Below the pieces are notes generated by a model. That model was not told where the DNA came from. It ran no database searches and saw only the letters and a program-made list of their open reading frames with translations. From Neobacillus vireti (GTDB lineage Bacteria > Bacillota > Bacilli > Bacillales > Cytobacillaceae), in the NCBI RefSeq assembly GCF_001026695.1, contig NZ_LDNB01000012.1, forward strand, positions 367,378 to 431,377: a stretch of 64,000 nt of DNA, given 5' to 3'. Shown piece after piece: positions 1-64,000 of the stretch. Position numbers and translations under genes: made by a program. Every line of letters starts with the position of its first letter. Position 1 is the first letter of the stretch.

Positions 1-138
1 AACACAGCTAATAAGGGGGTAAAAATTTTTATAAAAAGTGTCATAAAAAGATAGGACAACGTCATAAATATATACTGTCCAAAAATATCTAAATGGATGA
101 TATTATCCCACTTTAGTCTATGATCGGGAGGGAATCAC

Positions 139-1617
139 TTGGAAAAGGTTGATATTTTTAAAGATATTGCCGAAAGAACAGGCGGTGATATTTATTTAGG
201 AGTAGTAGGAGCTGTACGTACGGGAAAATCGACATTTATAAAAAAATTTATGGAGCTTGTTGTGTTACCGAATATAAACAGTGAAGCAGAAAGATCAAGG
301 GCACAAGATGAGCTGCCGCAGAGTGCTGCCGGGAAAACGATTATGACAACGGAACCGAAATTTGTTCCCAATCAGGCAGCAACTGTTCATGTCGACGAAG
401 GGTTAAATGTTAATATCAGGTTGGTTGACTGTGTGGGGTATACAGTTCCGGGTGCTAAAGGATACGAGGATGAAAATGGTCCAAGAATGATTAATACACC
501 CTGGTATGAAGAGCCCATTCCATTTCACGAAGCGGCCGAAATCGGCACACGAAAAGTAATCCAGGAACATTCAACAATCGGGGTGGTTGTGACCACCGAT
601 GGTACTATCGGCGAGATACCAAGAAGTAACTATATTGAGGCAGAGGAAAGAGTCATTGACGAGCTAAAGGAAGTAGGTAAACCGTTTATTATGGTCGTTA
701 ACAGTGCTCAGCCATATCATCCGAGCACGGAAACTTTAAGATCGAGCCTAGCGGATAAATATGATATCCCTGTTATTGCGATGAGTGTAGAGAGTATGCG
801 CGACAGTGATGTTCTTAATGTCCTTCGTGAAGCACTCTACGAGTTTCCAGTTCTCGAAGTTAATGTAAACCTTCCAAGCTGGGTCATGGTACTAAGGGAA
901 AACCACTGGCTCCGTGAAAGCTATCAGGATGCCGTTAAGGAAACGGTTAAAGATATCAAGAGATTAAGAGATGTTGATCGAGTTGTTCAGCAATTTAGTG
1001 ACTTTGAATTCATTGAGCGCGCTGGGCTTGCAGGAATTGAAATGGGTACTGGAGTTGCGGAAATTGATTTATTTGCTCCAGATGAATTATATGATGATAT
1101 TTTGAAAGAAATCGTTGGAATTGAAATTAGAGGTAAAGACCATTTACTTGAATTGATGCAGGATTTTGCTCATGCGAAAGCAGAATATGATCATATTTCA
1201 GACGCCTTGAAAATGGTTAAACAGACGGGTTATGGGATTGCTTCGCCAACTCTTTCTGATATGAGCCTTGAAGAACCAGAGATTATTCGTCAAGGACCTC
1301 GTTTTGGTGTTAGATTACGAGCGGTAGCACCATCGATTCATATGATAAAAGTGGATGTAGAATCGGAATTTGCACCAATTATCGGTACCGAGAAACAAAG
1401 CGAGGAGCTTGTTCGCTATCTGATGCAGGATTTCGAGGATGACCCATTATCGATTTGGAATTCGGATATCTTCGGCCGCAGTTTGAGTTCCATCGTCCGA
1501 GAAGGGATTCAAGCAAAGATTTCCTTAATGCCGGAGAATGCCAGATATAAATTAAAAGAAACATTAGAAAGAATCATAAACGAAGGATCAGGCGGCTTAA
1601 TTGCCATTATCCTCTAG
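139..1617 (+). CDS. spoIVA: Stage IV sporulation protein A (spore coat morphogenetic ATPase)
   Basis: 492 residues, full length for SpoIVA. The family hydrolyses ATP and polymerises into the basement layer of the spore coat on the forespore surface. A P-loop is visible near residues 24-31 (GAVRTGKS), with a TRAFAC-like DCVGY motif near residue 100. The C-terminus ends in the short hydrophobic GGLIAIIL, as expected for the end that contacts SpoVM and the forespore membrane. Translation starts at a TTG, with GGGAGGGA about 8 bases upstream. A mother-cell (sigma E) promoter is expected in the first 138 bases, but I could not pin one down. Neighbour hbs matches the B. subtilis order. Identification is secure. 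Confidence 0.97.
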   Translation: MEKVDIFKDIAERTGGDIYLGVVGAVRTGKSTFIKKFMELVVLPNINSEAERSRAQDELPQSAAGKTIMTTEPKFVPNQAATVHVDEGLNVNIRLVDCVGYTVPGAKGYEDENGPRMINTPWYEEPIPFHEAAEIGTRKVIQEHSTIGVVVTTDGTIGEIPRSNYIEAEERVIDELKEVGKPFIMVVNSAQPYHPSTETLRSSLADKYDIPVIAMSVESMRDSDVLNVLREALYEFPVLEVNVNLPSWVMVLRENHWLRESYQDAVKETVKDIKRLRDVDRVVQQFSDFEFIERAGLAGIEMGTGVAEIDLFAPDELYDDILKEIVGIEIRGKDHLLELMQDFAHAKAEYDHISDALKMVKQTGYGIASPTLSDMSLEEPEIIRQGPRFGVRLRAVAPSIHMIKVDVESEFAPIIGTEKQSEELVRYLMQDFEDDPLSIWNSDIFGRSLSSIVREGIQAKISLMPENARYKLKETLERIINEGSGGLIAIIL

Positions 1618-1621
1618 GTTT

Positions 1622-1650
1622 TGGACTCCCCATCGGAGTTCTTTTTTTTT
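1622..1650 (+). terminator. Intrinsic terminator of spoIVA
   Basis: A short hairpin (GGACTCC, loop, GGAGTTC) is followed by a run of nine T directly after the spoIVA stop codon. Confidence 0.75.
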
Positions 1651-1976
1651 AACTTTCTACAAATTTGGCAAGAATTAGCCTAATTGTGCAGAATTTCGCT
1701 AAACAAAAGAAAAGATTACCATTATTTCATGAAATCTTCTTGATATGCTGAATTTATTGTGATAATCTTTTAACAGAATTACGTTATAGTGTTGGAAACC
1801 TTTATTCATAAGTGTTTTTACAAAAAATAGATTTAATTCACAAAAGCAGTTCATTTGGATTACTTTAGCAATTAAACCGTGCTATGACGTATAGAAATTA
1901 GAAAAATTGTTTAGAAATGTAGATAAGTATTCTTATTTACGAATCTTGATAATTTCTTTGGGAGGAGGTGAATGGC
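1651..1976 (+). promoter_or_regulatory. hbs upstream region
   Basis: About 325 bases without a gene. It is A+T rich and probably holds several promoters for hbs. The best candidate is TTGATA at 1740-1745, a 17-base spacer and TAATCT at 1763-1768, which would give a leader of about 200 bases. The strong ribosome binding site GGAGGAGGTG lies at 1961-1970. I see no coding potential on either strand. Confidence 0.4.
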
Positions 1977-2249
1977 ATGAACAAGACAGAACTTATTAAT
2001 GCAGTTGCTGAAGCAAGCGAGCTTTCAAAAAAGGACGCTACTAAAGCAGTTGATGCTGTTTTTGATGCGATTTTAGATGCTTTAAAAAATGGTGATAAAG
2101 TACAATTAATCGGTTTTGGAAACTTTGAAGTACGTGAGCGTGCTGCCCGTAAAGGACGCAACCCGCAAACAGGCGAGGAAATCGAAATCGCTGCAAGCAA
2201 AGTTCCAGCTTTCAAACCAGGTAAGGCGCTTAAAGATGCAGTAAAATAA
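1977..2249 (+). CDS. hbs: HU family histone-like DNA-binding protein
   Basis: 90 residues, the exact size of Bacillus HU (HBsu). It dimerises, bends DNA without sequence specificity and compacts the nucleoid. The protein shows the HU signature: [22 protein letters not shown] near residues 46-67 (beta arm) and the [13 protein letters not shown] tail. The frame is open from a GTG at 1968, but that codon sits inside the GGAGGAGGTG ribosome binding site. The ATG at 1977, which gives MNKTELI, is therefore the start. It is transcribed alone and ends at a strong terminator. Confidence 0.97.
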
Positions 2250-2287
2250 TTACATAAATTTATTGCTTTAAGCGGTTTGCTAAAGCA

Positions 2288-2320
2288 AAAAGGTCATGGC
2301 AATTTCCATGGCCTTTTTTC
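2288..2320 (+). terminator. Intrinsic terminator of hbs
   Basis: A long stem, AAAGGTCATGG paired with CCATGGCCTTT with a CAATTT loop, is followed by a T run. Confidence 0.9.
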
Positions 2321-2351
2321 TATGTTAAAACATCATTTAAGGATTGTTTTT

Positions 2352-2380
2352 TTGCTTGGGCAGAAAACATTGTGCTAATA
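2352..2380 (+). promoter_or_regulatory. Candidate sigma-A promoter of folE-mtrB
   Basis: TTGCTT at 2352-2357, a 17-base spacer ending in TGTG, and CTAATA at 2375-2380, about 50 bases before folE. The -10 is imperfect, so this is a moderate call. Confidence 0.4.
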
Positions 2381-2428
2381 TGTATTTGTCATCTATACTT
2401 GATAGATATATGCTAGGAGGAATTTAGT

Positions 2429-2995
2429 ATGTCAGAAGTGAATCGTGCCCAAATTGAAGAGGCGGTACGTCTAATATTAGAAGCAATCGGTGAAGACCCG
2501 AACCGTGAAGGGTTACTCGATACACCAAAACGAGTGGCAAAAATGTATGAAGAAGTTTTTAGCGGCTTAAACGAGGATCCAAAGCAGCATTTTGAGACAA
2601 TTTTTAGTGAAGACCATGAAGAGTTAGTCTTGGTTAAAGATATTCCGTTTTATTCGATGTGTGAACATCATCTCGTCCCTTTCTTTGGGAAAGCACATGT
2701 AGCTTATATTCCGCAAAACGGGCGGGTTACTGGCTTAAGCAAACTCGCAAGAGCCGTAGAAGCCGTTGCCAAGAGACCGCAGCTGCAAGAAAGAATTACT
2801 TCAACGATTGCAGATAGCATGATGGATAAGTTGGATCCACATGGTGTAATGGTAGTGGTTGAAGCAGAGCATATGTGCATGACGATGCGCGGCGTTAAAA
2901 AACCTGGCTCAAAAACAGTTACTACTGCTGTTCGCGGGGTGCTTGCAGATGATGCAATTGCCAGGTCAGAAGTGCTTTCGTTAATAAAATATTAG
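2429..2995 (+). CDS. folE: GTP cyclohydrolase I
   Basis: 188 residues (MtrA in B. subtilis). It converts GTP to 7,8-dihydroneopterin triphosphate, the first step to folate. Zinc ligands are visible: the Cys of [10 protein letters not shown] near residue 76, its His, and the later Cys of [10 protein letters not shown] near residue 147. [11 protein letters not shown] and [10 protein letters not shown] are further family signatures. It starts at ATG with AGGAGG 8 bases upstream. It is followed 35 bases later by mtrB, reproducing the mtrAB pairing of Bacillus. Confidence 0.97.
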
Positions 2996-3030
2996 TTCCG
3001 ATTATTTCAAACAAATGTGGAGTGGATTAA

Positions 3031-3267
3031 ATGGAAAAGCGCAATCAGCAAAATAGTGATTTTGTGGTCATAAAGGCAATTGATGATGGAGTCAGTGTTA
3101 TTGGATTAACAAGAGGAACCGATACAAAATTTCATCACTCAGAAAAACTGGATAAGGGAGAAGTGCTTATTGCTCAATTTACAGAGCATACATCGGCAAT
3201 TAAAATTAGAGGAAATGCGAAAATACTTACTCAATTTGGTGAAGTAGAAAGTGAAATGAAGAAATAA
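3031..3267 (+). CDS. mtrB: Tryptophan RNA-binding attenuation protein (TRAP)
   Basis: 78 residues; TRAP is usually about 75. Eleven subunits form a ring that, with tryptophan bound, wraps RNA carrying spaced GAG/UAG triplets and so attenuates trp genes. The core is almost identical to B. subtilis [37 protein letters not shown] and [16 protein letters not shown], including the tryptophan-binding loop and the RNA-contacting Lys and Arg. It is co-directional with folE. The trp structural genes it would control are absent from the nearby aromatic cluster (see findings). Confidence 0.96.
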
Positions 3268-3410
3268 TAAGGTATTTATTTCCTGTAGGCGGAAATGTAA
3301 TTATTTTATGAAATCCTGCCCATTAAATATCTTTTGTGATATAATGGTGACTGCCTTGCTTATAGGATTTGGGAGAAAAGGCCCTTATTGAATGGCAAGA
3401 ATTTTACTTA

Positions 3411-3439
3411 TTGACTTGTGAAATAAGAATACATATAGA
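3411..3439 (+). promoter_or_regulatory. Sigma-A promoter of hepS-menG-hepT
   Basis: TTGACT (3411-3416), exactly 17 bases, then TATAGA (3434-3439). The predicted start near 3446 leaves a leader of only about 17 bases before hepS. A second possible start is the extended -10 TGATATAAT at 3337-3345. Confidence 0.7.
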
Positions 3440-3462
3440 CATAATACTTTGGGGAAGCAAGG

Positions 3463-4284
3463 GTGATTAGATTGCCGGACATTCGACAAAAATTCATTAG
3501 TATTAGAGAGCAGGTCGAAAAGCAAGTTTTTGACTCTTACCTACTCGAATATATTGAAACTCCAATTATTGATGAAGATAAGCTTCTCATTCTTATCTCA
3601 ATTATGGACCGCCTCGAATTGTCTTTTAACCAAATGCAAAACTATTGCCTTTCAACAATGCTGGTTCAAATTGCCCTTGATACTCATGAACATATTACGA
3701 ATACATCTGAAGTTGAAAAAGAACGGCAGTTAACGGTTCTTGCAGGAGACTATTTTAGCGGAATGTATTATAAACTGCTAGCAGATTCCAAGGATATCAT
3801 GGTGATTAAGACCCTTGCAATAGGGATTAAGGAAGTTAATGAACATAAAATCCTTGTCTATCAAAAGCAAACGGGCGGAATTGAAAAACTGATGACAAGT
3901 ATTAAGCAAATAGAAAGTTCATTATTTGAAAGGCTTGCTGAATATTTTAAAGTAGATTTATGGAATGGGTTTCTTAGCAATCTTCTATTTTTTAAACGTT
4001 TGCTTACAGAAAGGAAACAATTTATTCATACGGGGAACTCAATCATATTCGAGGTGTTAAAGAGGGATATTTATCCAAATGATGAATTGGAATTAGCGGA
4101 TATTTCCATCGAGCTTCGTGATCAATTACTAATGATTTGTGACAGCTATCTTGACCAATCCAAACAAGTCATTGAAAAAGGAATTCAACAGCTTCCATTT
4201 TTAAATGATTATTTAGAGAAGAGAATTTCTTTTCTTATCAGTCAGCATCAGCCAATTGCAAAAACTTTTGTGGAAGAAGGGTAA
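3463..4284 (+). CDS. hepS: Heptaprenyl diphosphate synthase component I
   Basis: 273 residues, mostly helical. It is the small, fast-evolving subunit of the two-component heptaprenyl diphosphate synthase that makes the C35 side chain of menaquinone-7. It has no DDxxD catalytic motif, as expected, because catalysis lies in HepT (5037). The assignment rests partly on context, since hepS-menG-hepT is the conserved Bacillus order. It starts at GTG 3463 with AAGCAAGGGTG in front, and the stop lies 6 bases before menG. Confidence 0.9.
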   Translation: MIRLPDIRQKFISIREQVEKQVFDSYLLEYIETPIIDEDKLLILISIMDRLELSFNQMQNYCLSTMLVQIALDTHEHITNTSEVEKERQLTVLAGDYFSGMYYKLLADSKDIMVIKTLAIGIKEVNEHKILVYQKQTGGIEKLMTSIKQIESSLFERLAEYFKVDLWNGFLSNLLFFKRLLTERKQFIHTGNSIIFEVLKRDIYPNDELELADISIELRDQLLMICDSYLDQSKQVIEKGIQQLPFLNDYLEKRISFLISQHQPIAKTFVEEG

Positions 4285-4290
4285 TCAGAG

Positions 4291-4995
4291 ATGCAGCAGT
4301 CGAAAGAAGAACGAGTTCATAATGTTTTTGAAAAAATATCCGATAGCTATGATAAAATGAACTCTGTAATTAGTTTTCAACAGCATATCAAGTGGCGTAA
4401 AGACACCATGAAAAGAATGAATGTACAGCCTGGTTCAAAAGCACTCGATGTTTGCTGTGGGACGGCTGATTGGACGATTGCGTTAGCAGATGCCGTAGGT
4501 CCTTCCGGGAAAGTAACGGGGCTGGATTTTAGCCAGAATATGCTCAATGTAGGGATTGAAAAGGTTAAAGGGTTAGCACTAAACCAGGTTAAATTGGTTC
4601 ATGGTAATGCAATGGAGCTCCCTTTTGAAGATAACAGTTTTGATTACGTCACCATTGGGTTCGGGCTGAGAAATGTTCCTGATTATCTGCAGGTGTTAAA
4701 AGAAATGCATCGCGTTGTAAAACCAGGCGGAATTGCTGTTTGTCTTGAGACTTCGCAGCCTACGTTAATTGGCTATAGACAGCTCTTTTATTTTTATTTC
4801 CGTTTTATTATGCCGATGTTTGGTAAATTATTTGCGAAGAGCTATAAGGAATATTCTTGGCTTCAGGAATCTGCACGTGATTTTCCAGGAATGAGAGAGC
4901 TTGCGCGCATGTTTGAACAGGCAGGCTTTGCTCAAGTAAAATACAAACCATATAGTGGTGGTGCAGCTGCGGTTCACATAGGTTATAAGAAATAG
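4291..4995 (+). CDS. menG: Demethylmenaquinone methyltransferase
   Basis: 234 residues, UbiE/MenG family. It methylates demethylmenaquinone with S-adenosylmethionine in the last step of menaquinone synthesis. The SAM-binding motif I is at [14 protein letters not shown] near residues 51-64, and the UbiE signatures [10 protein letters not shown] (N-terminus) and GFGLRNVPD (near residue 129) are present. It lies between the two heptaprenyl synthase subunits, so one transcript makes the prenyl tail and finishes the quinone. Confidence 0.97.
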
Positions 4996-5036
4996 TTGAT
5001 GGAATGTAGACAGGATGAAAAGCAGGGTGAATACAA

Positions 5037-5999
5037 ATGAAATTAAAAATGATGTATTCATTTTTGAATTCGGATATTAATATTATTGAGAAAAAATTAG
5101 AAGAGACAATTCAAGCGGATTCTCTTCTTTTGAAACAAGCTTCTTTGCATACATTACAAGCCGGAGGAAAAAGAATTCGTCCTGTTTTTGTTTTGCTCGC
5201 TGGTAAATTTGGTCATTATGATATTAATGTGATGAAAAATGTGGCGGTTGCTCTAGAGCTCATCCATATGGCTTCCCTTGTTCATGATGATGTTATCGAT
5301 GATGCAGACCTGCGCAGGGGACAGCCGACGGTCAAAGCTAAATGGGATAACAAAATTGCCATGTATACGGGTGACTTTGTTTTTGCTCTTGCCCTGGAAT
5401 TGATGGCCAACCTGGATCGAGCTGAGGCTCATAAAATTTTAGCGGATACAATGGTTGAAGTAACGGTTGGTGAAATTCAGCAAATCAGGGACAAGTACCG
5501 GTTTAATCAAAATCTCCGCGACTATTTGCGAAGAATAAAAAGAAAAACGGCCTTACTCATTGCTGCAAGCTGCCAGATAGGGGCAATTGCTGCGGATGTA
5601 GAGGAGGCCATCCATAGGAAACTTTACCGTTTCGGATATTATGTGGGGATGTCATACCAAATAACGGATGATATTTTAGATTTTGTGGCAAAGGAAGAAG
5701 AACTCGGAAAGCCTGCAGGCAGTGACCTTTTGCAAGGGAATATTACGGCTCCAGCCCTTTTTGCCTTGGAAAATGCAGCAAACCGCATTGAAATTGAAAA
5801 GGTTCATGAGAAAATGGAATCCGCGGATATTCAAAGTATCATTACCCTCATTAAGCAGTCGGGTGCGATTGAAAAATCGGTCGAACTTAGTGATCGCTAT
5901 CTAAGTAAAGCCCTAGCTATTTTAGAGGAATTACCGGCTAATAAAGCTAAAAAGACTCTCAAAGACATCGCTAGATTCATTGGGAGAAGAAAATTTTAA
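5037..5999 (+). CDS. hepT: Heptaprenyl diphosphate synthase component II
   Basis: 320 residues, catalytic trans-prenyltransferase subunit. The first aspartate-rich motif is VHDDVIDDADLRRG near residues 82-95 and the second is QITDDILDF near residue 212; both bind Mg-diphosphate. GGKRIRP near residue 43 is the third family hallmark. It condenses isopentenyl diphosphate onto farnesyl diphosphate with HepS. The start at 5037 (MKLKMMYSF) aligns with the conserved MKFKMAYSF of the B. subtilis protein. Confidence 0.96.
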   Translation: MKLKMMYSFLNSDINIIEKKLEETIQADSLLLKQASLHTLQAGGKRIRPVFVLLAGKFGHYDINVMKNVAVALELIHMASLVHDDVIDDADLRRGQPTVKAKWDNKIAMYTGDFVFALALELMANLDRAEAHKILADTMVEVTVGEIQQIRDKYRFNQNLRDYLRRIKRKTALLIAASCQIGAIAADVEEAIHRKLYRFGYYVGMSYQITDDILDFVAKEEELGKPAGSDLLQGNITAPALFALENAANRIEIEKVHEKMESADIQSIITLIKQSGAIEKSVELSDRYLSKALAILEELPANKAKKTLKDIARFIGRRKF

Positions 6000-6093
6000 T
6001 CACCTTGCGAAATATTCGAAAAAATGATACCATTTTTCATGGCTTGTTCTTGAGCTAACAATCAATATACATAAAGATGTAGGAGTGGAATTC

Positions 6094-6540
6094 ATGGAAA
6101 AAACATTTTTAATGGTAAAGCCTGACGGAGTTCAACGTAATTTAATTGGTGAAGTGGTTGCTCGTTTTGAAAAAAAGGGGTTTCAGCTTGTCGGAGCTAA
6201 ATTAATGAGCATTCCCAAGGAGCTTGCTGAAGAGCATTATGGTGAACATAAGGAACGTCCGTTTTTCGGTGAATTAGTTGATTTCATTACCTCTGGTCCT
6301 GTATTTGCAATGGTATGGCAAGGAGAAAATGTGATTGCAACGGCTCGCCAAATGATGGGGGCTACTAATCCGAAGGATGCAGCACCTGGTACAATTCGCG
6401 GTGATTTTGGATTAACAGTTGGTAAGAATGTCATTCACGGTTCTGATTCACCTGTAAGTGCAGAGCGTGAAATTGGCTTGTTCTTTAAAGATACTGGGGT
6501 TGTTGAGTATTCCAAACTAGTTAACGAATGGATTTATTAA
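6094..6540 (+). CDS. ndk: Nucleoside diphosphate kinase
   Basis: 148 residues, full length. It transfers the gamma phosphate from ATP to nucleoside diphosphates through a phospho-histidine. The active-site motif NVIHGSDS is near residues 112-119, and the N-terminal [19 protein letters not shown] is typical. The frame is open from GTG 6085, but that GTG is part of the AGGAGTGG ribosome binding site, so ATG 6094 is the start. In B. subtilis cheR follows ndk; here the aromatic cluster follows directly. Confidence 0.97.
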
Positions 6541-6550
6541 TTTTTATGGA

Positions 6551-6588
6551 AAAGGCACTTGTATAGTAAATATACAAGTGTCTTTTTT
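6551..6588 (+). terminator. Intrinsic terminator of ndk
   Basis: A 14-base stem (GGCACTTGTATA with TATACAAGTGTC) is followed by TTTTTT. Confidence 0.9.
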
Positions 6589-6700
6589 GATATCGATTTC
6601 AAAATTTTATCACGCTTTTCTGAATAGTTATACTAGGTTTATTGTGAATGATATGATATATTGATACATAATTCTTTAATGAGTTGAAGGGGGAAAGAGG

Positions 6701-7879
6701 ATGGGAATGAGATACTTAACAGCAGGTGAATCCCATGGTCCGCAGCTGACAACAATTTTAGAGGGCCTGCCGGCAGGAATGCCGCTCGAAGCTGAGGATA
6801 TAAATCAGGAGCTTGCCAGACGGCAAAAAGGATATGGACGCGGGAGACGAATGCAGATTGAGAAAGATACTGCCGAAATTGTCTCTGGTGTTCGTCATGG
6901 CTACACACTTGGATCTCCGATTGCCCTAGTGGTCAAAAACAATGATTGGAAGCATTGGACGAATATAATGGGCATTGAAGCCGTTGAAGCAGGACAAGAG
7001 GATGAAATAAAGCGTAAGGTAACCCGTGCCAGGCCGGGACACGCTGATTTAAATGGAGCAATTAAATACGGGCACAGGGATATGCGAAATGTGCTTGAGC
7101 GGTCATCTGCACGGGAAACAACTGTTAGAGTGGCAGCTGGTGCTGCGGCCAAGAAACTTTTATCGTTAGTAGGAATCGATATTGTCGCCCACGTCGTTGA
7201 AATCGGTGGAGTTAAGGCAAACGTCGACAGCACGATAAAATTGCAAGCTTTAAAAGAGCAAACGGAAAATTCACCAGTACGGACCGCTGATAAAAATGTC
7301 GAGCAAGAAATGATGACAGCGATTGATGAAGCAAAGAAAAATGGTGATTCAATCGGCGGTGTCGTGGAAGTAATTGCCACGGGGATGCCGGCTGGGGTTG
7401 GAAGTTATGTTCATTACGATCGTAAATTGGATGGAAAATTAGCAGCTGCTATCATGAGTATTAACGCGTTTAAAGGTGTAGAAATTGGGATTGGCTTTGA
7501 AGCAGCAAGGAAGCCTGGAAGTGAAGTTCATGATGAAATCGCCTGGGAAAAAGAAAAAGGGTACTACCGTAAAACAAACAGGCTTGGAGGATTTGAGGGC
7601 GGAATGACGACGGGGATGCCGATTATTGTCCGAGGTGTGATGAAACCGATTCCGACGTTATATAAACCATTGATGAGTGTGGATATAGAAACAAAAGAGC
7701 CTTTTGCTGCCAGCATTGAACGGTCTGATAGCTGTGCCGTTCCTGCAGCTGCCATTGTTGCTGAAAGTGTAGTAGCATGGGAGCTCGCAAACGCGCTCGT
7801 TGAACAATTTTACAGCGACCGCTTTGAAACCTTTGCAGAAGAAATCAAGAGAACTCGGGAATATGCGAGGGAATTTTAA
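6701..7879 (+). CDS. aroC: Chorismate synthase
   Basis: 392 residues (AroF in B. subtilis naming). It converts 5-enolpyruvylshikimate-3-phosphate to chorismate using reduced FMN. Signatures are [14 protein letters not shown] at the N-terminus, [17 protein letters not shown] near residue 110 and [15 protein letters not shown] near residue 131. Translation may begin at 6701 or at the second ATG, 6707, which matches the B. subtilis start ([11 protein letters not shown]). It is the first gene of the aromatic operon and overlaps aroB by one base. Confidence 0.97.
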
Positions 7880-8949
7880 TGGATACGATTCATATCCAAA
7901 CAGAATCAAAAAACTATAATGTCTTTGTCGGAAAAGGTGTGAGGAGCGAGCTGGGCACCTTTTTAGCTAATCATTTTCCAGACCTCACCAGAATATTAAT
8001 TATTACAGATGAAACAGTTGCTAAGCTACATCTTGAAAAATTACAGCTCGTGCTAAAATCGTGGGAACCGATTATTTACACAGGACCCAGCGGTGAAAAG
8101 ACGAAAACTTTTGAGGTTTATTATGATGCACTATCATCCGCCCTTGAAAATCATCTTGACCGTAAATCGGTAATTGTTGCTTTTGGTGGTGGAGCGGTAG
8201 GGGATTTGTCAGGTTTCGTTGCCTCTTCATATATGAGAGGTATCCCCTTTATTCAGGTCCCGACTACTATTTTAGCCCATGACAGTGCTGTTGGCGGGAA
8301 AGTCGCCATCAATCACCCGCTTGGGAAAAATATGATTGGGGCTTTTTACCAGCCTGAAGCCGTATTTTACGATTTAGAGCTGTTAACTTCACTGCCTGAG
8401 CATGAAATCCGTTCCGGATTTGCAGAGGTCATTAAACATGCGCTGATTTCTGATCCCAGCTTCTATGAATGGCTGCGAAAAAATGTGGATGACCTTAATT
8501 TAATTTCTTTAGATCAACTATCTTATTCGATAGTTAAAGGTATAAAGATTAAAAATGAGTTCGTTAGTCAGGATGAAAGAGAGACGGGAATTCGGGCTTA
8601 CTTAAACTTTGGTCACACACTGGGGCACGCGATAGAATCGGAAATGGGTTATGGGAATTTTACTCACGGGGAAGCAGTAATGATTGGGATGATTTTTGCT
8701 TTGAAATTGAGTGAAAAGCTACTGGATTTATCCTTCGATTTAGAAAAATTTATTGAATGGGTAGAACATCTCGGCTATAAAACGAAAGTTCCCAATCATT
8801 TATCCGTTGAAAAATTAGTAGCTAAAATGAAACAAGATAAAAAGTCGGTTGGGGATTCGATTCGATTTGTATTACTAGAGCAATTGGGCCAACCGAAGCT
8901 TCAGAAAATATCAGAAACCATTTTATTAGACGAACTTAAACGTTTTTAA
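7879..8949 (+). CDS. aroB: 3-dehydroquinate synthase
   Basis: 356 residues. It uses NAD and a divalent metal to cyclise DAHP to 3-dehydroquinate, the second step of the shikimate pathway. The NAD-binding stretch VAFGGGAVGDLSGFVAS is near residues 95-111. Metal-binding residues lie in GFAEVIKHALI (Glu near 181) and in the histidines of NFGHTLGHAIE and THGEAV. The ATG overlaps the aroC stop (TAATG), which points to translational coupling. Confidence 0.97.
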   Translation: MDTIHIQTESKNYNVFVGKGVRSELGTFLANHFPDLTRILIITDETVAKLHLEKLQLVLKSWEPIIYTGPSGEKTKTFEVYYDALSSALENHLDRKSVIVAFGGGAVGDLSGFVASSYMRGIPFIQVPTTILAHDSAVGGKVAINHPLGKNMIGAFYQPEAVFYDLELLTSLPEHEIRSGFAEVIKHALISDPSFYEWLRKNVDDLNLISLDQLSYSIVKGIKIKNEFVSQDERETGIRAYLNFGHTLGHAIESEMGYGNFTHGEAVMIGMIFALKLSEKLLDLSFDLEKFIEWVEHLGYKTKVPNHLSVEKLVAKMKQDKKSVGDSIRFVLLEQLGQPKLQKISETILLDELKRF

Positions 8950-8966
8950 CAAGGGGGATTTTTCTT

Positions 8967-9338
8967 ATGATCAGAGGGGTGAGGGGAGCGACGACCGTTA
9001 ATAGCAATACTGAGGAAGCGATTATTCCTGCCACTAAAGAACTTCTGGCAAAATTAATCGAAGCGAATCAAATAAAGCCTGATTCAGTTGCATCCGTATT
9101 TATCTCAACAACTGAAGATATTGATGCCGCCTTCCCGGCTAAAGTATTGCGGACATTTACCGGCTGGACATACGTACCGGTCATGTGTATGCGGGAAATG
9201 CAGGTTCCTAATTCGTTAAACTTTTGTGTCAGAATTATGATGCATGTAAATACCGATCTCTCCCAAGAAGAAATTATTCATGTTTATTTAAAAGGAGCCA
9301 AAGTACTTAGACCAGACTTAGGTAATAGTTTGACATAG
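8967..9338 (+). CDS. aroH: Chorismate mutase (AroH type)
   Basis: 123 residues, the trimeric monofunctional AroH family. It rearranges chorismate to prephenate for Phe and Tyr. RGVRGATTV at the N-terminus carries the catalytic Arg7. The Cys and Arg of VPVMCMREM and the conserved RIMMHVNTD region are in place. It lies 17 bases after aroB. In B. subtilis trpE follows; here hisC follows after a 33-base gap. Confidence 0.96.
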   Translation: MIRGVRGATTVNSNTEEAIIPATKELLAKLIEANQIKPDSVASVFISTTEDIDAAFPAKVLRTFTGWTYVPVMCMREMQVPNSLNFCVRIMMHVNTDLSQEEIIHVYLKGAKVLRPDLGNSLT

Positions 9339-9371
9339 TTTTAGTTAACAATTATTGAAGGGGTGGAGAAA

Positions 9372-10460
9372 ATGAGATGGAAAGAGCAATTATTGACACT
9401 TACACCGTATCAGCCAGGAAAGTCAATTGATGCGGTCAAAAAACAATTTAAGTTAGAGAAAATTGTCAAGCTTGCCTCCAATGAAAACCCGTTTGGCTGT
9501 TCACCTGCGGTAGTTGAGGCACTGCAAACAAACCTTTCAGGGTTGGCTATTTATCCTGACGGCTATGCCACTCATTTAAGAGAGAAGCTTTCTGAATTTT
9601 TGAATGTTGATGAGGAAGAACTCATTTTAGGGAATGGTTCAGATAACCTTATTCAAATTATTTCAAGATCGTTGCTTCATCCTAATGCAAGTACGATTAT
9701 GGCGACTCCATCTTTTTCGCAATACAAACACAACGCCGTCATTGAAGGTGCAGTTGTTAAGGAATTGCCTTTAATCAATGGTGAACATGATTTGGAGGCA
9801 ATGCTTGCGGCTATAGACGAACAGACTAATGTTATTTGGGTCTGCAGTCCTAATAACCCTACGGGTACATATATTCCAGAAAATAAATTAATTCCGTTTT
9901 TAGATAAGGTTCCCCCGCATATCCTTGTCGTTCTTGATGAAGCTTACTTTGAATATGTAGTAGCTGAAGATTATTATGATTCAATCAGGTTAACACGGAA
10001 GTATGAAAATTTAATTGTCCTTCGAACCTTTTCGAAAATTTATGGAATGGCTGCCTTAAGAGTCGGCTATGGGGTTGCTAATCGAGCAATAATAAAAGTA
10101 TTAGAGCCTGTAAGAGAACCATTTAATGTTAATTCATTAGGGCAGCTGGGAGCAATTGCAGCAATCAATGACCAGGAATTTGTCGAAGTTTGTAAGGAGA
10201 AAAACAGACAGGGTCTATCACAATTTTATGATTTTTGTGAACAAAACCAATTGGACTATTATCCATCACAAACTAATTTTATTTTAATTGATTTGAAAGT
10301 TGATGGGGATGTGGCTTTTCAATTTTTACAAGAGAAAGGGTATATTGTCCGCTCCGGTAAAGCGCTTGGTTTCCCAACTGCTGTGAGAATTACCGTTGGA
10401 TCATCTGAACAAAATGAAGGTGTACTACAAGCATTAAGCGAATTTCTTGATAAGAACTAG
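9372..10460 (+). CDS. hisC: Histidinol-phosphate aminotransferase
   Basis: 362 residues from the ATG at 9372. This PLP-dependent class II aminotransferase acts in histidine synthesis and, in Bacillus, also in Phe/Tyr synthesis, which explains its place among the aro genes. Landmarks are KLASNENPFG near residue 32, CSPNNPTGTY near 160, DEAYFEY near 190 and the PLP lysine in RTFSKIYGMAALRVGYG near residue 220. The GTG at 9363 is in frame but belongs to the AAGGGGTGG ribosome binding site, so I prefer 9372. Confidence 0.96.
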   Translation: MRWKEQLLTLTPYQPGKSIDAVKKQFKLEKIVKLASNENPFGCSPAVVEALQTNLSGLAIYPDGYATHLREKLSEFLNVDEEELILGNGSDNLIQIISRSLLHPNASTIMATPSFSQYKHNAVIEGAVVKELPLINGEHDLEAMLAAIDEQTNVIWVCSPNNPTGTYIPENKLIPFLDKVPPHILVVLDEAYFEYVVAEDYYDSIRLTRKYENLIVLRTFSKIYGMAALRVGYGVANRAIIKVLEPVREPFNVNSLGQLGAIAAINDQEFVEVCKEKNRQGLSQFYDFCEQNQLDYYPSQTNFILIDLKVDGDVAFQFLQEKGYIVRSGKALGFPTAVRITVGSSEQNEGVLQALSEFLDKN

Positions 10461-10471
10461 AGAAGCTTTTT

Positions 10472-10492
10472 AGGGCGCTTGCGCTTTTCTTA
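10472..10492. repeat. Fragment of the dispersed GCGCTTGCGC repeat
   Basis: AGGGCGCTTGCGCTTTTCTT plus A matches the terminal 21 bases of the two long repeat copies at 37117-37278 and 41742-41903. It fills the hisC-tyrA gap. Confidence 0.7.
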
Positions 10493-10509
10493 TATTGGGG
10501 GAATATTCA

Positions 10510-11616
10510 TTGAATGGCCGTGTTATTGTAATTGGCTTAGGATTAATCGGCGGTTCCTTAGCATTATGTATCAAGAAGGAACATAACGAAGCTACGATAG
10601 TTGGATTTGATATTAATAAAGAACAGTCTAGACTGGCAAAAATGCTTGGTGTCATTGATGAAATAGCGGAAACCATTGAGGATAGTGCAATCGATGCCAA
10701 TTTAATCATTATTGCTGCACCTGTAAACGAAACGAAAGAAATTCTTCAGATGCTGGCTAAACTGCCCCTTCATCCAGACGTAATTATTACCGATACAGGC
10801 AGTACTAAACGGAAAATAGTCGAAAGTACCGCCAGCTTGAAGGATCGGGGAATCACTTTTATTGGCGGTCACCCAATGGCTGGTTCGCATAAAAGTGGGG
10901 TTTCAGCTGCAAAAGAAATATTATTTGAAAATGCCTTTTATTTATTAACACCAGATAATCAGATTGAGGAAGCAAAAGTAGAACGATTAAAATGTTGGTT
11001 ACTAGGGACAAAGGCAAAGTTTTTGACGATTACGCCTGAAAATCATGACTACCTTACAGGGATTGTCAGTCATTTCCCGCATATCATTGCTGCCTCCATC
11101 GTTCGACAGACAGAAAAACTTTCAGCATCAGAAAGTCTCATCCCACGCCTGGCTGCCGGGGGATTTAGGGATATTACGCGGATTGCCTCAAGTAGTCCGG
11201 AAATGTGGAAGGATATCTTGCTGCACAACCGTGAGATATTAATCGGGCTGCTAAATCAATGGCAGGAAGAAATGAATGGTGTTAAAGGCCTGCTTGAAAA
11301 TGAAGATAGTCCCGCAATACTAAATTATTTCAACCAGGCAAAACAATTTCGCGACGGGCTGCCAATGAAAGAAAAAGGAGCAATCCCTGCCTTTTATGAT
11401 TTGTATGTTGATATACCTGATTACCCTGGCGTGATCTCGGAAATAACAGGGTATTTAGCGAAAGAAGATATCAGCATTACAAACATTCGCATCCTTGAAA
11501 CAAGAGAGGATATCAATGGAGTTTTAGTCATTAGTTTTCAAACGGAAGAGGACAGGTATAAAGCAGAACGTTGTATCGAAACCTATTCCAACTTTCAAAC
11601 ATCAATCGGTTCATAA
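10510..11616 (+). CDS. tyrA: Prephenate dehydrogenase
   Basis: 368 residues from the TTG at 10510. It oxidatively decarboxylates prephenate to 4-hydroxyphenylpyruvate using NAD in tyrosine synthesis. The Rossmann motif [11 protein letters not shown] is at the N-terminus, [12 protein letters not shown] near residue 120 carries the catalytic His, and a C-terminal ACT domain ([16 protein letters not shown]) suggests feedback by tyrosine. TTG 10495 is also in frame, but GGGGGAA at 10497-10503 is well placed as the ribosome binding site for 10510. The exact start is uncertain; the function is not. Confidence 0.95.
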
Positions 11617-11641
11617 TCTAAGATTAAAAAAGGTGATTTAT

Positions 11642-12931
11642 ATGGCATCATTAACACTGAAAACGAACACAGAACGATTATTAGGTGAAATAACCATTCC
11701 TGGAGATAAATCGATTTCGCACAGGTCCGTCATGTTTGGATCCATTGCGTATGGTGAAACGCGGGTAACTAATTTTCTTCCCGGTGATGATTGTTATAGT
11801 ACGATCTCATGTTTTCGAAAACTTGGGGTTGCCATCGAAGAAAACGACAATGAGCTTCGTATATTTGGTAATGGTTTTGAGGGATTAACAGAACCTGATG
11901 AAGTTTTGGATGTTGGCAATTCGGGAACAACCATTCGTTTATTAATGGGGATACTTGCGGGAAGACCATTTTTCTCCACACTTGTTGGCGATGATTCAAT
12001 TGGAAAAAGACCAATGACCAGAGTCACAGTCCCATTAACAAATATGGGTGCCAAAATTGATGGAAGAAAAAACGGTGCCTATACGCCCGTTTCTCTCCGT
12101 GGAAAGCAATTAACACCGATTCACTACAAACTGCCGGTTGCTAGTGCCCAGGTAAAGTCTGCGATTCTCCTAGCGAGCCTGCAGGCAGATGGAATTAGTA
12201 CAATCATCGAGCCAGCTAAAACCCGGGATCATACGGAAAGAATGATTCGTAAATTCGGCGGGGAAATCACAAGGGATAACCAATTGATTACGGTTAAGGG
12301 CGGACAAAAGCTGCATGCTGCTACGATCCATGTACCTGGTGACATTTCCTCAGCTGCATTTTTTCTTGTCGCCGGTGCCGTTATTCCTAACAGTGAAATT
12401 GTCTTGAAAAATGTGGGCTTAAATCCTACCCGAACAGGAATTATTGAGGTCATGAAGAAAATGGGTGCTGAATTACAAATTGTTCAAAAGGATGAGAACG
12501 GATTTGAACCATTTGGTGACCTCATTATTAAAACCTCCGCACTAAAGGGAACTGTTGTTGAAGGAGATTTAATTCCAAAACTAATTGATGAGATTCCAAT
12601 CATAGCCTTACTGGCAACCCAAGCTGAAGGAAAGACGATCATTAAAGATGCGGAAGAATTAAAGGTAAAAGAAACAAATCGAATCGATACTGTTGTCCAA
12701 GAACTAAAAAAATTAGGGGCTGCGATAGAGGCAACAGCTGATGGAATGATTATCCACGGAAAAACTAAACTTTCTGGTGGAACTGTCTCAAGCCACGGCG
12801 ACCATCGGATTGGAATGATGCTCGCAATTGCAGCTCTTCTAAGTAACGAAGAGGTCATTCTGGAGAATCCTGAAGCAATCTCCGTTTCCTACCCGAACTT
12901 TTTTAATCATATTAATAGCCTTTTAAAGTAA
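11642..12931 (+). CDS. aroA: 3-phosphoshikimate 1-carboxyvinyltransferase (EPSP synthase)
   Basis: 429 residues (AroE in B. subtilis naming). It joins phosphoenolpyruvate to shikimate-3-phosphate. Signatures are [13 protein letters not shown] near residue 20, [12 protein letters not shown] near 88, and [11 protein letters not shown] and [11 protein letters not shown] further on, closed by [15 protein letters not shown]. The ATG at 11642 follows AAAAAAGGTGA; the upstream in-frame GTG at 11633 lies within that ribosome binding site. It is the last gene of the cluster before a terminator. Confidence 0.97.
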
Positions 12932-12961
12932 AAGCTGCCTTCATTGCGGCTTTTCTTTTTT
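12928..12961 (+). terminator. Intrinsic terminator of the aromatic operon
   Basis: AAAAGCTGC and GCGGCTTTT pair with one G-U wobble across a short loop, then CTTTTTT. The stem starts in the last codon of aroA. Confidence 0.85.
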
Positions 12962-13036
12962 GGTACAGGACAAAGTCATAGTTTAGAAATTTTTAGCATA
13001 GCTTGTCTTAAAGAAGAAAAGCGGGTGGTTGAGACG

Positions 13037-13933
13037 ATGTATATCATTGAAAATGCCAACATTCTTATAGACAGGAAATTAACTACATGTTCGCTTTTGA
13101 TTTCAGATAATCGAATAACGAAGATTCAACCTTGTTTTAATCATTATCGGGTGATGAAAATGAATCTTGACCCTTATATTATGACCCCGTCTTTTGTGCT
13201 TTTTAATTCCAAAATACCGTATAAAGAATCCTTTCAGGCATTAAAAAATTTTCTAATTGACCACTTTCTGCTAAAAGGATGTACAACCCTGCTTACATAT
13301 GTTGACGTTTCCTACGAAAATGAATTAACAGAAAAATTCAAGGGAATGAAAACAGCGCTTGTGGGTTGTCCAGTTGACTTTATCATCGGGATCAGAATCC
13401 CAGTCCGCTTAATTACTCCAAGCCTAATGAGAATGTGTAGGAAAGAAAAGATTCCGGCCATTTTTGTTGAAGTAGAGGAGCCTGGTCAATTGGAAAATGT
13501 GCCATGGGGATGGATAAGGGAAGCGATATTCCCGTTCAACAGTCCCTTGATTCCAAAAATTTCTTCTTCACAGAAGAAGGAAGAGAGAGCCGTTTTGTCG
13601 AAATGGAAAGGTATTATGGTAAAAGAAAAAATTCCTGCAATTTATGAAGAAATAGAAGAAAATCAGCCATTATGTACCGCTATACTAAACAAAATAGGTT
13701 TATATCCGCAAAGAGCAAGTCTAATGCACGGGACTGAATTAAGCTATAACTTATATTTAAAGGGAAGAGAAATCAATAATGTTGATGAAGTTAATTTATT
13801 TCATTATCATGGTGATAGACTTGTAGTTACAGTTCACAAAGGAAAGATTGTTCGGACAGGGGCTAAGGTATTATTTAAGCCAGGATATGGAGAACATGTA
13901 AAGGTGCAAACCCTATCGTATTTTTCTTTGTAA
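13037..13933 (+). CDS. Amidohydrolase-like protein lacking the metal site; function unknown
   Basis: 298 residues. The N-terminus (IENANILID, then LLISDNRITKI) has the beta-sandwich pattern that opens imidazolonepropionase- and dihydroorotase-type amidohydrolases, and KGCTTLLTYVD resembles their GxTT helix. Where the family has GxxDxHxH, this protein reads MTPSFVLFNSKI, so the first metal-binding pair is absent, and no later HxH replaces it. It is probably not a metal-dependent hydrolase. The frame is open from 12944, but those codons run through the aroA terminator; ATG 13037 with GGTGGTTGAG upstream is the likely start. It lies between aroA and ypiA. Confidence 0.6.
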   Translation: MYIIENANILIDRKLTTCSLLISDNRITKIQPCFNHYRVMKMNLDPYIMTPSFVLFNSKIPYKESFQALKNFLIDHFLLKGCTTLLTYVDVSYENELTEKFKGMKTALVGCPVDFIIGIRIPVRLITPSLMRMCRKEKIPAIFVEVEEPGQLENVPWGWIREAIFPFNSPLIPKISSSQKKEERAVLSKWKGIMVKEKIPAIYEEIEENQPLCTAILNKIGLYPQRASLMHGTELSYNLYLKGREINNVDEVNLFHYHGDRLVVTVHKGKIVRTGAKVLFKPGYGEHVKVQTLSYFSL

Positions 13934-13960
13934 TTTAAGGGGGAGAAGAGGTAAAAGCCA

Positions 13961-15226
13961 ATGGAGAGAGTAAATAAAATTATTAACATGATAGAGCAGG
14001 GCCAACATAATGACGCCTTAAATGAATATAATCTTATATTAAAAAGCGGTCTGCCTGAGGAAAAATTTCTCTTGGGGGAAGAATTGTATCAGTATGGATT
14101 TTTAGATGAAGCAAAGAAATTAATTGAAAACCTATTGGAAATTTACCCTGAAGAAGGTGAACTTCTTGTTCTGCTAGGTGAAATATTGGTGGAAGCCGGA
14201 GAAGAGGAAGATGCAATTCTTGTTCTAGAAAAAATTTCAGAACAGGATGCTAATTATGCACAGTCATTATTACTGTTAGCAGACCTTTATCAACTCCAAG
14301 GTCTATATGAAGTGTGTGAAAGAAAATTATTGAAGGCAAAACAAATACTGCCAAATGAAGTCATTATTGATTTCGCCTTAGGGGAGCTTTATGGAGAACT
14401 TGGCGAAATTGCCAAGGCGATGAACGCCTATGAAACGGTTTTAAAAGAAGAAAACGAAATTGCCGGCATAAATATCCATGGACGGATGGCAGACCTATTA
14501 AGCGGATCAGGGTCTTTTGAGGAGGCTTTGGCTTATTATGATAAGGCGCTCGATGGAAAATTAGAGATAAACACATTATTCGGCTCGGCATTTACAGCGC
14601 TCCAGGCAGGCTATAATCGAACTGCCATTGAAAAGTTCAATGAATTAAAAGCACTAGATCCAGAATACCATTCACTCTATTTACATCTTGCGATCGGATA
14701 CGAACGGGAAGAAGAGCTTGAAAATAGTTTACTCGCGATTCAAGAAGGAATAAAACAGGATGAATTTAATAAAGAATTATTTTTCTATGGCGGGAAAACA
14801 GCACTTAAGCTTGGAAAAGACGCAGATGCTGAGCAATACTTCCGAGAGGCACTTGCATTAGATCCTGGATACACAGAAGCAGCGCTTATGTTAAATAAGC
14901 TCTTTTTCCAACAGGAAAGATATGAGGATGTCCTCGAGTTAGTTTCTCAGCTAGACATTATTGAAGATGAGGAGCCCCAGTTTTTATGGGATTCCGCACA
15001 TAGCTTTCAAAAATTAGAGAAATACTCCTACGCATTAGACAAATATGAAAGTGCATATACTTTTTTTAAGAATAATGAAGCATTTTTGCTTGATTACGGA
15101 TATTTTCTAATTGAGGAAGGAAAAACCGACCGAGCCGCCGAAATTTTTAAACAGCTGCTAATTGAGGATCCAACAAATGTTGAATTTATTGAAATACTTG
15201 ATCGTCTTACCGATGGGAAGGATTAA
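13961..15226 (+). CDS. ypiA: Tetratricopeptide repeat protein YpiA
   Basis: 421 residues made almost wholly of TPR helical hairpins, with alternating small residues at the 8/20/27 positions (for example [22 protein letters not shown] and [20 protein letters not shown]). It is acidic and has no signal peptide, so it is cytoplasmic. It was identified as YpiA from repeat architecture and position between aroA and ypiB. It is an interaction scaffold with no enzymatic motif. It starts at ATG after AAGGGGGAGAAGAGG. Pairing with ypiB suggests a shared role in cell-wall control (inference). Confidence 0.9.
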
Positions 15227-15258
15227 AAAAGCTGATTATGCAGAGGAGGGAAACTATC

Positions 15259-15825
15259 ATGGCAACCCCTGTTTCTGTCAACGAGAAGAAGGATTTTATT
15301 CGCTGGTTTTTAAATCATTATCAATTAAAAAGAAGAGAATGTGTTTGGATCCTCAACTATTTAATGAGCCACGATCAACTAATGGAAAAGGTTCATTTTG
15401 TTGAGCAAGCACAGTATTGTCCGCGAGGTTTGATTATGTCTACACATTGTGTGGATAAAGTGCCATTTCGTTTTTATAAGGAAAATGTGATGACAACGGA
15501 TGCTGAAAAATCATTCCATGATATTCGGCTTAATCGAGACGAGGATATATTTATTCAGTTAAACTTCCATGCTTCAAATCAGGCACATCAATATGCAGCG
15601 GTGCTTGAGGAAAATCCCTTTGTCCCAAAACATTTGCAAGTGAATGAAAAGGATGGAATCATTGCAGAACAATTGTTACAGCATAGTATTGAACGCTTTC
15701 AACGTGAAAAACTGCTGCAATTAATTGATGAAGCACTTGATAAACAAGATCGTAAGGCGTTTCGGATGCTAACAGAAAAATTAAATAAGCTTACAACGGC
15801 TGAAACAAAAGGAAGTTTGCGATAA
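15259..15825 (+). CDS. ypiB: YpiB (ReoY family), UPF0302 and IDEAL domain protein
   Basis: 188 residues. The N-terminal UPF0302 domain covers roughly residues 1-130, and a C-terminal IDEAL motif is visible as [21 protein letters not shown]. The Listeria homologue ReoY takes part in ClpCP-dependent turnover of MurA and so limits peptidoglycan precursor synthesis; a similar role here is by homology. ATG 15259 is preceded by GAGGAGGGA; the in-frame ATG at 15238 lies upstream of that site. It sits 32 bases after ypiA. Confidence 0.92.
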
Positions 15826-15845
15826 GCAACCTTCCTTTTGTTTTT
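15806..15845 (+). terminator. Intrinsic terminator overlapping the end of ypiB
   Basis: CAAAAGGAAGTTTGC and GCAACCTTCCTTTTG form a 15-base stem with one mismatch around GATAA, then TTTTT. The ypiB stop codon lies inside the hairpin. Confidence 0.85.
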
Positions 15846-15880
15846 GGCAGTGTTAAAGCTCATTGTTGATTTTGGCACAA

Positions 15881-16011
15881 TGTTGATTGGAGTGGAAGGC
15901 GCGAGACTCCTGCGGGAGCAGCGGGACAGGTGAGACCCCGCAGGCGCTTCAGCGCCGAGGAGGCTCACCGCCCGCCCCGCGAACCGCTCGCGCCTGGAAC
16001 GGAAATCAACA
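15881..16011. repeat. 131-bp G+C-rich inverted-repeat element (MITE-like)
   Basis: The element is bounded by TGTTGATT (15881-15888) and AATCAACA (16004-16011). The imperfect terminal inverted repeat extends about 25 bases to GGCGCGAG on both sides. The interior is far richer in G+C than its surroundings and contains further palindromes (CTCCTGCGGGAG, GGCGCTTCAGCGCC). It has no coding capacity. Sequences of this type recur between genes in Bacillus genomes. It fills most of the ypiB-ypiF gap. Confidence 0.75.
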
Positions 16012-16116
16012 TTTACTTTTAACAGAGCCTTGTTTTTTAATATATTACATTTTCTTTTAATGTTTAAGGAGATAATGATATTATAGGAATAGTGAAACAA
16101 AAGGCAGGTGGAAAAA

Positions 16117-16575
16117 ATGAAATGGATACCACAAGATATTGAAACTTATTTAAATGCCAAGGAGTATGTGGATACTGCTGTTATCCCCATCTATTCAATT
16201 TCGTTTGAAGATGAAATGAAGCAGTCAGCCTCGGCTTCAGAATTTATCTCGCTGTTAACAAACCAAATAGAAAGGCAGTTTACAGGAAGATTATTATTAT
16301 TTCCTCCATTTACATATTTAAAAAATGAAAATAGCGAAAAAGTATTGAATGATTTGCTGACTTGGGAGGAAAATATCGTAAAAGGTGATTTTAAACACAT
16401 ATTTTACATAACATCCAATATTGAATGGAAAGCACATGAGGAAAAATTAGGCGGGGCATTAATTTGGCTTCCATCACTTCTGCTTGAGCAAATGTCTGAA
16501 TCCCAAAAGGTGGAAATGATTAACAGTCAAGTAAAACAGCTTTTAATTCTCTTTACGCAAAAATGGCAGGAATAA
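16117..16575 (+). CDS. ypiF: YpiF family protein (DUF2487)
   Basis: 152 residues, no signal peptide and no membrane segment. It resembles the DUF2487 family, always found just upstream of qcrA in Bacillus. No catalytic motif is visible and its role is unknown; location suggests a link to the bc complex. ATG 16117 (MKWIPQDIETYL) follows AAGGCAGGTGG; the in-frame GTG at 16108 is part of that site. It is transcribed in the same direction as qcrABC, which has its own promoter. Confidence 0.82.
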   Translation: MKWIPQDIETYLNAKEYVDTAVIPIYSISFEDEMKQSASASEFISLLTNQIERQFTGRLLLFPPFTYLKNENSEKVLNDLLTWEENIVKGDFKHIFYITSNIEWKAHEEKLGGALIWLPSLLLEQMSESQKVEMINSQVKQLLILFTQKWQE

Positions 16576-16621
16576 TAATAATAAAACTATTCATATTATA
16601 TGTTTTTAAAATAGTATGATA

Positions 16622-16650
16622 TTGACCTTGCCTGTAGATTGATATATCAT
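16622..16650 (+). promoter_or_regulatory. Sigma-A promoter of qcrABC
   Basis: TTGACC (16622-16627), a 17-base spacer and TATCAT (16645-16650), 76 bases before the qcrA start codon. The leader of about 70 bases may hold regulatory sites, but I could not identify one. Confidence 0.6.
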
Positions 16651-16726
16651 TGTTATGTCCTAGTTTTATATGTGTTTAATAATTGTCCGCTGGACTTAAC
16701 TTCATGAATAAAGGGGGGGATAAAGC

Positions 16727-17233
16727 ATGAGTAAAGAGCGTGTTTCAAGACGTCAATTTTTAAGCTACACATTAACTGGTGTAGGCGGCTTCATGGCAGC
16801 CGGAATGTTAATGCCAATGGTACGATTTGCGGTGGATCCTGTATTAAAAGCAGAAGCCGGTGGGGATTTTATTCCTACTCCGAAAAAGATGTCGGAAATA
16901 ACTAAAGAGCCTGTTCGTGTTGACTTTAAATTTAAGCAAAAGGATGCCTGGTACGAGTCTGAAGTTACGGAAACTGCTTGGGTCTATAAAGATGATAATG
17001 GAAAAATTATTGCACTATCACCTGTATGTAAACACTTAGGCTGTACGGTTAACTGGAATACGGATAAAGAACATCCAAATCAATTCTTCTGTCCATGTCA
17101 CTATGGCCGATATACAAAAGACGGTACAAATGTTCCAAATACACCACCATTAGCACCGCTAGATGTATATCCATACAAAGAAAAAGATGGTTACCTTTAC
17201 TTAGGAAAAGCTAAACCACGGAAGGAGGCGTAA
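16727..17233 (+). CDS. qcrA: Menaquinol:cytochrome c reductase, Rieske iron-sulfur subunit
   Basis: 168 residues. An N-terminal twin-arginine-like segment (SRRQFLSYTLTGVGGFMAAGML) forms the membrane anchor. The [2Fe-2S] ligands are in CKHLGCTVNW near residues 103-112 and CPCHYGRY near residue 125. It takes electrons from menaquinol at the outer face of the membrane. AAGGGGGGGAT precedes the ATG. It is the first gene of the b6c-type complex operon qcrA-qcrB-qcrC. Confidence 0.97.
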   Translation: MSKERVSRRQFLSYTLTGVGGFMAAGMLMPMVRFAVDPVLKAEAGGDFIPTPKKMSEITKEPVRVDFKFKQKDAWYESEVTETAWVYKDDNGKIIALSPVCKHLGCTVNWNTDKEHPNQFFCPCHYGRYTKDGTNVPNTPPLAPLDVYPYKEKDGYLYLGKAKPRKEA

Positions 17234-17236
17234 TCA

Positions 17237-17911
17237 TTGTTAAACAAAATTTACGACTGGGTCGATGAACGTTTAGATATTACGCCTTTGTGGCGCGATA
17301 TTGCAGACCATGAAGTACCTGAGCACGTTAACCCGGCGCATCACTTTTCAGCGTTTGTTTACTGCTTTGGCGGTCTGACATTCTTCGTAACAGTCATTCA
17401 AATTCTTTCAGGTATGTTCTTAACCATGTACTATGTACCAGATATTAAAAACGCATGGGAATCTGTTTATTATCTGCAAAATGAAGTTGCTTTTGGTCAA
17501 ATTGTCCGTGGAATGCATCACTGGGGTGCAAGTTTAGTGCTTGTCATGATGTTTTTACATACATTGCGCGTCTTCTTCCAGGGTGCTTATAAAAAGCCTC
17601 GTGAGTTGAACTGGATTGTCGGAGTCCTTATTTTCTTCGTCATGCTTGGTTTAGGTTTTACAGGATACTTATTACCTTGGGATATGAAAGCGCTGTTCGC
17701 TACAAAGGTTGGTCTGCAAATCGCTGAGGCCACGCCGTTCATTGGTTCCTATGTTAAAGTTTTATTAGCAGGTCATGAACATATTGTTGGTGCTCAAACA
17801 TTAACCCGTTTCTTTGCAATCCATGTGTTCTTCCTGCCAGGAGCATTGCTGGGACTTATGGGAGCTCACTTCATTATGATTCGAAAACAAGGTATTTCCG
17901 GACCGCTTTAA
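17237..17911 (+). CDS. qcrB: Menaquinol:cytochrome c reductase, cytochrome b6 subunit
   Basis: 224 residues with four membrane helices. Haem ligands lie in GMHHWGASLVLVMMFLHTLRVF (two His) and in TRFFAIHVFFLPG with GAHFIM. The conserved Cys near residue 43 of b6-type proteins (which binds an extra c-type haem) is replaced: CFGG near residue 35 is the only cysteine in that area, so that ligand should be checked. It starts at TTG 17237 with GGAAGGAGGCG as a very strong ribosome binding site, 3 bases after qcrA. Confidence 0.95.
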   Translation: MLNKIYDWVDERLDITPLWRDIADHEVPEHVNPAHHFSAFVYCFGGLTFFVTVIQILSGMFLTMYYVPDIKNAWESVYYLQNEVAFGQIVRGMHHWGASLVLVMMFLHTLRVFFQGAYKKPRELNWIVGVLIFFVMLGLGFTGYLLPWDMKALFATKVGLQIAEATPFIGSYVKVLLAGHEHIVGAQTLTRFFAIHVFFLPGALLGLMGAHFIMIRKQGISGPL

Positions 17912-17972
17912 AATAAAGTTAAAGCGGTAAGTTTTTTCTAATCTCTACGAAAAAAAGGAGGGGGATTGCTCA

Positions 17973-18758
17973 ATGCATCGCGGTAAAGGTATGAAGTTCG
18001 TCGGTGACTCACGTGTACCAGCACCTGAATCACGTAAAACGATGCTTCCAAAAGATTACTCAGAATATCCTGGTAAAACAGAGGCATTCTGGCCTAACTT
18101 CCTTTTAAAAGAATGGATGATAGGTGCCGTGTTTCTTGTCGGCTATTTATGCTTAACAGTTGCACATCCGGCTCCGCTTGAAAGGATTGCGGATCCGACC
18201 GATACAGGTTATATTCCATTACCAGACTGGTATTTCTTGTTCTTATATCAATTGCTGAAATACACATATGCATCTGGCCCATATACGGTTATTGGAGCTA
18301 TGGTCATTCCTGGACTCGCTTTTGGCGGCTTATTATTAGCACCGTTCCTTGATGTCGGACCGGAACGCCGTCCACTTAAGCGTCCGCTTGCAACATCATT
18401 TATGTTGTTGGCGATAGCAGCTACTGTATTTTTAACGTGGCAATCTGTTGCAACACATGACTGGGCAGCAGCTGAACGCCAAGGTAAAATCGTTGAGAAA
18501 GTAGATTTTGATAAAACAAGTGATGGCTACAAAATCGCAAGTGAAAATACTTGTATTACCTGTCATGGTGATAATTTTCAAGGCGGCGCTGGAGCACCAA
18601 CATTAATTGGTACTGGCTTATCAGCTGAAGAAGTAGCAAAAATTGCTGTAGAAGGTAAAAAAGGCCCAGGTGGTACAATGCCTGCAGGGATTTTTAAAGG
18701 TAATGACGAACAGCTTAAAAAGCTATCGGAATTTATCGCAGAAATTGGTAAAAAATAA
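17973..18758 (+). CDS. qcrC: Menaquinol:cytochrome c reductase, cytochrome b/c subunit
   Basis: 261 residues. It is a fusion typical of Bacillus: a subunit-IV-like N-terminus with PDWYFLFLYQLLKY (the quinol-site PDWYF motif, residue ~76), three membrane helices, and a C-terminal cytochrome c domain with the haem site CITCHG near residue 191 and a distal Met in GGTMPAGIF. It passes electrons from the Rieske centre to cytochrome c. The start has AAAGGAGGGGG upstream. A 61-base gap separates it from qcrB. Confidence 0.96.
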   Translation: MHRGKGMKFVGDSRVPAPESRKTMLPKDYSEYPGKTEAFWPNFLLKEWMIGAVFLVGYLCLTVAHPAPLERIADPTDTGYIPLPDWYFLFLYQLLKYTYASGPYTVIGAMVIPGLAFGGLLLAPFLDVGPERRPLKRPLATSFMLLAIAATVFLTWQSVATHDWAAAERQGKIVEKVDFDKTSDGYKIASENTCITCHGDNFQGGAGAPTLIGTGLSAEEVAKIAVEGKKGPGGTMPAGIFKGNDEQLKKLSEFIAEIGKK

Positions 18759-18767
18759 TTAAATGAT

Positions 18768-18797
18768 GAAAAGCTGACGGGAATCGTCAGCTTTTTT
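18768..18797 (+). terminator. Intrinsic terminator of qcrABC
   Basis: AAAAGCTGACG and CGTCAGCTTTT pair around GGAAT, then TTT. Confidence 0.92.
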
Positions 18798-18816
18798 ATT
18801 GAAATGGGGAGTATTT

Positions 18817-19410
18817 GTGCGCTTTATTTATCCTCTTTTGGCAAATAGATCCATTCTCGGACTTTTACTCATTGTCAATATTGCCGGAACTGCTTACGGA
18901 TATTATTGGTATGGGTGGCAGCTCAAAGAAACACCTGCTATTTTTCTTCCATTTGTTCCCGACAGTCCGACAGCAAGCTTATTTTTTGTTTTTGTCCTGA
19001 TTGCATTTCTGATGGGGAAAAACTGGCCATTAATCGAAGCACTTGCGATTGTAACTCTTTTTAAATATGGGATTTGGGCAGTTGTCATGAATATTCTTGT
19101 TTATTTTGTTCAAGGGGAGCTTGACTGGATTGGCTATATGTTGATTATCTCCCATTTTGCAATGGCTGTCCAAGGAATATTGTATGCACCGTTTTACCGT
19201 TTTAAATGGTGGCATTTAATCGTAACAGCAATATGGACGCTGCATAATGATGTAATTGATTACGTATTTTTTATGCTACCCTCTTATCATATGCTGGATC
19301 AGTATATACCGCAAATTGGCTATTTTACTTTCTGGCTTTCAGTTGTTTCGATTGGACTGGCCTATTATTTTTCAATAAGACCGAACCGGTTTAAATTAGA
19401 AATAAAATAA
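18817..19410 (+). CDS. ypjA: YpjA, DUF1405 integral membrane protein
   Basis: 197 residues from GTG 18817, with six or so hydrophobic segments and no soluble domain. It belongs to DUF1405, a Bacillus membrane family of unknown function found directly after qcrC. A TTG at 18799 is in frame but falls in the qcrC terminator; GGGGA at 18806-18811 is correctly spaced for 18817. The first bases are immediately downstream of that terminator, so expression may come from qcr readthrough or a cryptic promoter. Confidence 0.85.
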   Translation: MRFIYPLLANRSILGLLLIVNIAGTAYGYYWYGWQLKETPAIFLPFVPDSPTASLFFVFVLIAFLMGKNWPLIEALAIVTLFKYGIWAVVMNILVYFVQGELDWIGYMLIISHFAMAVQGILYAPFYRFKWWHLIVTAIWTLHNDVIDYVFFMLPSYHMLDQYIPQIGYFTFWLSVVSIGLAYYFSIRPNRFKLEIK

Positions 19411-19487
19411 TCGTGTTTCAATAATTAGTGGTCTAACCTTGTCCACCCCTACATACATTTTATTAGTAATGAAAGGGGGGACAAGGA

Positions 19488-20285
19488 TTGTTGAAAATCA
19501 AATGGTTACTTTTATTTGCAATTATTATGATGATGACTCCCATAGCCGCAGCCGCGGAACAGCAATCGCCCATGGAGCGGCTGGATGATATTTCTGATGA
19601 AGCACTCCAAATGGTAAAGTTTCATCGATATGAAGATGCAAAAAAAATGCTTGATTATTTTTCTGACCAGTTCACGAATATTTCTGGTAATGCAAGGCCA
19701 TTATCTGTAGATGAAGTAAGAATTGTTAACACCTCGCATGATGAAGCGATGGAAGCAGCGGTTAGCCCTAACATGAAATATGAGGAAAGAATAAATAAAT
19801 TAACTAAATTCCGGCTTGTTATAGATGCTATCGCGACAAGCCATCAACCCTTATGGACAGAAATGGAAGAACCGATAATGAGTGTCTTTAGCCAAGCAAG
19901 GGATGCAGCCATAAATGGCGATACAGCTCATTTTCATGCAAACTTTAATACCTTTCTATCACTATATAACGTAATTTATCCGAGCATGAAGGTTGATGTT
20001 CCTATCGAAACCATTCAAAGATTGGACGCCCGGATTGATTTTATAAATGAGTATCAATCACAGATTATTAGTGACACAAAAAGTCAGCAGGAACTTTATG
20101 CTTTAGACACCGACTTAAAAAATCTTTTTGCCAATATGGAAAAAGATGATGCCGATCCTTCACTATGGTGGGTAATCATTTCAACAGGGAGCATAATTAT
20201 TATGACATTATCCTATGTTGGGTGGCGTAAGTACAAGGGTGAAAAAACATGGAAAAAAGACCGCTCAAGAGATCATAAGGATTAA
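19488..20285 (+). CDS. ypjB: Sporulation protein YpjB
   Basis: 265 residues. It has an N-terminal signal peptide (residues 1-23, ending AAAAEQQ), a helical extracytoplasmic domain, and one membrane helix near residues 228-247 followed by a short Lys/Arg-rich cytoplasmic tail. This matches YpjB, annotated as a sporulation protein in B. subtilis; its biochemical role is not known. It starts with TTG behind AAGGGGGGACAAGG. Confidence 0.88.
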   Translation: MLKIKWLLLFAIIMMMTPIAAAAEQQSPMERLDDISDEALQMVKFHRYEDAKKMLDYFSDQFTNISGNARPLSVDEVRIVNTSHDEAMEAAVSPNMKYEERINKLTKFRLVIDAIATSHQPLWTEMEEPIMSVFSQARDAAINGDTAHFHANFNTFLSLYNVIYPSMKVDVPIETIQRLDARIDFINEYQSQIISDTKSQQELYALDTDLKNLFANMEKDDADPSLWWVIISTGSIIIMTLSYVGWRKYKGEKTWKKDRSRDHKD

Positions 20286-20289
20286 GATT

Positions 20290-20328
20290 AAAAAAAGCAA
20301 TGTCACTAATCGACATTGCTTTTTATTT
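20290..20328. terminator. Bidirectional terminator between ypjB and ypjC
   Basis: A stem of AAAAAGCAATGTC with GACATTGCTTTTT, with A/T runs on both sides, serves both convergent genes. It touches the 3' end of ypjC. Confidence 0.88.
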
Positions 20329-21195
20329 CTGTATTGGCACTTTATTTTCATCGTGTGTAAATCCTTCTCCGTGGACATCATGAACAACAGAAATCGAGAT
20401 AAATGCGTGTGGGTCAACAGAAGTGATCAAATTTTTCAAGCGCATGATTTCGTTTTTGGCGACAACGCAATACAAAACTTCACGCTCGCTTTTCGTATAG
20501 GAACCGTAACCTCTTAATGCAGTAACCCCACGGTCCATTTCATCCATAATCTTTTTCGCAATTTGTTCATTCTTATCTGAAATGACCATTGCACCCCGGG
20601 CAGAGTACGCACCTTCCTGCATAAAATCAATCACCCTTGCACCGACGAAAACAGCAACAAGTGTGTACATTGCTTGTTTGTAATTAAGGTATGTGAATAA
20701 TGAAAGGGCAATAACGCAGGCATCAAAGATAAACATCGTCTTTCCCATGTTCCAGCCTGCATATTTTTGGACAAGTCTTGCAATAATATCGACGCCGCCA
20801 GTTGTCCCTCCGAACCGAAAGATAACTCCTAAGCCAATTCCCGTGAAGACACCGGCAAACAAAGCTGCTAAGGTTAAATCGCTTTGCAGCGGCATATCAA
20901 GTGGGTAGCGCTGAAATATCCATAAAAAAATCGAAACCCCAACTGTTCCTAAAATCGTATATAAGAAAGCGTTCCGTCCTAATAACTTCCAGCCGATAAA
21001 AAATAAAGGAATATTAAGAAGCAGGTTTGTATAAGAAGGATCCCAGTTCAATAAGAAATAAAAAATCAGTGTAATTCCTGTGAACCCGCCTTCCGCCAGC
21101 TTATTCTCCATATTAAAATTGACCAAGCCGAACGCCATAATGGCCGCACCTAATAGGATAAACAGAATGTTCTTTAATTTAAGCCCTACTATCAT
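20323..21195 (-). CDS. ypjC: YpjC, YitT/DUF2179 family membrane protein
   Basis: 290 residues from ATG 21195 (an ATG at 21201 is also in frame but sits only 1 base from the GAGGAGGA ribosome binding site). The N-terminal two thirds is a membrane domain with about six helices, including the FRFGGTTGGVDIIARLV signature. The C-terminal cytoplasmic DUF2179 domain ends with a SVVHDVHGEGF stretch. The substrate is unknown for the family. It is divergent from ypjD. Confidence 0.88.
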   Translation of the reverse strand: MIVGLKLKNILFILLGAAIMAFGLVNFNMENKLAEGGFTGITLIFYFLLNWDPSYTNLLLNIPLFFIGWKLLGRNAFLYTILGTVGVSIFLWIFQRYPLDMPLQSDLTLAALFAGVFTGIGLGVIFRFGGTTGGVDIIARLVQKYAGWNMGKTMFIFDACVIALSLFTYLNYKQAMYTLVAVFVGARVIDFMQEGAYSARGAMVISDKNEQIAKKIMDEMDRGVTALRGYGSYTKSEREVLYCVVAKNEIMRLKNLITSVDPHAFISISVVHDVHGEGFTHDENKVPIQK

Positions 21196-21393
21196 AAACA
21201 TTCCTCCTCTTCCAAATAATCTCTCTTATGGCGGTATTTATTATAGCCGATTAAAGAGCTAAGAGCAATGAGGAGAGAAAAAGAGATGATAGAAACGAAA
21301 ATATTTGTAAAACCACCCCAATTTAGCTAACATAAACATGGATATATAACATTGTTAATGTGACATTTGCAGAAGAAATGAGGTGATGAGAAA

Positions 21394-21729
21394 ATGGCAG
21401 AACAAAAGACAATGAAAGACCTTCAGGCAGAAGTCGATACTTACATAGGCCAATTTAAAGAAGGATATTTTAGTCCTCTCGCAATGCTTGCAAGATTATC
21501 AGAAGAATTAGGAGAGTTGGCTAGAGAAGTAAACCATTACTACGGTGAAAAACCGAAGAAAAGCACTGAAACTGAAAAAGCTATTGAAGAAGAACTTGGC
21601 GATCTTCTCTTTGTTCTCATTTGCATGGCCAATTCCTTAAAGGTTGACTTGGAAGATGCCCATGATTATGTCATGGATAAATTTAAAACAAGAGATTCAG
21701 ACCGTTGGACAAGATTTGAGCAGGAGTGA
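21394..21729 (+). CDS. ypjD: MazG-like nucleotide pyrophosphohydrolase YpjD
   Basis: 111 residues, a single MazG domain. Metal-binding acidic residues lie in [15 protein letters not shown] near residues 30-44 and in [16 protein letters not shown] near residues 64-79 (the EExxE and ExxD pattern). The family removes pyrophosphate from (d)NTPs and so clears aberrant nucleotides. It overlaps the dapB ribosome binding site and shares its transcript. Confidence 0.92.
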
Positions 21730-21734
21730 TTAAA

Positions 21735-22538
21735 ATGAATGAAATTAAAATTATTATTGCTGGTCCGCGGGGCCGGATGGGCTCTGAGGCAGTTCAGCTG
21801 GTAACTGCCACAGCACATTTTAAACTGGCGGCTGTCCTTGATCACAAGAACGATGGCATGATGTTAAGCGATGTAGCAGGGTTCCAATCTATTTCAAATG
21901 TACCAATCTATACTGATATAGAAAAATGCTTGCAAGAGGTAGAGGCAGACGTATTAATAGATTTAACCACGCCTGAAGTTGGCATGTACCACGCGAAAAC
22001 AGCGCTGGAATATAATGTCCGCCCTGTTGTGGGTACAACGGGCTTTACAAAAGAGAATTTAGCTGAATTGGAAGATATCTGCCGTGAAAAAGAATTAGGC
22101 TGTATAATTGCGCCAAACTTTGCTATTGGGGCTGTGTTGATGATGAAATTTTCACAGCTGGCGGCGAAATATTTTCATGATATTGAAATTATCGAAATGC
22201 ATCATGACCAAAAACTAGATGCCCCATCCGGGACAGCGGTAAAAACAGCAGAGATGATATCAGCTGTAAGAGAAACTAAAAAACAGGGTCACGCCAATGA
22301 AAAAGAAACACTAAAAGGGGCTAGAGGGGCGGAGTATGATGGCATGCATATTCATTCTGTCCGCTTGCCAGGGCTCATCGCACATCAGCAGGTTTTATTT
22401 GGCTCTGATGGTCAGACATTAACCATTCGTCATGATTCCTACAATCGTGCCTCCTTTATGTCAGGAGTGAAGGTAGCGGTCGAAACGGTAATGAAGCATA
22501 ATAATTTTGTTTACGGACTAGAAAATATTTTAGACTAG
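21735..22538 (+). CDS. dapB: 4-hydroxy-tetrahydrodipicolinate reductase
   Basis: 267 residues. It reduces the dihydrodipicolinate precursor with NAD(P)H on the path to diaminopimelate and lysine; the same pathway feeds dipicolinate for spores. The nucleotide motif GPRGRMG is near residue 10. The active-site region is [18 protein letters not shown] near residues 154-171 with its catalytic His and Lys. ATG 21735 follows CAGGAGTGA; the GTG at 21726 lies in that site. Confidence 0.96.
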
Positions 22539-22549
22539 GAGTCAAAATA

Positions 22550-22969
22550 ATGAATATTGCCTTAATTGCCCATGATGAAAAGAAAAATGATCTCGTCCAA
22601 TTTGTCACAGCCTATCAAGAAATATTTAAGAAACATACTCTGTTTGCTACGGGCACAACTGGCTTACGAATTAATGAAGCTACGGGGTTGTCTATTACCC
22701 GTTATCAATCCGGTCCGCTTGGCGGTGACCAGCAAATTGGTGCAAGGATTGCCCAAAATCAAATGGATGCGATTTTCTTCTTCCGCGATCCGTTGACAGC
22801 TCAGCCTCATGAACCGGATGTGACTGCACTGGTCAGACTGTGTGATGTATATTCCATTCCACTTGCGACCAATATGGGTACGGCCGAATTATTAATTAGA
22901 GGTCTAGAACTGGGCTTAATCGATTGGAGAAATATCGTTAAAGAAAATGGTGAGGTAAATGGAAGATAA
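22550..22969 (+). CDS. mgsA: Methylglyoxal synthase
   Basis: 139 residues. It turns dihydroxyacetone phosphate into methylglyoxal, a phosphate-releasing overflow of glycolysis. The N-terminal [10 protein letters not shown], the phosphate-binding ATGTTGLRI near residue 36, [14 protein letters not shown] near 57 and [14 protein letters not shown] near 82 are all hallmark stretches. It ends 11 bases inside bshB1, suggesting translational coupling. Neighbouring bacillithiol genes fit, since bacillithiol helps detoxify methylglyoxal. Confidence 0.97.
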
Positions 22970-23669
22970 ACCGTTACATATTCTTGCTTTCGGTGCCCAT
23001 GCTGATGATGTGGAAATCGGCATGGCAGGTACGATAGCGAAACTGGTTTCTGAAGGAAAACGTATCGGTATTTGTGATTTAACGGATGCTGATCTTTCTT
23101 CAAATGGGAATGTCACGTTAAGAAAAGCAGAAGCAAGACATGCAGCTGAAATTTTAGGTGTTTGTAAACGGACTTCGCTGGCATTTCCTGATAGAGGTTT
23201 ATTCTTAAATGATGAATACATAAGGAAGATTGCTGGTATTATACGAACATATAAACCCCAAGTTGTCTTTGCTCCCTATTTTGAGGACCGCCACCCTGAT
23301 CATGGGAATTGTGCCCGTCTTGTGGAGGAGGCGGTTTTTTCAGCTGGGATTAAAAAATATCAGACAGAAGATGGTACAGAGCCGCACCGAGTAGAAAAAC
23401 TGTATTTTTATATGATTAATGGTTTCCACAAGCCGGATTTTACTACGGATGTCACAATGTTTATCGACAAAAAGCTGGAAGCATTAAGGGCATATAAGAG
23501 CCAATTTGAACAAACAGACGAAAGCTTCAATACACCGCTCGTCAATGGTTATATTGAAACAGTCGAAGCCCGGGAAAGAATGTTTGGTAAATTGGTTGGG
23601 GTAACCTATGCAGAAGGCTTTAAAACAAAAGAGCCAATCCTTGTGAACCGAGATTTGATGGGAGATTGA
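22959..23669 (+). CDS. bshB1: Bacillithiol biosynthesis deacetylase
   Basis: 236 residues, LmbE-like zinc deacetylase. It removes the acetyl group from N-acetylglucosaminyl-malate in bacillithiol synthesis. Zinc ligands are in [14 protein letters not shown] near residues 12-25 (AHxDD) and the His of [13 protein letters not shown] near residue 110. It starts inside mgsA with GGTGAGG as ribosome binding site and is followed 3 bases later by bshA. Confidence 0.95.
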
Positions 23670-23672
23670 AAA

Positions 23673-24800
23673 ATGAAGAAACTAAAAATTGGGATTACCT
23701 GTTATCCAACAGTGGGCGGATCGGGTGTAATAGCCACAGAGCTTGGGAAAATGCTAGCAGAAAAAGGACATGAGATTCACTTTATTTCTTCAAGCATTCC
23801 TTTCAGGCTTAATAAAATGTATCATAATATTTATTACCATCAGGTCGAAGTGAATCAATATTCTGTTTTCCAGTACGCACCCTATGACATTGCCCTGGCA
23901 AGCAAAATGGCGGAAGTAGCAAATCGGGAGAAATTAGATTTGCTCCATGTTCATTACGCCATTCCTCATGCAGTGTGTGCGATATTAGCCAAGCAAATGA
24001 GCCACAGAGATATAAAAATAGTCACGACACTACATGGGACAGACATAACCGTATTAGGGTATGATCCATCATTAACAGATGCGATTAAATTTGGTATCGA
24101 AAAATCCGATGTTGTCACTGCTGTCTCCAAGGCATTAGTGGATCAAACCTATGAACTAATCAACCCGGATAAGCAAATTGAAACTGTCTATAATTTTATT
24201 GATGAGCGAATCTACCATAAAAGAGATGCTTGTAAACTAAAGGGAGAATTCGGGATTAAAGAAGAAGAGAAAGTGATCATCCACGTCTCAAATTTTCGGG
24301 CCGTAAAACGCGTCCAAGATGTAGTGAAAACCTTTGCGAAAATTTCTGCGACAATGCCCGCTAAATTGTTGTTAGTTGGCGACGGACCAGAAATGACTTT
24401 AGTTTGTAAACTGGTAAGGCAGCTCGGGTTAGAGGACCAGGTCCTTTTCCTTGGAAAACAAGAGAATCTTGAGGAATTGTATTCCATCAGTGATTTGATG
24501 CTATTACTTTCGGAAAAGGAAAGCTTTGGGCTGGTAGCTTTAGAGGCTATGGCTTGTGGCGTGCCGTGTATTGGGACAAATATTGGCGGAATCCCAGAAG
24601 TCATTTTGCATGGAGAAACAGGATTTATTTGTGATGTAGGAGACATAGAAAAGATCTCAAGTAAAGCAATTGCGCTGTTAAATGATCAACATCTTCATCG
24701 GCAGTTTTCCAAGCTATCAGTGGAAACGGTTAAAACAACCTTCAATGCAGCAAAAATTGTTGAACAATATGAACAATTATATTATAAATTAATGAATTAA
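23673..24800 (+). CDS. bshA: N-acetylglucosaminyl-malate synthase (bacillithiol glycosyltransferase)
   Basis: 375 residues, GT4 family. It transfers GlcNAc from UDP-GlcNAc to L-malate, the first step of bacillithiol synthesis. The N-terminal [19 protein letters not shown] glycine loop, HVHYAIPHA near residue 92, [12 protein letters not shown] near 112 and the C-terminal [18 protein letters not shown] (EX7E motif) are present. It is paired with bshB1. Confidence 0.96.
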
Positions 24801-24811
24801 GGTGAAGTAGG

Positions 24812-26011
24812 ATGATAGAACCTTTTTTATCAGCTAATCCTGTGTTAAGGAAATTAGAGGATGCCGGTTACGAAGCCTATTTCGTTGGCGGTTCCGTTAG
24901 GGATTACCTTTTAAAGCGAAGGATTAGCGACGTAGATATTGCTGCATCAGCAACACCTGATGAAGTGAAATCAATCTTTCCGAAAACTGTCGATATTGGA
25001 ATTGAGCATGGAACAGTGCTTGTGTTATTTAACGGCGGATCGTATGAAATTACTACCTTTAGAACCGAAGCGGAGTATAAGGATTTTCGCCGGCCGAAAG
25101 AGGTAGCGTTTATCCGTAATCTCCAAGATGACTTAAAGCGCAGGGATTTTACGATGAATGCAATCGCGATGGACCGAAATGGAAAACTAATTGACTCCTT
25201 TGATGGACAGACGGCAATTAAAGATAAAGTAATTCAAACCGTTGGTAAGGCAGAGGAGCGTTTCGGTGAAGATGCGTTAAGAATGCTGCGGGCAGTTCGG
25301 TTTGTAAGCCAACTTTCTTTTACAATTGAAACTAATACGTTAACGGCATTAATTAAGCAAGTTGATTTACTTAAGAATATTGCTGTTGAAAGAAAAAAAG
25401 CAGAGTTTGAAAAGCTTTTAGGCGGCAAGAATCGAAATGAAGCCATCAAGGTTTTGCTTAAAACGAATTTATTTCTTTATTTGCCGGGTTTGGCGACTAA
25501 GGAAAAGCATTTAAAACAATTGATTAACTTTCAATGTGACAGCCTAAATAAAAATGAAATGTGGTCCATATTGCTTTTTTGTTTAGATATACAGGAAAAG
25601 GAAGTCGTGGAGTTTTTAAGAGAGTGGCGGATGGCAATTAAAGACATAAGAGCGATACAACAACAATTACTCTTCCTGGAAAAAAGACTTCAGCATGAAT
25701 GGTCCGTTTTTGATTTGTATCATGCAGGCTATGACAACATCCTATCTGTTGAAAAGCTGTACTTGGTTATCAACGGAATGAAAGAAACAGATTCAATCAA
25801 TCATTGGCTAGACTTGTACGACAAACTGCCAATCAAGCATCCTGCTGACATTAAGGTCACGGGGAACGATGTGATGAAATGGCTCGACAAAAGCGGCGGA
25901 CCCTGGCTGAAAGAGACGCTAGTAGAGATAGAGAATGCAATCGTAGCAAGGAAATTAGAAAATAATAAGCAAAAAATTAAGGAGTGGCTAATGGCGTGCA
26001 ATCCGAATTAA
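24812..26011 (+). CDS. cca: CCA tRNA nucleotidyltransferase
   Basis: 399 residues, class II enzyme that adds or repairs the 3' CCA of tRNA. The catalytic head is near residues 20-45 (YFVGGSVRDYLLKRRISDVDIA with the DxD pair). RRDFTMNAIA near residue 111 and EDALRMLRAVRF near residue 150 are family signatures. Length is normal for Bacillus. The last 16 bases overlap birA. Confidence 0.96.
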   Translation: MIEPFLSANPVLRKLEDAGYEAYFVGGSVRDYLLKRRISDVDIAASATPDEVKSIFPKTVDIGIEHGTVLVLFNGGSYEITTFRTEAEYKDFRRPKEVAFIRNLQDDLKRRDFTMNAIAMDRNGKLIDSFDGQTAIKDKVIQTVGKAEERFGEDALRMLRAVRFVSQLSFTIETNTLTALIKQVDLLKNIAVERKKAEFEKLLGGKNRNEAIKVLLKTNLFLYLPGLATKEKHLKQLINFQCDSLNKNEMWSILLFCLDIQEKEVVEFLREWRMAIKDIRAIQQQLLFLEKRLQHEWSVFDLYHAGYDNILSVEKLYLVINGMKETDSINHWLDLYDKLPIKHPADIKVTGNDVMKWLDKSGGPWLKETLVEIENAIVARKLENNKQKIKEWLMACNPN

Positions 26012-26973
26012 GAAAAGAATTGCTTGATGCCTTTACCAAAGCTGGCGACGTCTATTTATCCGGGCAGCATCTTGCTGAGGTAATTGGCTGCTCAAGAACC
26101 GCTGTGTGGAAGCACATTAAGGAATTAAGGAAAGAAGGCTTTGAATTAGAAGCCGTACGAAATAAGGGCTACCGAATTCTAAAAACACCGGAAAAAATAA
26201 CCGCCGATGAAATCAGACTAGGGCTGACAACGGAATTTATCGGCAGGAATCTCCACTATCAAGAAAGTGTTGAGTCGACACAAAAGATTGCCCATCAATT
26301 CGCTTCTGAGGATGTACCGGAGGGAACTGTAATTATTGCAGAAGAGCAAAAATTCGGAAAAGGCAGAATGAGTAGAAAATGGCATTCACCAAAATATACA
26401 GGCATTTGGATGAGTTTAATTCTTAGGCCGAATATCCCGCTGACGAACGCGCCTCAGTTGACACTATTAACAGCTGTAGCAGTTGTTCAGGCGATGGAAG
26501 AAATAACAGGACTGCAGCCTGAAATAAAGTGGCCAAATGATATATTACTGCATGAAAAAAAGGTAACTGGGATCTTAACAGAACTGCAGGCTGAAGCGGA
26601 CAGAATTCATTCGATTATTATTGGAATTGGCATAAACGTCAATCAACGGAAAGAGGATTTCCCAGATGAGCTTCAGGAAATAGCCAGCTCACTATCGATT
26701 GAAAAAGGAGAGGCGATTTCCCGGGCAGCGTTAATTAGAAGTGTTTTTAAACATTTTGAAAAACTGTATTTACTCTATTTAAAGCAAGGCTTTTTTCCGA
26801 TTAAGCTTCTTTGGGAAAGCTATGCCGTCAGTATTGGAAAAGAACTTAAAGCAAGAACGTTAACAAACGTAATTGAAGGAACAGCATTGGGAATCACGGA
26901 TGAAGGCGTTTTAAAAATAAAGGACCAATCTGGTGTTATCCACCATGTATATTCTGCTGATATCGAACTTTGA
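25996..26973 (+). CDS. birA: Biotin operon repressor and biotin-protein ligase
   Basis: 325 residues. The N-terminal winged helix-turn-helix (GQHLAEVIGCSRTAVWKHIKEL, residues ~20-41) binds the bio operator. The central ligase domain has the biotin-binding loop KFGKGRMSRKWHS near residue 117 and KWPNDILL near residue 178, with a C-terminal beta domain. It makes biotinyl-AMP and biotinylates carboxylases. GTG 25984 is open, but AAGGAG at 25979-25984 must be the ribosome binding site, and GTG 25996 gives MQSELRKELL, which aligns with B. subtilis BirA. Confidence 0.95.
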   Translation: MQSELRKELLDAFTKAGDVYLSGQHLAEVIGCSRTAVWKHIKELRKEGFELEAVRNKGYRILKTPEKITADEIRLGLTTEFIGRNLHYQESVESTQKIAHQFASEDVPEGTVIIAEEQKFGKGRMSRKWHSPKYTGIWMSLILRPNIPLTNAPQLTLLTAVAVVQAMEEITGLQPEIKWPNDILLHEKKVTGILTELQAEADRIHSIIIGIGINVNQRKEDFPDELQEIASSLSIEKGEAISRAALIRSVFKHFEKLYLLYLKQGFFPIKLLWESYAVSIGKELKARTLTNVIEGTALGITDEGVLKIKDQSGVIHHVYSADIEL

Positions 26974-26998
26974 ACCCTCTCACATAGCATTATATTCC

Positions 26999-27027
26999 TT
27001 GCAAGAAACGTGTACATTTTGTATGAT
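26999..27027 (+). promoter_or_regulatory. Sigma-A promoter of panBCD
   Basis: TTGCAA (26999-27004), exactly 17 bases, TATGAT (27022-27027). The predicted start near 27034 gives a leader of about 200 bases before panB. Confidence 0.75.
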
Positions 27028-27033
27028 AATTTC

Positions 27034-27177
27034 AATGGGCAGTATCCCTGGGAACTGCACCGACTTGTGATAACAATTAAAAAGGTTTCTGCCTAGATCC
27101 GTTTTTACGGACCGGGACAGAGGGATGGAACACGCAAAAGAGTAACAAAGATCCTCTGCCTTCAGAAGGATCTTTTT
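27034..27177 (+). ncRNA. Structured panB leader with terminator; candidate pan-motif RNA
   Basis: The first hairpin is at 27040-27059 (GCAGT paired with ACTGC, one bulged A). A second at about 27088-27121 pairs TCTG with CAGA and TCCGT with ACGGA and leaves two bulged A residues. These fit the published description of the pan motif upstream of panB, a hairpin with two bulged adenosines, often in tandem. It ends in an intrinsic terminator (27147-27177). CAGAGG at 27118-27123 can instead pair with CCTCTG at 27153-27158, which is inside the terminator, so an attenuation switch is plausible. Confidence 0.5.
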
Positions 27178-27232
27178 ATTTGCTCTTCGAATTCGTTTTA
27201 TCGCCTCTCCCATTATAAAAGGAGGGAAAAAG

Positions 27233-28069
27233 ATGAAGCAGACAACAGATTTTTTGAAAATGAAGGAAAAGAACGAGAAGATTGTCATGTTAACGGCCTA
27301 CGATTATCCATCTGCAAAACAAGCAGAACAGGGGGGAGTTGACGTTATTTTAGTTGGCGACTCGCTTGGAATGGTGGTTCTAGGTTACGATTCCACCATC
27401 CCGGTAACGGTTGAAGACATGATTCACCACACGAAAGCTGTTAAACGCGGAGCTAAAGATACATTTATTGTCGTAGATATGCCGTTTTTGACCTACCATC
27501 TATCAGTTAGAGATACATTAATTAACGCAGGCAGAATCATTCAGGAGACAGGCGCTCACGCTGTAAAACTTGAAGGAGCCGACGAGGTTATTGAAAAAAT
27601 TTCGGCCCTTACAAAAGCCGGGATTCCTGTTTGTGCCCACCTTGGGTTAACCCCGCAATCAGTTGGCGTTTTGGGTGGCTACAAGGTTCAGGGAAAAGAT
27701 GCGCATGCTGCGAAAAAGTTAATCGAAGATGCGAAAGAATGTGAGAAAGCAGGTGCCTTTGCTGTTGTCTTGGAATGTGTACCAAAGCAGCTGGCAGAGG
27801 AAGTAGCAAAGTCTATTTCCATTCCTGTAATTGGGATTGGCGCTGGTATTAATGTGGATGGGCAGGTGCTTGTTTATCATGATATCTTAGGCTATGGAGT
27901 TGAACGTGTGCCGAAGTTTGTCAAACAATACCATGCTGTAAATCCCTTCATGATTGAATCGATTCAAGCCTATGCGGCAGATGTGAAAAATAATCAGTTT
28001 CCTGAAGATAAGCATACATTTACGATGAAGGAAGAGGAACTGAAGGTACTTTATGGAGGCAAGGAATGA
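27233..28069 (+). CDS. panB: Ketopantoate hydroxymethyltransferase
   Basis: 278 residues. It adds a hydroxymethyl group from methylene-tetrahydrofolate to alpha-ketoisovalerate, the first committed step to pantothenate and coenzyme A. Signatures are [11 protein letters not shown] near residue 19, [15 protein letters not shown] near 41, GAHAVKLEG near 106 and [11 protein letters not shown] near 129. AAAGGAGGG precedes the start. Its stop overlaps the panC start (ATGA). Confidence 0.97.
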
Positions 28070-28914
28070 AGGTTATTACCACCATTAAGGAAATAAACGA
28101 AGAAATCGTAAAACAAAAGGGGTTAGGAAAATCGATTGGCTTTGTCCCGACAATGGGATTTCTGCATGAAGGCCATTTAACTCTGATAAAGAAAGCAAGA
28201 CTGGAAAATGATATTGTCGTCATCAGTATTTTTGTCAATCCTTTACAGTTTGGACCAACAGAGGATTATGCGGATTATCCCCGCGATTTTGAGCGAGACC
28301 ATGCCTTAGCTGAAAGTGAGCAGGTGGATTATCTTTTTTACCCGTCAGTGGAAGAAATGTATCCCAATGAACCATCGGTAAGAGTGACGGTTCAGGAACG
28401 AACTGATGTTTTATGCGGAAAATCCCGCCCAGGTCATTTTGACGGTGTTGCAACTGTCATTACAAAATTATTTAACATGGTGATGCCGGATAAAGCCTAT
28501 TTCGGTAAAAAGGATGCACAGCAGGTAGCGGTCATTGACGGGTTAATTGCTGATTTTAATTTCCCAGTCGAGCTTATTCCTGTCGACATTGTTCGGGAAC
28601 AGGATGGGCTCGCGAAAAGTTCCCGGAATGTCAATCTCTTACCTGAAGAAAGAATTCAGGCAGCAGTGCTCTATAAAAGCTTAGCAGCGGCAAAAGAAGC
28701 AATTGATCAAGGTGAACAAAATCCTTCTCGATTAATCGAGCTAATTAGTGGAATGATTACAAGTGAAACCAATGGACAAATTGATTATGTCGAAATTTTC
28801 TCTTATCCAAGGTTAAAGCCATTGGAAAAAATAGAGGGTTCCATAATTATAGCACTCGCTGTAAAATTTACTAAGGTTCGCTTAATTGATAATTTCATTA
28901 TTCATCTAGATTAG
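28066..28914 (+). CDS. panC: Pantothenate synthetase
   Basis: 282 residues. It joins pantoate and beta-alanine using ATP. The nucleotide-binding [18 protein letters not shown] is near residues 27-44 (HIGH-like), [18 protein letters not shown] near 58, and the KSKS-type loop [12 protein letters not shown] near residue 180. It is translationally coupled to panB and followed by panD after 33 bases, giving the complete panBCD pathway. Confidence 0.97.
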
Positions 28915-28947
28915 ACTTGAAAAAGTGACAACAGGGGAGGAATACTT

Positions 28948-29331
28948 TTGTTTCGTACTATGATGAACGGTAAGATCCATCGAGCAATCGTAACAGAAGC
29001 TAATTTAAATTATGTAGGCAGTATTACAATAGATGAGGATATTTTAGACGCTGTTGGCATGATAGCGAATGAAAAAGTTCAAATTGTCAATAACAACAAT
29101 GGTGCCCGTCTTGAAACCTATATTATTCCCGGTGAGAGAGGCAGCGGTGTTATTTGCCTAAATGGCGCTGCAGCCCGCCTTGTCCAAAAAGGGGATATTG
29201 TTATCATCATTTCTTATGCCATTGTACCCGAAGAAAAACTAGCTGCTCACAATCCTAGAGTGGCGATTATGGATGAAAACAATCGCATTAAAGAACTGAT
29301 CAATAAAGAACCTGCACTCACAGTTTTGTAA
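28948..29331 (+). CDS. panD: Aspartate 1-decarboxylase proenzyme
   Basis: 127 residues. It makes beta-alanine from aspartate. The self-cleavage site NYVGSIT is present, with cleavage between Gly24 and Ser25 to form the pyruvoyl group. [11 protein letters not shown] near residue 48 and [13 protein letters not shown] near 70 are conserved. The start is a TTG with GGGGAGGAA upstream and matches the B. subtilis protein residue for residue in length. Confidence 0.97.
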
Positions 29332-29357
29332 GTCCCCGATTTCCGGGGATTTTTTTA
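29332..29357 (+). terminator. Intrinsic terminator of panBCD
   Basis: TCCCCG and CGGGGA pair around ATTTC, followed by seven T. Confidence 0.9.
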
Positions 29358-29435
29358 ATTGTAAATGTGTGATTGTTTTCTTTTTTTCCTTTTTATGATA
29401 CCGTTTAATGAACGAAGTTTCGGGGTGTTTATCGA

Positions 29436-32240
29436 ATGTCAAATAAATTTGTTGTAGTTGATTTAGAAACAACGGGGAACTTGCCGAAAAAGGGCGATAA
29501 AATTATTCAATTTGGTGCTGTGGTCATTGAAAATGGGATCATCACAGATCGATTTTCGTCACTTGTCAATCCACAAAAATCGATTCCGGTTTTTATCGAA
29601 GAATTGACCGGTATTAATGATGAAATGGTCAAGAATGCCCCCTTGTTTGCTGAAATAACAGAGAAGGTCATGTCTTTGCTTGACGGTGCCTTTTTTGTAG
29701 CACATAATGTGCTATTTGATTTATCATTTCTTCAAGAGGAACTAATCCAAGCTGGATTAGAAGGATTTTATGGTTCTGTTTTAGATACGGTGGAAATGGC
29801 AAGATTTCTGTTTCCTACAGCTGATGGTTACAAGTTAACAGATTTAGCGGAAAAAGAAAATTTGCAGCATGACCGTCCGCATCAGGCTGATAGCGATGCC
29901 CAGGTTACCGCCGAATTATTTCTTATTCTGCTAGAACGGTTATCATCGCTGCCGCTCGTAACTCTTAAGCAACTTACACATCTATCAGGAGGGCTAAAGA
30001 GCGATTTGCAGCAGATGCTCGGTGAAATAATGGCAAATAAGGATATGAATACGGAAGAATTACCCGATGCTATCGAAATTTATCGAAATTTAGCATTAAA
30101 GAAGTTGACTCCTTTAGTGGTCAATAAAGAAGCAGACATGATAGATTTTCAGTACCCTTCCACAGAGGAAGAGAAAATAGAGGTTGTCAACCAAGGCTTC
30201 GAGTTCTTTGAGAAAAGGACTGGCCAATTTATGATGATGGATACTGTTTATCAAGCCTTTCAAAATAAAAATCATAGTCTAATCGAAGCCGGAACCGGGG
30301 TAGGAAAATCGCTTGGATACTTGCTGCCTGCTGCATGCTTTTCAAAACAAATTAAAGTTCCTATTGTCGTCAGTACACATACGATTCAACTGCAAGAACA
30401 ACTACTAAAAAAGGAAATTCCGCTTTTAGAAAAAATCCTGCCTTTTAAAATAAACTCGGTACTTCTTAAGGGAAGGAGCCACTATTTAAGTTTAGAAAAG
30501 TTTTCGCAGACATTGTTGGATAAAAATGATAATTATGATACCACCTTAACAAAAATGCAAATTCTCGTCTGGCTGACCGAAACAGAAACCGGTGATAAGG
30601 ATGAATTAAATCTTTCAAGCGGCGGTTTTATTTACTGGAATAAAATCAAAAATGAAGCACCTATTTTTTCAAAGAAGGATATGTGGCTGGAAAAAGATTT
30701 CTATCAAAAGGCAAAAAGGGATGCACAAGCGGCTGATATTATTATTACTAACCATTCCTTGTTATTAAGTGATATTAAAGGGGAAGGCTCCATCTTGCCT
30801 GCCTTTGATTATGTCATCCTTGATGAAGGTCATCACCTTGAGAAAGTGGCGAGCCAGTTTTTTGGCCATTCTCTTGATTATCTATCCGCAAGGTTGATGA
30901 TTGGTCAATTTGGACTGTATGAACAAAAACAACTGTTTTATGAAATGGAAGAGTTATTGGCTGCCATCCCAAGACAAAAAGGAAAACTGCTGCATACATT
31001 TGAATTGAACCAAATGGTCATCGATCTTACCTATGAAATGGATGAATTTTTTAAACTAATCGCCGTTTATGCAAAAGCGAAGCAGATAAATAAAAAAGGC
31101 TTTAATCGAATAAAAGTACGATTTTCACATAGAGATAGCGGGAAGGAAAGAAATGCACTTGTCCATAGTGCCGAAAGGGTTGCATTCATACTGAAGGATT
31201 TACATGCGGCAATCATGGACCGACTGGAATCGATTAAGAAAGCAAAGGGTTCGTTAACAGCAGCAAAAGAGAATAAATTGGAAGAACTCTATTTATTCGG
31301 AACTGAACTGGAGGAGTTAAGGAATACGGTTATTAAATGCTTTTTAAAAGAATCCAAGGATGTAAAATGGATTGAAATGGATACCCGCTCACCACAAAAT
31401 ATTACCACCTTTTTGGCACAGCCTGCATTTGTGGCGGAGCAGCTTAAGGAACGATTTTTTCAAATAAAAAAAGCTGTTGTCATTACGTCTGCTACGTTAA
31501 CGGTTAATCATTCTTATAGCTACATCATGAAAGAATTAGGTCTTAATGCTGACGCAACTGTTCAACAATCGATTCCTTCGCCCTTCGAGTATAAAAATCA
31601 GGTTCAACTTTTCATTCCTGAAGACTTGCCTGCAATAAATTCGGTTTCGTTGGATGAATATGTAATTGCAATAACCGAACATATTATCACAATTGCTGAA
31701 GCGACAAAAGGAAGAATGCTGCTCCTGTTTACGGCTTATGACATGCTGAAGAAAACATATGAGCTCATTAAAGAAAGCGGCTTTCTAAATGAATACGTTC
31801 TAATTGCTCAAGGAATTACCAGTGGCAGCCGCACGCGGTTAACAAGGAATTTTCAGCGCTATGATAAAGCGATATTACTAGGGACAAGCAGCTTTTGGGA
31901 AGGTGTTGACATCCCAGGTGAAGATTTATCGTGTCTCGTTATCGTCAGACTCCCGTTTAGTTCGCCGGAGGAGCCGCTGACTGAGGCGAAATGCCAGATA
32001 ATTAGCGAACAAGGTGGAAATGCCTTTTCAGAATACTCCCTTCCAGAAGCGATTCTTCGCTTTAAGCAAGGATTTGGACGCTTGATTCGTACCGAAAAAG
32101 ATCGTGGATTAATGATTGTATTTGATCGGCGCATTGTTACGACAAAATACGGGAAAGCCTTTTTGAAATCAATCCCATCTGTCCCTGTGAAAAATGGAAC
32201 GATTAATGAATTGGTTGAGCTGATCCATTCTTGGTTATGA
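29436..32240 (+). CDS. dinG: DinG-family exonuclease/helicase-like protein
   Basis: 934 residues. An N-terminal DEDDh 3'-5' exonuclease domain covers residues 1-165 (FVVVDLETTG at the start; AHNVLFDLSFL near 88; HQADSDAQVTAELF near 150). An XPD/DinG-type ATPase follows, with Walker A GTGVGKS near residue 287, DEGH near 462 and a C-terminal FGRLIRTEKDRG. The iron-sulfur cysteines of E. coli DinG are absent: the region reads GRSHYLSLEKF. This is the Firmicute form with nuclease fused to the ATPase. Role: nucleic-acid processing in repair. Confidence 0.93.
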   Translation: MSNKFVVVDLETTGNLPKKGDKIIQFGAVVIENGIITDRFSSLVNPQKSIPVFIEELTGINDEMVKNAPLFAEITEKVMSLLDGAFFVAHNVLFDLSFLQEELIQAGLEGFYGSVLDTVEMARFLFPTADGYKLTDLAEKENLQHDRPHQADSDAQVTAELFLILLERLSSLPLVTLKQLTHLSGGLKSDLQQMLGEIMANKDMNTEELPDAIEIYRNLALKKLTPLVVNKEADMIDFQYPSTEEEKIEVVNQGFEFFEKRTGQFMMMDTVYQAFQNKNHSLIEAGTGVGKSLGYLLPAACFSKQIKVPIVVSTHTIQLQEQLLKKEIPLLEKILPFKINSVLLKGRSHYLSLEKFSQTLLDKNDNYDTTLTKMQILVWLTETETGDKDELNLSSGGFIYWNKIKNEAPIFSKKDMWLEKDFYQKAKRDAQAADIIITNHSLLLSDIKGEGSILPAFDYVILDEGHHLEKVASQFFGHSLDYLSARLMIGQFGLYEQKQLFYEMEELLAAIPRQKGKLLHTFELNQMVIDLTYEMDEFFKLIAVYAKAKQINKKGFNRIKVRFSHRDSGKERNALVHSAERVAFILKDLHAAIMDRLESIKKAKGSLTAAKENKLEELYLFGTELEELRNTVIKCFLKESKDVKWIEMDTRSPQNITTFLAQPAFVAEQLKERFFQIKKAVVITSATLTVNHSYSYIMKELGLNADATVQQSIPSPFEYKNQVQLFIPEDLPAINSVSLDEYVIAITEHIITIAEATKGRMLLLFTAYDMLKKTYELIKESGFLNEYVLIAQGITSGSRTRLTRNFQRYDKAILLGTSSFWEGVDIPGEDLSCLVIVRLPFSSPEEPLTEAKCQIISEQGGNAFSEYSLPEAILRFKQGFGRLIRTEKDRGLMIVFDRRIVTTKYGKAFLKSIPSVPVKNGTINELVELIHSWL

Positions 32241-32292
32241 TAATATTGGAAATTCATCAAATCCTATAAGTGAATAAATGGGAGGAATGTGT

Positions 32293-33144
32293 ATGAGAAT
32301 ATTGCTAATCCTTATGACTCTATTTGTTACAGGCACTTTTTCAGTACAGGCCGAACCATTTATTGCAAATAAGGTGGAGAACATTGATTTAAATTTAAGA
32401 GAAGATGAAGCAGCTGTGAGTTTTTTGGGTCTCGCTAATGGGGAAGCGATATTGCTTCAAGGCCCAAATGATAAAAATATATTAGTTAATGCCGGTGGCA
32501 AAGGGACAAAAGCAGAATTGGAAGCATGGTTAGGCCTTTATGGTGTAAATAAAATCGAAGCCTTAATTCTGACAAATAACGGCCAGGAAGGAACTTTAAA
32601 TAACCTCAACCAGCTGATAGCAAAATATAACATTCAAGAAATAATTACAACATCAGACATCTCCAAACAACTTGCAGGACGTTTGGAGCAAGCAAAGCGA
32701 ATTTCCATAGTATCTTGGGAAACTGGGGCAAAGAAGGAAATTCTTCCGCAGATGACGGCTGAGGTCCAATTCAGCGGCAATGAACAAGATGAAGGCATGG
32801 ATTTGACTCTGCAATTTTTGAAACACACCATTTTTTTGATGAGCTCATTTAGCAAACAGGCAGAGCAAATCATCCTTAAGAAAAATCTCAAGGATGTTAA
32901 TATTTTCAAGCTCCCCAATCACCATAAGGAAGACACATTATCCGGAAAATTAATTGAACTGTTGAATCCGCAAATAGCGATCCTTTTTGCAGAAGAAAAG
33001 CAAAAGCTTGATCGTGACATCCTTGATGATTTGCATAATACTTGGTCTGAGATTCATGTAACCAAAAAACATAGTGCGATAACGATTAAATTTACCAAAA
33101 CAAATTATGAAGTCATTACCATTCCAACCGTACCAGAAAAATAA
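32293..33144 (+). CDS. Secreted metallo-beta-lactamase-fold protein without metal ligands
   Basis: 283 residues. A signal peptide (MRILLILMTLFVTGTFSVQA) is followed by a domain resembling the extracellular part of ComEC: AVSFLGLANGEAILLQGPND, ILVNAGG, ALILTNNGQEG, then FKLPNHHKEDTLSGKLIELL and PQIAILFA. Where active members have HxHxDH, this reads TNNGQEG, so the metal site is lost. ATG 32293 is 7 bases after GGAGGA; the upstream ATGs at 32278 and 32287 overlap or precede that site. It is inserted between dinG and ypmA relative to B. subtilis. Function unknown. Confidence 0.65.
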   Translation: MRILLILMTLFVTGTFSVQAEPFIANKVENIDLNLREDEAAVSFLGLANGEAILLQGPNDKNILVNAGGKGTKAELEAWLGLYGVNKIEALILTNNGQEGTLNNLNQLIAKYNIQEIITTSDISKQLAGRLEQAKRISIVSWETGAKKEILPQMTAEVQFSGNEQDEGMDLTLQFLKHTIFLMSSFSKQAEQIILKKNLKDVNIFKLPNHHKEDTLSGKLIELLNPQIAILFAEEKQKLDRDILDDLHNTWSEIHVTKKHSAITIKFTKTNYEVITIPTVPEK

Positions 33145-33254
33145 GTACAAGCAGAATTTAAAAAAAATCATTTAATTTGGCAGCGAATTACAATCCGTTA
33201 AAGTCATATTCCTGTTATAATAATTGAGAAGATTTTAGAAAAAGGAGAATATTG

Positions 33255-33425
33255 ATGGAAAGTAAAATTGAAGTTATCTCAACAGTCAAAATCCAGTATA
33301 GTCCGGATTTATATAAAGTTGTTGATTCCCTTAATCGAAACTTAAAAGATAGGGAGCTCATGTTTGGACTGGCCCTTGATAAAGATGATCAAAATAAAGC
33401 GATTTTTACCATATATCGTACATAA
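33255..33425 (+). CDS. ypmA: Small protein YpmA
   Basis: 56 residues, the exact size of B. subtilis YpmA, and directly before ypmB as in that genome. The start is ATG with AAAGGAG 8 bases upstream. The protein reads MESKIEVISTVKIQY at the start and ends KAIFTIYRT; it is a compact alpha/beta protein with no cysteine and no membrane segment. Function is unknown. A TATAAT-like -10 lies about 30 bases upstream of the ribosome binding site. Confidence 0.85.
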   Translation: MESKIEVISTVKIQYSPDLYKVVDSLNRNLKDRELMFGLALDKDDQNKAIFTIYRT

Positions 33426-33437
33426 AGAAGTGATGAA

Positions 33438-33911
33438 ATGAAAAAATGGATTTTATTTATCGTGTTATTTATTGTAATTATTGTCGGGATTATGATAAAA
33501 GTATATTTTTCTTCGGTAGAACCGCTAAAAGCTGCTGAAAAAAAAGCTGTCGCACTGGCGAATGAAAAGACTTCATTAAGCAAAGTGGTAGATTTTCATA
33601 TTTATAGCGGCTTAGAAACAATTGATGTAATTGAAGGGAAAGATAAAAAAGGTGAAAAAATTATCATTTGGATTCCCGAAAAGAGTAAGAAACTGGTTGT
33701 AAAAAAAGCAAGCGATGGTCTAACTAAAGAGGAAGCTATTCAGAAATTATTAGAAGAAAAAAACCCAAAAAAAATCATCTCAGTCCGGTTGGGAATGGAA
33801 AAAAATATCCCATTATGGGAAATTTATTACCGTTCTGAAAATAATTTAATAAATTATTATTATATTGACTTTGAATCTGGTGAATGGCTGAAAAAGATTG
33901 AGAACCTATAG
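33438..33911 (+). CDS. ypmB: YpmB, membrane-anchored PepSY-like protein (DUF5590)
   Basis: 157 residues. One N-terminal membrane helix (residues 4-24) is followed by an extracytoplasmic region with two PepSY-like halves, the second reading IWEIYYRSE-like (PLWEIYYRSENN) near residue 132. It is very lysine-rich. The family is conserved before aspB in Bacillus. No enzymatic residue is visible; a role in modulating a cell-wall or secreted enzyme is only a guess. Confidence 0.85.
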   Translation: MKKWILFIVLFIVIIVGIMIKVYFSSVEPLKAAEKKAVALANEKTSLSKVVDFHIYSGLETIDVIEGKDKKGEKIIIWIPEKSKKLVVKKASDGLTKEEAIQKLLEEKNPKKIISVRLGMEKNIPLWEIYYRSENNLINYYYIDFESGEWLKKIENL

Positions 33912-33937
33912 CTGCACTGGAGATGGGAGGAAGAGAA

Positions 33938-35131
33938 ATGGAAATAGAATTAGCAAACAGGGTATTGGCATTAACGCCTTCATCAACATTAGCGATTACC
34001 GCTAAAGCAAAGGAATTAAAGGAACAGGGAGTAGATGTTATTGGTTTAGGTGCCGGGGAACCTGACTTTAATACACCTAGCCATATTTTAGATGCAGCCT
34101 ATCGTTCAATGAATGAGGGGCATACTAAGTACACTCCTTCCGCAGGATTACCTGCCCTTAAAAAGGCGATCATCAAGAAGTTTGAAAACGACCAAGGCTT
34201 AAGCTATAAACCGAATGAAATCATCGTTGGAAACGGGGCAAAGCATGCGCTATATACCTTGTTTCAGGTGCTTTTAAATGATGGTGATGAGGTTATTATT
34301 CCTGCTCCTTATTGGGTAAGCTACCCTGAACAAGTTAAATTAGCAGGCGGTGTTCCGGTTTATATTGAGGGGCTTGAACAAAATCAATTTAAGATAGCAC
34401 CTGAACAATTGCTAAAGGGAATTACGAAAAAGACTAAAGCGGTTATTATCAATTCTCCTAGTAATCCAACAGGTGTTTTGTATACAGCGGAAGAACTGTT
34501 GGAACTAGGCAAAATCTGTTTAGAGGAAAACATTTTAATCGTCTCTGATGAAATTTATGAAAAGCTTATTTACGGAGGAGCTCAGCATGTTTCAATTGCT
34601 CAACTTTCTCCTGAGCTTAAAGAACAAACGATTATTATTAATGGTGTATCCAAGTCACATTCGATGACTGGCTGGCGAATTGGCTATGCTGCCGGCAATA
34701 AGCAGATAATTGAAGCTATGACTAACCTAGCCAGTCATAGCACATCAAATCCTACAACGACCGCTCAATATGCGGCAATCGCTGCCTATAACGGCCCGCA
34801 AGATGCTGCTCGGGAAATGCGTTTGGCATTTGAAGAAAGATTAGCGATAATCTATGATAAATTAGTGGCTATACCTGGCTTTACTTGTGTAAAGCCCCAA
34901 GGAGCTTTTTATCTTTATCCAAATGTTAGGGTTGCCGCCGAAATGACTGGATTTCAAAATGTCGATGATTTTGCCAAGGCATTACTTGTAGAAGCGAAAG
35001 TAGCTGTAATCCCCGGGTCTGGCTTTGGCACACCTGATAATATTCGCTTATCGTATGCGACTTCATTAGAGCAATTAGAAACAGCAGTTTCCAGAATACA
35101 CCAGTTTGTTGCGGCAAAAGTTGAGATATAA
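33938..35131 (+). CDS. aspB: Aspartate aminotransferase
   Basis: 397 residues, PLP-dependent class I aminotransferase linking aspartate/oxaloacetate with glutamate. Landmarks: LGAGEPDFNTP near residue 32, NSPSNPTGV near 172, SDEIYEKLIYGG near 200 and the PLP lysine in GVSKSHSMTGWRIGY near residue 233. ATG 33938 is preceded by GGGAGG; the in-frame ATG 33923 lies before that site. In B. subtilis asnS follows; here a terminator and a repeat fragment follow. Confidence 0.95.
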   Translation: MEIELANRVLALTPSSTLAITAKAKELKEQGVDVIGLGAGEPDFNTPSHILDAAYRSMNEGHTKYTPSAGLPALKKAIIKKFENDQGLSYKPNEIIVGNGAKHALYTLFQVLLNDGDEVIIPAPYWVSYPEQVKLAGGVPVYIEGLEQNQFKIAPEQLLKGITKKTKAVIINSPSNPTGVLYTAEELLELGKICLEENILIVSDEIYEKLIYGGAQHVSIAQLSPELKEQTIIINGVSKSHSMTGWRIGYAAGNKQIIEAMTNLASHSTSNPTTTAQYAAIAAYNGPQDAAREMRLAFEERLAIIYDKLVAIPGFTCVKPQGAFYLYPNVRVAAEMTGFQNVDDFAKALLVEAKVAVIPGSGFGTPDNIRLSYATSLEQLETAVSRIHQFVAAKVEI

Positions 35132-35150
35132 TCTTCTTTAGAGAATGAAC

Positions 35151-35177
35151 AAAAAGTCTGCATTTAGCAGGCTTTTT
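35151..35177 (+). terminator. Intrinsic terminator of aspB
   Basis: AAAAAGTCTGC and GCAGGCTTTTT pair with one wobble around ATTTA. Confidence 0.85.
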
Positions 35178-35180
35178 GCT

Positions 35181-35222
35181 TGTCCAGCTTCAGCCCCTGA
35201 CCAAGGCGCTTCCGCTTTTCTA
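35181..35222. repeat. Internally deleted copy of the dispersed repeat
   Basis: It starts TGTCCAGCTTCAGC like the left end of the long copies, then jumps to TGACCAAGGCGCTTCCGCTTTTCT, which matches their right end. The roughly 100-base middle is missing. It lies in the aspB-dnaD gap. Confidence 0.75.
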
Positions 35223-35302
35223 TTTTCCTTACCAAATATGGATACCCAATTTCCTTACTCGGATTGTTTGTTCATGGTATACTTATCAGGAGGTGTCCTA
35301 AA

Positions 35303-36001
35303 ATGAAATCAAACATATTATCATGGATACAAGAAGGTAATATTACAGTACCTGCTTTATTATTTTCAGAGTATCGTAAACTTAATTTGAACGAAATTGA
35401 ACTTGTTCTTTTATTAAATATTCTTACCTTTTTAGAAAAGGGGCAGGAATTTCCTACTCCAGAAGAACTTTCAGCAAGAATGACGATTTCTGTGTCAGAA
35501 TGTAACGAAATGCTTAGAAGGCTGATACAAAGAGGTTTTATTGAAATCACCGATGAATATTCGAATGAAGGCATTCGTTTTGAGAAATATTCGGTTAAAC
35601 CTTTGTGGGAAAAACTTGTCGACCAGTTCCTAATAAATAACAAAACAAATAAAGAAATAGATAAGAAAGCTGAAGAGTCCGATCTATATACTTGTTTTGA
35701 GAAGGAATTTGGGCGCCCGTTATCTCCCTTTGAATGTGAATCCCTTGGGATGTGGATGGATGACGATCATCATGACCCTATCATTATTAAAGCAGCGCTT
35801 AGGGAAGCAGTAATGTCCGGAAAATTAAATTTTCGCTATATTGATAGAATTCTTTTCGAATGGAAGAAAAATGGAATCAAGACGATTGAACAGGCGAAAA
35901 GCCATGGACAAAAATTTCGTCAAAAACAAACACAAAAGATGATTCCAAAAGTTGAAGCCCGGCAGCCTTCTGTCCCTTTTTATAATTGGCTTGAACAATA
36001 A
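35303..36001 (+). CDS. dnaD: DNA replication initiation protein DnaD
   Basis: 232 residues. The N-terminal winged-helix DDBH1 domain (residues ~1-100) and the C-terminal DDBH2 domain (FEKEFGRPLSPFECESLGMW near residues 130-149, then the YIDRILFEWKKNGI stretch) are both visible. It acts with DnaB and DnaI to load the replicative helicase at origins and restart sites. ATG 35303 follows AGGAGGTG at spacing 9; the frame is open further upstream to 35264, but without a ribosome binding site. Confidence 0.95.
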   Translation: MKSNILSWIQEGNITVPALLFSEYRKLNLNEIELVLLLNILTFLEKGQEFPTPEELSARMTISVSECNEMLRRLIQRGFIEITDEYSNEGIRFEKYSVKPLWEKLVDQFLINNKTNKEIDKKAEESDLYTCFEKEFGRPLSPFECESLGMWMDDDHHDPIIIKAALREAVMSGKLNFRYIDRILFEWKKNGIKTIEQAKSHGQKFRQKQTQKMIPKVEARQPSVPFYNWLEQ

Positions 36002-36011
36002 TTATCATTAA

Positions 36012-36036
36012 GCGAGGGGGACCCTCTCGTTTTTAT
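36012..36036 (+). terminator. Hairpin with T run between dnaD and nth
   Basis: GAGGG and CCCTC pair around GGA and are followed by TCGTTTTTATTTT. It is a plausible partial terminator that would lower nth expression relative to dnaD. Confidence 0.6.
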
Positions 36037-36055
36037 TTTGCGAAGGGGTAATATC

Positions 36056-36718
36056 ATGCTTAAAAATACTGAAATCCGTTATTGTTTAGATCAAATTGGT
36101 GAAATGTTTCCTGAAGCCCATTGTGAATTAAACCATACTAATCCATTTGAACTTATTATTGCTGTCTCCTTATCGGCACAATGCACGGATAAGCTGGTTA
36201 ATAAGGTAACAAAGGATTTGTTTCAAAAATACAAAACACCCGAAGATTATTTACAGGTTTCAATTGAAGAATTGCAAAGTGATATTCGTTCGATTGGTCT
36301 TTATAGAAATAAAGCTAAAAATATTCAAAGCCTTTGCCGGATGGTTCTAGATGAGTATGACGGCGAAATCCCGATGGATCGTGATGAATTGACCAAGCTG
36401 CCGGGTGTGGGCAGGAAAACTGCCAATGTGGTCGTCTCGGTTGCTTTTAACATCCCCGCAATTGCAGTCGATACCCATGTTGAAAGAGTGAGTAAGCGTC
36501 TGGGAATTTGCCGCTGGAAGGATTCAGTGCTGGAAGTAGAAAAGACATTAATGAGAAAAATTCCGGCTGAGGAGTGGTCTGTGACCCATCACCGGTTAAT
36601 TTTCTTTGGCAGGTATCATTGTAAGGCGCAAAATCCCCAATGCCCAAGCTGCCCATTGTTAGAGCTGTGCAGAGAAGGCAAGAAACGAATGAAAGCGAAG
36701 GCTGTCATTAATGGTTAA
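36056..36718 (+). CDS. nth: Endonuclease III
   Basis: 220 residues. It is a DNA glycosylase/AP lyase for oxidised pyrimidines. The helix-hairpin-helix LPGVGRKTANVVV carries the catalytic Lys near residue 121, and VDTHVERVSKRLG carries the catalytic Asp near residue 139. Four cysteines in CKAQNPQCPSCPLLELC (C-X6-C-X2-C-X5-C) hold a [4Fe-4S] cluster. ATG 36056 is supported by GAAGGGGTAA. It overlaps ypoC by 8 bases. Confidence 0.96.
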   Translation: MLKNTEIRYCLDQIGEMFPEAHCELNHTNPFELIIAVSLSAQCTDKLVNKVTKDLFQKYKTPEDYLQVSIEELQSDIRSIGLYRNKAKNIQSLCRMVLDEYDGEIPMDRDELTKLPGVGRKTANVVVSVAFNIPAIAVDTHVERVSKRLGICRWKDSVLEVEKTLMRKIPAEEWSVTHHRLIFFGRYHCKAQNPQCPSCPLLELCREGKKRMKAKAVING

Positions 36719-37073
36719 TCAAGAGAGGGAAGTATCTGAGTTACTAGCGGAATGGAGTTCTCAGAAGGAACAGCTAAAGACAATATTCCATGAACGAAAC
36801 CCGGAAAACAGCAGGGAATTGATGGAGCATGGAATTCAATTATTTGTTCGATTTTTATTTTTATCAAACAGTCTGCACCTGTCTTTTGATGGTAGGATTT
36901 TTTTTAGCCAATTAGAAATTAAGCCCGTTAATATTGAAGAAAGATTAGCGTTTATTAAGTCACGTCCAAGCTTATATCATTCATTTCGGCAGTTGTCAGA
37001 ACTGATGGTTGAACAAGAAAAACTTTTTGTAAAACATAGGGCTATGAAAAAATCGTCCAGGCCAAAGGCCTAG
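36711..37073 (+). CDS. ypoC: YpoC family protein
   Basis: 120 residues, helical, cytoplasmic, lysine/arginine-rich at the C-terminus. It is the conserved partner after nth in Bacillus. It has no known domain function. Its start lies inside nth (8-base overlap), so the two are translationally coupled. Its last codons form the left arm of the terminator hairpin. Confidence 0.85.
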   Translation: MVNQEREVSELLAEWSSQKEQLKTIFHERNPENSRELMEHGIQLFVRFLFLSNSLHLSFDGRIFFSQLEIKPVNIEERLAFIKSRPSLYHSFRQLSELMVEQEKLFVKHRAMKKSSRPKA

Positions 37074-37085
37074 ACGATTTTTTTT
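37047..37085 (+). terminator. Intrinsic terminator of dnaD-nth-ypoC
   Basis: AAATCGTC plus GGCC pair with GGCC plus GACGATTT around AAA, then a run of T. The left arm is coding sequence of ypoC. Confidence 0.92.
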
Positions 37086-37116
37086 ACTTTAAGAGATAAG
37101 AATTTATAACATTGAA

Positions 37117-37278
37117 CTTCGAGAATTGTCTAGCTCCAGCGCCCTAGCGGCTACTGTCCTTCGGTCTTCTCCCTACGATAAGTCAACATCGAATCGCTTG
37201 CGCTCTTCGTGTTTCCTTTATCTCAGTCGAATTCCTCCAGGCCATACGCCGCTGACCAGGGCGCTTGCGCTTTTCTTA
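37117..37278. repeat. Dispersed ~160-bp intergenic repeat, copy A
   Basis: It shares with copy B (41742-41903) ACTTCGAGAATTGTC, CTCCAGCGCCCTAGCGGCTA, CCCTACGATAAGTCAACATCG, GTGTTTCCTTTATCTCA, TCCAGGCCATACGCCGCTGA and the terminal CAGGGCGCTTGCGCTTTTCT plus TA. The last three bases (TTA) are the stop codon of ponA read on the minus strand. It has no coding potential of its own. Confidence 0.88.
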
Positions 37279-39870
37279 AGATTCACGGGATCCTGATCCT
37301 TGGCCTCCTGTTGGGTTTCCAGGGGGAGTAACGGGAGGGTTATCGCCGGGATTACCCTGGTTCCCGCCATTTCCTTTGCCTTTATCTTTATCTTTGTCTT
37401 TATCCTTGTCTTTATCTTTATCCTTGTCGTTTTCATTCCCTTGGTCATTCCCCTGACCATTGTTATTGCCATTATCATTACCCTTACCCTTATCATTCTC
37501 TTGATTATTCTCATCAGCTGGTTTTGGTATATCAATTGCAGTTGTGGCTGGGTCACTCTTTTTATCGCCGCGAATTGCGACAATTGTAAAGGTATACTTA
37601 GTTCCTGGTACAACTGAAGATACGGTTAAAGTTTTATCTGTTACTGGGAAATGTTTTTGACCGGCCCCGTCATCGACGGTTACATCAAAGGTTACATTTT
37701 CATCACTCTTTTTGTAATCCCATGACAAGGTAATTTCATTTTTGCCTTCGTCATATTTCGCTGCAGCATTCACAGGAGAATCAAGTTTGTTATATTTCTC
37801 CGATACTTTTTTTGGTAAATGTCCTTTGACAGCATATTCGGTTAATACTTCACTTGCCGGTGTGAACTCGCCGGCTAGGGCTGGCGGCATCGAGCCTTTT
37901 TCAATCCTGACTTTTTCCACACTATTAGGCATAGTGAAATCAGGCGTGTCGGTATCCTTTGAAACGTAGGCCATTACATTCTTAAAAATTAATTGGGCAA
38001 TGCCGCGGCCTTCAACCGTTGAAATTGGCGTTGTCCTGTCCTTATATCCGGTCCAAACAGCGGTAGTATAATTGGTCGTAAAGCCAGTAAACCAGGCGTC
38101 AGGGACAGATGAGCTGGACTTGATATTATATTTTTCCATATCTTCAGCGGTATAGTTAGTTGTCCCCGTTTTACCGGCAATCGGAAGACCGGGTACTTTT
38201 GCTTTTGTTCCTGTACCGGGAGAGACGAGAACACTTTTTAGCATATCGCTAACCATGAATGCGGTTGAATCTTTCATGACCACCTTCGGTTCCGGTGCAG
38301 TGCTTATCTCAGTTCCATCGCGCAGTTTTATTTTCGTAACTGCATGCGGCTTTGTGTATACGCCCTTATTACCAAAAGCACTGTAAGCCCCGGCCATTTG
38401 AAGCGGTGAAACACCCGTTTCAAAGCCGCCAATGGCGTATGCTTCAGAAATTTCTTTTAAAGGAATACCGAGATTGTTTGCAAAATCTTTTGCTTTATCC
38501 AAACCAACCTGCTGAAGTGCTTGGACGGCAGGTGTATTCCGCGATAATTGCAGAGCGGTTCTAATCGTCATTGGCCCCATATATGTTTGGTTCCAGTTTC
38601 CAAACTTCTTCCCATTGGAATAGGTCATTGGTTTATCCTCAATCATTTCAAAGGTTCCCCAATTTAAGTATTCAATTGCCGGGCCATAATCAAGCACGGG
38701 TTTGATAGTCGATCCCGGCTGACGCCTTGTGTCAGTTGCATAGTTAAAGCCGCGTTTTACCTGTTGGTTTCTGCCGCCGCCAAGGGCGCGGATTTCGCCC
38801 GTCTTCGTATCTAGAAGCGAAATTCCAGCCTGAAATTCCTCATCAGGATAATTAATAATATCATTTGTGTTAAGCATATTATAAACATATTTTTGTGCAT
38901 TCTGATCTAATGTCGTATAAATCGTTAACCCATCTGTAAAAATATCAAGGTCAGTATTTTCCTTCACTTCGTCAATAACAGCATCGACAAAAGAATCGAA
39001 AGGCTTTTCGTCCACGGTACGCTGTTCTGGTTTCAATACAGTAGCTGCAACGGAAACTTTTTTCGCTTCTTCCATTTCTTGTTTCGAAATAAATCCATGC
39101 TGCTCCATTAATGTTAAAACAATATTTCGTCTTTTCTCGGCCAAATCCGGATGGTCAAACGGATTGTAATTGTTTGGGCTTTGGGGCATTCCGGCAATTT
39201 GCGCAGCCTCTGCTAACGTTAACTCATTTAATGTTTTGCCATAATAGATTTTTGCTGCTGTGGCAAGTCCATTGCTGTTTCGAGATACATAGACTTTATT
39301 CACATACATTTCGAAAATTTGATGCTTTGTATATTGTTGCTCAAGTTTATAAGAAAGCCAGGCCTCCTGAACTTTCCGTTTTAAGGTTTTATCCATAGTT
39401 AAAAATACATTTTTAACAACCTGCTGTGTAATCGTACTGCCGCCTTCCGCGCCAAATCCACGCTGGAAATTAGCCAAAACAGCACCGCCAAGGCGGATGG
39501 GGTCAATCCCATGGTGCTGGTAAAAACGATAATCTTCAGTTGCTATAACGGCATTTTCAAGTACCTTTGGTATATCTTTATAGTTAACATATTCCCGGTT
39601 AACGGAACCCACTTCGTAGAACAGGTTTTGATCTTTATCTAAAATCTTCGAAGGGATGGGATCTTTTAATAGTTTTGGGTCAAGTGTGGGAGCATCCTTT
39701 ACTAAATACGCGAAAGTACCAACCCCGCCTATAATGCCAACGATTCCAAGAACAACTAGGCTTAGAAAAATTTTCTTAAAAATCCCGCCCTTTTTTTTCT
39801 TTGCTTTTGGTTTTCCATTGGATTGGAGTTTCTTTCGGCGCTCCTCTCTTGATTTATATTGTTCAGACAT
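37276..39870 (-). CDS. ponA: Class A penicillin-binding protein PBP1
   Basis: 864 residues. A short cytoplasmic Lys/Arg-rich tail and membrane helix (residues ~30-55) lead to the glycosyltransferase domain (EDYRFYQHHGID near 112; GGSTITQQVVKN near 139). The transpeptidase has SxxK in RQPGSTIKP near 390, SRNTPAV near 449 and KTG in GKTGTTN near 570. A fibronectin-III-like domain follows, then a disordered tail with eight Asp-Lys pairs and a Pro/Gly-rich end. It builds peptidoglycan. It is followed by the repeat, whose end supplies the stop codon. It is downstream of recU in one operon. Confidence 0.95.
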   Translation of the reverse strand: MSEQYKSREERRKKLQSNGKPKAKKKKGGIFKKIFLSLVVLGIVGIIGGVGTFAYLVKDAPTLDPKLLKDPIPSKILDKDQNLFYEVGSVNREYVNYKDIPKVLENAVIATEDYRFYQHHGIDPIRLGGAVLANFQRGFGAEGGSTITQQVVKNVFLTMDKTLKRKVQEAWLSYKLEQQYTKHQIFEMYVNKVYVSRNSNGLATAAKIYYGKTLNELTLAEAAQIAGMPQSPNNYNPFDHPDLAEKRRNIVLTLMEQHGFISKQEMEEAKKVSVAATVLKPEQRTVDEKPFDSFVDAVIDEVKENTDLDIFTDGLTIYTTLDQNAQKYVYNMLNTNDIINYPDEEFQAGISLLDTKTGEIRALGGGRNQQVKRGFNYATDTRRQPGSTIKPVLDYGPAIEYLNWGTFEMIEDKPMTYSNGKKFGNWNQTYMGPMTIRTALQLSRNTPAVQALQQVGLDKAKDFANNLGIPLKEISEAYAIGGFETGVSPLQMAGAYSAFGNKGVYTKPHAVTKIKLRDGTEISTAPEPKVVMKDSTAFMVSDMLKSVLVSPGTGTKAKVPGLPIAGKTGTTNYTAEDMEKYNIKSSSSVPDAWFTGFTTNYTTAVWTGYKDRTTPISTVEGRGIAQLIFKNVMAYVSKDTDTPDFTMPNSVEKVRIEKGSMPPALAGEFTPASEVLTEYAVKGHLPKKVSEKYNKLDSPVNAAAKYDEGKNEITLSWDYKKSDENVTFDVTVDDGAGQKHFPVTDKTLTVSSVVPGTKYTFTIVAIRGDKKSDPATTAIDIPKPADENNQENDKGKGNDNGNNNGQGNDQGNENDKDKDKDKDKDKDKDKGKGNGGNQGNPGDNPPVTPPGNPTGGQGSGSRES

Positions 39871-39919
39871 TGTAATTTCCTTCCTTTCTAACTATAACCA
39901 TGTCCCACCTGAAAAATGG

Positions 39920-40522
39920 TTAAAATCTATCTATGATTTTAATATAGTCAATTCTTGGCTGATAGCCAAGTGGAATGTGATGACCCTTTTGTTCGATTTC
40001 TTCTTTGGTGATTGATTTTCTTCCCCCATTATCCATTCTTTCCCAAAAAGTTATCACATGTTTGGCTTCAAGCAAATAAACCTGCTCGAACCTTGAAAAT
40101 CGCAGAATAACAAAACAAATGCCTCCTTGATTAAGGACTTCCTCCATATGCTTTATTTGATGCTGATGAAAATTTTTTAATGGAAAAGACGTTGTGTTCT
40201 GTGTTTCCTTTGCTTCAAAATCAATATATTTTCCTTTATAGACGCCGTTATAGTCGGTAGTTGAAGCAAGTTTAAAATAGGCTTCTTTAATGACTGCTGC
40301 ACTGCGATTTGGATAATCAACCTGGACGATTTGCACTGGTGTTGGTTTTTTATGAATGACGGCAATTTTTCTTTCTCGGTAAAATTCATTTGTTACATTT
40401 AAATCATCCTCAAGTGTCATACCGCGGTTACTATAAGAGCTGTTTTTTCTAGTACCCCTAGTTCTGGCAGTCCCAATTTCATTTGGTGTATACCTTTTTC
40501 CGTTAGGATAGTTAAAGTTCAT
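39920..40522 (-). CDS. recU: Holliday junction resolvase RecU
   Basis: 200 residues. The nuclease core shows [18 protein letters not shown] near residues 87-104 (metal-binding Asp/Glu and Lys) and [10 protein letters not shown] near residue 116. It resolves Holliday junctions during recombination and segregation. The ATG at 40522 follows GAGAGGTG; the GTG at 40531 lies in that site. It is transcribed with ponA, 49 bases downstream, as in B. subtilis (formerly prfA/yppB). Confidence 0.95.
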
Positions 40523-40709
40523 GTTTTGCACCTCTCAAACTATTCCTATCATATCAAATCTTTGAGGAATTGGCGTGTATAAAAAAACTTTGCAGGCACA
40601 CCCTATTAACAATTGTACCGTGTTTGACAAAGATAAACATGATTCAATTTTCATAAAAGGATGAACCCAACTGACTCATACTCTATTAAAAAACGTAAGG
40701 GAAGTTACT

Positions 40710-41687
40710 ATGAATCATCTTACGATACAGGAACAATCAATCATTCGTCAAATTCAAAGTGAAACGGATAAAAAGAATCTCGATAATATTTCTAGAACCG
40801 CCGCCTATTTAAGTTATTTTAAGGAGAATCCGGATATTATTTGGTCTTTCCTTGCAAGTATGGTTTCAAGAAATGGGGGCTGGAATATGTGTGACCTCTC
40901 AGGTTCAATTTTTCCCCATCTTATCGCAGCTAAAACAAGAAAGCAGCTTTTCCTAACGTATGAGCGAGCTAATTGGCTCATTTTTCATGATGTATTTCCG
41001 CAATTACTGGTCTATCAATATTCGACGAAAATAAATCGGCCAATGTTTCATTTACTTTCGTTTTTTAATGTATCTTCATTTATTCAAAAAGAATGGCAAA
41101 GGTATTGGATAGGAAACGACAAGAAGAGGCTAACAACCGCTTTAATAATTAATGAGCAAAATGTGATTCAAACACCCGTAATCGACCATCCAATTTATAA
41201 GAAAAAGGTTTTCCGTTCGCTGATTTTTTCCTTTCAGGACTGGCTCCATTTCAGCTGTGTCTTATTTCCAACCTGTGGTGGTGAAGTATATGGGGCAAGT
41301 GTGAATGGCTTCAAATCTCTTTCGAAGAGGATTAACTTGGGAAAAAGACTCGCTGAGATTCTTTTTCATCCTCGGCTGTTTCCCTATTTTTTTGAATTCG
41401 CGGAAAAAACACCGCATACCGGCTCCAGATATGACTATGAACAATATTTCAAAATAAAAACCGTCAGGAACACACCGATGCTGCGAACGAGCTTCCCAGT
41501 TATTACTCATCATCAGCATGAATCTGAAGATTGGAGTATGCGAAGAACGGTTTCCCCAGCCTGGCTATATTTCCCTGTAAGGCACCAGCACCCCATCCAC
41601 CTTACTGACTGGTATTTCGCCAAGTCAAACCAGCTTCAATTACTACTTTCCATTCAAAAAGTATTACAGTTGAAAAAATGGGAATAA
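40710..41687 (+). CDS. yppC: YppC family protein (DUF2515)
   Basis: 325 residues, soluble, rich in aromatic residues (ISRTAAYLSYFKENPDIIWSFLASM near residue 28; NGGWNMCDLSG near 55). It matches DUF2515/YppC by position (divergent from recU) and by the DIIWSFLASMVSRNGGWNM stretch. The function is not known. A candidate -35 TTGACA is at 40624-40629, but its -10 is weak. Confidence 0.85.
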   Translation: MNHLTIQEQSIIRQIQSETDKKNLDNISRTAAYLSYFKENPDIIWSFLASMVSRNGGWNMCDLSGSIFPHLIAAKTRKQLFLTYERANWLIFHDVFPQLLVYQYSTKINRPMFHLLSFFNVSSFIQKEWQRYWIGNDKKRLTTALIINEQNVIQTPVIDHPIYKKKVFRSLIFSFQDWLHFSCVLFPTCGGEVYGASVNGFKSLSKRINLGKRLAEILFHPRLFPYFFEFAEKTPHTGSRYDYEQYFKIKTVRNTPMLRTSFPVITHHQHESEDWSMRRTVSPAWLYFPVRHQHPIHLTDWYFAKSNQLQLLLSIQKVLQLKKWE

Positions 41688-41714
41688 AAAAAGCAAGAAA
41701 TCCTTGCTTTTTTT
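41685..41714 (+). terminator. Intrinsic terminator of yppC
   Basis: AAAAAAGCAAG and CTTGCTTTTTT pair around AAATC; the stem begins at the yppC stop codon. Confidence 0.92.
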
Positions 41715-41741
41715 TGCTTCATAAAGGAATTATAAATATTG

Positions 41742-41903
41742 ACTTCGAGAATTGTCCAGCTCCAGCGCCCTAGCGGCTAATGTCCTTCGCGCTCCGCCCT
41801 ACGATAAGTCAACATCGGGCAGCGAAGCTCACCGTGTTTCCTTTATCTCAATTGGAGCGCTCCAGGCCATACGCCGCTGAACAGGGCGCTTGCGCTTTTC
41901 TTA
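41742..41903. repeat. Dispersed ~160-bp intergenic repeat, copy B
   Basis: Same order of conserved blocks as copy A (37117-37278), with differences mainly in the short middle segments (for example GGGCAGCGAAGCTCACC in place of AATCGCTTGCGCTCTTC). It again ends in GCGCTTGCGCTTTTCTTA, and again the final TTA is the stop codon of a minus-strand gene (sspM-like, 41901). Confidence 0.88.
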
Positions 41904-42008
41904 TGTTGAAGGACGATCAGGCCCTTCCATTTTTTTATCACCGTAGCCAACTCTTTTTTCTGCTTCTGATTGTGTTTGTTTATTGGTTTGCTTTTTCTTG
42001 TTTGACAT
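41901..42008 (-). CDS. sspM: Small acid-soluble spore protein, SspM-like
   Basis: 35 residues. Starts MSNKKKQTNKQTQSEAEKR and ends GDKKMEGPDRPST. The lysine/glutamine-rich body and the closing DKKxxGPxRPST match B. subtilis SspM, a minor spore protein made in the forespore. ATG 42008 is preceded by GGAGGTG at ideal spacing. The stop codon is the end of repeat copy B. A sigma-G promoter is expected upstream but I did not find a clear one. Confidence 0.7.
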   Translation of the reverse strand: MSNKKKQTNKQTQSEAEKRVGYGDKKMEGPDRPST

Positions 42009-42203
42009 TATAACACCTCCGATAATAGCTTGTGCGATTTTGTATTTTTTCATGCGAATAAAGGATTATGTCGAACTGTCAGCGGATAGGGGCATTATTG
42101 ACACTTTCTTTGGCGAATTGCTTCTAGTTTTGTCAAGTAAGAAGGAAGCAGGTTAAAGAAGGAGAATACTACCTAATAAAATAGTGCGAGGAGGGTTTTA
42201 TTA

Positions 42204-42479
42204 ATGAATAAGTCATTAGCTGACAAAGAAAAACTGCTGATCATGCTGACAGGAATATACGATCAATTGGAAGAATTGGAGTCCGTTCTCGAGGCATCTT
42301 TCTCCGAGCAACGAGTTCGTTTGAAAAAGGAAGAACAAGGGAAATTAATGAAACCGATTCAAAAAATAGCGTTCGTGGAAAATACTATAAATAAGATTAA
42401 TCCAATATACAATGAAGAAAATCCTGATTTCAATCCAAATCAGCTTTCAAAATCATTAAAGCTTGAATTAGGGTATTAA
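42204..42479 (+). CDS. Small helical protein of unknown function
   Basis: 91 residues, charged and predicted to be helical, possibly a coiled coil over residues 5-55 (ADKEKLLIMLTGIYDQLEEL). No cysteine, signal peptide or membrane segment. GCGAGGAGGG precedes the ATG, so it is well translated. It lies in the position where small ypp genes occur in B. subtilis, but I do not recognise it. It ends at its own terminator. Confidence 0.7.
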   Translation: MNKSLADKEKLLIMLTGIYDQLEELESVLEASFSEQRVRLKKEEQGKLMKPIQKIAFVENTINKINPIYNEENPDFNPNQLSKSLKLELGY

Positions 42480-42506
42480 TTACGGCAAAATAGTGGTACT
42501 GACTGA

Positions 42507-42538
42507 AAACAGCAAGGCTAAAATTGCTGTTTTTTTTT
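42507..42538 (+). terminator. Intrinsic terminator
   Basis: AAACAGCAA and TTGCTGTTT pair around GGCTAAAA, then a T run. Confidence 0.85.
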
Positions 42539-42552
42539 GAGGGGGTAAATAA

Positions 42553-42927
42553 ATGATGTCTGAAGAAATCATTCATATAACAGAAACACTTCTCCAGCGT
42601 AACCGTTTATTTCTTAAATATTATCAGGAGGCAAGGGAAACAGGAATAACTAGGGATTTTCATGTGGTCATTAAACCATTTGCTGATGAAGTTAAGGCAA
42701 TAACTGACGATTGGAAGGGAATAATGAAAAAGTGGTTTGCAGATAATTCACTTAAACATATTCATTTAAAGCAAATTGACATGACAGCAGAGCATATGGA
42801 ACAGCTTTCCATTCAATGTTTTTTTTCCAACACTAGTAAAAAGAGATTCTTAGATACCAACCGAACCGTAGAATTCCTCCTTCAGGAAATTCTAAAAGAG
42901 GTTAGGAAAAGTAAAAGAGATGCCTAG
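42553..42927 (+). CDS. yppE: YppE family protein (DUF1798)
   Basis: 124 residues, all-helical bundle typical of DUF1798/YppE: LLQRNRLFLKYYQEARETG near residue 13, FADEVKAITDDWKGIMKKWF near residue 42. Cytoplasmic, function unknown. GAGGGGGT precedes two adjacent ATG codons; 42553 is taken. It is convergent with yppF. Confidence 0.85.
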   Translation: MMSEEIIHITETLLQRNRLFLKYYQEARETGITRDFHVVIKPFADEVKAITDDWKGIMKKWFADNSLKHIHLKQIDMTAEHMEQLSIQCFFSNTSKKRFLDTNRTVEFLLQEILKEVRKSKRDA

Positions 42928-42945
42928 ACAGCATCTCTTTTATTT
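42913..42945. terminator. Bidirectional terminator between yppE and yppF
   Basis: AAAAGAGATGC and GCATCTCTTTT pair perfectly around CTAGACA, with T/A-rich flanks. The yppE stop codon is in the loop. Confidence 0.9.
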
Positions 42946-42948
42946 TGT

Positions 42949-43158
42949 TCAAGTATTTTCGATGAGGGAGTTTTCAATATCGGTTTCAGGTATTACTGCG
43001 CCTTGGTTTTCAAGTTCACGAACAATCTGGCGATATTCATTAATGCTAATTTCGTTTTGAATATAAGCTTTCTTAGCAAAATCCATTAGTGCGTTAACAT
43101 CATCTGTATTGTAATCCCGACTTTGAATAAATTTGCTTTTTAATTCACGAATATCCAT
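42949..43158 (-). CDS. yppF: YppF-like small protein
   Basis: 69 residues, acidic and helical (DDVNALMDFAKKAYIQNEIS near residue 19). It matches YppF by size and position between yppE and yppG. The function is unknown. The ATG follows GGAGGAG on the minus strand. Confidence 0.75.
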   Translation of the reverse strand: MDIRELKSKFIQSRDYNTDDVNALMDFAKKAYIQNEISINEYRQIVRELENQGAVIPETDIENSLIENT

Positions 43159-43346
43159 AAAATAGCTCCTCCTTCATCATTTTTTCTATCGTAACACGAA
43201 ATAATGGAAAAGCTTAGTTTTTAAAATATTTAAACTTTAGACAAGATTCCCCTTAATTAGACATTGAAGAAAATTTCAAAATAATCACCAATCATTTCTT
43301 CCCTTCATAATGTGTAATAGAGAATATACAGAGGAGATGTTTGCCC

Positions 43347-43898
43347 ATGTTTGGTAATAGAAGACCAAATAACTACGTAAATTATGGATACTCGGGGCAA
43401 ATGATGCACCAAGTTCCAATCGGGTACCATGGGAGTCAGCAGCCATTAAATCGCAATCAGCCGCATCCTTATCAAACTCAGCCGCAAAATTATGATTGGA
43501 TGGCTTACCAACAACAAAATTCTTACCACCCGCAATACCATCACCATGGACAGAACTTTAACCCGGGATTTAACCCCAAAAATATGGTCAATAATAACCA
43601 GTCTTACTTCCAAAAGGATTCACAATTTTTATTCCAAAATCCACTTGCTCCAAAGGATGATAAAGCTAATCATCAATCTTACATGCCAATGAATGGTTAT
43701 CCAATGATGAACCCTTACCCAAAACACATTAACATACCAAAACAACCCGGCGGCATGCAATCATTTATGAATTCCTTCAAGTCACAGGATGGGAAAGTTG
43801 ATGTGAATAAAATGGTCAATACCGCAGGAACAATGATGAATGCTGTAACGCAAGTCTCCTCTCTTGTCAAAGGATTTGGGGGAATCTTCAAAGTATAA
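43347..43898 (+). CDS. yppG: YppG family protein, probable spore coat component
   Basis: 183 residues from ATG 43347. The N-terminal ~135 residues are low complexity, rich in Asn, Gln, Tyr, Pro, His and Met, as in coat proteins. The C-terminal ~45 residues are ordered and conserved in YppG (QSFMNSFKSQDGKVDVNKM, then TAGTMMNAVTQVSSLVKGF). GAGGAG is 10 bases upstream. A coat role is inferred from composition. Confidence 0.8.
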   Translation: MFGNRRPNNYVNYGYSGQMMHQVPIGYHGSQQPLNRNQPHPYQTQPQNYDWMAYQQQNSYHPQYHHHGQNFNPGFNPKNMVNNNQSYFQKDSQFLFQNPLAPKDDKANHQSYMPMNGYPMMNPYPKHINIPKQPGGMQSFMNSFKSQDGKVDVNKMVNTAGTMMNAVTQVSSLVKGFGGIFKV

Positions 43899-43899
43899 A

Positions 43900-43930
43900 G
43901 GAAAAGACGGCTATTATGGCCGTCTTTTCC
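43900..43930. terminator. Bidirectional terminator between yppG and the hsp20 gene
   Basis: GGAAAAGACGGC and GCCGTCTTTTCC pair around a short A/T loop. Confidence 0.9.
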
Positions 43931-44433
43931 TATTCTTCAATTTCAATAATTTTGCCTTTTTCTTGCGGGATGCAAATTTGTAATAAGCCATCTCGGTAAG
44001 AGGCCTTCACCTTTTTATCATTAATCGCATGGGGAAGGGAAATCGTTCTTGAGGATTGCTGCCTAATAAACTTGCTCCGAAAAACTTGATTGTGGTTGTC
44101 TTCCTCGGTTTCTAACTCATTATTTTCAACAGATATGGTCAAATAATTCCCGGTAATATTTAAATGAATTTGTTCTCTTTTAACACCGGGAAGTTCAGCC
44201 GTAATAATATGTTCATTTCCAGTTTCTATTGTCTTTACAGGGAACCCAGCTGCAGCGGGAAATGGTGTATTGAAAAAATCATCAATCGATTGTAAAAATC
44301 CACGGACTGGTTTATCTGTGAAGAAATCGTTCATTGATTTCACCAATTCACGAAAAGGTTCAGGCAACGGCTTTTTAGGGTTATTTTTCTCATTTGGAGG
44401 CATCGAAGACATTAACATTCCCTCTCTTTCCAT
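43930..44433 (-). CDS. Hsp20/alpha-crystallin family small heat-shock protein
   Basis: 167 residues. The alpha-crystallin domain spans residues ~70-160, with ITAELPGVKREQIHLNITG near 83 and the closing KASYRDGLLQICIPQ (GxLxIxxP motif). The N-terminal arm contains repeated FF and Phe-rich segments. It acts as an ATP-independent holdase. ATG 44433 follows GGAGTG; later ATGs at residues 6 and 8 are possible. This gene, hcp and the crp/fnr-type gene interrupt the B. subtilis yppG-yprA order. Confidence 0.88.
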   Translation of the reverse strand: MEREGMLMSSMPPNEKNNPKKPLPEPFRELVKSMNDFFTDKPVRGFLQSIDDFFNTPFPAAAGFPVKTIETGNEHIITAELPGVKREQIHLNITGNYLTISVENNELETEEDNHNQVFRSKFIRQQSSRTISLPHAINDKKVKASYRDGLLQICIPQEKGKIIEIEE

Positions 44434-44526
44434 TATTTCACTCCTTATCATATGCCGTTAGAACTAGGTAGGTGCCGTCATATTATTGCAATAACTTTTT
44501 GAACGATTTGTTACAACCTGTTTCTA

Positions 44527-44569
44527 TGTGACAAACATCACAATAATGAGATGCTAAGATTTGTATGCT
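44527..44569 (+). promoter_or_regulatory. hcp promoter with a perfect Crp/Fnr box at -41.5
   Basis: TGTGA-CAAACA-TCACA (44527-44542) is the consensus palindrome for Crp/Fnr-family activators. A -10 hexamer TATGCT is at 44564-44569, which puts the predicted start near 44576 and the box centre 41.5 bases upstream, the class II activation position. No good -35 exists, as expected for an activator-dependent promoter. Confidence 0.75.
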
Positions 44570-44603
44570 TTAGCGGTAATAAAATAGAAAGTGAGGCAAC
44601 ATT

Positions 44604-45902
44604 ATGTTCTGTTATCAATGTGAACAAACCCCATCAGGTGGATGTACAATCATGGGGGTTTGTGGTAAAAATGAAACAATTGCAAGCTTACAAGACACAA
44701 TTATTTTTGGCTTAAAAGGAATTGCGGCCTATCGCACACATGCTAATCAGCTAGGGATTACAGACAGCTTTGTTGATGCTACAACACATGAAGCTCTTTA
44801 TTTGACATTAACGAACTCCAATTTTAATGTTCAAGAACATATTGATATGGCAATGAAAGTAGGACAGGCAGCTGTCCGGGTAATGGAAATGCTTGACGAG
44901 GCCCACACGAAGCGATTAGGTATCCCAGTGCCAATCCGTGTTAGTCAAAACAAAATTGAAGGCAAATGTATCGTCGTTACAGGTCATAATTTGTTTGCCT
45001 TAGAGGAACTATTGAAGCAAACAGAAGGTAAAGGAATAAATATTTATACTCATTCTGAAATGCTTCCTGCACACGGCTATCCGGCATTAAAAAAATATTC
45101 TCATCTTAAAGGCAATATCGGCAAAGCTTGGTATGACCAACGTCGTCTTTTTGAAAAATTCCCAGGGGCGATTCTTGCAACAACGAATTGCGTAATGCCA
45201 ATCAAAGGAACGTATGCGGACAGAATGTTTACATACGAGGTGGCAGGGCTTGAAAACGTAGAAAAAATTATCAATGATGATTTTAGCCCGTTAATTGACA
45301 GGGCATTAGAGCTTCCTGAAGCGGCAATCGATTCTGCTGAAACATTGTTAACAGGCTTCCATCATGAAACTGTTCTAGGGATTGCACCGGAAGTTATTGA
45401 CGCCGTTAAGGCTGGGAAAATAAAACGGTTCTTTGTCATTGCCGGATGTGACGCCCCCGGCCATGGCGGTGATTACTATCGTGAACTCGCTACATCATTA
45501 CCGCCAGAAACGGTAATTTTGACAACGTCCTGCGGAAAATTCCGCTTCAATGACGTTGACTACGGTGTTGTTCCCGGAACAGAGATTCCTCGATATATCG
45601 ACTTAGGCCAGTGCAACAATTCCGGCTCAACTGTGAAAATTGCGATGGCGCTAGCGGATGCATTTGGCTGTGAAGTGAATGAACTTCCAGTTAGTATTGT
45701 TTTGTCTTGGTTTGAACAAAAAGCAGTTGCGATTCTGCTCGGGCTGTTCAGCTTAGGAATCAAGGATATCCGTATTGGGCCAAAACCGCCTGAATTTATC
45801 GCGGAAGGAGTATTACAAGTCCTTCAAGAAACATTTAATTTAAAATTGATTGGTACAGTAAAAGAAGATATGGAAGAAATGCTTCAATTATCTGTGAAAT
45901 AA
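44604..45902 (+). CDS. hcp: Hybrid-cluster protein, short (class III-like) form
   Basis: 432 residues, against about 550 for class I/II Hcp. The N-terminal cluster motif is Cys3, Cys6, Cys14 and Cys20. All hybrid-cluster ligands are recognisable: His of VVTGHN, Glu of THSEMLPAHGYP, Cys of ATTNCVMP, IAGCDAPGHGGD, TTSCGKFRF and DLGQCNNSG, and Glu/Lys of SWFEQKA. Hcp reduces nitric oxide (and hydroxylamine in vitro) under low oxygen. The missing ~110 residues correspond to the second helical domain. There is no adjacent hcr reductase gene, so the electron donor is unknown. Confidence 0.93.
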   Translation: MFCYQCEQTPSGGCTIMGVCGKNETIASLQDTIIFGLKGIAAYRTHANQLGITDSFVDATTHEALYLTLTNSNFNVQEHIDMAMKVGQAAVRVMEMLDEAHTKRLGIPVPIRVSQNKIEGKCIVVTGHNLFALEELLKQTEGKGINIYTHSEMLPAHGYPALKKYSHLKGNIGKAWYDQRRLFEKFPGAILATTNCVMPIKGTYADRMFTYEVAGLENVEKIINDDFSPLIDRALELPEAAIDSAETLLTGFHHETVLGIAPEVIDAVKAGKIKRFFVIAGCDAPGHGGDYYRELATSLPPETVILTTSCGKFRFNDVDYGVVPGTEIPRYIDLGQCNNSGSTVKIAMALADAFGCEVNELPVSIVLSWFEQKAVAILLGLFSLGIKDIRIGPKPPEFIAEGVLQVLQETFNLKLIGTVKEDMEEMLQLSVK

Positions 45903-45907
45903 GTTAA

Positions 45908-45935
45908 AGAACCGCAGCCTTGTTGCTGCGGTTCT
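45908..45935. terminator. Bidirectional terminator between hcp and the Crp/Fnr gene
   Basis: AGAACCGCAGC and GCTGCGGTTCT pair perfectly around CTTGTT. Confidence 0.92.
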
Positions 45936-45936
45936 A

Positions 45937-46635
45937 TCAGATAAGATTGATTTCTTCCATAAGAATCTCAACATCGACAATCATGTTTCCTTCATCATCT
46001 ACTTCAATTAGTTCTTCCTTTTTCATTTTTGTTAATGTCCGGCTAATCGTTTCCCTTGTCGTGCCAATCATATTGGCTAAATCCTTGTTGGTAAATTCGG
46101 ACGTTAAAAGAATGGTCCCATCGTCTTGTTCCTCACCGTGTTTCTGCGCAATCCGGATTAGTAATTTAATAATTTGTTCATAGGTATTATTAAGAATTTG
46201 TTCCTCCAGCCGGTTTTGCAGATCGACGATTTTCTCGCCAAGCACCTTAAACACCTTAATACATAGCTCAGGATTTTCTATAAGGACCGTTTCGAATTGG
46301 GAAATCGGCACAGCAATCAGCTTGGATGGTTCGAGAACCTCTGCATAGGCAGGATAGTCACCTTTTCTGAAAAAGCCGACATGTGGAAACATCTCACCCT
46401 TTTTCATGATGGCGACAATCTGCTCTTTGCCATTGACGTCACTTTTGTAAATTTTGATTTTCCCATCATAAATAAAATAGACGTTTTCAAGCGGGTCGCC
46501 TTGGAGGAAAACATGACTTTGCTTTTTCCAATCTCTTGCGATCGCAATATTGGTAATCTTCGATAATTCAAAATCATTTAATTCGCGAAAAAGAGTGAAA
46601 TCAGAAAGTACCCTCTTAATTTCTTCTATCCTCAT
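45937..46635 (-). CDS. Crp/Fnr-family transcriptional regulator
   Basis: 232 residues. The N-terminal cyclic-nucleotide-binding-like beta roll covers residues ~15-115 (VFLQGDPLENVYFIYDGKIK near 42). A long dimerisation helix is followed by a C-terminal winged helix with FTNKDLANMIGTTRETISRTLTKM near 180, carrying the ETxSR recognition-helix pattern that reads TGTGA. Only one cysteine is present, so the iron-sulfur sensing of Fnr is unlikely; cyclic-AMP-binding residues are not obvious. A haem or other NO/redox sensor is possible. It is convergent with hcp. Confidence 0.9.
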   Translation of the reverse strand: MRIEEIKRVLSDFTLFRELNDFELSKITNIAIARDWKKQSHVFLQGDPLENVYFIYDGKIKIYKSDVNGKEQIVAIMKKGEMFPHVGFFRKGDYPAYAEVLEPSKLIAVPISQFETVLIENPELCIKVFKVLGEKIVDLQNRLEEQILNNTYEQIIKLLIRIAQKHGEEQDDGTILLTSEFTNKDLANMIGTTRETISRTLTKMKKEELIEVDDEGNMIVDVEILMEEINLI

Positions 46636-46799
46636 TCTATCACCTTCAAATTATTTTCAGTTACTATCTATTGTAACAAAAAATCTTCCAATAGTTTATT
46701 TATAATTGAAAGTATTAGGAGCCGAAATTGTTTTCATATGTTCATGGAAAATGATACCAGTCGAATTAGAAGAAAAAATTTTGTATTTTGCTTTTGTCG

Positions 46800-46820
46800 C
46801 GAACGTTCATTCGCTAGAAT
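46800..46820 (+). promoter_or_regulatory. Candidate LexA box and -10 of mrfAB
   Basis: CGAAC-GTTC-ATTCG (46800-46813) differs from the Bacillus LexA consensus CGAAC-N4-GTTCG at one position. It sits directly before TAGAAT (46815-46820), a plausible -10, so a bound repressor would block the promoter. Confidence 0.45.
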
Positions 46821-46841
46821 AGAAGTATTGGGGTGAGGACG

Positions 46842-49136
46842 ATGAAGATAAGAAAAAATTTGCCGGACATACTGGCAGAATTAAAAATAAATGATGAATT
46901 TAAAGAAAATATCGTTACCTGGCAGACAATTGACGAGAAACCAGCACAATTGGTTCCAATGCCTGAAGACTTACATCCGGTGTTAAGAAAAGCACTTGAG
47001 AGCAGGGGGATTGAACAGCTTTATTCCCACCAAAGGTCTGCATATGATCAAATTCTGGAAGGTAGAAGTATCGTTGCAGTAACACCGACGGCGTCCGGAA
47101 AAACACTGTGCTATAATCTTCCTGTTTTGCAAACGATTTTAGCGAACCCAAGTGCAAGAGCTCTTTATATGTTCCCGACAAAAGCATTGGCACAAGATCA
47201 AAAGAGTGAAATCAATGAAATTATTCAAGCAGCCGGTGCTGATATTAACAGCTACACGTATGATGGAGATACACCGGCAAATATCCGCCAAAAGGTCAGG
47301 AAGGCAGGGCATGTGGTCATTACTAACCCTGATATGCTCCATTCAGCCATTTTGCCGCATCATACGAAATGGGTATCCTTGTTTGAAAATCTTAAATTTG
47401 TTGTAATTGACGAGCTGCATACGTATCGGGGCGTATTTGGAAGCCATGTTGCCAATGTTATTCGAAGATTGAAACGTATTTGCCGCTATTATGGAAGCAA
47501 CCCTGTGTTTATTTGTACATCGGCGACAATCGCCAATCCATTAGAACTGGCGCAAACCTTAACAGAAGAGACAATGAGCTTAATTGATAACAACGGTTCA
47601 CCGAGCGGGAGGAAGCATTTTCTCTTTTATAACCCGCCGATTGTGAATAAACCGTTAAATATTAGAAGAAGTGCTACCTTAGAAGTACGGAAAATTGCCG
47701 GTGAACTATTAAAGAATAAAATTCAAACGATTGTTTTCGCGAGAAGCAGAGTCAGGGTTGAAATTATCTTGACCTACCTACAGGAATTGGTGGAAAATCA
47801 GTTGGGTGCTAAATCAATAATGGGTTATCGGGGCGGTTATCTTCCTACAGAAAGAAGGAAAATTGAGAAAGGACTCCGGTCCGGGGAGATTTACGGGGTT
47901 GTCAGCACAAACGCTTTGGAATTAGGAGTTGATATAGGAGCGCTTCAGGTCTGCATTATGACAGGCTATCCTGGTACGATATCAAGTGCTTGGCAGCAGG
48001 CAGGAAGAGCAGGAAGGCGGCATGGGGAGGCCCTTGTCATTATGGTCGCCAGTTCAAGTCCGCTCGATCAGTATATCATTCAGAACCCCGATTATTTTTT
48101 TAATAAAAGCCCGGAAACAGCACGAATTAATCCCGATAATTTAATCATTTTAATCGATCATATGAAATGTGCTGCCTATGAGCTTCCGTTTAAAGCAGGT
48201 GAGCAGTTTGGTAAAGTTGAAACAGAGGAATTGCTGGAGTATTTAACAGAAGAACGAGTCCTTTATCGAAATGGGGAAAAATGGTATTGGATGAACGATT
48301 CTTTCCCGGCACATAACATTAGTCTGCGATCGGCTTCACAGGAAAATGTGATTATAGTTGATCAATCAGATGTGGCAAATGTAAAAGTCATCGGGGAAAT
48401 GGACCGCTTTTCCGCGATGACGCTTCTCCATGATGAAGCCATTTATTTACATCAAGGGATACAATTCCAAGTTGAGAAGCTTGATTGGGACGAAAAGAAG
48501 GCGTTTGTCAGGGAAGTTGATGTCGACTATTTTACCGATGCCAATCTTGCCGTCCAATTAAAGGTATTAGAGGAGGACAAGCTCCAGACCATGGATGATG
48601 CCGAAATCGGCTTTGGTGATGTCAGCGTCCGGGCAATGGCAACGATTTTTAAGAAAATCAAATTTGAGACGCATGAAAACATCGGGTCAGGGCCAATCCA
48701 TCTTCCAGAAGAAGAGCTGCACACGAGTGCAGCCTGGATTTCATTAAATAAGCCGTTAGCTGATATGGGGCATGAACGACTTGAACAAGGACTAGTCGGA
48801 GCCGCACATGCGTTAAATCATATTGCACCGTTATTTGTGATGGCCGACCCGCAGGATATTCATGTCATTCCCCAAGTAAAGGCTGACCATAATGAGAAGC
48901 CAACAATTTTCTTTTATGATCGTTATCCGGGTGGAATTGGCTTAAGTGAAAAAATCCACAGCGGTATGTCAGAAGTATTTGCCGAAACAAAAAAAATGAT
49001 TGACCGCTGTCCATGTCATTCCGGCTGTCCATCATGTATTGGCGCTGATACAGTAGGCGAAACAGCCAAACAGGATACACTAAAAATTATTCATTCTTTT
49101 TTAAAACCGTCTGATTTGGACAAGGAAGTGCAGTAA
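46842..49136 (+). CDS. mrfA: DEAD/DEAH-box helicase MrfA (YprA)
   Basis: 764 residues. Walker A TPTASGKTLCYN is near residue 80, the DEAH-type box reads VVIDELHTY near 188, and motif VI is QQAGRAGRRHGEA near 385. A C-terminal DUF1998-type zinc region has four Cys in CPCHSGCPSC near 725. In B. subtilis MrfA and MrfB form a nucleotide-excision pathway for mitomycin C adducts separate from UvrABC. ATG 46842 follows GGGGTGAGG; the GTG at 46833 lies in that site. Overlaps mrfB by one base. Confidence 0.94.
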   Translation: MKIRKNLPDILAELKINDEFKENIVTWQTIDEKPAQLVPMPEDLHPVLRKALESRGIEQLYSHQRSAYDQILEGRSIVAVTPTASGKTLCYNLPVLQTILANPSARALYMFPTKALAQDQKSEINEIIQAAGADINSYTYDGDTPANIRQKVRKAGHVVITNPDMLHSAILPHHTKWVSLFENLKFVVIDELHTYRGVFGSHVANVIRRLKRICRYYGSNPVFICTSATIANPLELAQTLTEETMSLIDNNGSPSGRKHFLFYNPPIVNKPLNIRRSATLEVRKIAGELLKNKIQTIVFARSRVRVEIILTYLQELVENQLGAKSIMGYRGGYLPTERRKIEKGLRSGEIYGVVSTNALELGVDIGALQVCIMTGYPGTISSAWQQAGRAGRRHGEALVIMVASSSPLDQYIIQNPDYFFNKSPETARINPDNLIILIDHMKCAAYELPFKAGEQFGKVETEELLEYLTEERVLYRNGEKWYWMNDSFPAHNISLRSASQENVIIVDQSDVANVKVIGEMDRFSAMTLLHDEAIYLHQGIQFQVEKLDWDEKKAFVREVDVDYFTDANLAVQLKVLEEDKLQTMDDAEIGFGDVSVRAMATIFKKIKFETHENIGSGPIHLPEEELHTSAAWISLNKPLADMGHERLEQGLVGAAHALNHIAPLFVMADPQDIHVIPQVKADHNEKPTIFFYDRYPGGIGLSEKIHSGMSEVFAETKKMIDRCPCHSGCPSCIGADTVGETAKQDTLKIIHSFLKPSDLDKEVQ

Positions 49137-50401
49137 TGTCATTAAAAAGTAAATTGAATCGCTTAAAACCTCACCTATCGGGGGGAAGCCAGTCTGTTAA
49201 AGTCGATAACCTGCGTGATCCGGGGAAGATTGATGTCCCATTTCATGAGCGGTGGAAACAAGAAGGGGTGTTTCCCTATTTCCTCGGCCAAGATTACTGC
49301 TTAATCAGGGAAGTTAAATACCCCCTTTCACAGCAGCATGGACATTATTGTTTTCGGGATTTCCTTACCGCGGTGGACATATGGAACAAGCGACCCGTCA
49401 ATCACCCATTGTCTGCCCAAGGGCATGTCGCAGAGGAACTATTCTTCTTTGATACAGAAACGACCGGACTTGGCGGCGGGGTAGGAAATACCATCTTTCT
49501 CCTTGGTTATGCCAGCATTTCTGGAGAACAGCTTGTTTTACGACAGCACATCCTGCCACACCCTGGTGCTGAGGTTCCTTTATATCAAAGTTTTTTAGAA
49601 AAGGTGAATTATAAAACGCTGGTCACTTATAATGGAAAATCGTTTGACTGGCCGCAAGTCAAAACAAGGCATACCCTTGTAAGGGAACATGTCCCAAAGC
49701 TGCCAGCATTTGGCCATTTCGATTTATTCCACGCGGCAAGAAGGTTATGGAAGCATAAATTAGAACGTTTAAAATTAGCTGTTGTAGAAAAAGAAGTTTT
49801 AGGAGTAGAGAGAATCGATGATATACCCGGATTTTTGGCGCCAATGATTTATTTTGATTTTGTTGAAAGTAAAACACCTGAAGGCATGCTTGGAATTCTA
49901 AAGCATAATGAAATTGACATTTTATCACTTGTTACGCTTTATACCCATCTCACCTTTCAACTGTGTGGAATCGATGCGTTTCAGTCTAGATCTGAATCCT
50001 ATGAAGTGGGGCGCTGGTTTGCAGCGTTAGGAGAAAAGAGTGAGGCGGAACAAGTTTTGAGTAAACTGACCACGGGCAATGATATGACTTCCTTCCAGGC
50101 AAAGCTTGCCTTGGCCTTCCAGAGCAAAAAAGAACGTGACTGGGAAACTGCACGAAAATTGTTTAAGGATGTTGTCGACTGTGACGAAAACCGGATGAGT
50201 TTGGAAGCTTGTGTAGAGCTTGCAAAAATCCATGAACATAGATTAAAAGATTACCAGCTAGCCATTGGTTACTGTAAAAGAGCCATTTTATTAAAAACGC
50301 AATCGAAAAAATCAGTCAATTTGTCTAGTCATTTGACTGCGGAACAGCTTGAGGTTAGGCTAAAGCGCTTAGAACGGAAATATGCTAAATTTCCTGGGTA
50401 A
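49136..50401 (+). CDS. mrfB: DEDD-type exonuclease MrfB (YprB)
   Basis: 421 residues. RNase H-like nuclease: motif I FFDTETTGLGGGVGNTIFLLG near residue 103, motif II in TYNGKSFDWPQVKTRH near 162, and a C-terminal HNEIDILSLVTLYTHL with the last Asp near 264. The remaining ~140 residues are TPR-like helices. It acts with MrfA in the repair of mitomycin adducts. Start codon ATG overlaps the mrfA stop (TAATG). Confidence 0.93.
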   Translation: MSLKSKLNRLKPHLSGGSQSVKVDNLRDPGKIDVPFHERWKQEGVFPYFLGQDYCLIREVKYPLSQQHGHYCFRDFLTAVDIWNKRPVNHPLSAQGHVAEELFFFDTETTGLGGGVGNTIFLLGYASISGEQLVLRQHILPHPGAEVPLYQSFLEKVNYKTLVTYNGKSFDWPQVKTRHTLVREHVPKLPAFGHFDLFHAARRLWKHKLERLKLAVVEKEVLGVERIDDIPGFLAPMIYFDFVESKTPEGMLGILKHNEIDILSLVTLYTHLTFQLCGIDAFQSRSESYEVGRWFAALGEKSEAEQVLSKLTTGNDMTSFQAKLALAFQSKKERDWETARKLFKDVVDCDENRMSLEACVELAKIHEHRLKDYQLAIGYCKRAILLKTQSKKSVNLSSHLTAEQLEVRLKRLERKYAKFPG

Positions 50402-50587
50402 GCGCAAAATTCGCCAAAAATTCCGATGAAATTTTTATTTTCAGCAAATTTCGATTTATTGCCACAAATCTGTAATAATTACAGGTGAAAAACAAGTGTT
50501 TCAATATTGTATATCAATGCTAAATCAGGTAAAATGTGAAGTTGGATTGATTAATAATACGACTAAAAAACTGATGGAGCTGGTAGT

Positions 50588-50683
50588 ATGTACAAAGCAA
50601 TATTATTCTTGTTTTTTATTGTCGTATGTTTGACTGCCTTTGTTTTTACCAACTTAAAAGATAGCTTTTATTCCATATTATAA
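50588..50683 (+). CDS. 31-residue single-pass membrane peptide
   Basis: The reading frame gives MYKAILFLFFIVVCLTAF with a short polar tail ending DSFYSIL. Residues 3-20 form one membrane helix. The ribosome binding site is modest (GGAGCTGG about 6 bases upstream). The flanks (50402-50587 and 50684-50815) hold no other frame. It could be a sporulation-time membrane peptide, since cotD follows, but that is inference. Confidence 0.4.
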   Translation: MYKAILFLFFIVVCLTAFVFTNLKDSFYSIL

Positions 50684-50815
50684 GAAAACAAGGCAGGGTG
50701 GAATTTTGAAATATTCATCCTGAATAGTGAAAAATAGGTATTTTCATTAGTACAAGAGTAACTCCTTCAACATAGGCTGTTAATGTAAACAGAATAATTG
50801 AAGGGAGAGTATTAT

Positions 50816-51160
50816 ATGTATCTTGGAACCAATTTTACGCCGCCAGTCATTCATCCGACGAATCAAATTGTGAACCATACGTTCTCAACAACGGTGGTGC
50901 CACACATCCATCCAACACATGTTACAACAGTCAATCATCATATGTACCAACATAAACATTACTGTTGTGAAACAGCTTCATGCTGCGAAGATGTGTGTAG
51001 TCAACATATTAACTGCTGTAACCCATGTGCACCAGGCGGAATGCCAGTTGCAAATGCAATGCCAGGCTTTGGAGGTCCAGGTTTTGGAATGGGAGGCCCA
51101 GGCTTCGGACCAGGAGGCCCAGGCTTCGCACCAGGACCATTCATGGGTCCTAGACCTTAA
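50816..51160 (+). CDS. cotD: Spore coat protein CotD
   Basis: 114 residues. It shares with B. subtilis CotD the His-rich core VIHPTNQIVNHTFSTT, VVPHIHPTHVTTVNHHMYQH and a Cys cluster (CCETASCCEDVC, CCNPC). The C-terminus is a Gly-Pro-Phe repeat (GFGGPGF, GMGGPGF, GPGGPGF) that B. subtilis CotD lacks. It is an inner coat protein crosslinked through its cysteines. ATG 50816 follows AAGGGAGAG; the in-frame upstream start at 50798 lies before it. Confidence 0.92.
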   Translation: MYLGTNFTPPVIHPTNQIVNHTFSTTVVPHIHPTHVTTVNHHMYQHKHYCCETASCCEDVCSQHINCCNPCAPGGMPVANAMPGFGGPGFGMGGPGFGPGGPGFAPGPFMGPRP

Positions 51161-51179
51161 GGTCAAGTAATGTCGATTG

Positions 51180-51206
51180 CAAGGGCTTTATAGCCCTTGT
51201 TTTTTC
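51180..51206 (+). terminator. Intrinsic terminator of cotD
   Basis: CAAGGGCT and AGCCCTTG pair around TTAT, then TTTTTT. Confidence 0.95.
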
Positions 51207-51331
51207 GCTGATTTGAAAGTAAACTTTCCAATCAGGCATAAGTGCAACTAACGTTTATTTACTAATATGATATGCTGTTTGTGTAAAAATGTTTGTCCAT
51301 TTAAAAATTTTTTTGTGCAGAGGGGGACGTT

Positions 51332-51892
51332 TTGATTAAAGTGCTGGCCATTTCGGGTTATAAACCCTTTGAATTAGGTATATTTAAGAAAGACCATCCT
51401 TCTGTCCTCTTCATCAAGGCTGCGATCAAGAAATCTTTAATACCATTGGTTGAAGAGGGATTAGAATGGGTGTTGATCAGTGGTCAATTAGGTGTGGAAC
51501 TGTGGGCGGCTGAAGTTATCTTTGATTTACAATTAGATTTTCCTGATATAAAGCTGGCGGTAATTACTCCTTTTCTGGATCAAGAGGCATCATGGAATGA
51601 AAATAACAAGGAATGGTATGAGTCTGTGCTTGCCCAAGCAGATTTTATTGATTCAGTTACCAAAAAAGGCTATGAGAAACCGTGGCAATTTCGCTTGAAA
51701 AATCAATTTTTTATTGAAAAAAGCGATGGCCTTCTGCTTCTTTATGATCAAGAAAAGGAAGGAAGTCCAAAATATTTATATGAATTGGCAGTACAATATC
51801 AAAAGGAAAATACTTATCCGCTTGAGCTTATAACCTTTTACGACTTACAAATGATTGTAGAGGAAGAACAATACAAACAGACTGATTTTTAA
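51332..51892 (+). CDS. ypsA: YpsA, SLOG-fold protein (DUF1273)
   Basis: 186 residues. SLOG/Rossmann-like: [15 protein letters not shown] at the N-terminus (the GYK and FELG motifs), [17 protein letters not shown] near residue 47, [16 protein letters not shown] near 77 and [18 protein letters not shown] near 130. In B. subtilis overproduction interferes with cell division; the ligand may be a nucleotide or NAD-like molecule. The start is TTG 51332 with AGAGGGGGA upstream. It precedes gpsB. Confidence 0.94.
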
Positions 51893-52017
51893 GGAATGTT
51901 TAAGGATTTCGCACATATATTAAGTTGATTGTAATCTTTGTAACAAAAGAAAATTGACAAAAGAAGTTATTTTTGAAAAAATAATATGGAATGATTGGCT
52001 AAACTGAGGTGATTTAG

Positions 52018-52320
52018 ATGCTATCCGATAAAGTAAAATTAACAGCTAAGGATATCTTGGAAAAAGAGTTTAAAACAGGTGTACGTGGTTATAAGCAAGA
52101 AGATGTTGATAAATTCTTGGATTTAATTATTAAAGATTATGAAACCTTTCATCAGGAGCTCGAGGACCTGCAACAAGAAAATCTTAGACTGCGTAAACAG
52201 CTCGAGGATTCTTCAAAAAGGCAGCCAGCGGCACAGCCTGCTGGCACAACGAACTTTGATATTTTAAAGCGGATATCCAATTTAGAAAAACATGTTTTTG
52301 GCAATAAACTATACGATTAA
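52018..52320 (+). CDS. gpsB: Cell-cycle protein GpsB
   Basis: 100 residues. The DivIVA-like N-terminal domain ([20 protein letters not shown], with the membrane/PBP-binding loop near residues 8-27) leads to a coiled coil (residues ~35-68), an Ala/Gln/Pro linker and a small C-terminal trimerisation domain ([15 protein letters not shown]). GpsB moves PBP1 between septum and side wall, so it is a functional partner of ponA in this window. Confidence 0.96.
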
Positions 52321-52393
52321 CAGATTATGCCGTGTTTTCCTAATAAAAACTATTGAAAAAACAGCATGAAATACATATAATAATAAATGTATT

Positions 52394-52812
52394 CATTAAT
52401 TACGTTCGGGTAATCGCTGCAAGGATCATTTGCATTCTTGCAGAGGAAAGTCCATGCTCGCACGAGCTGAGATGCTCGTAGTGTTCGTGCCTAGCGAAAT
52501 CATAAGCTAGGGCAGCTGAGTCAAGACTCAGTTGACGGCCGGGAAAATACCTAAGTCCTTTGGATATGGTATGAATACCTATAAAAGTGCCACAGTGACG
52601 GAGCCTTTCCAGAAATGGAAAGGGTGGAACGGGTAAACCCCACGAGCGAGAAACCCAAATAATGGTAGGGGCACTTTCTCTGAGGAATTCAACAAGGAGA
52701 AGGACAGGTTCCATTGTGAATCTGTAGATAGATGATTACCACCTAAGTACGAGGCATCACTGCCGTTTGCAGTACTATGGTACAGAACATGGCTTACAGA
52801 ACGTTATTAATG
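52394..52812 (+). ncRNA. rnpB: RNase P RNA, B type
   Basis: About 419 bases. It contains the conserved GAGGAAAGTCCATGCTCGC-type block (52441-52459), ACGGCCGGGAAAATACC near 52533, GGGTGGAACGGGTAAACCCC near 52622 and the closing GGTACAGAACATGGCTTACA before the 3' strand. The ends pair: CATTAAT at 52394-52400 with ATTAATG at 52806-52812 and CGTT with AACG closing P1. It is the catalytic RNA that trims tRNA 5' ends. Location after gpsB is as in B. subtilis. Confidence 0.96.
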
Positions 52813-52835
52813 GGAATTTTGCTGGATTATAAACG

Positions 52836-52864
52836 GCTCTCCTGATATGGGGAGCTTTTTTATT
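52836..52864 (+). terminator. Intrinsic terminator of rnpB
   Basis: GCTCTCC and GGGGAGC pair around TGATAT, then TTTTTTATT. Confidence 0.92.
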
Positions 52865-52972
52865 GGCTAAAACTGCATCCCTTTGTTTCTTTTTGTCAAT
52901 AATGAATTTGATAAAATAAGTATATTGGAAGCACAAACATACATACACTTGAAATGGATTAAGGGTGATAAA

Positions 52973-54124
52973 ATGGGAAACTATCAATTAATCGCAACTG
53001 CGGCAATGGGGCTCGAAGCTTTAGTTGCCAAAGAGGTACGGGCGTTAGGATACGACTGTGAAGTGGAAAATGGAAAGATTACTTATTCTGGGGATGAATC
53101 GGCGATTGCCCGCAGTAATTTATGGCTGCGAACGGCAGATAGAATAAAGATAAAGGTTGGCGAATTTAAGGCCTACACTTTTGATGAATTGTTTGAGAAG
53201 ACGAAGGCGCTGCCATGGGAAAAATATCTCCCAGAAGATGCGGAATTTCCGGTCATTGGAAAGTCAGTTAAATCAAAATTGTTCAGTGTTTCCGATTGTC
53301 AAGCAATCGTCAAAAAAGCAGTGGTTGAACGGATGAAGAAACAGTATAAGCGTGACAGCTGGTTTGAGGAAACCGGTGCTCTTTACCGCATTGAAGTTGC
53401 TTTGTTAAAAGATGTGGCTACGATAACGATTGATGCCAGCGGTCAGGGCCTTCACAAACGTGGCTACCGCTCAGATCAAGGGGAGGCACCTTTAAAAGAA
53501 ACGCTGGCAGCTGCCCTTGTTTTGTTAACCAATTGGAAGGCTGACCGTCCCTTTATTGATCCTTTCTGCGGCTCTGGCACGATTCCGATTGAGGCGGCCA
53601 TGATTGGACAAAATATCGCTCCTGGTTTTAATCGAGAATTTGTGTCAGAGGGCTGGAATTGGATTTCTCCGAAAGTATGGGATGATGCCCGGATAGAAGC
53701 AGAAGACATGGCAAAATATGATCAGCCGCTAGACATAATGGGTACTGATATTGACCACAGAATGGTGAAAATAGCTCAAGAAAATGCGGTCGAGGCTGGT
53801 TTTGCAGACATCCTTCATTTTAAACAAATGCAGGTTAGAGATATTACCACCACCAAGGAATACGGGGTTATTATTGGGAATCCACCATATGGCGAAAGAC
53901 TCGGCGAGAAAAAGGCTGTCGAGCAGATGTATAAGGAAATGGGCCAGGCCTTTAACAAACTCGATACATGGTCCAAATATATCCTCACATCAAATGAAGA
54001 TTTTGAGCAATTCTACGGGAAGCCGGCTACGAAAAAGAGAAAGCTGTTTAATGGCTTTATCCGGACGGATCTTTATCAATACTGGGGTAAAAAGCCACCG
54101 CGTCAAAATGACTTCGAGAAATAG
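52973..54124 (+). CDS. ypsC: THUMP-domain 23S rRNA/RNA guanine methyltransferase YpsC
   Basis: 383 residues. The N-terminal ferredoxin-like/THUMP domain (residues ~1-160) binds RNA. The Rossmann methyltransferase has the SAM motif DPFCGSGTIPIEAA near residue 197 and the catalytic NPPYGERLG near residue 302 (N6/N2-type NPPY). It is related to RlmL/RlmK, which makes m2G in 23S rRNA; the exact target here is inferred. ATG 52973 follows AAGGGTGAT; the upstream open frame lacks a ribosome binding site. Confidence 0.92.
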   Translation: MGNYQLIATAAMGLEALVAKEVRALGYDCEVENGKITYSGDESAIARSNLWLRTADRIKIKVGEFKAYTFDELFEKTKALPWEKYLPEDAEFPVIGKSVKSKLFSVSDCQAIVKKAVVERMKKQYKRDSWFEETGALYRIEVALLKDVATITIDASGQGLHKRGYRSDQGEAPLKETLAAALVLLTNWKADRPFIDPFCGSGTIPIEAAMIGQNIAPGFNREFVSEGWNWISPKVWDDARIEAEDMAKYDQPLDIMGTDIDHRMVKIAQENAVEAGFADILHFKQMQVRDITTTKEYGVIIGNPPYGERLGEKKAVEQMYKEMGQAFNKLDTWSKYILTSNEDFEQFYGKPATKKRKLFNGFIRTDLYQYWGKKPPRQNDFEK

Positions 54125-54144
54125 ACGGTTTTTATAGGGGGAAT

Positions 54145-56067
54145 ATGATGCAGAATCGGATGCCGTTTGAAATTTCAAAAACTGAATCCTTTTATGATAA
54201 ATTAAGTGAATGGATCGGCGACTTATTTTATGACATTTTGCCAGAAGCCGGTTTCGAACTCAGGGACGAGCAAATTTTCATGGCTTTTCAACTTGAAAAA
54301 GCATTTAAAGATAAAAAAGTTATTTTTGCTGAAGCGGGTGTAGGAACAGGGAAAACGATTGTTTATTTACTTTACTCGATTATGTACGCAAGATACACGA
54401 ATCGTCCTGCCATCATTGCTTGTGCGGATGAAACATTAATTGAGCAGCTCGTCAAAAAAGAAGGCGATATTGCAAAATTAGAGAAGGTCTTGCAGTTGAA
54501 TATTGATGTTCGGCTGGCAAAATCGCGTGATCAGTACTTATGTTTAAAAAAGCTTGATCAGGTTAGAAATAATGATTTTTCTGATGAAATTTCTGAAATT
54601 TATCAACAGCTCCCTGATTTCGTTCACACGGCAGGATCGATGCAGTCGTTTGAAAAATATGGGGACAGGCGAGATTATCCCGCCTTGTCAGATGATCGAT
54701 GGTCTGATGTTAATTGGGATTCCCTTCAGGATTGCTTTGCCTGTGAAAAGCGTCATCGCTGCGGGCTGACCTTACATCGTGATTTTTATCGGCATTCTAC
54801 CGATTTAATCATCTGTTCTCATGATTTTTATATGGAGCATATTTGGACAAAGGAATCACGAAAGCGCGAAGGCCAGCTGCCGCTATTACCGGAGCATTCT
54901 TCTGTAGTTTTTGATGAAGGTCACCTGCTGGAATATGCAGCACAGAAAGCGTTAAGCTACCGCTTTACTGATTATACGTTAGAGACACTGCTTACAAGGT
55001 TAATGGAAAATGAAGTGCGAGAGGAAACGTTGTACACGATTGAAGAGGCTCTTTTAGATAACGAAGCATTTTTTGATACGATTTCACAATTTTCTTCACT
55101 ATCACAAGGCTCCGAAAAACAAGTCATTACTAAGCATCCAATAGTAATGAAAACTTGCCGAAAACTATTCTCAACCCTGCAAACATTGGAGGAGGAGCTG
55201 GTCTTTGAAAGTGAGTTATATGTTATTAATGAGTATGACCTAAAAATTGTTGAGGAGTATTTGGAACAAATCACTTACTCGTTATCCCTTTTCCTGAAAG
55301 AATTGAACGGAATCACTTGGTTTGAAGAGGACAAGGGTGAACGGACGCTTGTGATCATGCCAAAAATGGTCGAAGAGGTGATGCGGGAAGAGGTTTTCTC
55401 ACAGAAAAAGCCGTTTGTATTTTCATCAGCGACCCTCGCCAATCAAAAATCGTTCGACTATATTTCCAGTAGTCTAGGTGTCAAGGAATATCTATCCTTC
55501 TCAGTCGCATCGCCTTTTGACTATCAAGACAAAATGAAGCTATTCCTGCCAAGGTTCACACACAATGAAATAGACAAAAAAACAGACTATCTGCTTGAAC
55601 AAGTACGTCAATCAGAGGGCAGGGCACTCATTTTGTTAAATAATAAAGACGAGCTGGCACGTGTTAAGGAAAGGATTTCTAAAGAAGTCTCATACCCGGT
55701 CTATTTCGAGGGGGATGAAGAAATCAGCACGCTCGTTTCGAAATTCCAAAATGAAGAGCATGCGGTTCTTTGTTCGATTCACCTATGGGAAGGCCTTGAT
55801 ATCCCCGGCAGATCGCTTGAAAATGTGATCATTTTCTCACTGCCATTTCCTCCTAATGACCCGGTTTTTACGGCGAAGAGAGATGGGGCCGACAATCCAT
55901 TCGTAGAAGTGGATTTACCTTATATGCTCCTCCGTCTGCGTCAGGGAGTAGGGCGATTGATTCGAAGTGAACAGGATCAAGGAACAGTTCATATTTTATT
56001 GGACGAAGATATCGTCCCAGGTGTGTTAGAAAAAATCAAAGAAGTTCTGCCTACCGAGGCAATCTAA
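54145..56067 (+). CDS. ypvA: DinG/XPD-family ATP-dependent helicase YpvA
   Basis: 640 residues without an exonuclease domain. Walker A GVGTGKT is near residue 66, the DEGH box is near 257, and the closing motif is LRQGVGRLIRSEQDQG near 600. Four cysteines suitable for a [4Fe-4S] cluster are visible: YLCLKKL near 132 and DCFACEKRHRCG near 196. It would unwind DNA 5' to 3'. It matches YpvA by position between ypsC and ypwA. Start at 54145 or the next ATG, 54148. Confidence 0.88.
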   Translation: MMQNRMPFEISKTESFYDKLSEWIGDLFYDILPEAGFELRDEQIFMAFQLEKAFKDKKVIFAEAGVGTGKTIVYLLYSIMYARYTNRPAIIACADETLIEQLVKKEGDIAKLEKVLQLNIDVRLAKSRDQYLCLKKLDQVRNNDFSDEISEIYQQLPDFVHTAGSMQSFEKYGDRRDYPALSDDRWSDVNWDSLQDCFACEKRHRCGLTLHRDFYRHSTDLIICSHDFYMEHIWTKESRKREGQLPLLPEHSSVVFDEGHLLEYAAQKALSYRFTDYTLETLLTRLMENEVREETLYTIEEALLDNEAFFDTISQFSSLSQGSEKQVITKHPIVMKTCRKLFSTLQTLEEELVFESELYVINEYDLKIVEEYLEQITYSLSLFLKELNGITWFEEDKGERTLVIMPKMVEEVMREEVFSQKKPFVFSSATLANQKSFDYISSSLGVKEYLSFSVASPFDYQDKMKLFLPRFTHNEIDKKTDYLLEQVRQSEGRALILLNNKDELARVKERISKEVSYPVYFEGDEEISTLVSKFQNEEHAVLCSIHLWEGLDIPGRSLENVIIFSLPFPPNDPVFTAKRDGADNPFVEVDLPYMLLRLRQGVGRLIRSEQDQGTVHILLDEDIVPGVLEKIKEVLPTEAI

Positions 56068-56068
56068 A

Positions 56069-56108
56069 AAAAGAGGAAACGCCATATACTTAAGGCGTTT
56101 CCTCTTTT
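56069..56108. terminator. Bidirectional terminator between ypvA and the DUF59 gene
   Basis: AAAGAGGAAACGCC and GGCGTTTCCTCTTT pair over 14 bases around an A/T loop. It serves both convergent transcripts. Confidence 0.95.
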
Positions 56109-56113
56109 CTTTA

Positions 56114-56413
56114 TTATCTACCCAAATAACTTTTCCCTTCGGCGGTCATTTTATCAGGCGACCAAGCAGGTTCCCAGACAAGATTGACTTCTACATTTCT
56201 CGTTTCCTCGATTCCTTCGACACAATAGCGGACACCTTTTGTGATACTGTCATGGAGCGGGCACCCTGGAGTTGTCAGTGTCATCGTAATAGTTACATCG
56301 GCATCATCTGCAATCTCAACATTATAGATTAAGCCTAAATCAACAACGTTTATATTTAACTCCGGATCATAAACAGTTTTTAACTCATTAAGGACTTTTT
56401 CTTTTAAATTCAT
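56114..56413 (-). CDS. DUF59/MIP18-family iron-sulfur assembly protein
   Basis: 99 residues. YDPELNINVVDLGLIYNVEI near residue 15 and the Cys of TLTTPGCPLHDSI near residue 47 are hallmarks of the PaaD/SufT-like DUF59 family, which helps place iron-sulfur clusters on target proteins. It is the last gene of a four-gene minus-strand operon. A start at 56422 is open, but that GTG is in the GAGGTG ribosome binding site, so ATG 56413 is chosen. Its client here might be a redox protein of this operon or hcp (inference). Confidence 0.88.
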   Translation of the reverse strand: MNLKEKVLNELKTVYDPELNINVVDLGLIYNVEIADDADVTITMTLTTPGCPLHDSITKGVRYCVEGIEETRNVEVNLVWEPAWSPDKMTAEGKSYLGR

Positions 56414-56426
56414 GGTAAACACCTCA

Positions 56427-57671
56427 TTATTTTTTTAGGACGCTAAGAATACTGTATGAAATAACAATTAGCACAATTGAGAGGATAAACTGACCGATAT
56501 TAAAGAGAATTGCCGCTTTAAAGACGAATGAAGTAAAGACAATCAAAACGGCAGCGACAAATAATGAAAATAACGGAACAACTATCTTCTCATTCATCAT
56601 ATCCTTTAAGGACGGAACCGCATTTTTACCGATTTCCTTGCTATATTTATACGTCCACCAAAGGAATGGAACAATCTTATATAAATATCCAACAATACTT
56701 AGGACAATCCAAAGCAATAAATAGCTATAAATCAGTGGACCTGCAAGCGTTGAAAATGACCGTGTCCTAAGGACAATAAAGGCTGCCAAATGAATGAGAT
56801 TTCCAAAGCCAATTGCAAGTAAAGCAAACGTAAACGGTTTATCCAGTTTTTTCTTTAATCTCTTTTTAATGATGATGCTTATATGCCAGCTGAAAATTGA
56901 AAATCCAGCCAAGAGTAAAAAGAAGCCAATTTTCGTAAGAACACTATTATTAGAAATGAAAGAAATAATCGTTATTACGAGGCCAGATACATATATGCTA
57001 TAAACATATCGCGCCTGAACCATCGGAAACCCATGAGATAACGAAAACATCGGTACCATCTTATAGGAGAATCCGAAGATTAGTAACGTAAACCAGCCTG
57101 TTATTCCCATTAATAGATGAATCTTAAAAATCGTTTGATAGTATTCGGCTCCAATCCCTGTTTTTAAACAATAGATTAAGGTTATTCCCAGGAAAATAGT
57201 TAGAAACAAGCAAACCAAGGCTGAACCAACAAAAGCGGTGAGAATGGTTGGTTTTGCCTGCTTTTTTAAGGTCATCACCATTTGAAATAAAAACATTAAT
57301 ATACCGACTAAGGTAAGGATTCCAGGAATCATTGCCTTTTGCGGTGCACAATAAAGCATACCCGAAAACGACGCAATTCCTGCTGCGGTTACAAAAAATT
57401 GGATAAAGCCAAATTTCTCATTCCATATGTTTGTAAGAAAAGCGACAGGGACGAGCTGGTACATCGCTCCCATTGCCACCATTAACGCCCAGCCAAGGAT
57501 TAATAAATGAGCGGAAGACCAAATAGCCGGAAGTCGAAAACTTCCGTCCACCATCATTTGGCCATTTAGTAAAAGCAGTATTTGTGAAAAAACTAAAGCA
57601 ACAATGCTAAAAAAGATAAATGAGAAAGGAAGCTTAATATTTGTTTCATTTCCCATGTTTTGAGGAAGCAT
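56427..57671 (-). CDS. Twelve-helix membrane protein with threefold repeat, haem-copper-oxidase-like
   Basis: 414 residues, about 12 membrane helices, no signal peptide. Three repeats of ~130 residues each carry the motif Y-x-x-V-P: YQLVP at 71, YKMVP at 203 and YKIVP at 331. In the first two a His lies 16-18 residues earlier (AHLLILGW, His55; IHLLMGITGW, His185); in the third the position is Tyr. Other His: 213, 263, 294. The architecture recalls subunit I of haem-copper oxidases and NnrS, but the HH and HxH ligands of CuB and the active-site haem are missing. It lies 14 bases after a DUF2249 gene and 13 before DUF59. Confidence 0.75.
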   Translation of the reverse strand: MLPQNMGNETNIKLPFSFIFFSIVALVFSQILLLLNGQMMVDGSFRLPAIWSSAHLLILGWALMVAMGAMYQLVPVAFLTNIWNEKFGFIQFFVTAAGIASFSGMLYCAPQKAMIPGILTLVGILMFLFQMVMTLKKQAKPTILTAFVGSALVCLFLTIFLGITLIYCLKTGIGAEYYQTIFKIHLLMGITGWFTLLIFGFSYKMVPMFSLSHGFPMVQARYVYSIYVSGLVITIISFISNNSVLTKIGFFLLLAGFSIFSWHISIIIKKRLKKKLDKPFTFALLAIGFGNLIHLAAFIVLRTRSFSTLAGPLIYSYLLLWIVLSIVGYLYKIVPFLWWTYKYSKEIGKNAVPSLKDMMNEKIVVPLFSLFVAAVLIVFTSFVFKAAILFNIGQFILSIVLIVISYSILSVLKK

Positions 57672-57685
57672 GATGGTTCACCATC

Positions 57686-57892
57686 TTAGCGAAAAATTTC
57701 AATTTTAAAACTTCCGTCTTCTTGTGCTTCTGTTTGCTGCTGATAGCCCAGTTCTTCAAGCTGCTCGTAAAGAAACATTGGCCTTCTATCATTAAAAATC
57801 GTTAAAACCTCATTTTCCCCCAGCGTTTCCAAAGCCGCTAACGTTCTCATCATCGGCTGCGGCGGCTCTAATCCACGGTTATCTAAAATCAT
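57686..57892 (-). CDS. DUF2249 protein (TusA-like fold), copy 2
   Basis: 68 residues. LDNRGLEPPQPMMRTLAALE, LGENEVLTIFNDRRPMFLYE and LEELGYQQQT are the three blocks of the DUF2249 domain. The ND-x-x-P turn is kept as NDRRP. No cysteine is present, so a TusA-type sulfur carrier role is excluded. AAAGGTGAT precedes the ATG. It lies between another DUF2249 gene and the 12-helix membrane protein gene in one operon. Confidence 0.85.
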   Translation of the reverse strand: MILDNRGLEPPQPMMRTLAALETLGENEVLTIFNDRRPMFLYEQLEELGYQQQTEAQEDGSFKIEIFR

Positions 57893-57909
57893 TCGAAATC
57901 ACCTTTCCT

Positions 57910-58143
57910 CTATGCTTTTTTCGTGAACGTTACCTTCCAATGCTTTTTCTCCAGTTCTTCTTCTTCATGGCTAAAGCCTTTTGCCTTTAACACAGCGAAA
58001 AGCGGGACAGGTTTAAAAGGTGCATGGAGGATAAAGATATCATTTGCTCCGAGCTCTTTCATAGCCTCCATAATTTTTTGAAAAGGTTCTATTTTACTTT
58101 TTAAATCATCGCGTACGTCAAGTTCAATGATTCTCTGTTCCAT
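57910..58143 (-). CDS. DUF2249 protein, copy 1
   Basis: 77 residues from ATG 58143 (MEQRIIELDVRDDL). It has the DUF2249 blocks ELDVRDDLKSKIEPFQKIM and LGANDIFILHAPFKPVPLFA, with the closing WKVTF strand; the acidic NDHDP turn is replaced by HAPFKP. The frame is open from GTG 58206, but GAGGAGATG is well placed for 58143. It is the first gene of the minus-strand operon. Family function is unknown; members are often found with haemerythrins and NO reductases. Confidence 0.82.
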   Translation of the reverse strand: MEQRIIELDVRDDLKSKIEPFQKIMEAMKELGANDIFILHAPFKPVPLFAVLKAKGFSHEEEELEKKHWKVTFTKKA

Positions 58144-58446
58144 CTGGTAACATCTCCTCATATTTTTTATGGCTTTAATAGATAAGCTCCTGTTGCAACG
58201 CCTCACAGTTGATTAGGTAAAACCCTTGATGTCCTCTTGCTTCATTAACATCACCTTCATATTAGTAATTCGATTTAGCTTCATTTTAGCTATGATTCCA
58301 CACTGATAATGTGACCTCCATCATAGATAAATCATTTTTGTTGAAAATAATTCTCAATGTGACAATTTTGTGAAAAAACATTCAGCAATGTGCTGATCTG
58401 AAATGAGGTTCTTCACTATGTGAAGGATAGGTGGATAGTAAAAGTA
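58144..58446 (-). promoter_or_regulatory. Upstream region of the minus-strand DUF2249 operon
   Basis: About 300 bases with no convincing gene. It holds several dyads: CTTCAC-TAT-GTGAAG at 58411-58425, TCAGC-AATGT-GCTGA at 58382-58396 and CACA-CTGATAA-TGTG at about 58299-58313. TGTGA occurs twice as a direct repeat at 58358-58373. On the minus strand a 23-codon frame with a weak context occurs before the GTG at 58206. Clustering of dyads suggests regulated transcription, but no consensus Crp/Fnr palindrome is present. Confidence 0.4.
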
Positions 58447-58477
58447 AAACCCGCAAAGCTCAGCTTTGCGGGTTTTC
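58447..58477. terminator. Perfect palindromic terminator
   Basis: AAAACCCGCAAAGCT and AGCTTTGCGGGTTTT pair perfectly. It terminates the small zinc-ribbon gene on the minus strand, whose stop codon lies inside the hairpin, and insulates the DUF2249 operon. Confidence 0.92.
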
Positions 58478-58612
58478 ATCTGTTTTGCTCAATTTCTCAT
58501 AGCATTCAAAGCAATAATTCTCTTTTTCTTTGGTTTTTACACCATTAAAGAAGCCATCCAAACAAAAGATTTCTTTTTCGCAGCATTTACAAGTTCCTAT
58601 TAGTTCCTGCAT
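58460..58612 (-). CDS. 50-residue zinc-ribbon-like protein
   Basis: The protein starts MQELIGTCKCCEKEIFCLDG and ends KTDENPQS. Cysteines form two knuckles, C-K-C-C near residues 8-11 and C-F-E-C near residues 34-37, with an extra Cys17, so it probably binds zinc. The start codon follows GGGGGT at good spacing. It is divergent from the plus-strand DUF2249 gene and between two DUF2249 loci. Function unknown; a regulator or metal-dependent adaptor is possible. Confidence 0.65.
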   Translation of the reverse strand: MQELIGTCKCCEKEIFCLDGFFNGVKTKEKENYCFECYEKLSKTDENPQS

Positions 58613-58650
58613 TGGTCATACCCCCTATATGAACTAAATCATCTTAAAAG

Positions 58651-58693
58651 TGTGATTCCACGCACTAAGTGTGTAACGATGTTTCCTTATAAT
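58651..58693 (+). promoter_or_regulatory. Promoter of the plus-strand DUF2249 gene with degenerate Crp/Fnr-like box
   Basis: TGTGA-TTCCAC-GCACT (58651-58666) keeps the left half-site exactly and CAC of the right. TATAAT at 58688-58693 predicts a start near 58700, which places the box centre 41.5 bases upstream, the same geometry as at hcp. Confidence 0.5.
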
Positions 58694-58729
58694 AAAAGAG
58701 AAGTTAACAAACTAATAGGAGTGATAATA

Positions 58730-58963
58730 ATGCAAACTTATGTAAAGGTCATCAATGTACCAGATTTCCCGCCACGCGAAAAGCATCCAACCATCTTTAA
58801 CGGATTTGACGAACTAGCATCTGGCGAGACGATGATGATTGTGAATGACCATGATCCAAGACCGCTATTATATCAGTTTATGATGGAAAGACCTGAACAA
58901 TTTTCTTGGGAATACCTAGAAGAGGGTCCGGAAACCTGGAAAGTGTCAATCAGCAAAAAGTAA
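58730..58963 (+). CDS. DUF2249 protein, copy 3
   Basis: 77 residues. It is the most canonical of the three: FNGFDELASGETMMIVNDHD then PRPLLYQFMMERPEQFSWEY, with the NDHDP turn intact and a closing TWKVSI strand. TAGGAGTGA precedes ATG 58730; the longer open frame to 58652 would run through the promoter. Monocistronic and divergent from the zinc-ribbon gene. Confidence 0.88.
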   Translation: MQTYVKVINVPDFPPREKHPTIFNGFDELASGETMMIVNDHDPRPLLYQFMMERPEQFSWEYLEEGPETWKVSISKK

Positions 58964-59068
58964 TTTGTGATTTGTTATAAAAGCTTAAATCACTTAACTT
59001 TCTCTAAGCGTTTTATTTGAATATTTAATTTCCAAGAAATATCCTCTTTTCCCTATAAATATATTTTA

Positions 59069-59098
59069 CAACAGAAATTTATTTCTGTTGTCTTTTTT
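59069..59098 (+). terminator. Intrinsic terminator of DUF2249 copy 3
   Basis: ACAACAGAAAT and ATTTCTGTTGT pair, then CTTTTTT. It lies about 100 bases after the gene; an earlier dyad (GTGATTT and AAATCAC, 58967-58993) has no T run. Confidence 0.8.
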
Positions 59099-59165
59099 AC
59101 TTCTCCGCCTTTCTACTTTTCTGAAAAGTATGATAAAATTTGGATATAAAAAGGGGGGAACTTCA

Positions 59166-60668
59166 ATGGATGTCACACAGTTAGAAAAAGAGTTCTTAGA
59201 ATATGTGAAAAAAATGTCTGCCTATAACGAAGCATTAGGATTAATTTATTGGGACTTAAGAACAGGAGCCCCTAAGGATGGTGCGGGGCAAAGGTCCGAA
59301 GTGATTGGTATGTTATCATCCGAAGTCTTTAAAATGTCTACATCTGAAGAAATGGCAGCATACATAGCTAACTTAACGAAACAAGAAATGTCTGAAACGA
59401 CTAGAAAAATTCTTGAAGAATGCAAAAAAGAATATGATCGAAATAAGAAAATTCCTGCTGAAGACTACAAGGAGTTTGTTATTCTCCAATCTAAAGCAGA
59501 AAGTGTTTGGGAGGAAGCAAAGGAAAAAGCAGATTTTGCCCTGTTTAGTCCTTACTTAGAGAAGCTGGTAGCAATGACAAAACAGTTTGTCAGCTATTGG
59601 GGGCATAAAGAAAATAAATATGATGTCTTATTAGATATGTATGAACCAGGTATGACGATGGCAGTTTTGGATCAAGTATTTGGTGAACTAAGGGAAAAAA
59701 TTGTTCCCTTAGTTAAGCAGATTGCAGATTCGGCTCATAAACCTCAAACAGACTTTCTATTTAAGGAATTTCCAAAGGAAAATCAACGCGAATTCAGTTT
59801 AAAAATCCTTGAGACAATGGGCTATAACTTCAATGGAGGAAGACTGGATGAAACGGTTCATCCTTTTGCCATCGGATTAAATCCTGGTGATGTCCGCGTA
59901 ACAACGAAGTATGATGAAAATGATTTCCGGACAGCTGTTTTCGGTACGATTCATGAAGGCGGCCATGCCTTATACGAACAAAATGTTTCCAAAGACTTGA
60001 TTGGGACACCGCTTTGCTCGGGAACATCAACGGGGATTCATGAATCACAATCCCTTTTTTATGAAAATATCGTAGGAAGAAGCTTTTCATTTTGGCAAAA
60101 CAACTATGAACTGTTAAAAACATATGCAGACGGTCAGTTTGATCAAGTAGAAATCGAAGATTTTTACCGGGCGATTAATGAATCCAAGCCATCCTTCATT
60201 CGAATTGAAGCAGATGAATTAACCTACCCGCTCCATGTCATCATTCGCTATGAAATTGAAAAAGGGTTATTTAATGATGAAATCGAAGTCAAGGATCTTC
60301 CTAAGATTTGGAATGATATGTATGAAGAGTACTTAGGAATTCGTCCTGAAAATGATGCTCAGGGTGTTCTCCAGGATGTCCATTGGGCTGGCGGCAGTTT
60401 TGGCTATTTTCCATCGTATGCCTTGGGTTATATGTATGCGGCTCAATTTAAGCATAAAATGCTTGAGGAGCTCCCAAATTTTGAACAATTATTAGCGGAA
60501 GGAGATTTACTTCCAATCAAGGAATGGCTGACAGAGAAAATCCATCGCTTTGGAAAAATGAAAAAGCCGCTCGAAATATTAAACGATGTGACAGGTGAAG
60601 GCTTAAATGCTAAATATTTAATTGATTACCTTTATGAGAAATACGGAAAGGTTTATCTGTTGAATTGA
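59166..60668 (+). CDS. ypwA: M32-family metallocarboxypeptidase YpwA
   Basis: 500 residues. Zinc motif HEGGH in TIHEGGHALYEQN near residue 264, with the downstream Glu in GIHESQSLFYENIVGRS near residue 291. HPFAIGLNPGDVRVTT and the closing SYALGYMYAAQ are M32 signatures. It trims C-terminal residues from peptides. ATG 59166 follows AAGGGGGGAA; the open frame further upstream includes a terminator. Overlaps the transporter gene by 4 bases. Confidence 0.95.
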   Translation: MDVTQLEKEFLEYVKKMSAYNEALGLIYWDLRTGAPKDGAGQRSEVIGMLSSEVFKMSTSEEMAAYIANLTKQEMSETTRKILEECKKEYDRNKKIPAEDYKEFVILQSKAESVWEEAKEKADFALFSPYLEKLVAMTKQFVSYWGHKENKYDVLLDMYEPGMTMAVLDQVFGELREKIVPLVKQIADSAHKPQTDFLFKEFPKENQREFSLKILETMGYNFNGGRLDETVHPFAIGLNPGDVRVTTKYDENDFRTAVFGTIHEGGHALYEQNVSKDLIGTPLCSGTSTGIHESQSLFYENIVGRSFSFWQNNYELLKTYADGQFDQVEIEDFYRAINESKPSFIRIEADELTYPLHVIIRYEIEKGLFNDEIEVKDLPKIWNDMYEEYLGIRPENDAQGVLQDVHWAGGSFGYFPSYALGYMYAAQFKHKMLEELPNFEQLLAEGDLLPIKEWLTEKIHRFGKMKKPLEILNDVTGEGLNAKYLIDYLYEKYGKVYLLN

Positions 60669-61585
60669 AGAAAACCATTCCCGTCGTTCTAATCGTCGTA
60701 AGTGCAGCGTTATGGGGAATCATCGCTATTTTTGTTAGAAAATTAACGAGCCTTGGATTTACCCCGATGGAAATAGTTGCTGTCAGAGTTGTGACAGCAG
60801 CTGTTTTATTAGCGTTAATTGGAATCCTAAAATACCGGAGCCATTTGAAAATAAGCTTTACTGATGCACCGCTATTTGTTGGGACGGGTATCTGCAGTAT
60901 TGTTTTATTTAACTGGTGCTATTTTTCTGCAATTAATCAAATGAATTTATCGATTGCCGTGATATTATTGTATACTGCTCCGGCGTTCGTCACCGTATTA
61001 TCCTATTTTTTTCTAAAGGAAAAAATGGATTCGGTCAAACTTATTTCGGTGGCAGGAACCATTCTAGGCTGCGTATTGATTGCCGGACTTAGTGTGACAG
61101 ATGCTGCTACAGTTAGCGCCGGAGGTCTCCTAACAGGGCTTGGTGCTGGTTTCGGCTACGCACTGTATAGTATTTTTGGTAAATTTGCTTTAAAAAAATA
61201 TTCGCCATTTACGGTTACACTTTACACGTTTATTGTAGCGGCGATTACCTTATTTCCGATTACAGGGCTGTGGAAGAAGGGGAGTGTGCTTTCCTCCGGA
61301 GACGTACTCTTATATGGTATTGGCCTCGGGCTGTTTCCAACAGTCATTGCATATTTATGTTATACAAAAGGGCTTGAGAGGATAGACAGCAGTAAAGCAG
61401 CTATTATCGCCACGGTCGAACCAGTTATCGCGACGCTATTAAGTGTTTTACTTTATGGAGAGGGTTTTGGGGTGGTCCAAGGGATTGGCTCAACAATCAT
61501 CATATTATCTGTCTTACTGATTAATCTTCCTATAAGGTCTTTTAGTAAAATACAAAAAGAAAAGGCTTCAATCGACTTTGATTGA
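60665..61585 (+). CDS. EamA/DMT-superfamily transporter
   Basis: 306 residues, ten membrane helices in two EamA repeats (GIIAIFVRKLTSLGFTPMEI in the first; LGAGFGYALYSIFGKFALKKY opening the second). The family exports or imports amino acids and other small metabolites; the substrate cannot be told from sequence. The start codon is TTG inside the ypwA stop region (coupled). It has no clear equivalent next to ypwA in B. subtilis. Confidence 0.88.
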   Translation: MKKTIPVVLIVVSAALWGIIAIFVRKLTSLGFTPMEIVAVRVVTAAVLLALIGILKYRSHLKISFTDAPLFVGTGICSIVLFNWCYFSAINQMNLSIAVILLYTAPAFVTVLSYFFLKEKMDSVKLISVAGTILGCVLIAGLSVTDAATVSAGGLLTGLGAGFGYALYSIFGKFALKKYSPFTVTLYTFIVAAITLFPITGLWKKGSVLSSGDVLLYGIGLGLFPTVIAYLCYTKGLERIDSSKAAIIATVEPVIATLLSVLLYGEGFGVVQGIGSTIIILSVLLINLPIRSFSKIQKEKASIDFD

Positions 61586-61593
61586 AGCCTTTT
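61559..61593. terminator. Bidirectional terminator
   Basis: AAAGGCTTCAATC and GATTGAAGCCTTT pair around GACTTT. The transporter's stop codon lies in the right arm; the cytochrome oxidase operon converges on it. Confidence 0.92.
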
Positions 61594-61603
61594 CTATATC
61601 AGG

Positions 61604-63271
61604 TCACCATTTACTCCAAGTCTGGAATCCTTTGGAGCCTGGTGGTGCGTTTTGGATGATATCGATAAATGGTATCGTGTATGCGAAAAGAATGAGTGCT
61701 GCCGCAATGCCGAGCCATAATTTCCAGTTTTCAAACACCATTGGTGCTTTTTCTTCAAGGTTTTCAGCTTCTGCAACTGGGAATTCTTCTTCCCCTTTTG
61801 GAGCAAAGAACGCTAGATTTACAAAGATGATTAACACGAGAATAATACCAAGGAATAAAATCGTACCGCCAACTGCTTGAGCGATTTGGTAAGGAATCCA
61901 TTCAGCAGCTTGCTCGGAACCGCCGTAAGTGGAGAAAGCAGAACGTCTTGGTCCCCCTAGGAGCCCTTGGAAATGCATCGCCCCTGACATGAAGGCCATG
62001 CCAATGAACCAAACCCATCCCTGAATAATCGCTAATTTATTCATTGCTTTTGTTAATTTTCTTCCCGTTAAATGCGGAACCAACCAGTATGAAATTCCAA
62101 AGAACGTTAACACAACAGAAGTAGCTGCTGTTAAATGGAAGTGACCGGTAATCCAAATCGTGTTATGCACGACTTGGTCCATTTGGTTGGAAGCATTGAT
62201 AATTCCACCTGCACCGGCAGGAATAAATGCAGCCATCCCAATAAAAGGAACGATAAAGCGAGCATCGCCCCATGGAAGAACCTTAAACCAGCCAAACAAA
62301 CCTCTTGCTCCCTTGCTGCGTCCGTATCTCTCGAAGGTTGCGAATAAAGAGAACGCCGTCATTAATGATGGGATTACAACCATGAAAGTTAGGATCACCT
62401 GGAAGAATTTCCAAGCTGGGTCAATTCCGGGTTCTGTTAATTGGTGATGGAAACCAACCGGAATCGAGAAGAGCAGGAATAAAATAAACGATAAGCGTGC
62501 AAGTGAATCTGAGAAAATTTTTCCGCCAATAATTTTAGGAATAATCGCATACCAACACATGTAGGCTGGCAGTAACCAGAAATACACTAAAGGGTGACCA
62601 AAATACCAGAACAATGTCCGGCTGACTAAAACATTAACTGTAGGAACTAAACCAAGTGACCAAGGCAGCAATTGGAATAAAACAGTAGCGGCTACACCTA
62701 AAGTTGCGATAATCCACATAACGGTATTTATTACAGCCATAAAGCTTAATAATGGACTAGGTTTTCCTGGATTGTTCCTGCGCCATCTAGCGTACGTCAT
62801 GATTTGAGCAGCACCGTCAATCCAACTTCCGACAATCACAAAGGTTAAGCCTAAGTAGAAAATCCAATGGGCTTTAAGCGGAGCATAAAATGTATAAAGT
62901 ACGGATGCTTCTTTAAGTAAAACCATCGTAGCAGCCATTAATGTACCGACTAACATGACCCAGAAGCCAATCCAGCCAGTTCGTCGAGCGGCATTCGAAT
63001 GTCCGCCTGTTGTTCTGCTTACTGCAGCATATTGAAATCCCATAATAAAGAAAGTAGTTAAAACAAGACCCATTAAGACACCATGTACTGTTAAGATTTG
63101 ATAATAATCAATTCCCCATGGCAGTTCCCATTTGCCTGATCGGACAAGAGTTTGCAGGAGACCCATTAATCCGCCAAGAGCAAGCGCTGAAAAGGCAACA
63201 AAAAAGTGTGCCATGGAAAGCTTCGCATCACGAGGATCAACTTTTACTTTTGCAGCTGTAGAAGTAACCAT
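61604..63271 (-). CDS. cbaB: ba3-type cytochrome c oxidase subunit I
   Basis: 555 residues, 12-13 membrane helices. All metal ligands of a haem-copper oxidase are visible: low-spin haem His in TVHGVLMGL near residue 64, CuB His-Tyr in FGHPLVYFW near 228, HH in GFHHQLTEPG near 277, and HFH in ITGHFHLTAA near 377. It reduces oxygen to water and pumps protons. Family assignment to b(o/a)3 (B-type) rests on the short subunit II and presence of IIA. Overlaps cbaA by one base. Confidence 0.95.
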   Translation of the reverse strand: MVTSTAAKVKVDPRDAKLSMAHFFVAFSALALGGLMGLLQTLVRSGKWELPWGIDYYQILTVHGVLMGLVLTTFFIMGFQYAAVSRTTGGHSNAARRTGWIGFWVMLVGTLMAATMVLLKEASVLYTFYAPLKAHWIFYLGLTFVIVGSWIDGAAQIMTYARWRRNNPGKPSPLLSFMAVINTVMWIIATLGVAATVLFQLLPWSLGLVPTVNVLVSRTLFWYFGHPLVYFWLLPAYMCWYAIIPKIIGGKIFSDSLARLSFILFLLFSIPVGFHHQLTEPGIDPAWKFFQVILTFMVVIPSLMTAFSLFATFERYGRSKGARGLFGWFKVLPWGDARFIVPFIGMAAFIPAGAGGIINASNQMDQVVHNTIWITGHFHLTAATSVVLTFFGISYWLVPHLTGRKLTKAMNKLAIIQGWVWFIGMAFMSGAMHFQGLLGGPRRSAFSTYGGSEQAAEWIPYQIAQAVGGTILFLGIILVLIIFVNLAFFAPKGEEEFPVAEAENLEEKAPMVFENWKLWLGIAAALILFAYTIPFIDIIQNAPPGSKGFQTWSKW

Positions 63272-63747
63272 TATTTTACCACCTCAATCTTTGAGTACAT
63301 TAAATGGTGTCCAGCACCACAGTATTCGTTACAAACAATTAAATATTCGCCTGCTTTGTTAAATGTTGTTGTATATTCACTGATGTATCCAGGTTCAAGC
63401 ATCATGTTAATATTTGTTCCGGCAACTTCAAAACCGTGAATAACATCTTTTGTTGTAGCAATAACTTTTACCTTTGCCCCTAGAGGTACTTCTACTTGTG
63501 CTGGGCTATATGAGAACGTAGATGCGACAAAGACTAATTCGTATTCCCAATCTTTGCCATCCACTTTGTGTAGGCCTGGTTCATTAAATGGTTTTTCCTG
63601 ACCGACAGTTTCCGGATTAACCGTTGTTAGGCAGCTTGGCGGCTTGTTGCCAAGATAGAAGGCACTAACACCAATGACTGTCAAAAAAATGACCAGGCAG
63701 CTAGTCCCGAAAATCAGCCAGATTCTTTCTAATTTATGCATGTGCAT
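63271..63747 (-). CDS. cbaA: ba3-type cytochrome c oxidase subunit II (CuA)
   Basis: 158 residues, with a single N-terminal membrane helix (residues 8-31), as in ba3 oxidases. The CuA site is HGFEVAG (His) and CNEYCGAGHHLM (Cys, Cys, His, Met) near residues 137-148. It takes electrons from cytochrome c outside the membrane. AAGGGGGGAACAAAT precedes ATG 63747. It is the middle gene of the IIA-II-I operon. Confidence 0.95.
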   Translation of the reverse strand: MHMHKLERIWLIFGTSCLVIFLTVIGVSAFYLGNKPPSCLTTVNPETVGQEKPFNEPGLHKVDGKDWEYELVFVASTFSYSPAQVEVPLGAKVKVIATTKDVIHGFEVAGTNINMMLEPGYISEYTTTFNKAGEYLIVCNEYCGAGHHLMYSKIEVVK

Positions 63748-63768
63748 ATTTGTTCCCCCCCTTAAAAG

Positions 63769-63918
63769 TTAAAAACGATCTACGAATAGGTAATAAACAC
63801 TTACCCATGTGACAATGATAAAGATTCCCAAAAAGAAAACGGATGCTAATGTCCCTTTGAGTGAAGAGCGATCATCAATCTCTGTTTTTTGTTTTGTATT
63901 CAGTTCAGTTTTTGCCAT
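63769..63918 (-). CDS. Cytochrome c oxidase subunit IIA
   Basis: 49 residues. The N-terminus is charged (MAKTELNTKQKTEIDDRSS) and leads to one membrane helix, LASVFFLGIFIIVTWVSVYY, then LFVDRF. This is the pattern of the small COX2A subunit of ba3 oxidases, which supplies the helix missing from the single-helix subunit II. GGAGGGGAG lies upstream of the ATG. It is 21 bases before subunit II. Confidence 0.85.
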   Translation of the reverse strand: MAKTELNTKQKTEIDDRSSLKGTLASVFFLGIFIIVTWVSVYYLFVDRF

Positions 63919-64000
63919 CCCCAAGACTCCCCTCCGAAAATTGAAAATTAATTAAATGAGTTCTCTTTCATCATACAAAACAATCGTGAAAGTAAAATAC
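63919..64000 (-). promoter_or_regulatory. Upstream end of the ba3 oxidase operon
   Basis: On the minus strand TATGAT (63970-63975) is a good -10, while the -35 near the window edge is weak. The promoter may be only partly included. Confidence 0.35.

Follow-up and report, generated by a model that had tools for sequence, protein, structure and literature searches.

Four closely spaced genes in the window (the whole stretch of 64,000 nucleotides analysed here) encode two DUF2249 proteins, a 12-helix membrane protein and a DUF59 protein, and the locus raises the question of whether these genes act together and in which process. A reading made from the DNA letters alone (the sequence-only reading) had proposed a possible new redox or NO-handling system. 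In this study, the four-gene module was found to be conserved and co-inherited and to be linked to NO-producing and NO-consuming genes, and in the host genome it survived the loss of the neighbouring NO reductase and regulator.

Gene order and conservation of the operon

As listed in Table 1, all four genes lie on the minus strand, and they are separated by 17 bases (DUF2249a to DUF2249b), 14 bases (DUF2249b to the membrane gene) and 13 bases (membrane gene to DUF59), confirming the four genes with gaps of 13-17 bases described in the sequence-only reading. Its assignment of two DUF2249 proteins and one DUF59 protein was likewise borne out by the Pfam matches. The Cys-rich ORF of about 50 aa had zero matches in a Pfam search, and it had a tblastn match at 43 of the 78 loci (loci from the best 80 of 505 matches); it is probably a further component of the locus. 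The sequence-only reading named neither the divergent DUF2249c gene, nor this ORF, nor the deletion scars between them. A two-subunit cytochrome oxidase (COX1 and COX2 matches) is encoded near the locus at 61604-63747.

Table 1. Features of the operon region and of the hcp region in the window
Feature	Position	Strand	Remarks
DUF2249 protein a, 77 aa, first gene of the operon	57910..58143	-	Pfam DUF2249 7e-16
DUF2249 protein b, 68 aa	57686..57892	-	Pfam DUF2249 2e-18; Pfam TusA 8e-9
12-helix membrane protein, 414 aa	56427..57671	-	Predicted haem-copper oxidase / NO reductase fold
DUF59 (FeS_assembly_P) protein, 99 aa	56114..56413	-	Pfam 2e-20
DUF2249 protein c, 77 aa, divergent gene	58730..58963	+	Pfam DUF2249; conserved HP..IF and NDHDP motifs
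Conserved Cys-rich (zinc-ribbon-like) ORF, ~50 aa	58460..58612	-	tblastn match in relatives' loci
5' remnant of deleted Crp/Fnr-family regulator gene, 17 bases	58229..58245	-	
3' remnant of deleted Crp/Fnr-family regulator gene, 51 bases	58175..58225	-	Match to L041
Place of qNor (~790 aa) in fuller loci	about 58381..58445		Deleted in window
Bidirectional terminator-like hairpin	58446..58476		Between qNor and small-ORF ends in relatives
Crp/Fnr-type box TGTGACCTCCATCATA, 9/10	58310..58325		Kept in window
Weaker Crp/Fnr-type box, 8/10	58651..58666		Before DUF2249c gene
Hydroxylamine reductase / hybrid cluster protein Hcp	44604..45902	+	Perfect Crp/Fnr box at 44527-44542
Remaining Crp/Fnr-family regulator, one cysteine	45937..46635	-	Paralogue about 11 kb away

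The sequence-only reading had called for a gene-neighbourhood survey and had named a lack of co-conservation as what would speak against it. In the survey, 78 named loci with flanks of up to 10 kb, some ending at contig ends, were taken from the best 80 of 505 confirmed matches, in which Bacillaceae dominate. The DUF59 gene lies directly 3' of the membrane gene in 77 of these 78 loci, and the order DUF2249, membrane gene, DUF59 is kept on one strand in 74, which rules out a chance operon and shows the four genes to be co-conserved. Between 6.5 kb upstream and 3.5 kb downstream, a c-type DUF2249 gene occurs at 56 of the same loci from the best 80 of 505, a Crp/Fnr regulator gene at 48, a gene for a quinol-type NO reductase at 25 and nirK at 7. 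A family draw of 121 genomes gave 70 matches to the membrane protein, and 68 carriers were kept after two short weak matches (G013 and G074) had been removed, one of the 68 being partial (G004). DUF2249 was present in all 68 carriers compared to 13 of the 53 other genomes of this draw.

Distant relatives of the membrane protein (18-27% identity) have similar neighbour genes. The Ensifer locus contains norB, hemN, DUF2249, the 12-helix gene, a two-domain DUF2249 gene, DUF59, NnrS and nirK, and Sinorhizobium meliloti 1021 (L037) has norB, DUF2249, the 12-helix gene, a two-domain DUF2249 gene, DUF59, NnrS and nirK as in Ensifer. The Aliarcobacter locus consists of a sub-threshold DUF2249, the 12-helix gene and DUF59, while an operon on a Thermus plasmid (L038 6807-10605) encodes DUF2249, a DUF1858+2xDUF2249 protein, a single-unit COX1-like protein of 144 aa, a protoglobin, the 12-helix protein and DUF59. 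The Haloprofundus locus has nirK, DUF2249 genes and the 12-helix gene, and no DUF59 was found beside the 12-helix gene in the examined stretches of the two haloarchaeal copies (Haloprofundus and Halorhabdus). In some genomes of the class Bacilli, e.g., G206, G162 and G406, there is also a second 12-helix protein, a paralogue of greater distance (E about 1e-40).

Fold and histidines of the membrane protein

The AlphaFold2 prediction of the membrane protein contains 12 long helices, the number that had been claimed from the sequence, and it matches oxidase subunit I / NorB over the whole length, with 13% identity to cbb3 CcoN and 12% to NorB in the structural comparison. In Pfam, COX1 alone was matched, below threshold (E 0.004). 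Catalytic haem-copper oxidases and NO reductases carry histidines in TM2, TM6, TM7 (two) and TM10 (two) for the haems and CuB or FeB. Across the relatives of the membrane protein only two histidines are invariant, H55 (TM2) and H185 (TM6), and no invariant histidine was found in TM7 or TM10 when the alignment of relatives was read on the AlphaFold2 helices. Since the TM7 and TM10 ligands that cbb3 CcoN and NorB catalytic subunits possess are absent, an ordinary oxidase or NO reductase was ruled out; by prediction, it has the complete fold of a NOR or cbb3 subunit without most of the catalytic ligands. Thus, of the membrane haem or metal protein with soluble partners put forward in the sequence-only reading, the haem-oxidase fold (as predicted) and the conserved partners stood, whereas most catalytic ligands are absent.

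The protein is made up of three homologous 4-helix units with two conserved histidines, in agreement with the three-unit HCOH class as reportedly defined by Pei et al. 2014. In profile searches, the more diverse profile A1 found three PDB sequences, and profile A2 found none at E≤10; profile A1 matched the window's own oxidase subunit weakly (E 0.024) and the Thermus single-unit protein at E 0.004. NnrS was ruled out as the identity of the protein by the absent Pfam match and by an hhalign E of 0.26 to one NnrS sequence: Pfam NnrS (PF05940) matched neither the window protein nor its relatives L037 (S. meliloti), L106 (Paenibacillus) and L038 (Thermus), while the Ensifer NnrS scored 8e-111 in the same search.

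H55 lies 16 residues before a helix tyrosine, a spacing like that of the second TM10 histidine of oxidases, and H185 lies 18 residues before a helix tyrosine, like their TM2 histidine. The comparison uses the ligand roles of the oxidase histidines and the positions of the pores, including the pore that is empty in oxidases. From these spacings, therefore, a 120-degree rotation would bring the low-spin haem pair of oxidases onto this pair, with inner and outer positions taken from hydropathy helices and not from the AlphaFold2 model.

Soluble partners

The three DUF2249 (PF10006) proteins of the window scored 58.3, 66.6 and 98.8 bits against a cut-off of 29.5. Both operon proteins, a and b, lack cysteine in the window, as had been noted from the sequence, and among the aligned DUF2249 ORFs of the operon 57 of 64 and 52 of 64 are cysteine-free (window included, mechanical starts). 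DUF2249a has two conserved histidines, H41 and H69, in a numbering with one extra leading residue. The catalytic cysteine of TusA lies in a CPxP motif. DUF2249b is above the Pfam TusA cut-off (35.7 compared to 28.6 bits) but differs from TusA sulfur carriers: where these have the catalytic cysteine, all 64 aligned sequences have a proline (GLEPPQP in DUF2249b of the window). Because 13 loci (Paenibacillaceae and one Pullulanibacillus, among the loci from the best 80 of 505 matches) encode DUF2249a and DUF2249b as a single fused protein and Ensifer has a two-domain DUF2249 protein, the sequences suggest that the two proteins work together.

The DUF59 protein scored 73.1 bits against FeS_assembly_P (PF01883; cut-off 23.5) and has the conserved cysteine, C51, which is kept in 75 of 75 aligned sequences (window included). 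It resembles solved homologues such as TM0487 (8e-22). It shares the DUF59 domain with SufT and MIP18-like Fe-S assembly factors, and it is under the curated cut-offs of SUF-type models.

Association with genes of NO metabolism

Associations were examined by Fisher tests and within-genus label shuffling, both tree-free. In the family draw (n=121), the membrane protein was present in 30 of 32 genomes with a NirK-like protein, defined as at least 130 bits to TIGR02376, the cut-off of which (296) was reached by 0 of the 121 genomes and by 0 of the 299 genomes of the class draw. One of the 32 NirK-like genes has an internal stop codon, and the copper ligands were inspected in 11 sequences, of which the family draw supplied 5. 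Carriers made up 52 of 61 genomes with NirK-like or qNor compared to 16 of 60 with neither (Fisher p 4e-11), and under within-genus shuffling the associations with NirK (p 0.0003) and with the NirK/qNor union (p 0.0008) hold. The membrane protein was found in 32 of 39 qNor genomes, the other 7 being without the module, and qNor alone was not significantly associated under within-genus shuffling (p=0.27); of the 32 carriers with qNor, 31 have it within 8 kb of the membrane gene.

In the class draw (299 genomes, Bacilli), carriers were 30 of 35 genomes with NirK compared to 36 of 264 without (Fisher p 6e-18), the 66 carriers being counted at E≤1e-10 and some of them matched by the distant paralogue or a fragment alone. 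Thirteen NirK genes of this draw lie within 5 kb of a copy of the membrane-protein gene, and in G308 and G168 this near copy is the distant paralogue. Both draws support the NO link drawn in the sequence-only reading. In L123 (3492-4889) and L124 (3192-4622), a NirK-like protein with an extra cupredoxin-looking C-terminal stretch is encoded by a gene facing the operon.

Hcp was found in 78 of the 121 family-draw genomes after a partial match under the cut-off (G014) had been dropped, and 51 of these are carriers. NirK, qNor or Hcp is present in 68 of 68 carriers compared to 27 of 53 non-carriers, in a grouping chosen post hoc. When both genes are on one contig, hcp lies 9.8-18.4 kb from the membrane gene, and hence within 20 kb, in 39 of 42 carriers; in G077 they are 1.2 Mb apart on one contig. 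In the same draw, neither NarG (carriers 23 of 37 compared to 45 of 84) nor the second NOR class (carriers 11 of 19) was associated with the membrane protein, and NO synthase showed a negative association (carriers 16 of 46 with compared to 52 of 75 without, the 46 counted after fragmentary matches in G050 and G085 had been dropped).

The reduced locus of the window

In the fuller loci of relatives, the operon is separated from the c-type DUF2249 gene by the small ORF, qNor and a Crp/Fnr gene, the last of which precedes DUF2249a on the same strand. The window aligns with these loci up to both deletion edges, and the two remnants of the regulator gene almost adjoin. Because both ends of the regulator remain in place, we read this arrangement as a loss of qNor and the regulator in the window's lineage. 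In several relatives TATGATGGAGGTCACA, the reverse complement of the TGTGACCTCCATCATA box, precedes the regulator gene. The window holds 6 Crp/Fnr sites with at most one mismatch where 1.6 are expected, and as many were seen in 1 of 100 shuffles. The remaining Crp/Fnr-family regulator is 54-58% identical to the 15 best of the 44 regulators that precede the operon in relatives. The hcp gene and this regulator gene (44527-46635) are convergent, and hcp is in conserved synteny with the membrane gene.

The host genome encodes NarG (over the cut-off), Hcp and NO synthase; a search with one NorB query gave no NOR at E≤1e-3, and NirK had no match at E≤1e-30 (best match 6e-4). The four operon ORFs are intact, and dN/dS is low where computable, a loose sign of constraint given that 6 of the 24 four-gene pairs have no defined dS and that most of the remaining pairs are saturated. 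In relative-rate tests, the four proteins had no excess of unique changes compared to relatives that keep qNor; among 60 overlapping comparisons two were <0.05, both with more changes in the relative. Therefore, the four proteins are probably still used in the host.

Discussion

Pei et al. 2014 reportedly described 12-helix haem-copper-oxidase homologues (HCOH, including NnrS) with three units and two histidines, a reason to regard the "possible new" of the sequence-only reading as too strong. Three-unit HCOH reportedly share with the membrane protein the 12 helices, the three homologous units, the two conserved histidines and denitrification-locus neighbours; the operon differs from HCOH/NnrS in having no Pfam NnrS match and steady DUF2249 and DUF59 partners. 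COG4309, which we take to be DUF2249, bears on the same point: it was tied to NO reductase genes by Rodionov et al. in 2005.

Their paper calls COG4309 possibly relevant for NO reductase (PMC1274295). Pei et al. 2014 is cited for the link of DUF2249 with the haem-copper-oxidase superfamily (PMC11218638) and for the fold (PMC4602095), and is among the references of PMC10790758. In Haloferax mediterranei, each of the four DUF2249 genes is induced under denitrifying conditions (PMC11218638). Our literature search found no description of the four-gene operon, none joining "metal-sulfur cluster assembly factor" with "nitric oxide reductase", and none on the S. meliloti locus by candidate locus tags, and the literature found gives no biochemical role for DUF2249. 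Thermus DrpA and DrpB are likewise DUF2249 proteins tied to nitrate respiration, and they provide the closest experimental parallel. Deleting either gene alone had a mild effect, while loss of both abolished the control of nar expression by nitrate and left nitrate reductase activity at about one tenth, though NarG was made (PMC6282519); this phenotype fits maturation or repair as well as sensing. The drpAB operon studied there is bicistronic, unlike the four-gene operon, and the Thermus 260-aa DUF1858+2xDUF2249 protein in the 12-helix/DUF59 operon resembles DrpB in domain make-up only. For DUF59 as for Drp, the parallel to the operon is at the level of family only.

Our leading explanation, held tentatively at a probability of roughly 0.42, is a one-haem membrane protein that docks DUF2249a/b and DUF59 and acts as an NO-stress accessory keeping iron and Fe-S centres. 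One low-spin haem b would be held between H55 and H185, and the conserved cytoplasmic face would dock the DUF2249a/b pair, as cysteine-less TusA-like adaptors, together with the DUF59 iron-sulfur factor. The complex would keep or rebuild iron or iron-sulfur centres while NO is made, by NirK in many relatives and in the host perhaps by NO synthase or as a side product when nitrate is respired, and would not itself turn NO over. Against this explanation, qNor alone is not significantly linked within genera and 7 of the 39 qNor genomes are without the module; NarG and the second NOR class are not associated, NO synthase is negatively associated, and no DUF59 was found beside the two haloarchaeal copies. 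In addition, electron transfer to cytosolic partners would not be easy for a single haem near the outer side.

The alternative that survives best, although we consider it doubtful, is a maturation or electron-supply factor for NirK or NO reductase, acting in metal-site assembly or in menaquinol-to-NirK electron transfer. In several Paenibacillus-type loci (L106, L109, L112, L114, L115 and L117) nirK is the next gene upstream, and this argues for it, as do the 30 of 35 class-draw NirK genomes with the membrane protein, the nearness of qNor in qNor-bearing carriers of the family draw and the possible relevance of COG4309 noted above; yet 16 of the 68 family-draw carriers, the host genome included, have neither NirK-like nor qNor, and both the conserved face and the soluble partners are on the cytoplasmic side while NirK is located outside the cytoplasm.

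Rather unlikely, and next in order, is an NO or nitrite sensor in which the haem membrane protein and DUF2249 signal to the Crp/Fnr-family regulator whose gene precedes the operon in relatives, in the way that DrpA/DrpB influence nitrate control in Thermus. It would account for the Crp/Fnr gene beside the operon in 48 of the 78 loci (best 80 of 505), the boxes before the regulator gene and the protoglobin of the Thermus operon, and the loss of nitrate control in drpAB mutants (PMC6282519) favours it as well. However, the window is without that regulator and its four genes are intact and unaccelerated, although a paralogue remains about 11 kb off, and an Fe-S factor of the DUF59 type would be an unusual companion of a sensor.

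The deletion scars of qNor and the regulator, in a genome with no NOR or NirK found at the thresholds given, could also mean that the host operon is decaying and is what is left of a denitrification island. This we judge improbable: the ORFs are intact, the operator is kept, dN/dS is low where computable, no excess of unique changes was seen compared to qNor-keeping relatives, and 13 other family-draw carriers are likewise without NirK, qNor and the second NOR class. The predicted NOR-like fold and the linkage to NO genes might point to a minimal or unusual NO reductase or an NO-binding scavenger, which is very improbable given two invariant histidines in total and none in TM7 or TM10.

We consider it unlikely, though suggested by the histidine spacings, that a NOR-fold protein gave up catalysis, with its single haem shifted by one pseudo-threefold unit into the empty pore of oxidases, and that with DUF2249a/b and DUF59 on the inner face it would form a membrane-anchored complex of a new class, for NO protection or Fe-S repair, that has relatives in bacteria and haloarchaea.

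Overall, the module provides a concrete partner set for a haem-copper-oxidase homologue without the catalytic site, and for DUF2249. The laboratory rhizobium Sinorhizobium meliloti 1021 has a relative of the module in its nir-nor region, so that direct testing is possible there. If the NO-stress accessory is true, bacteria, and perhaps haloarchaea, would have in common a complex for protection against NO whose scaffold is a retired NO-reductase fold.
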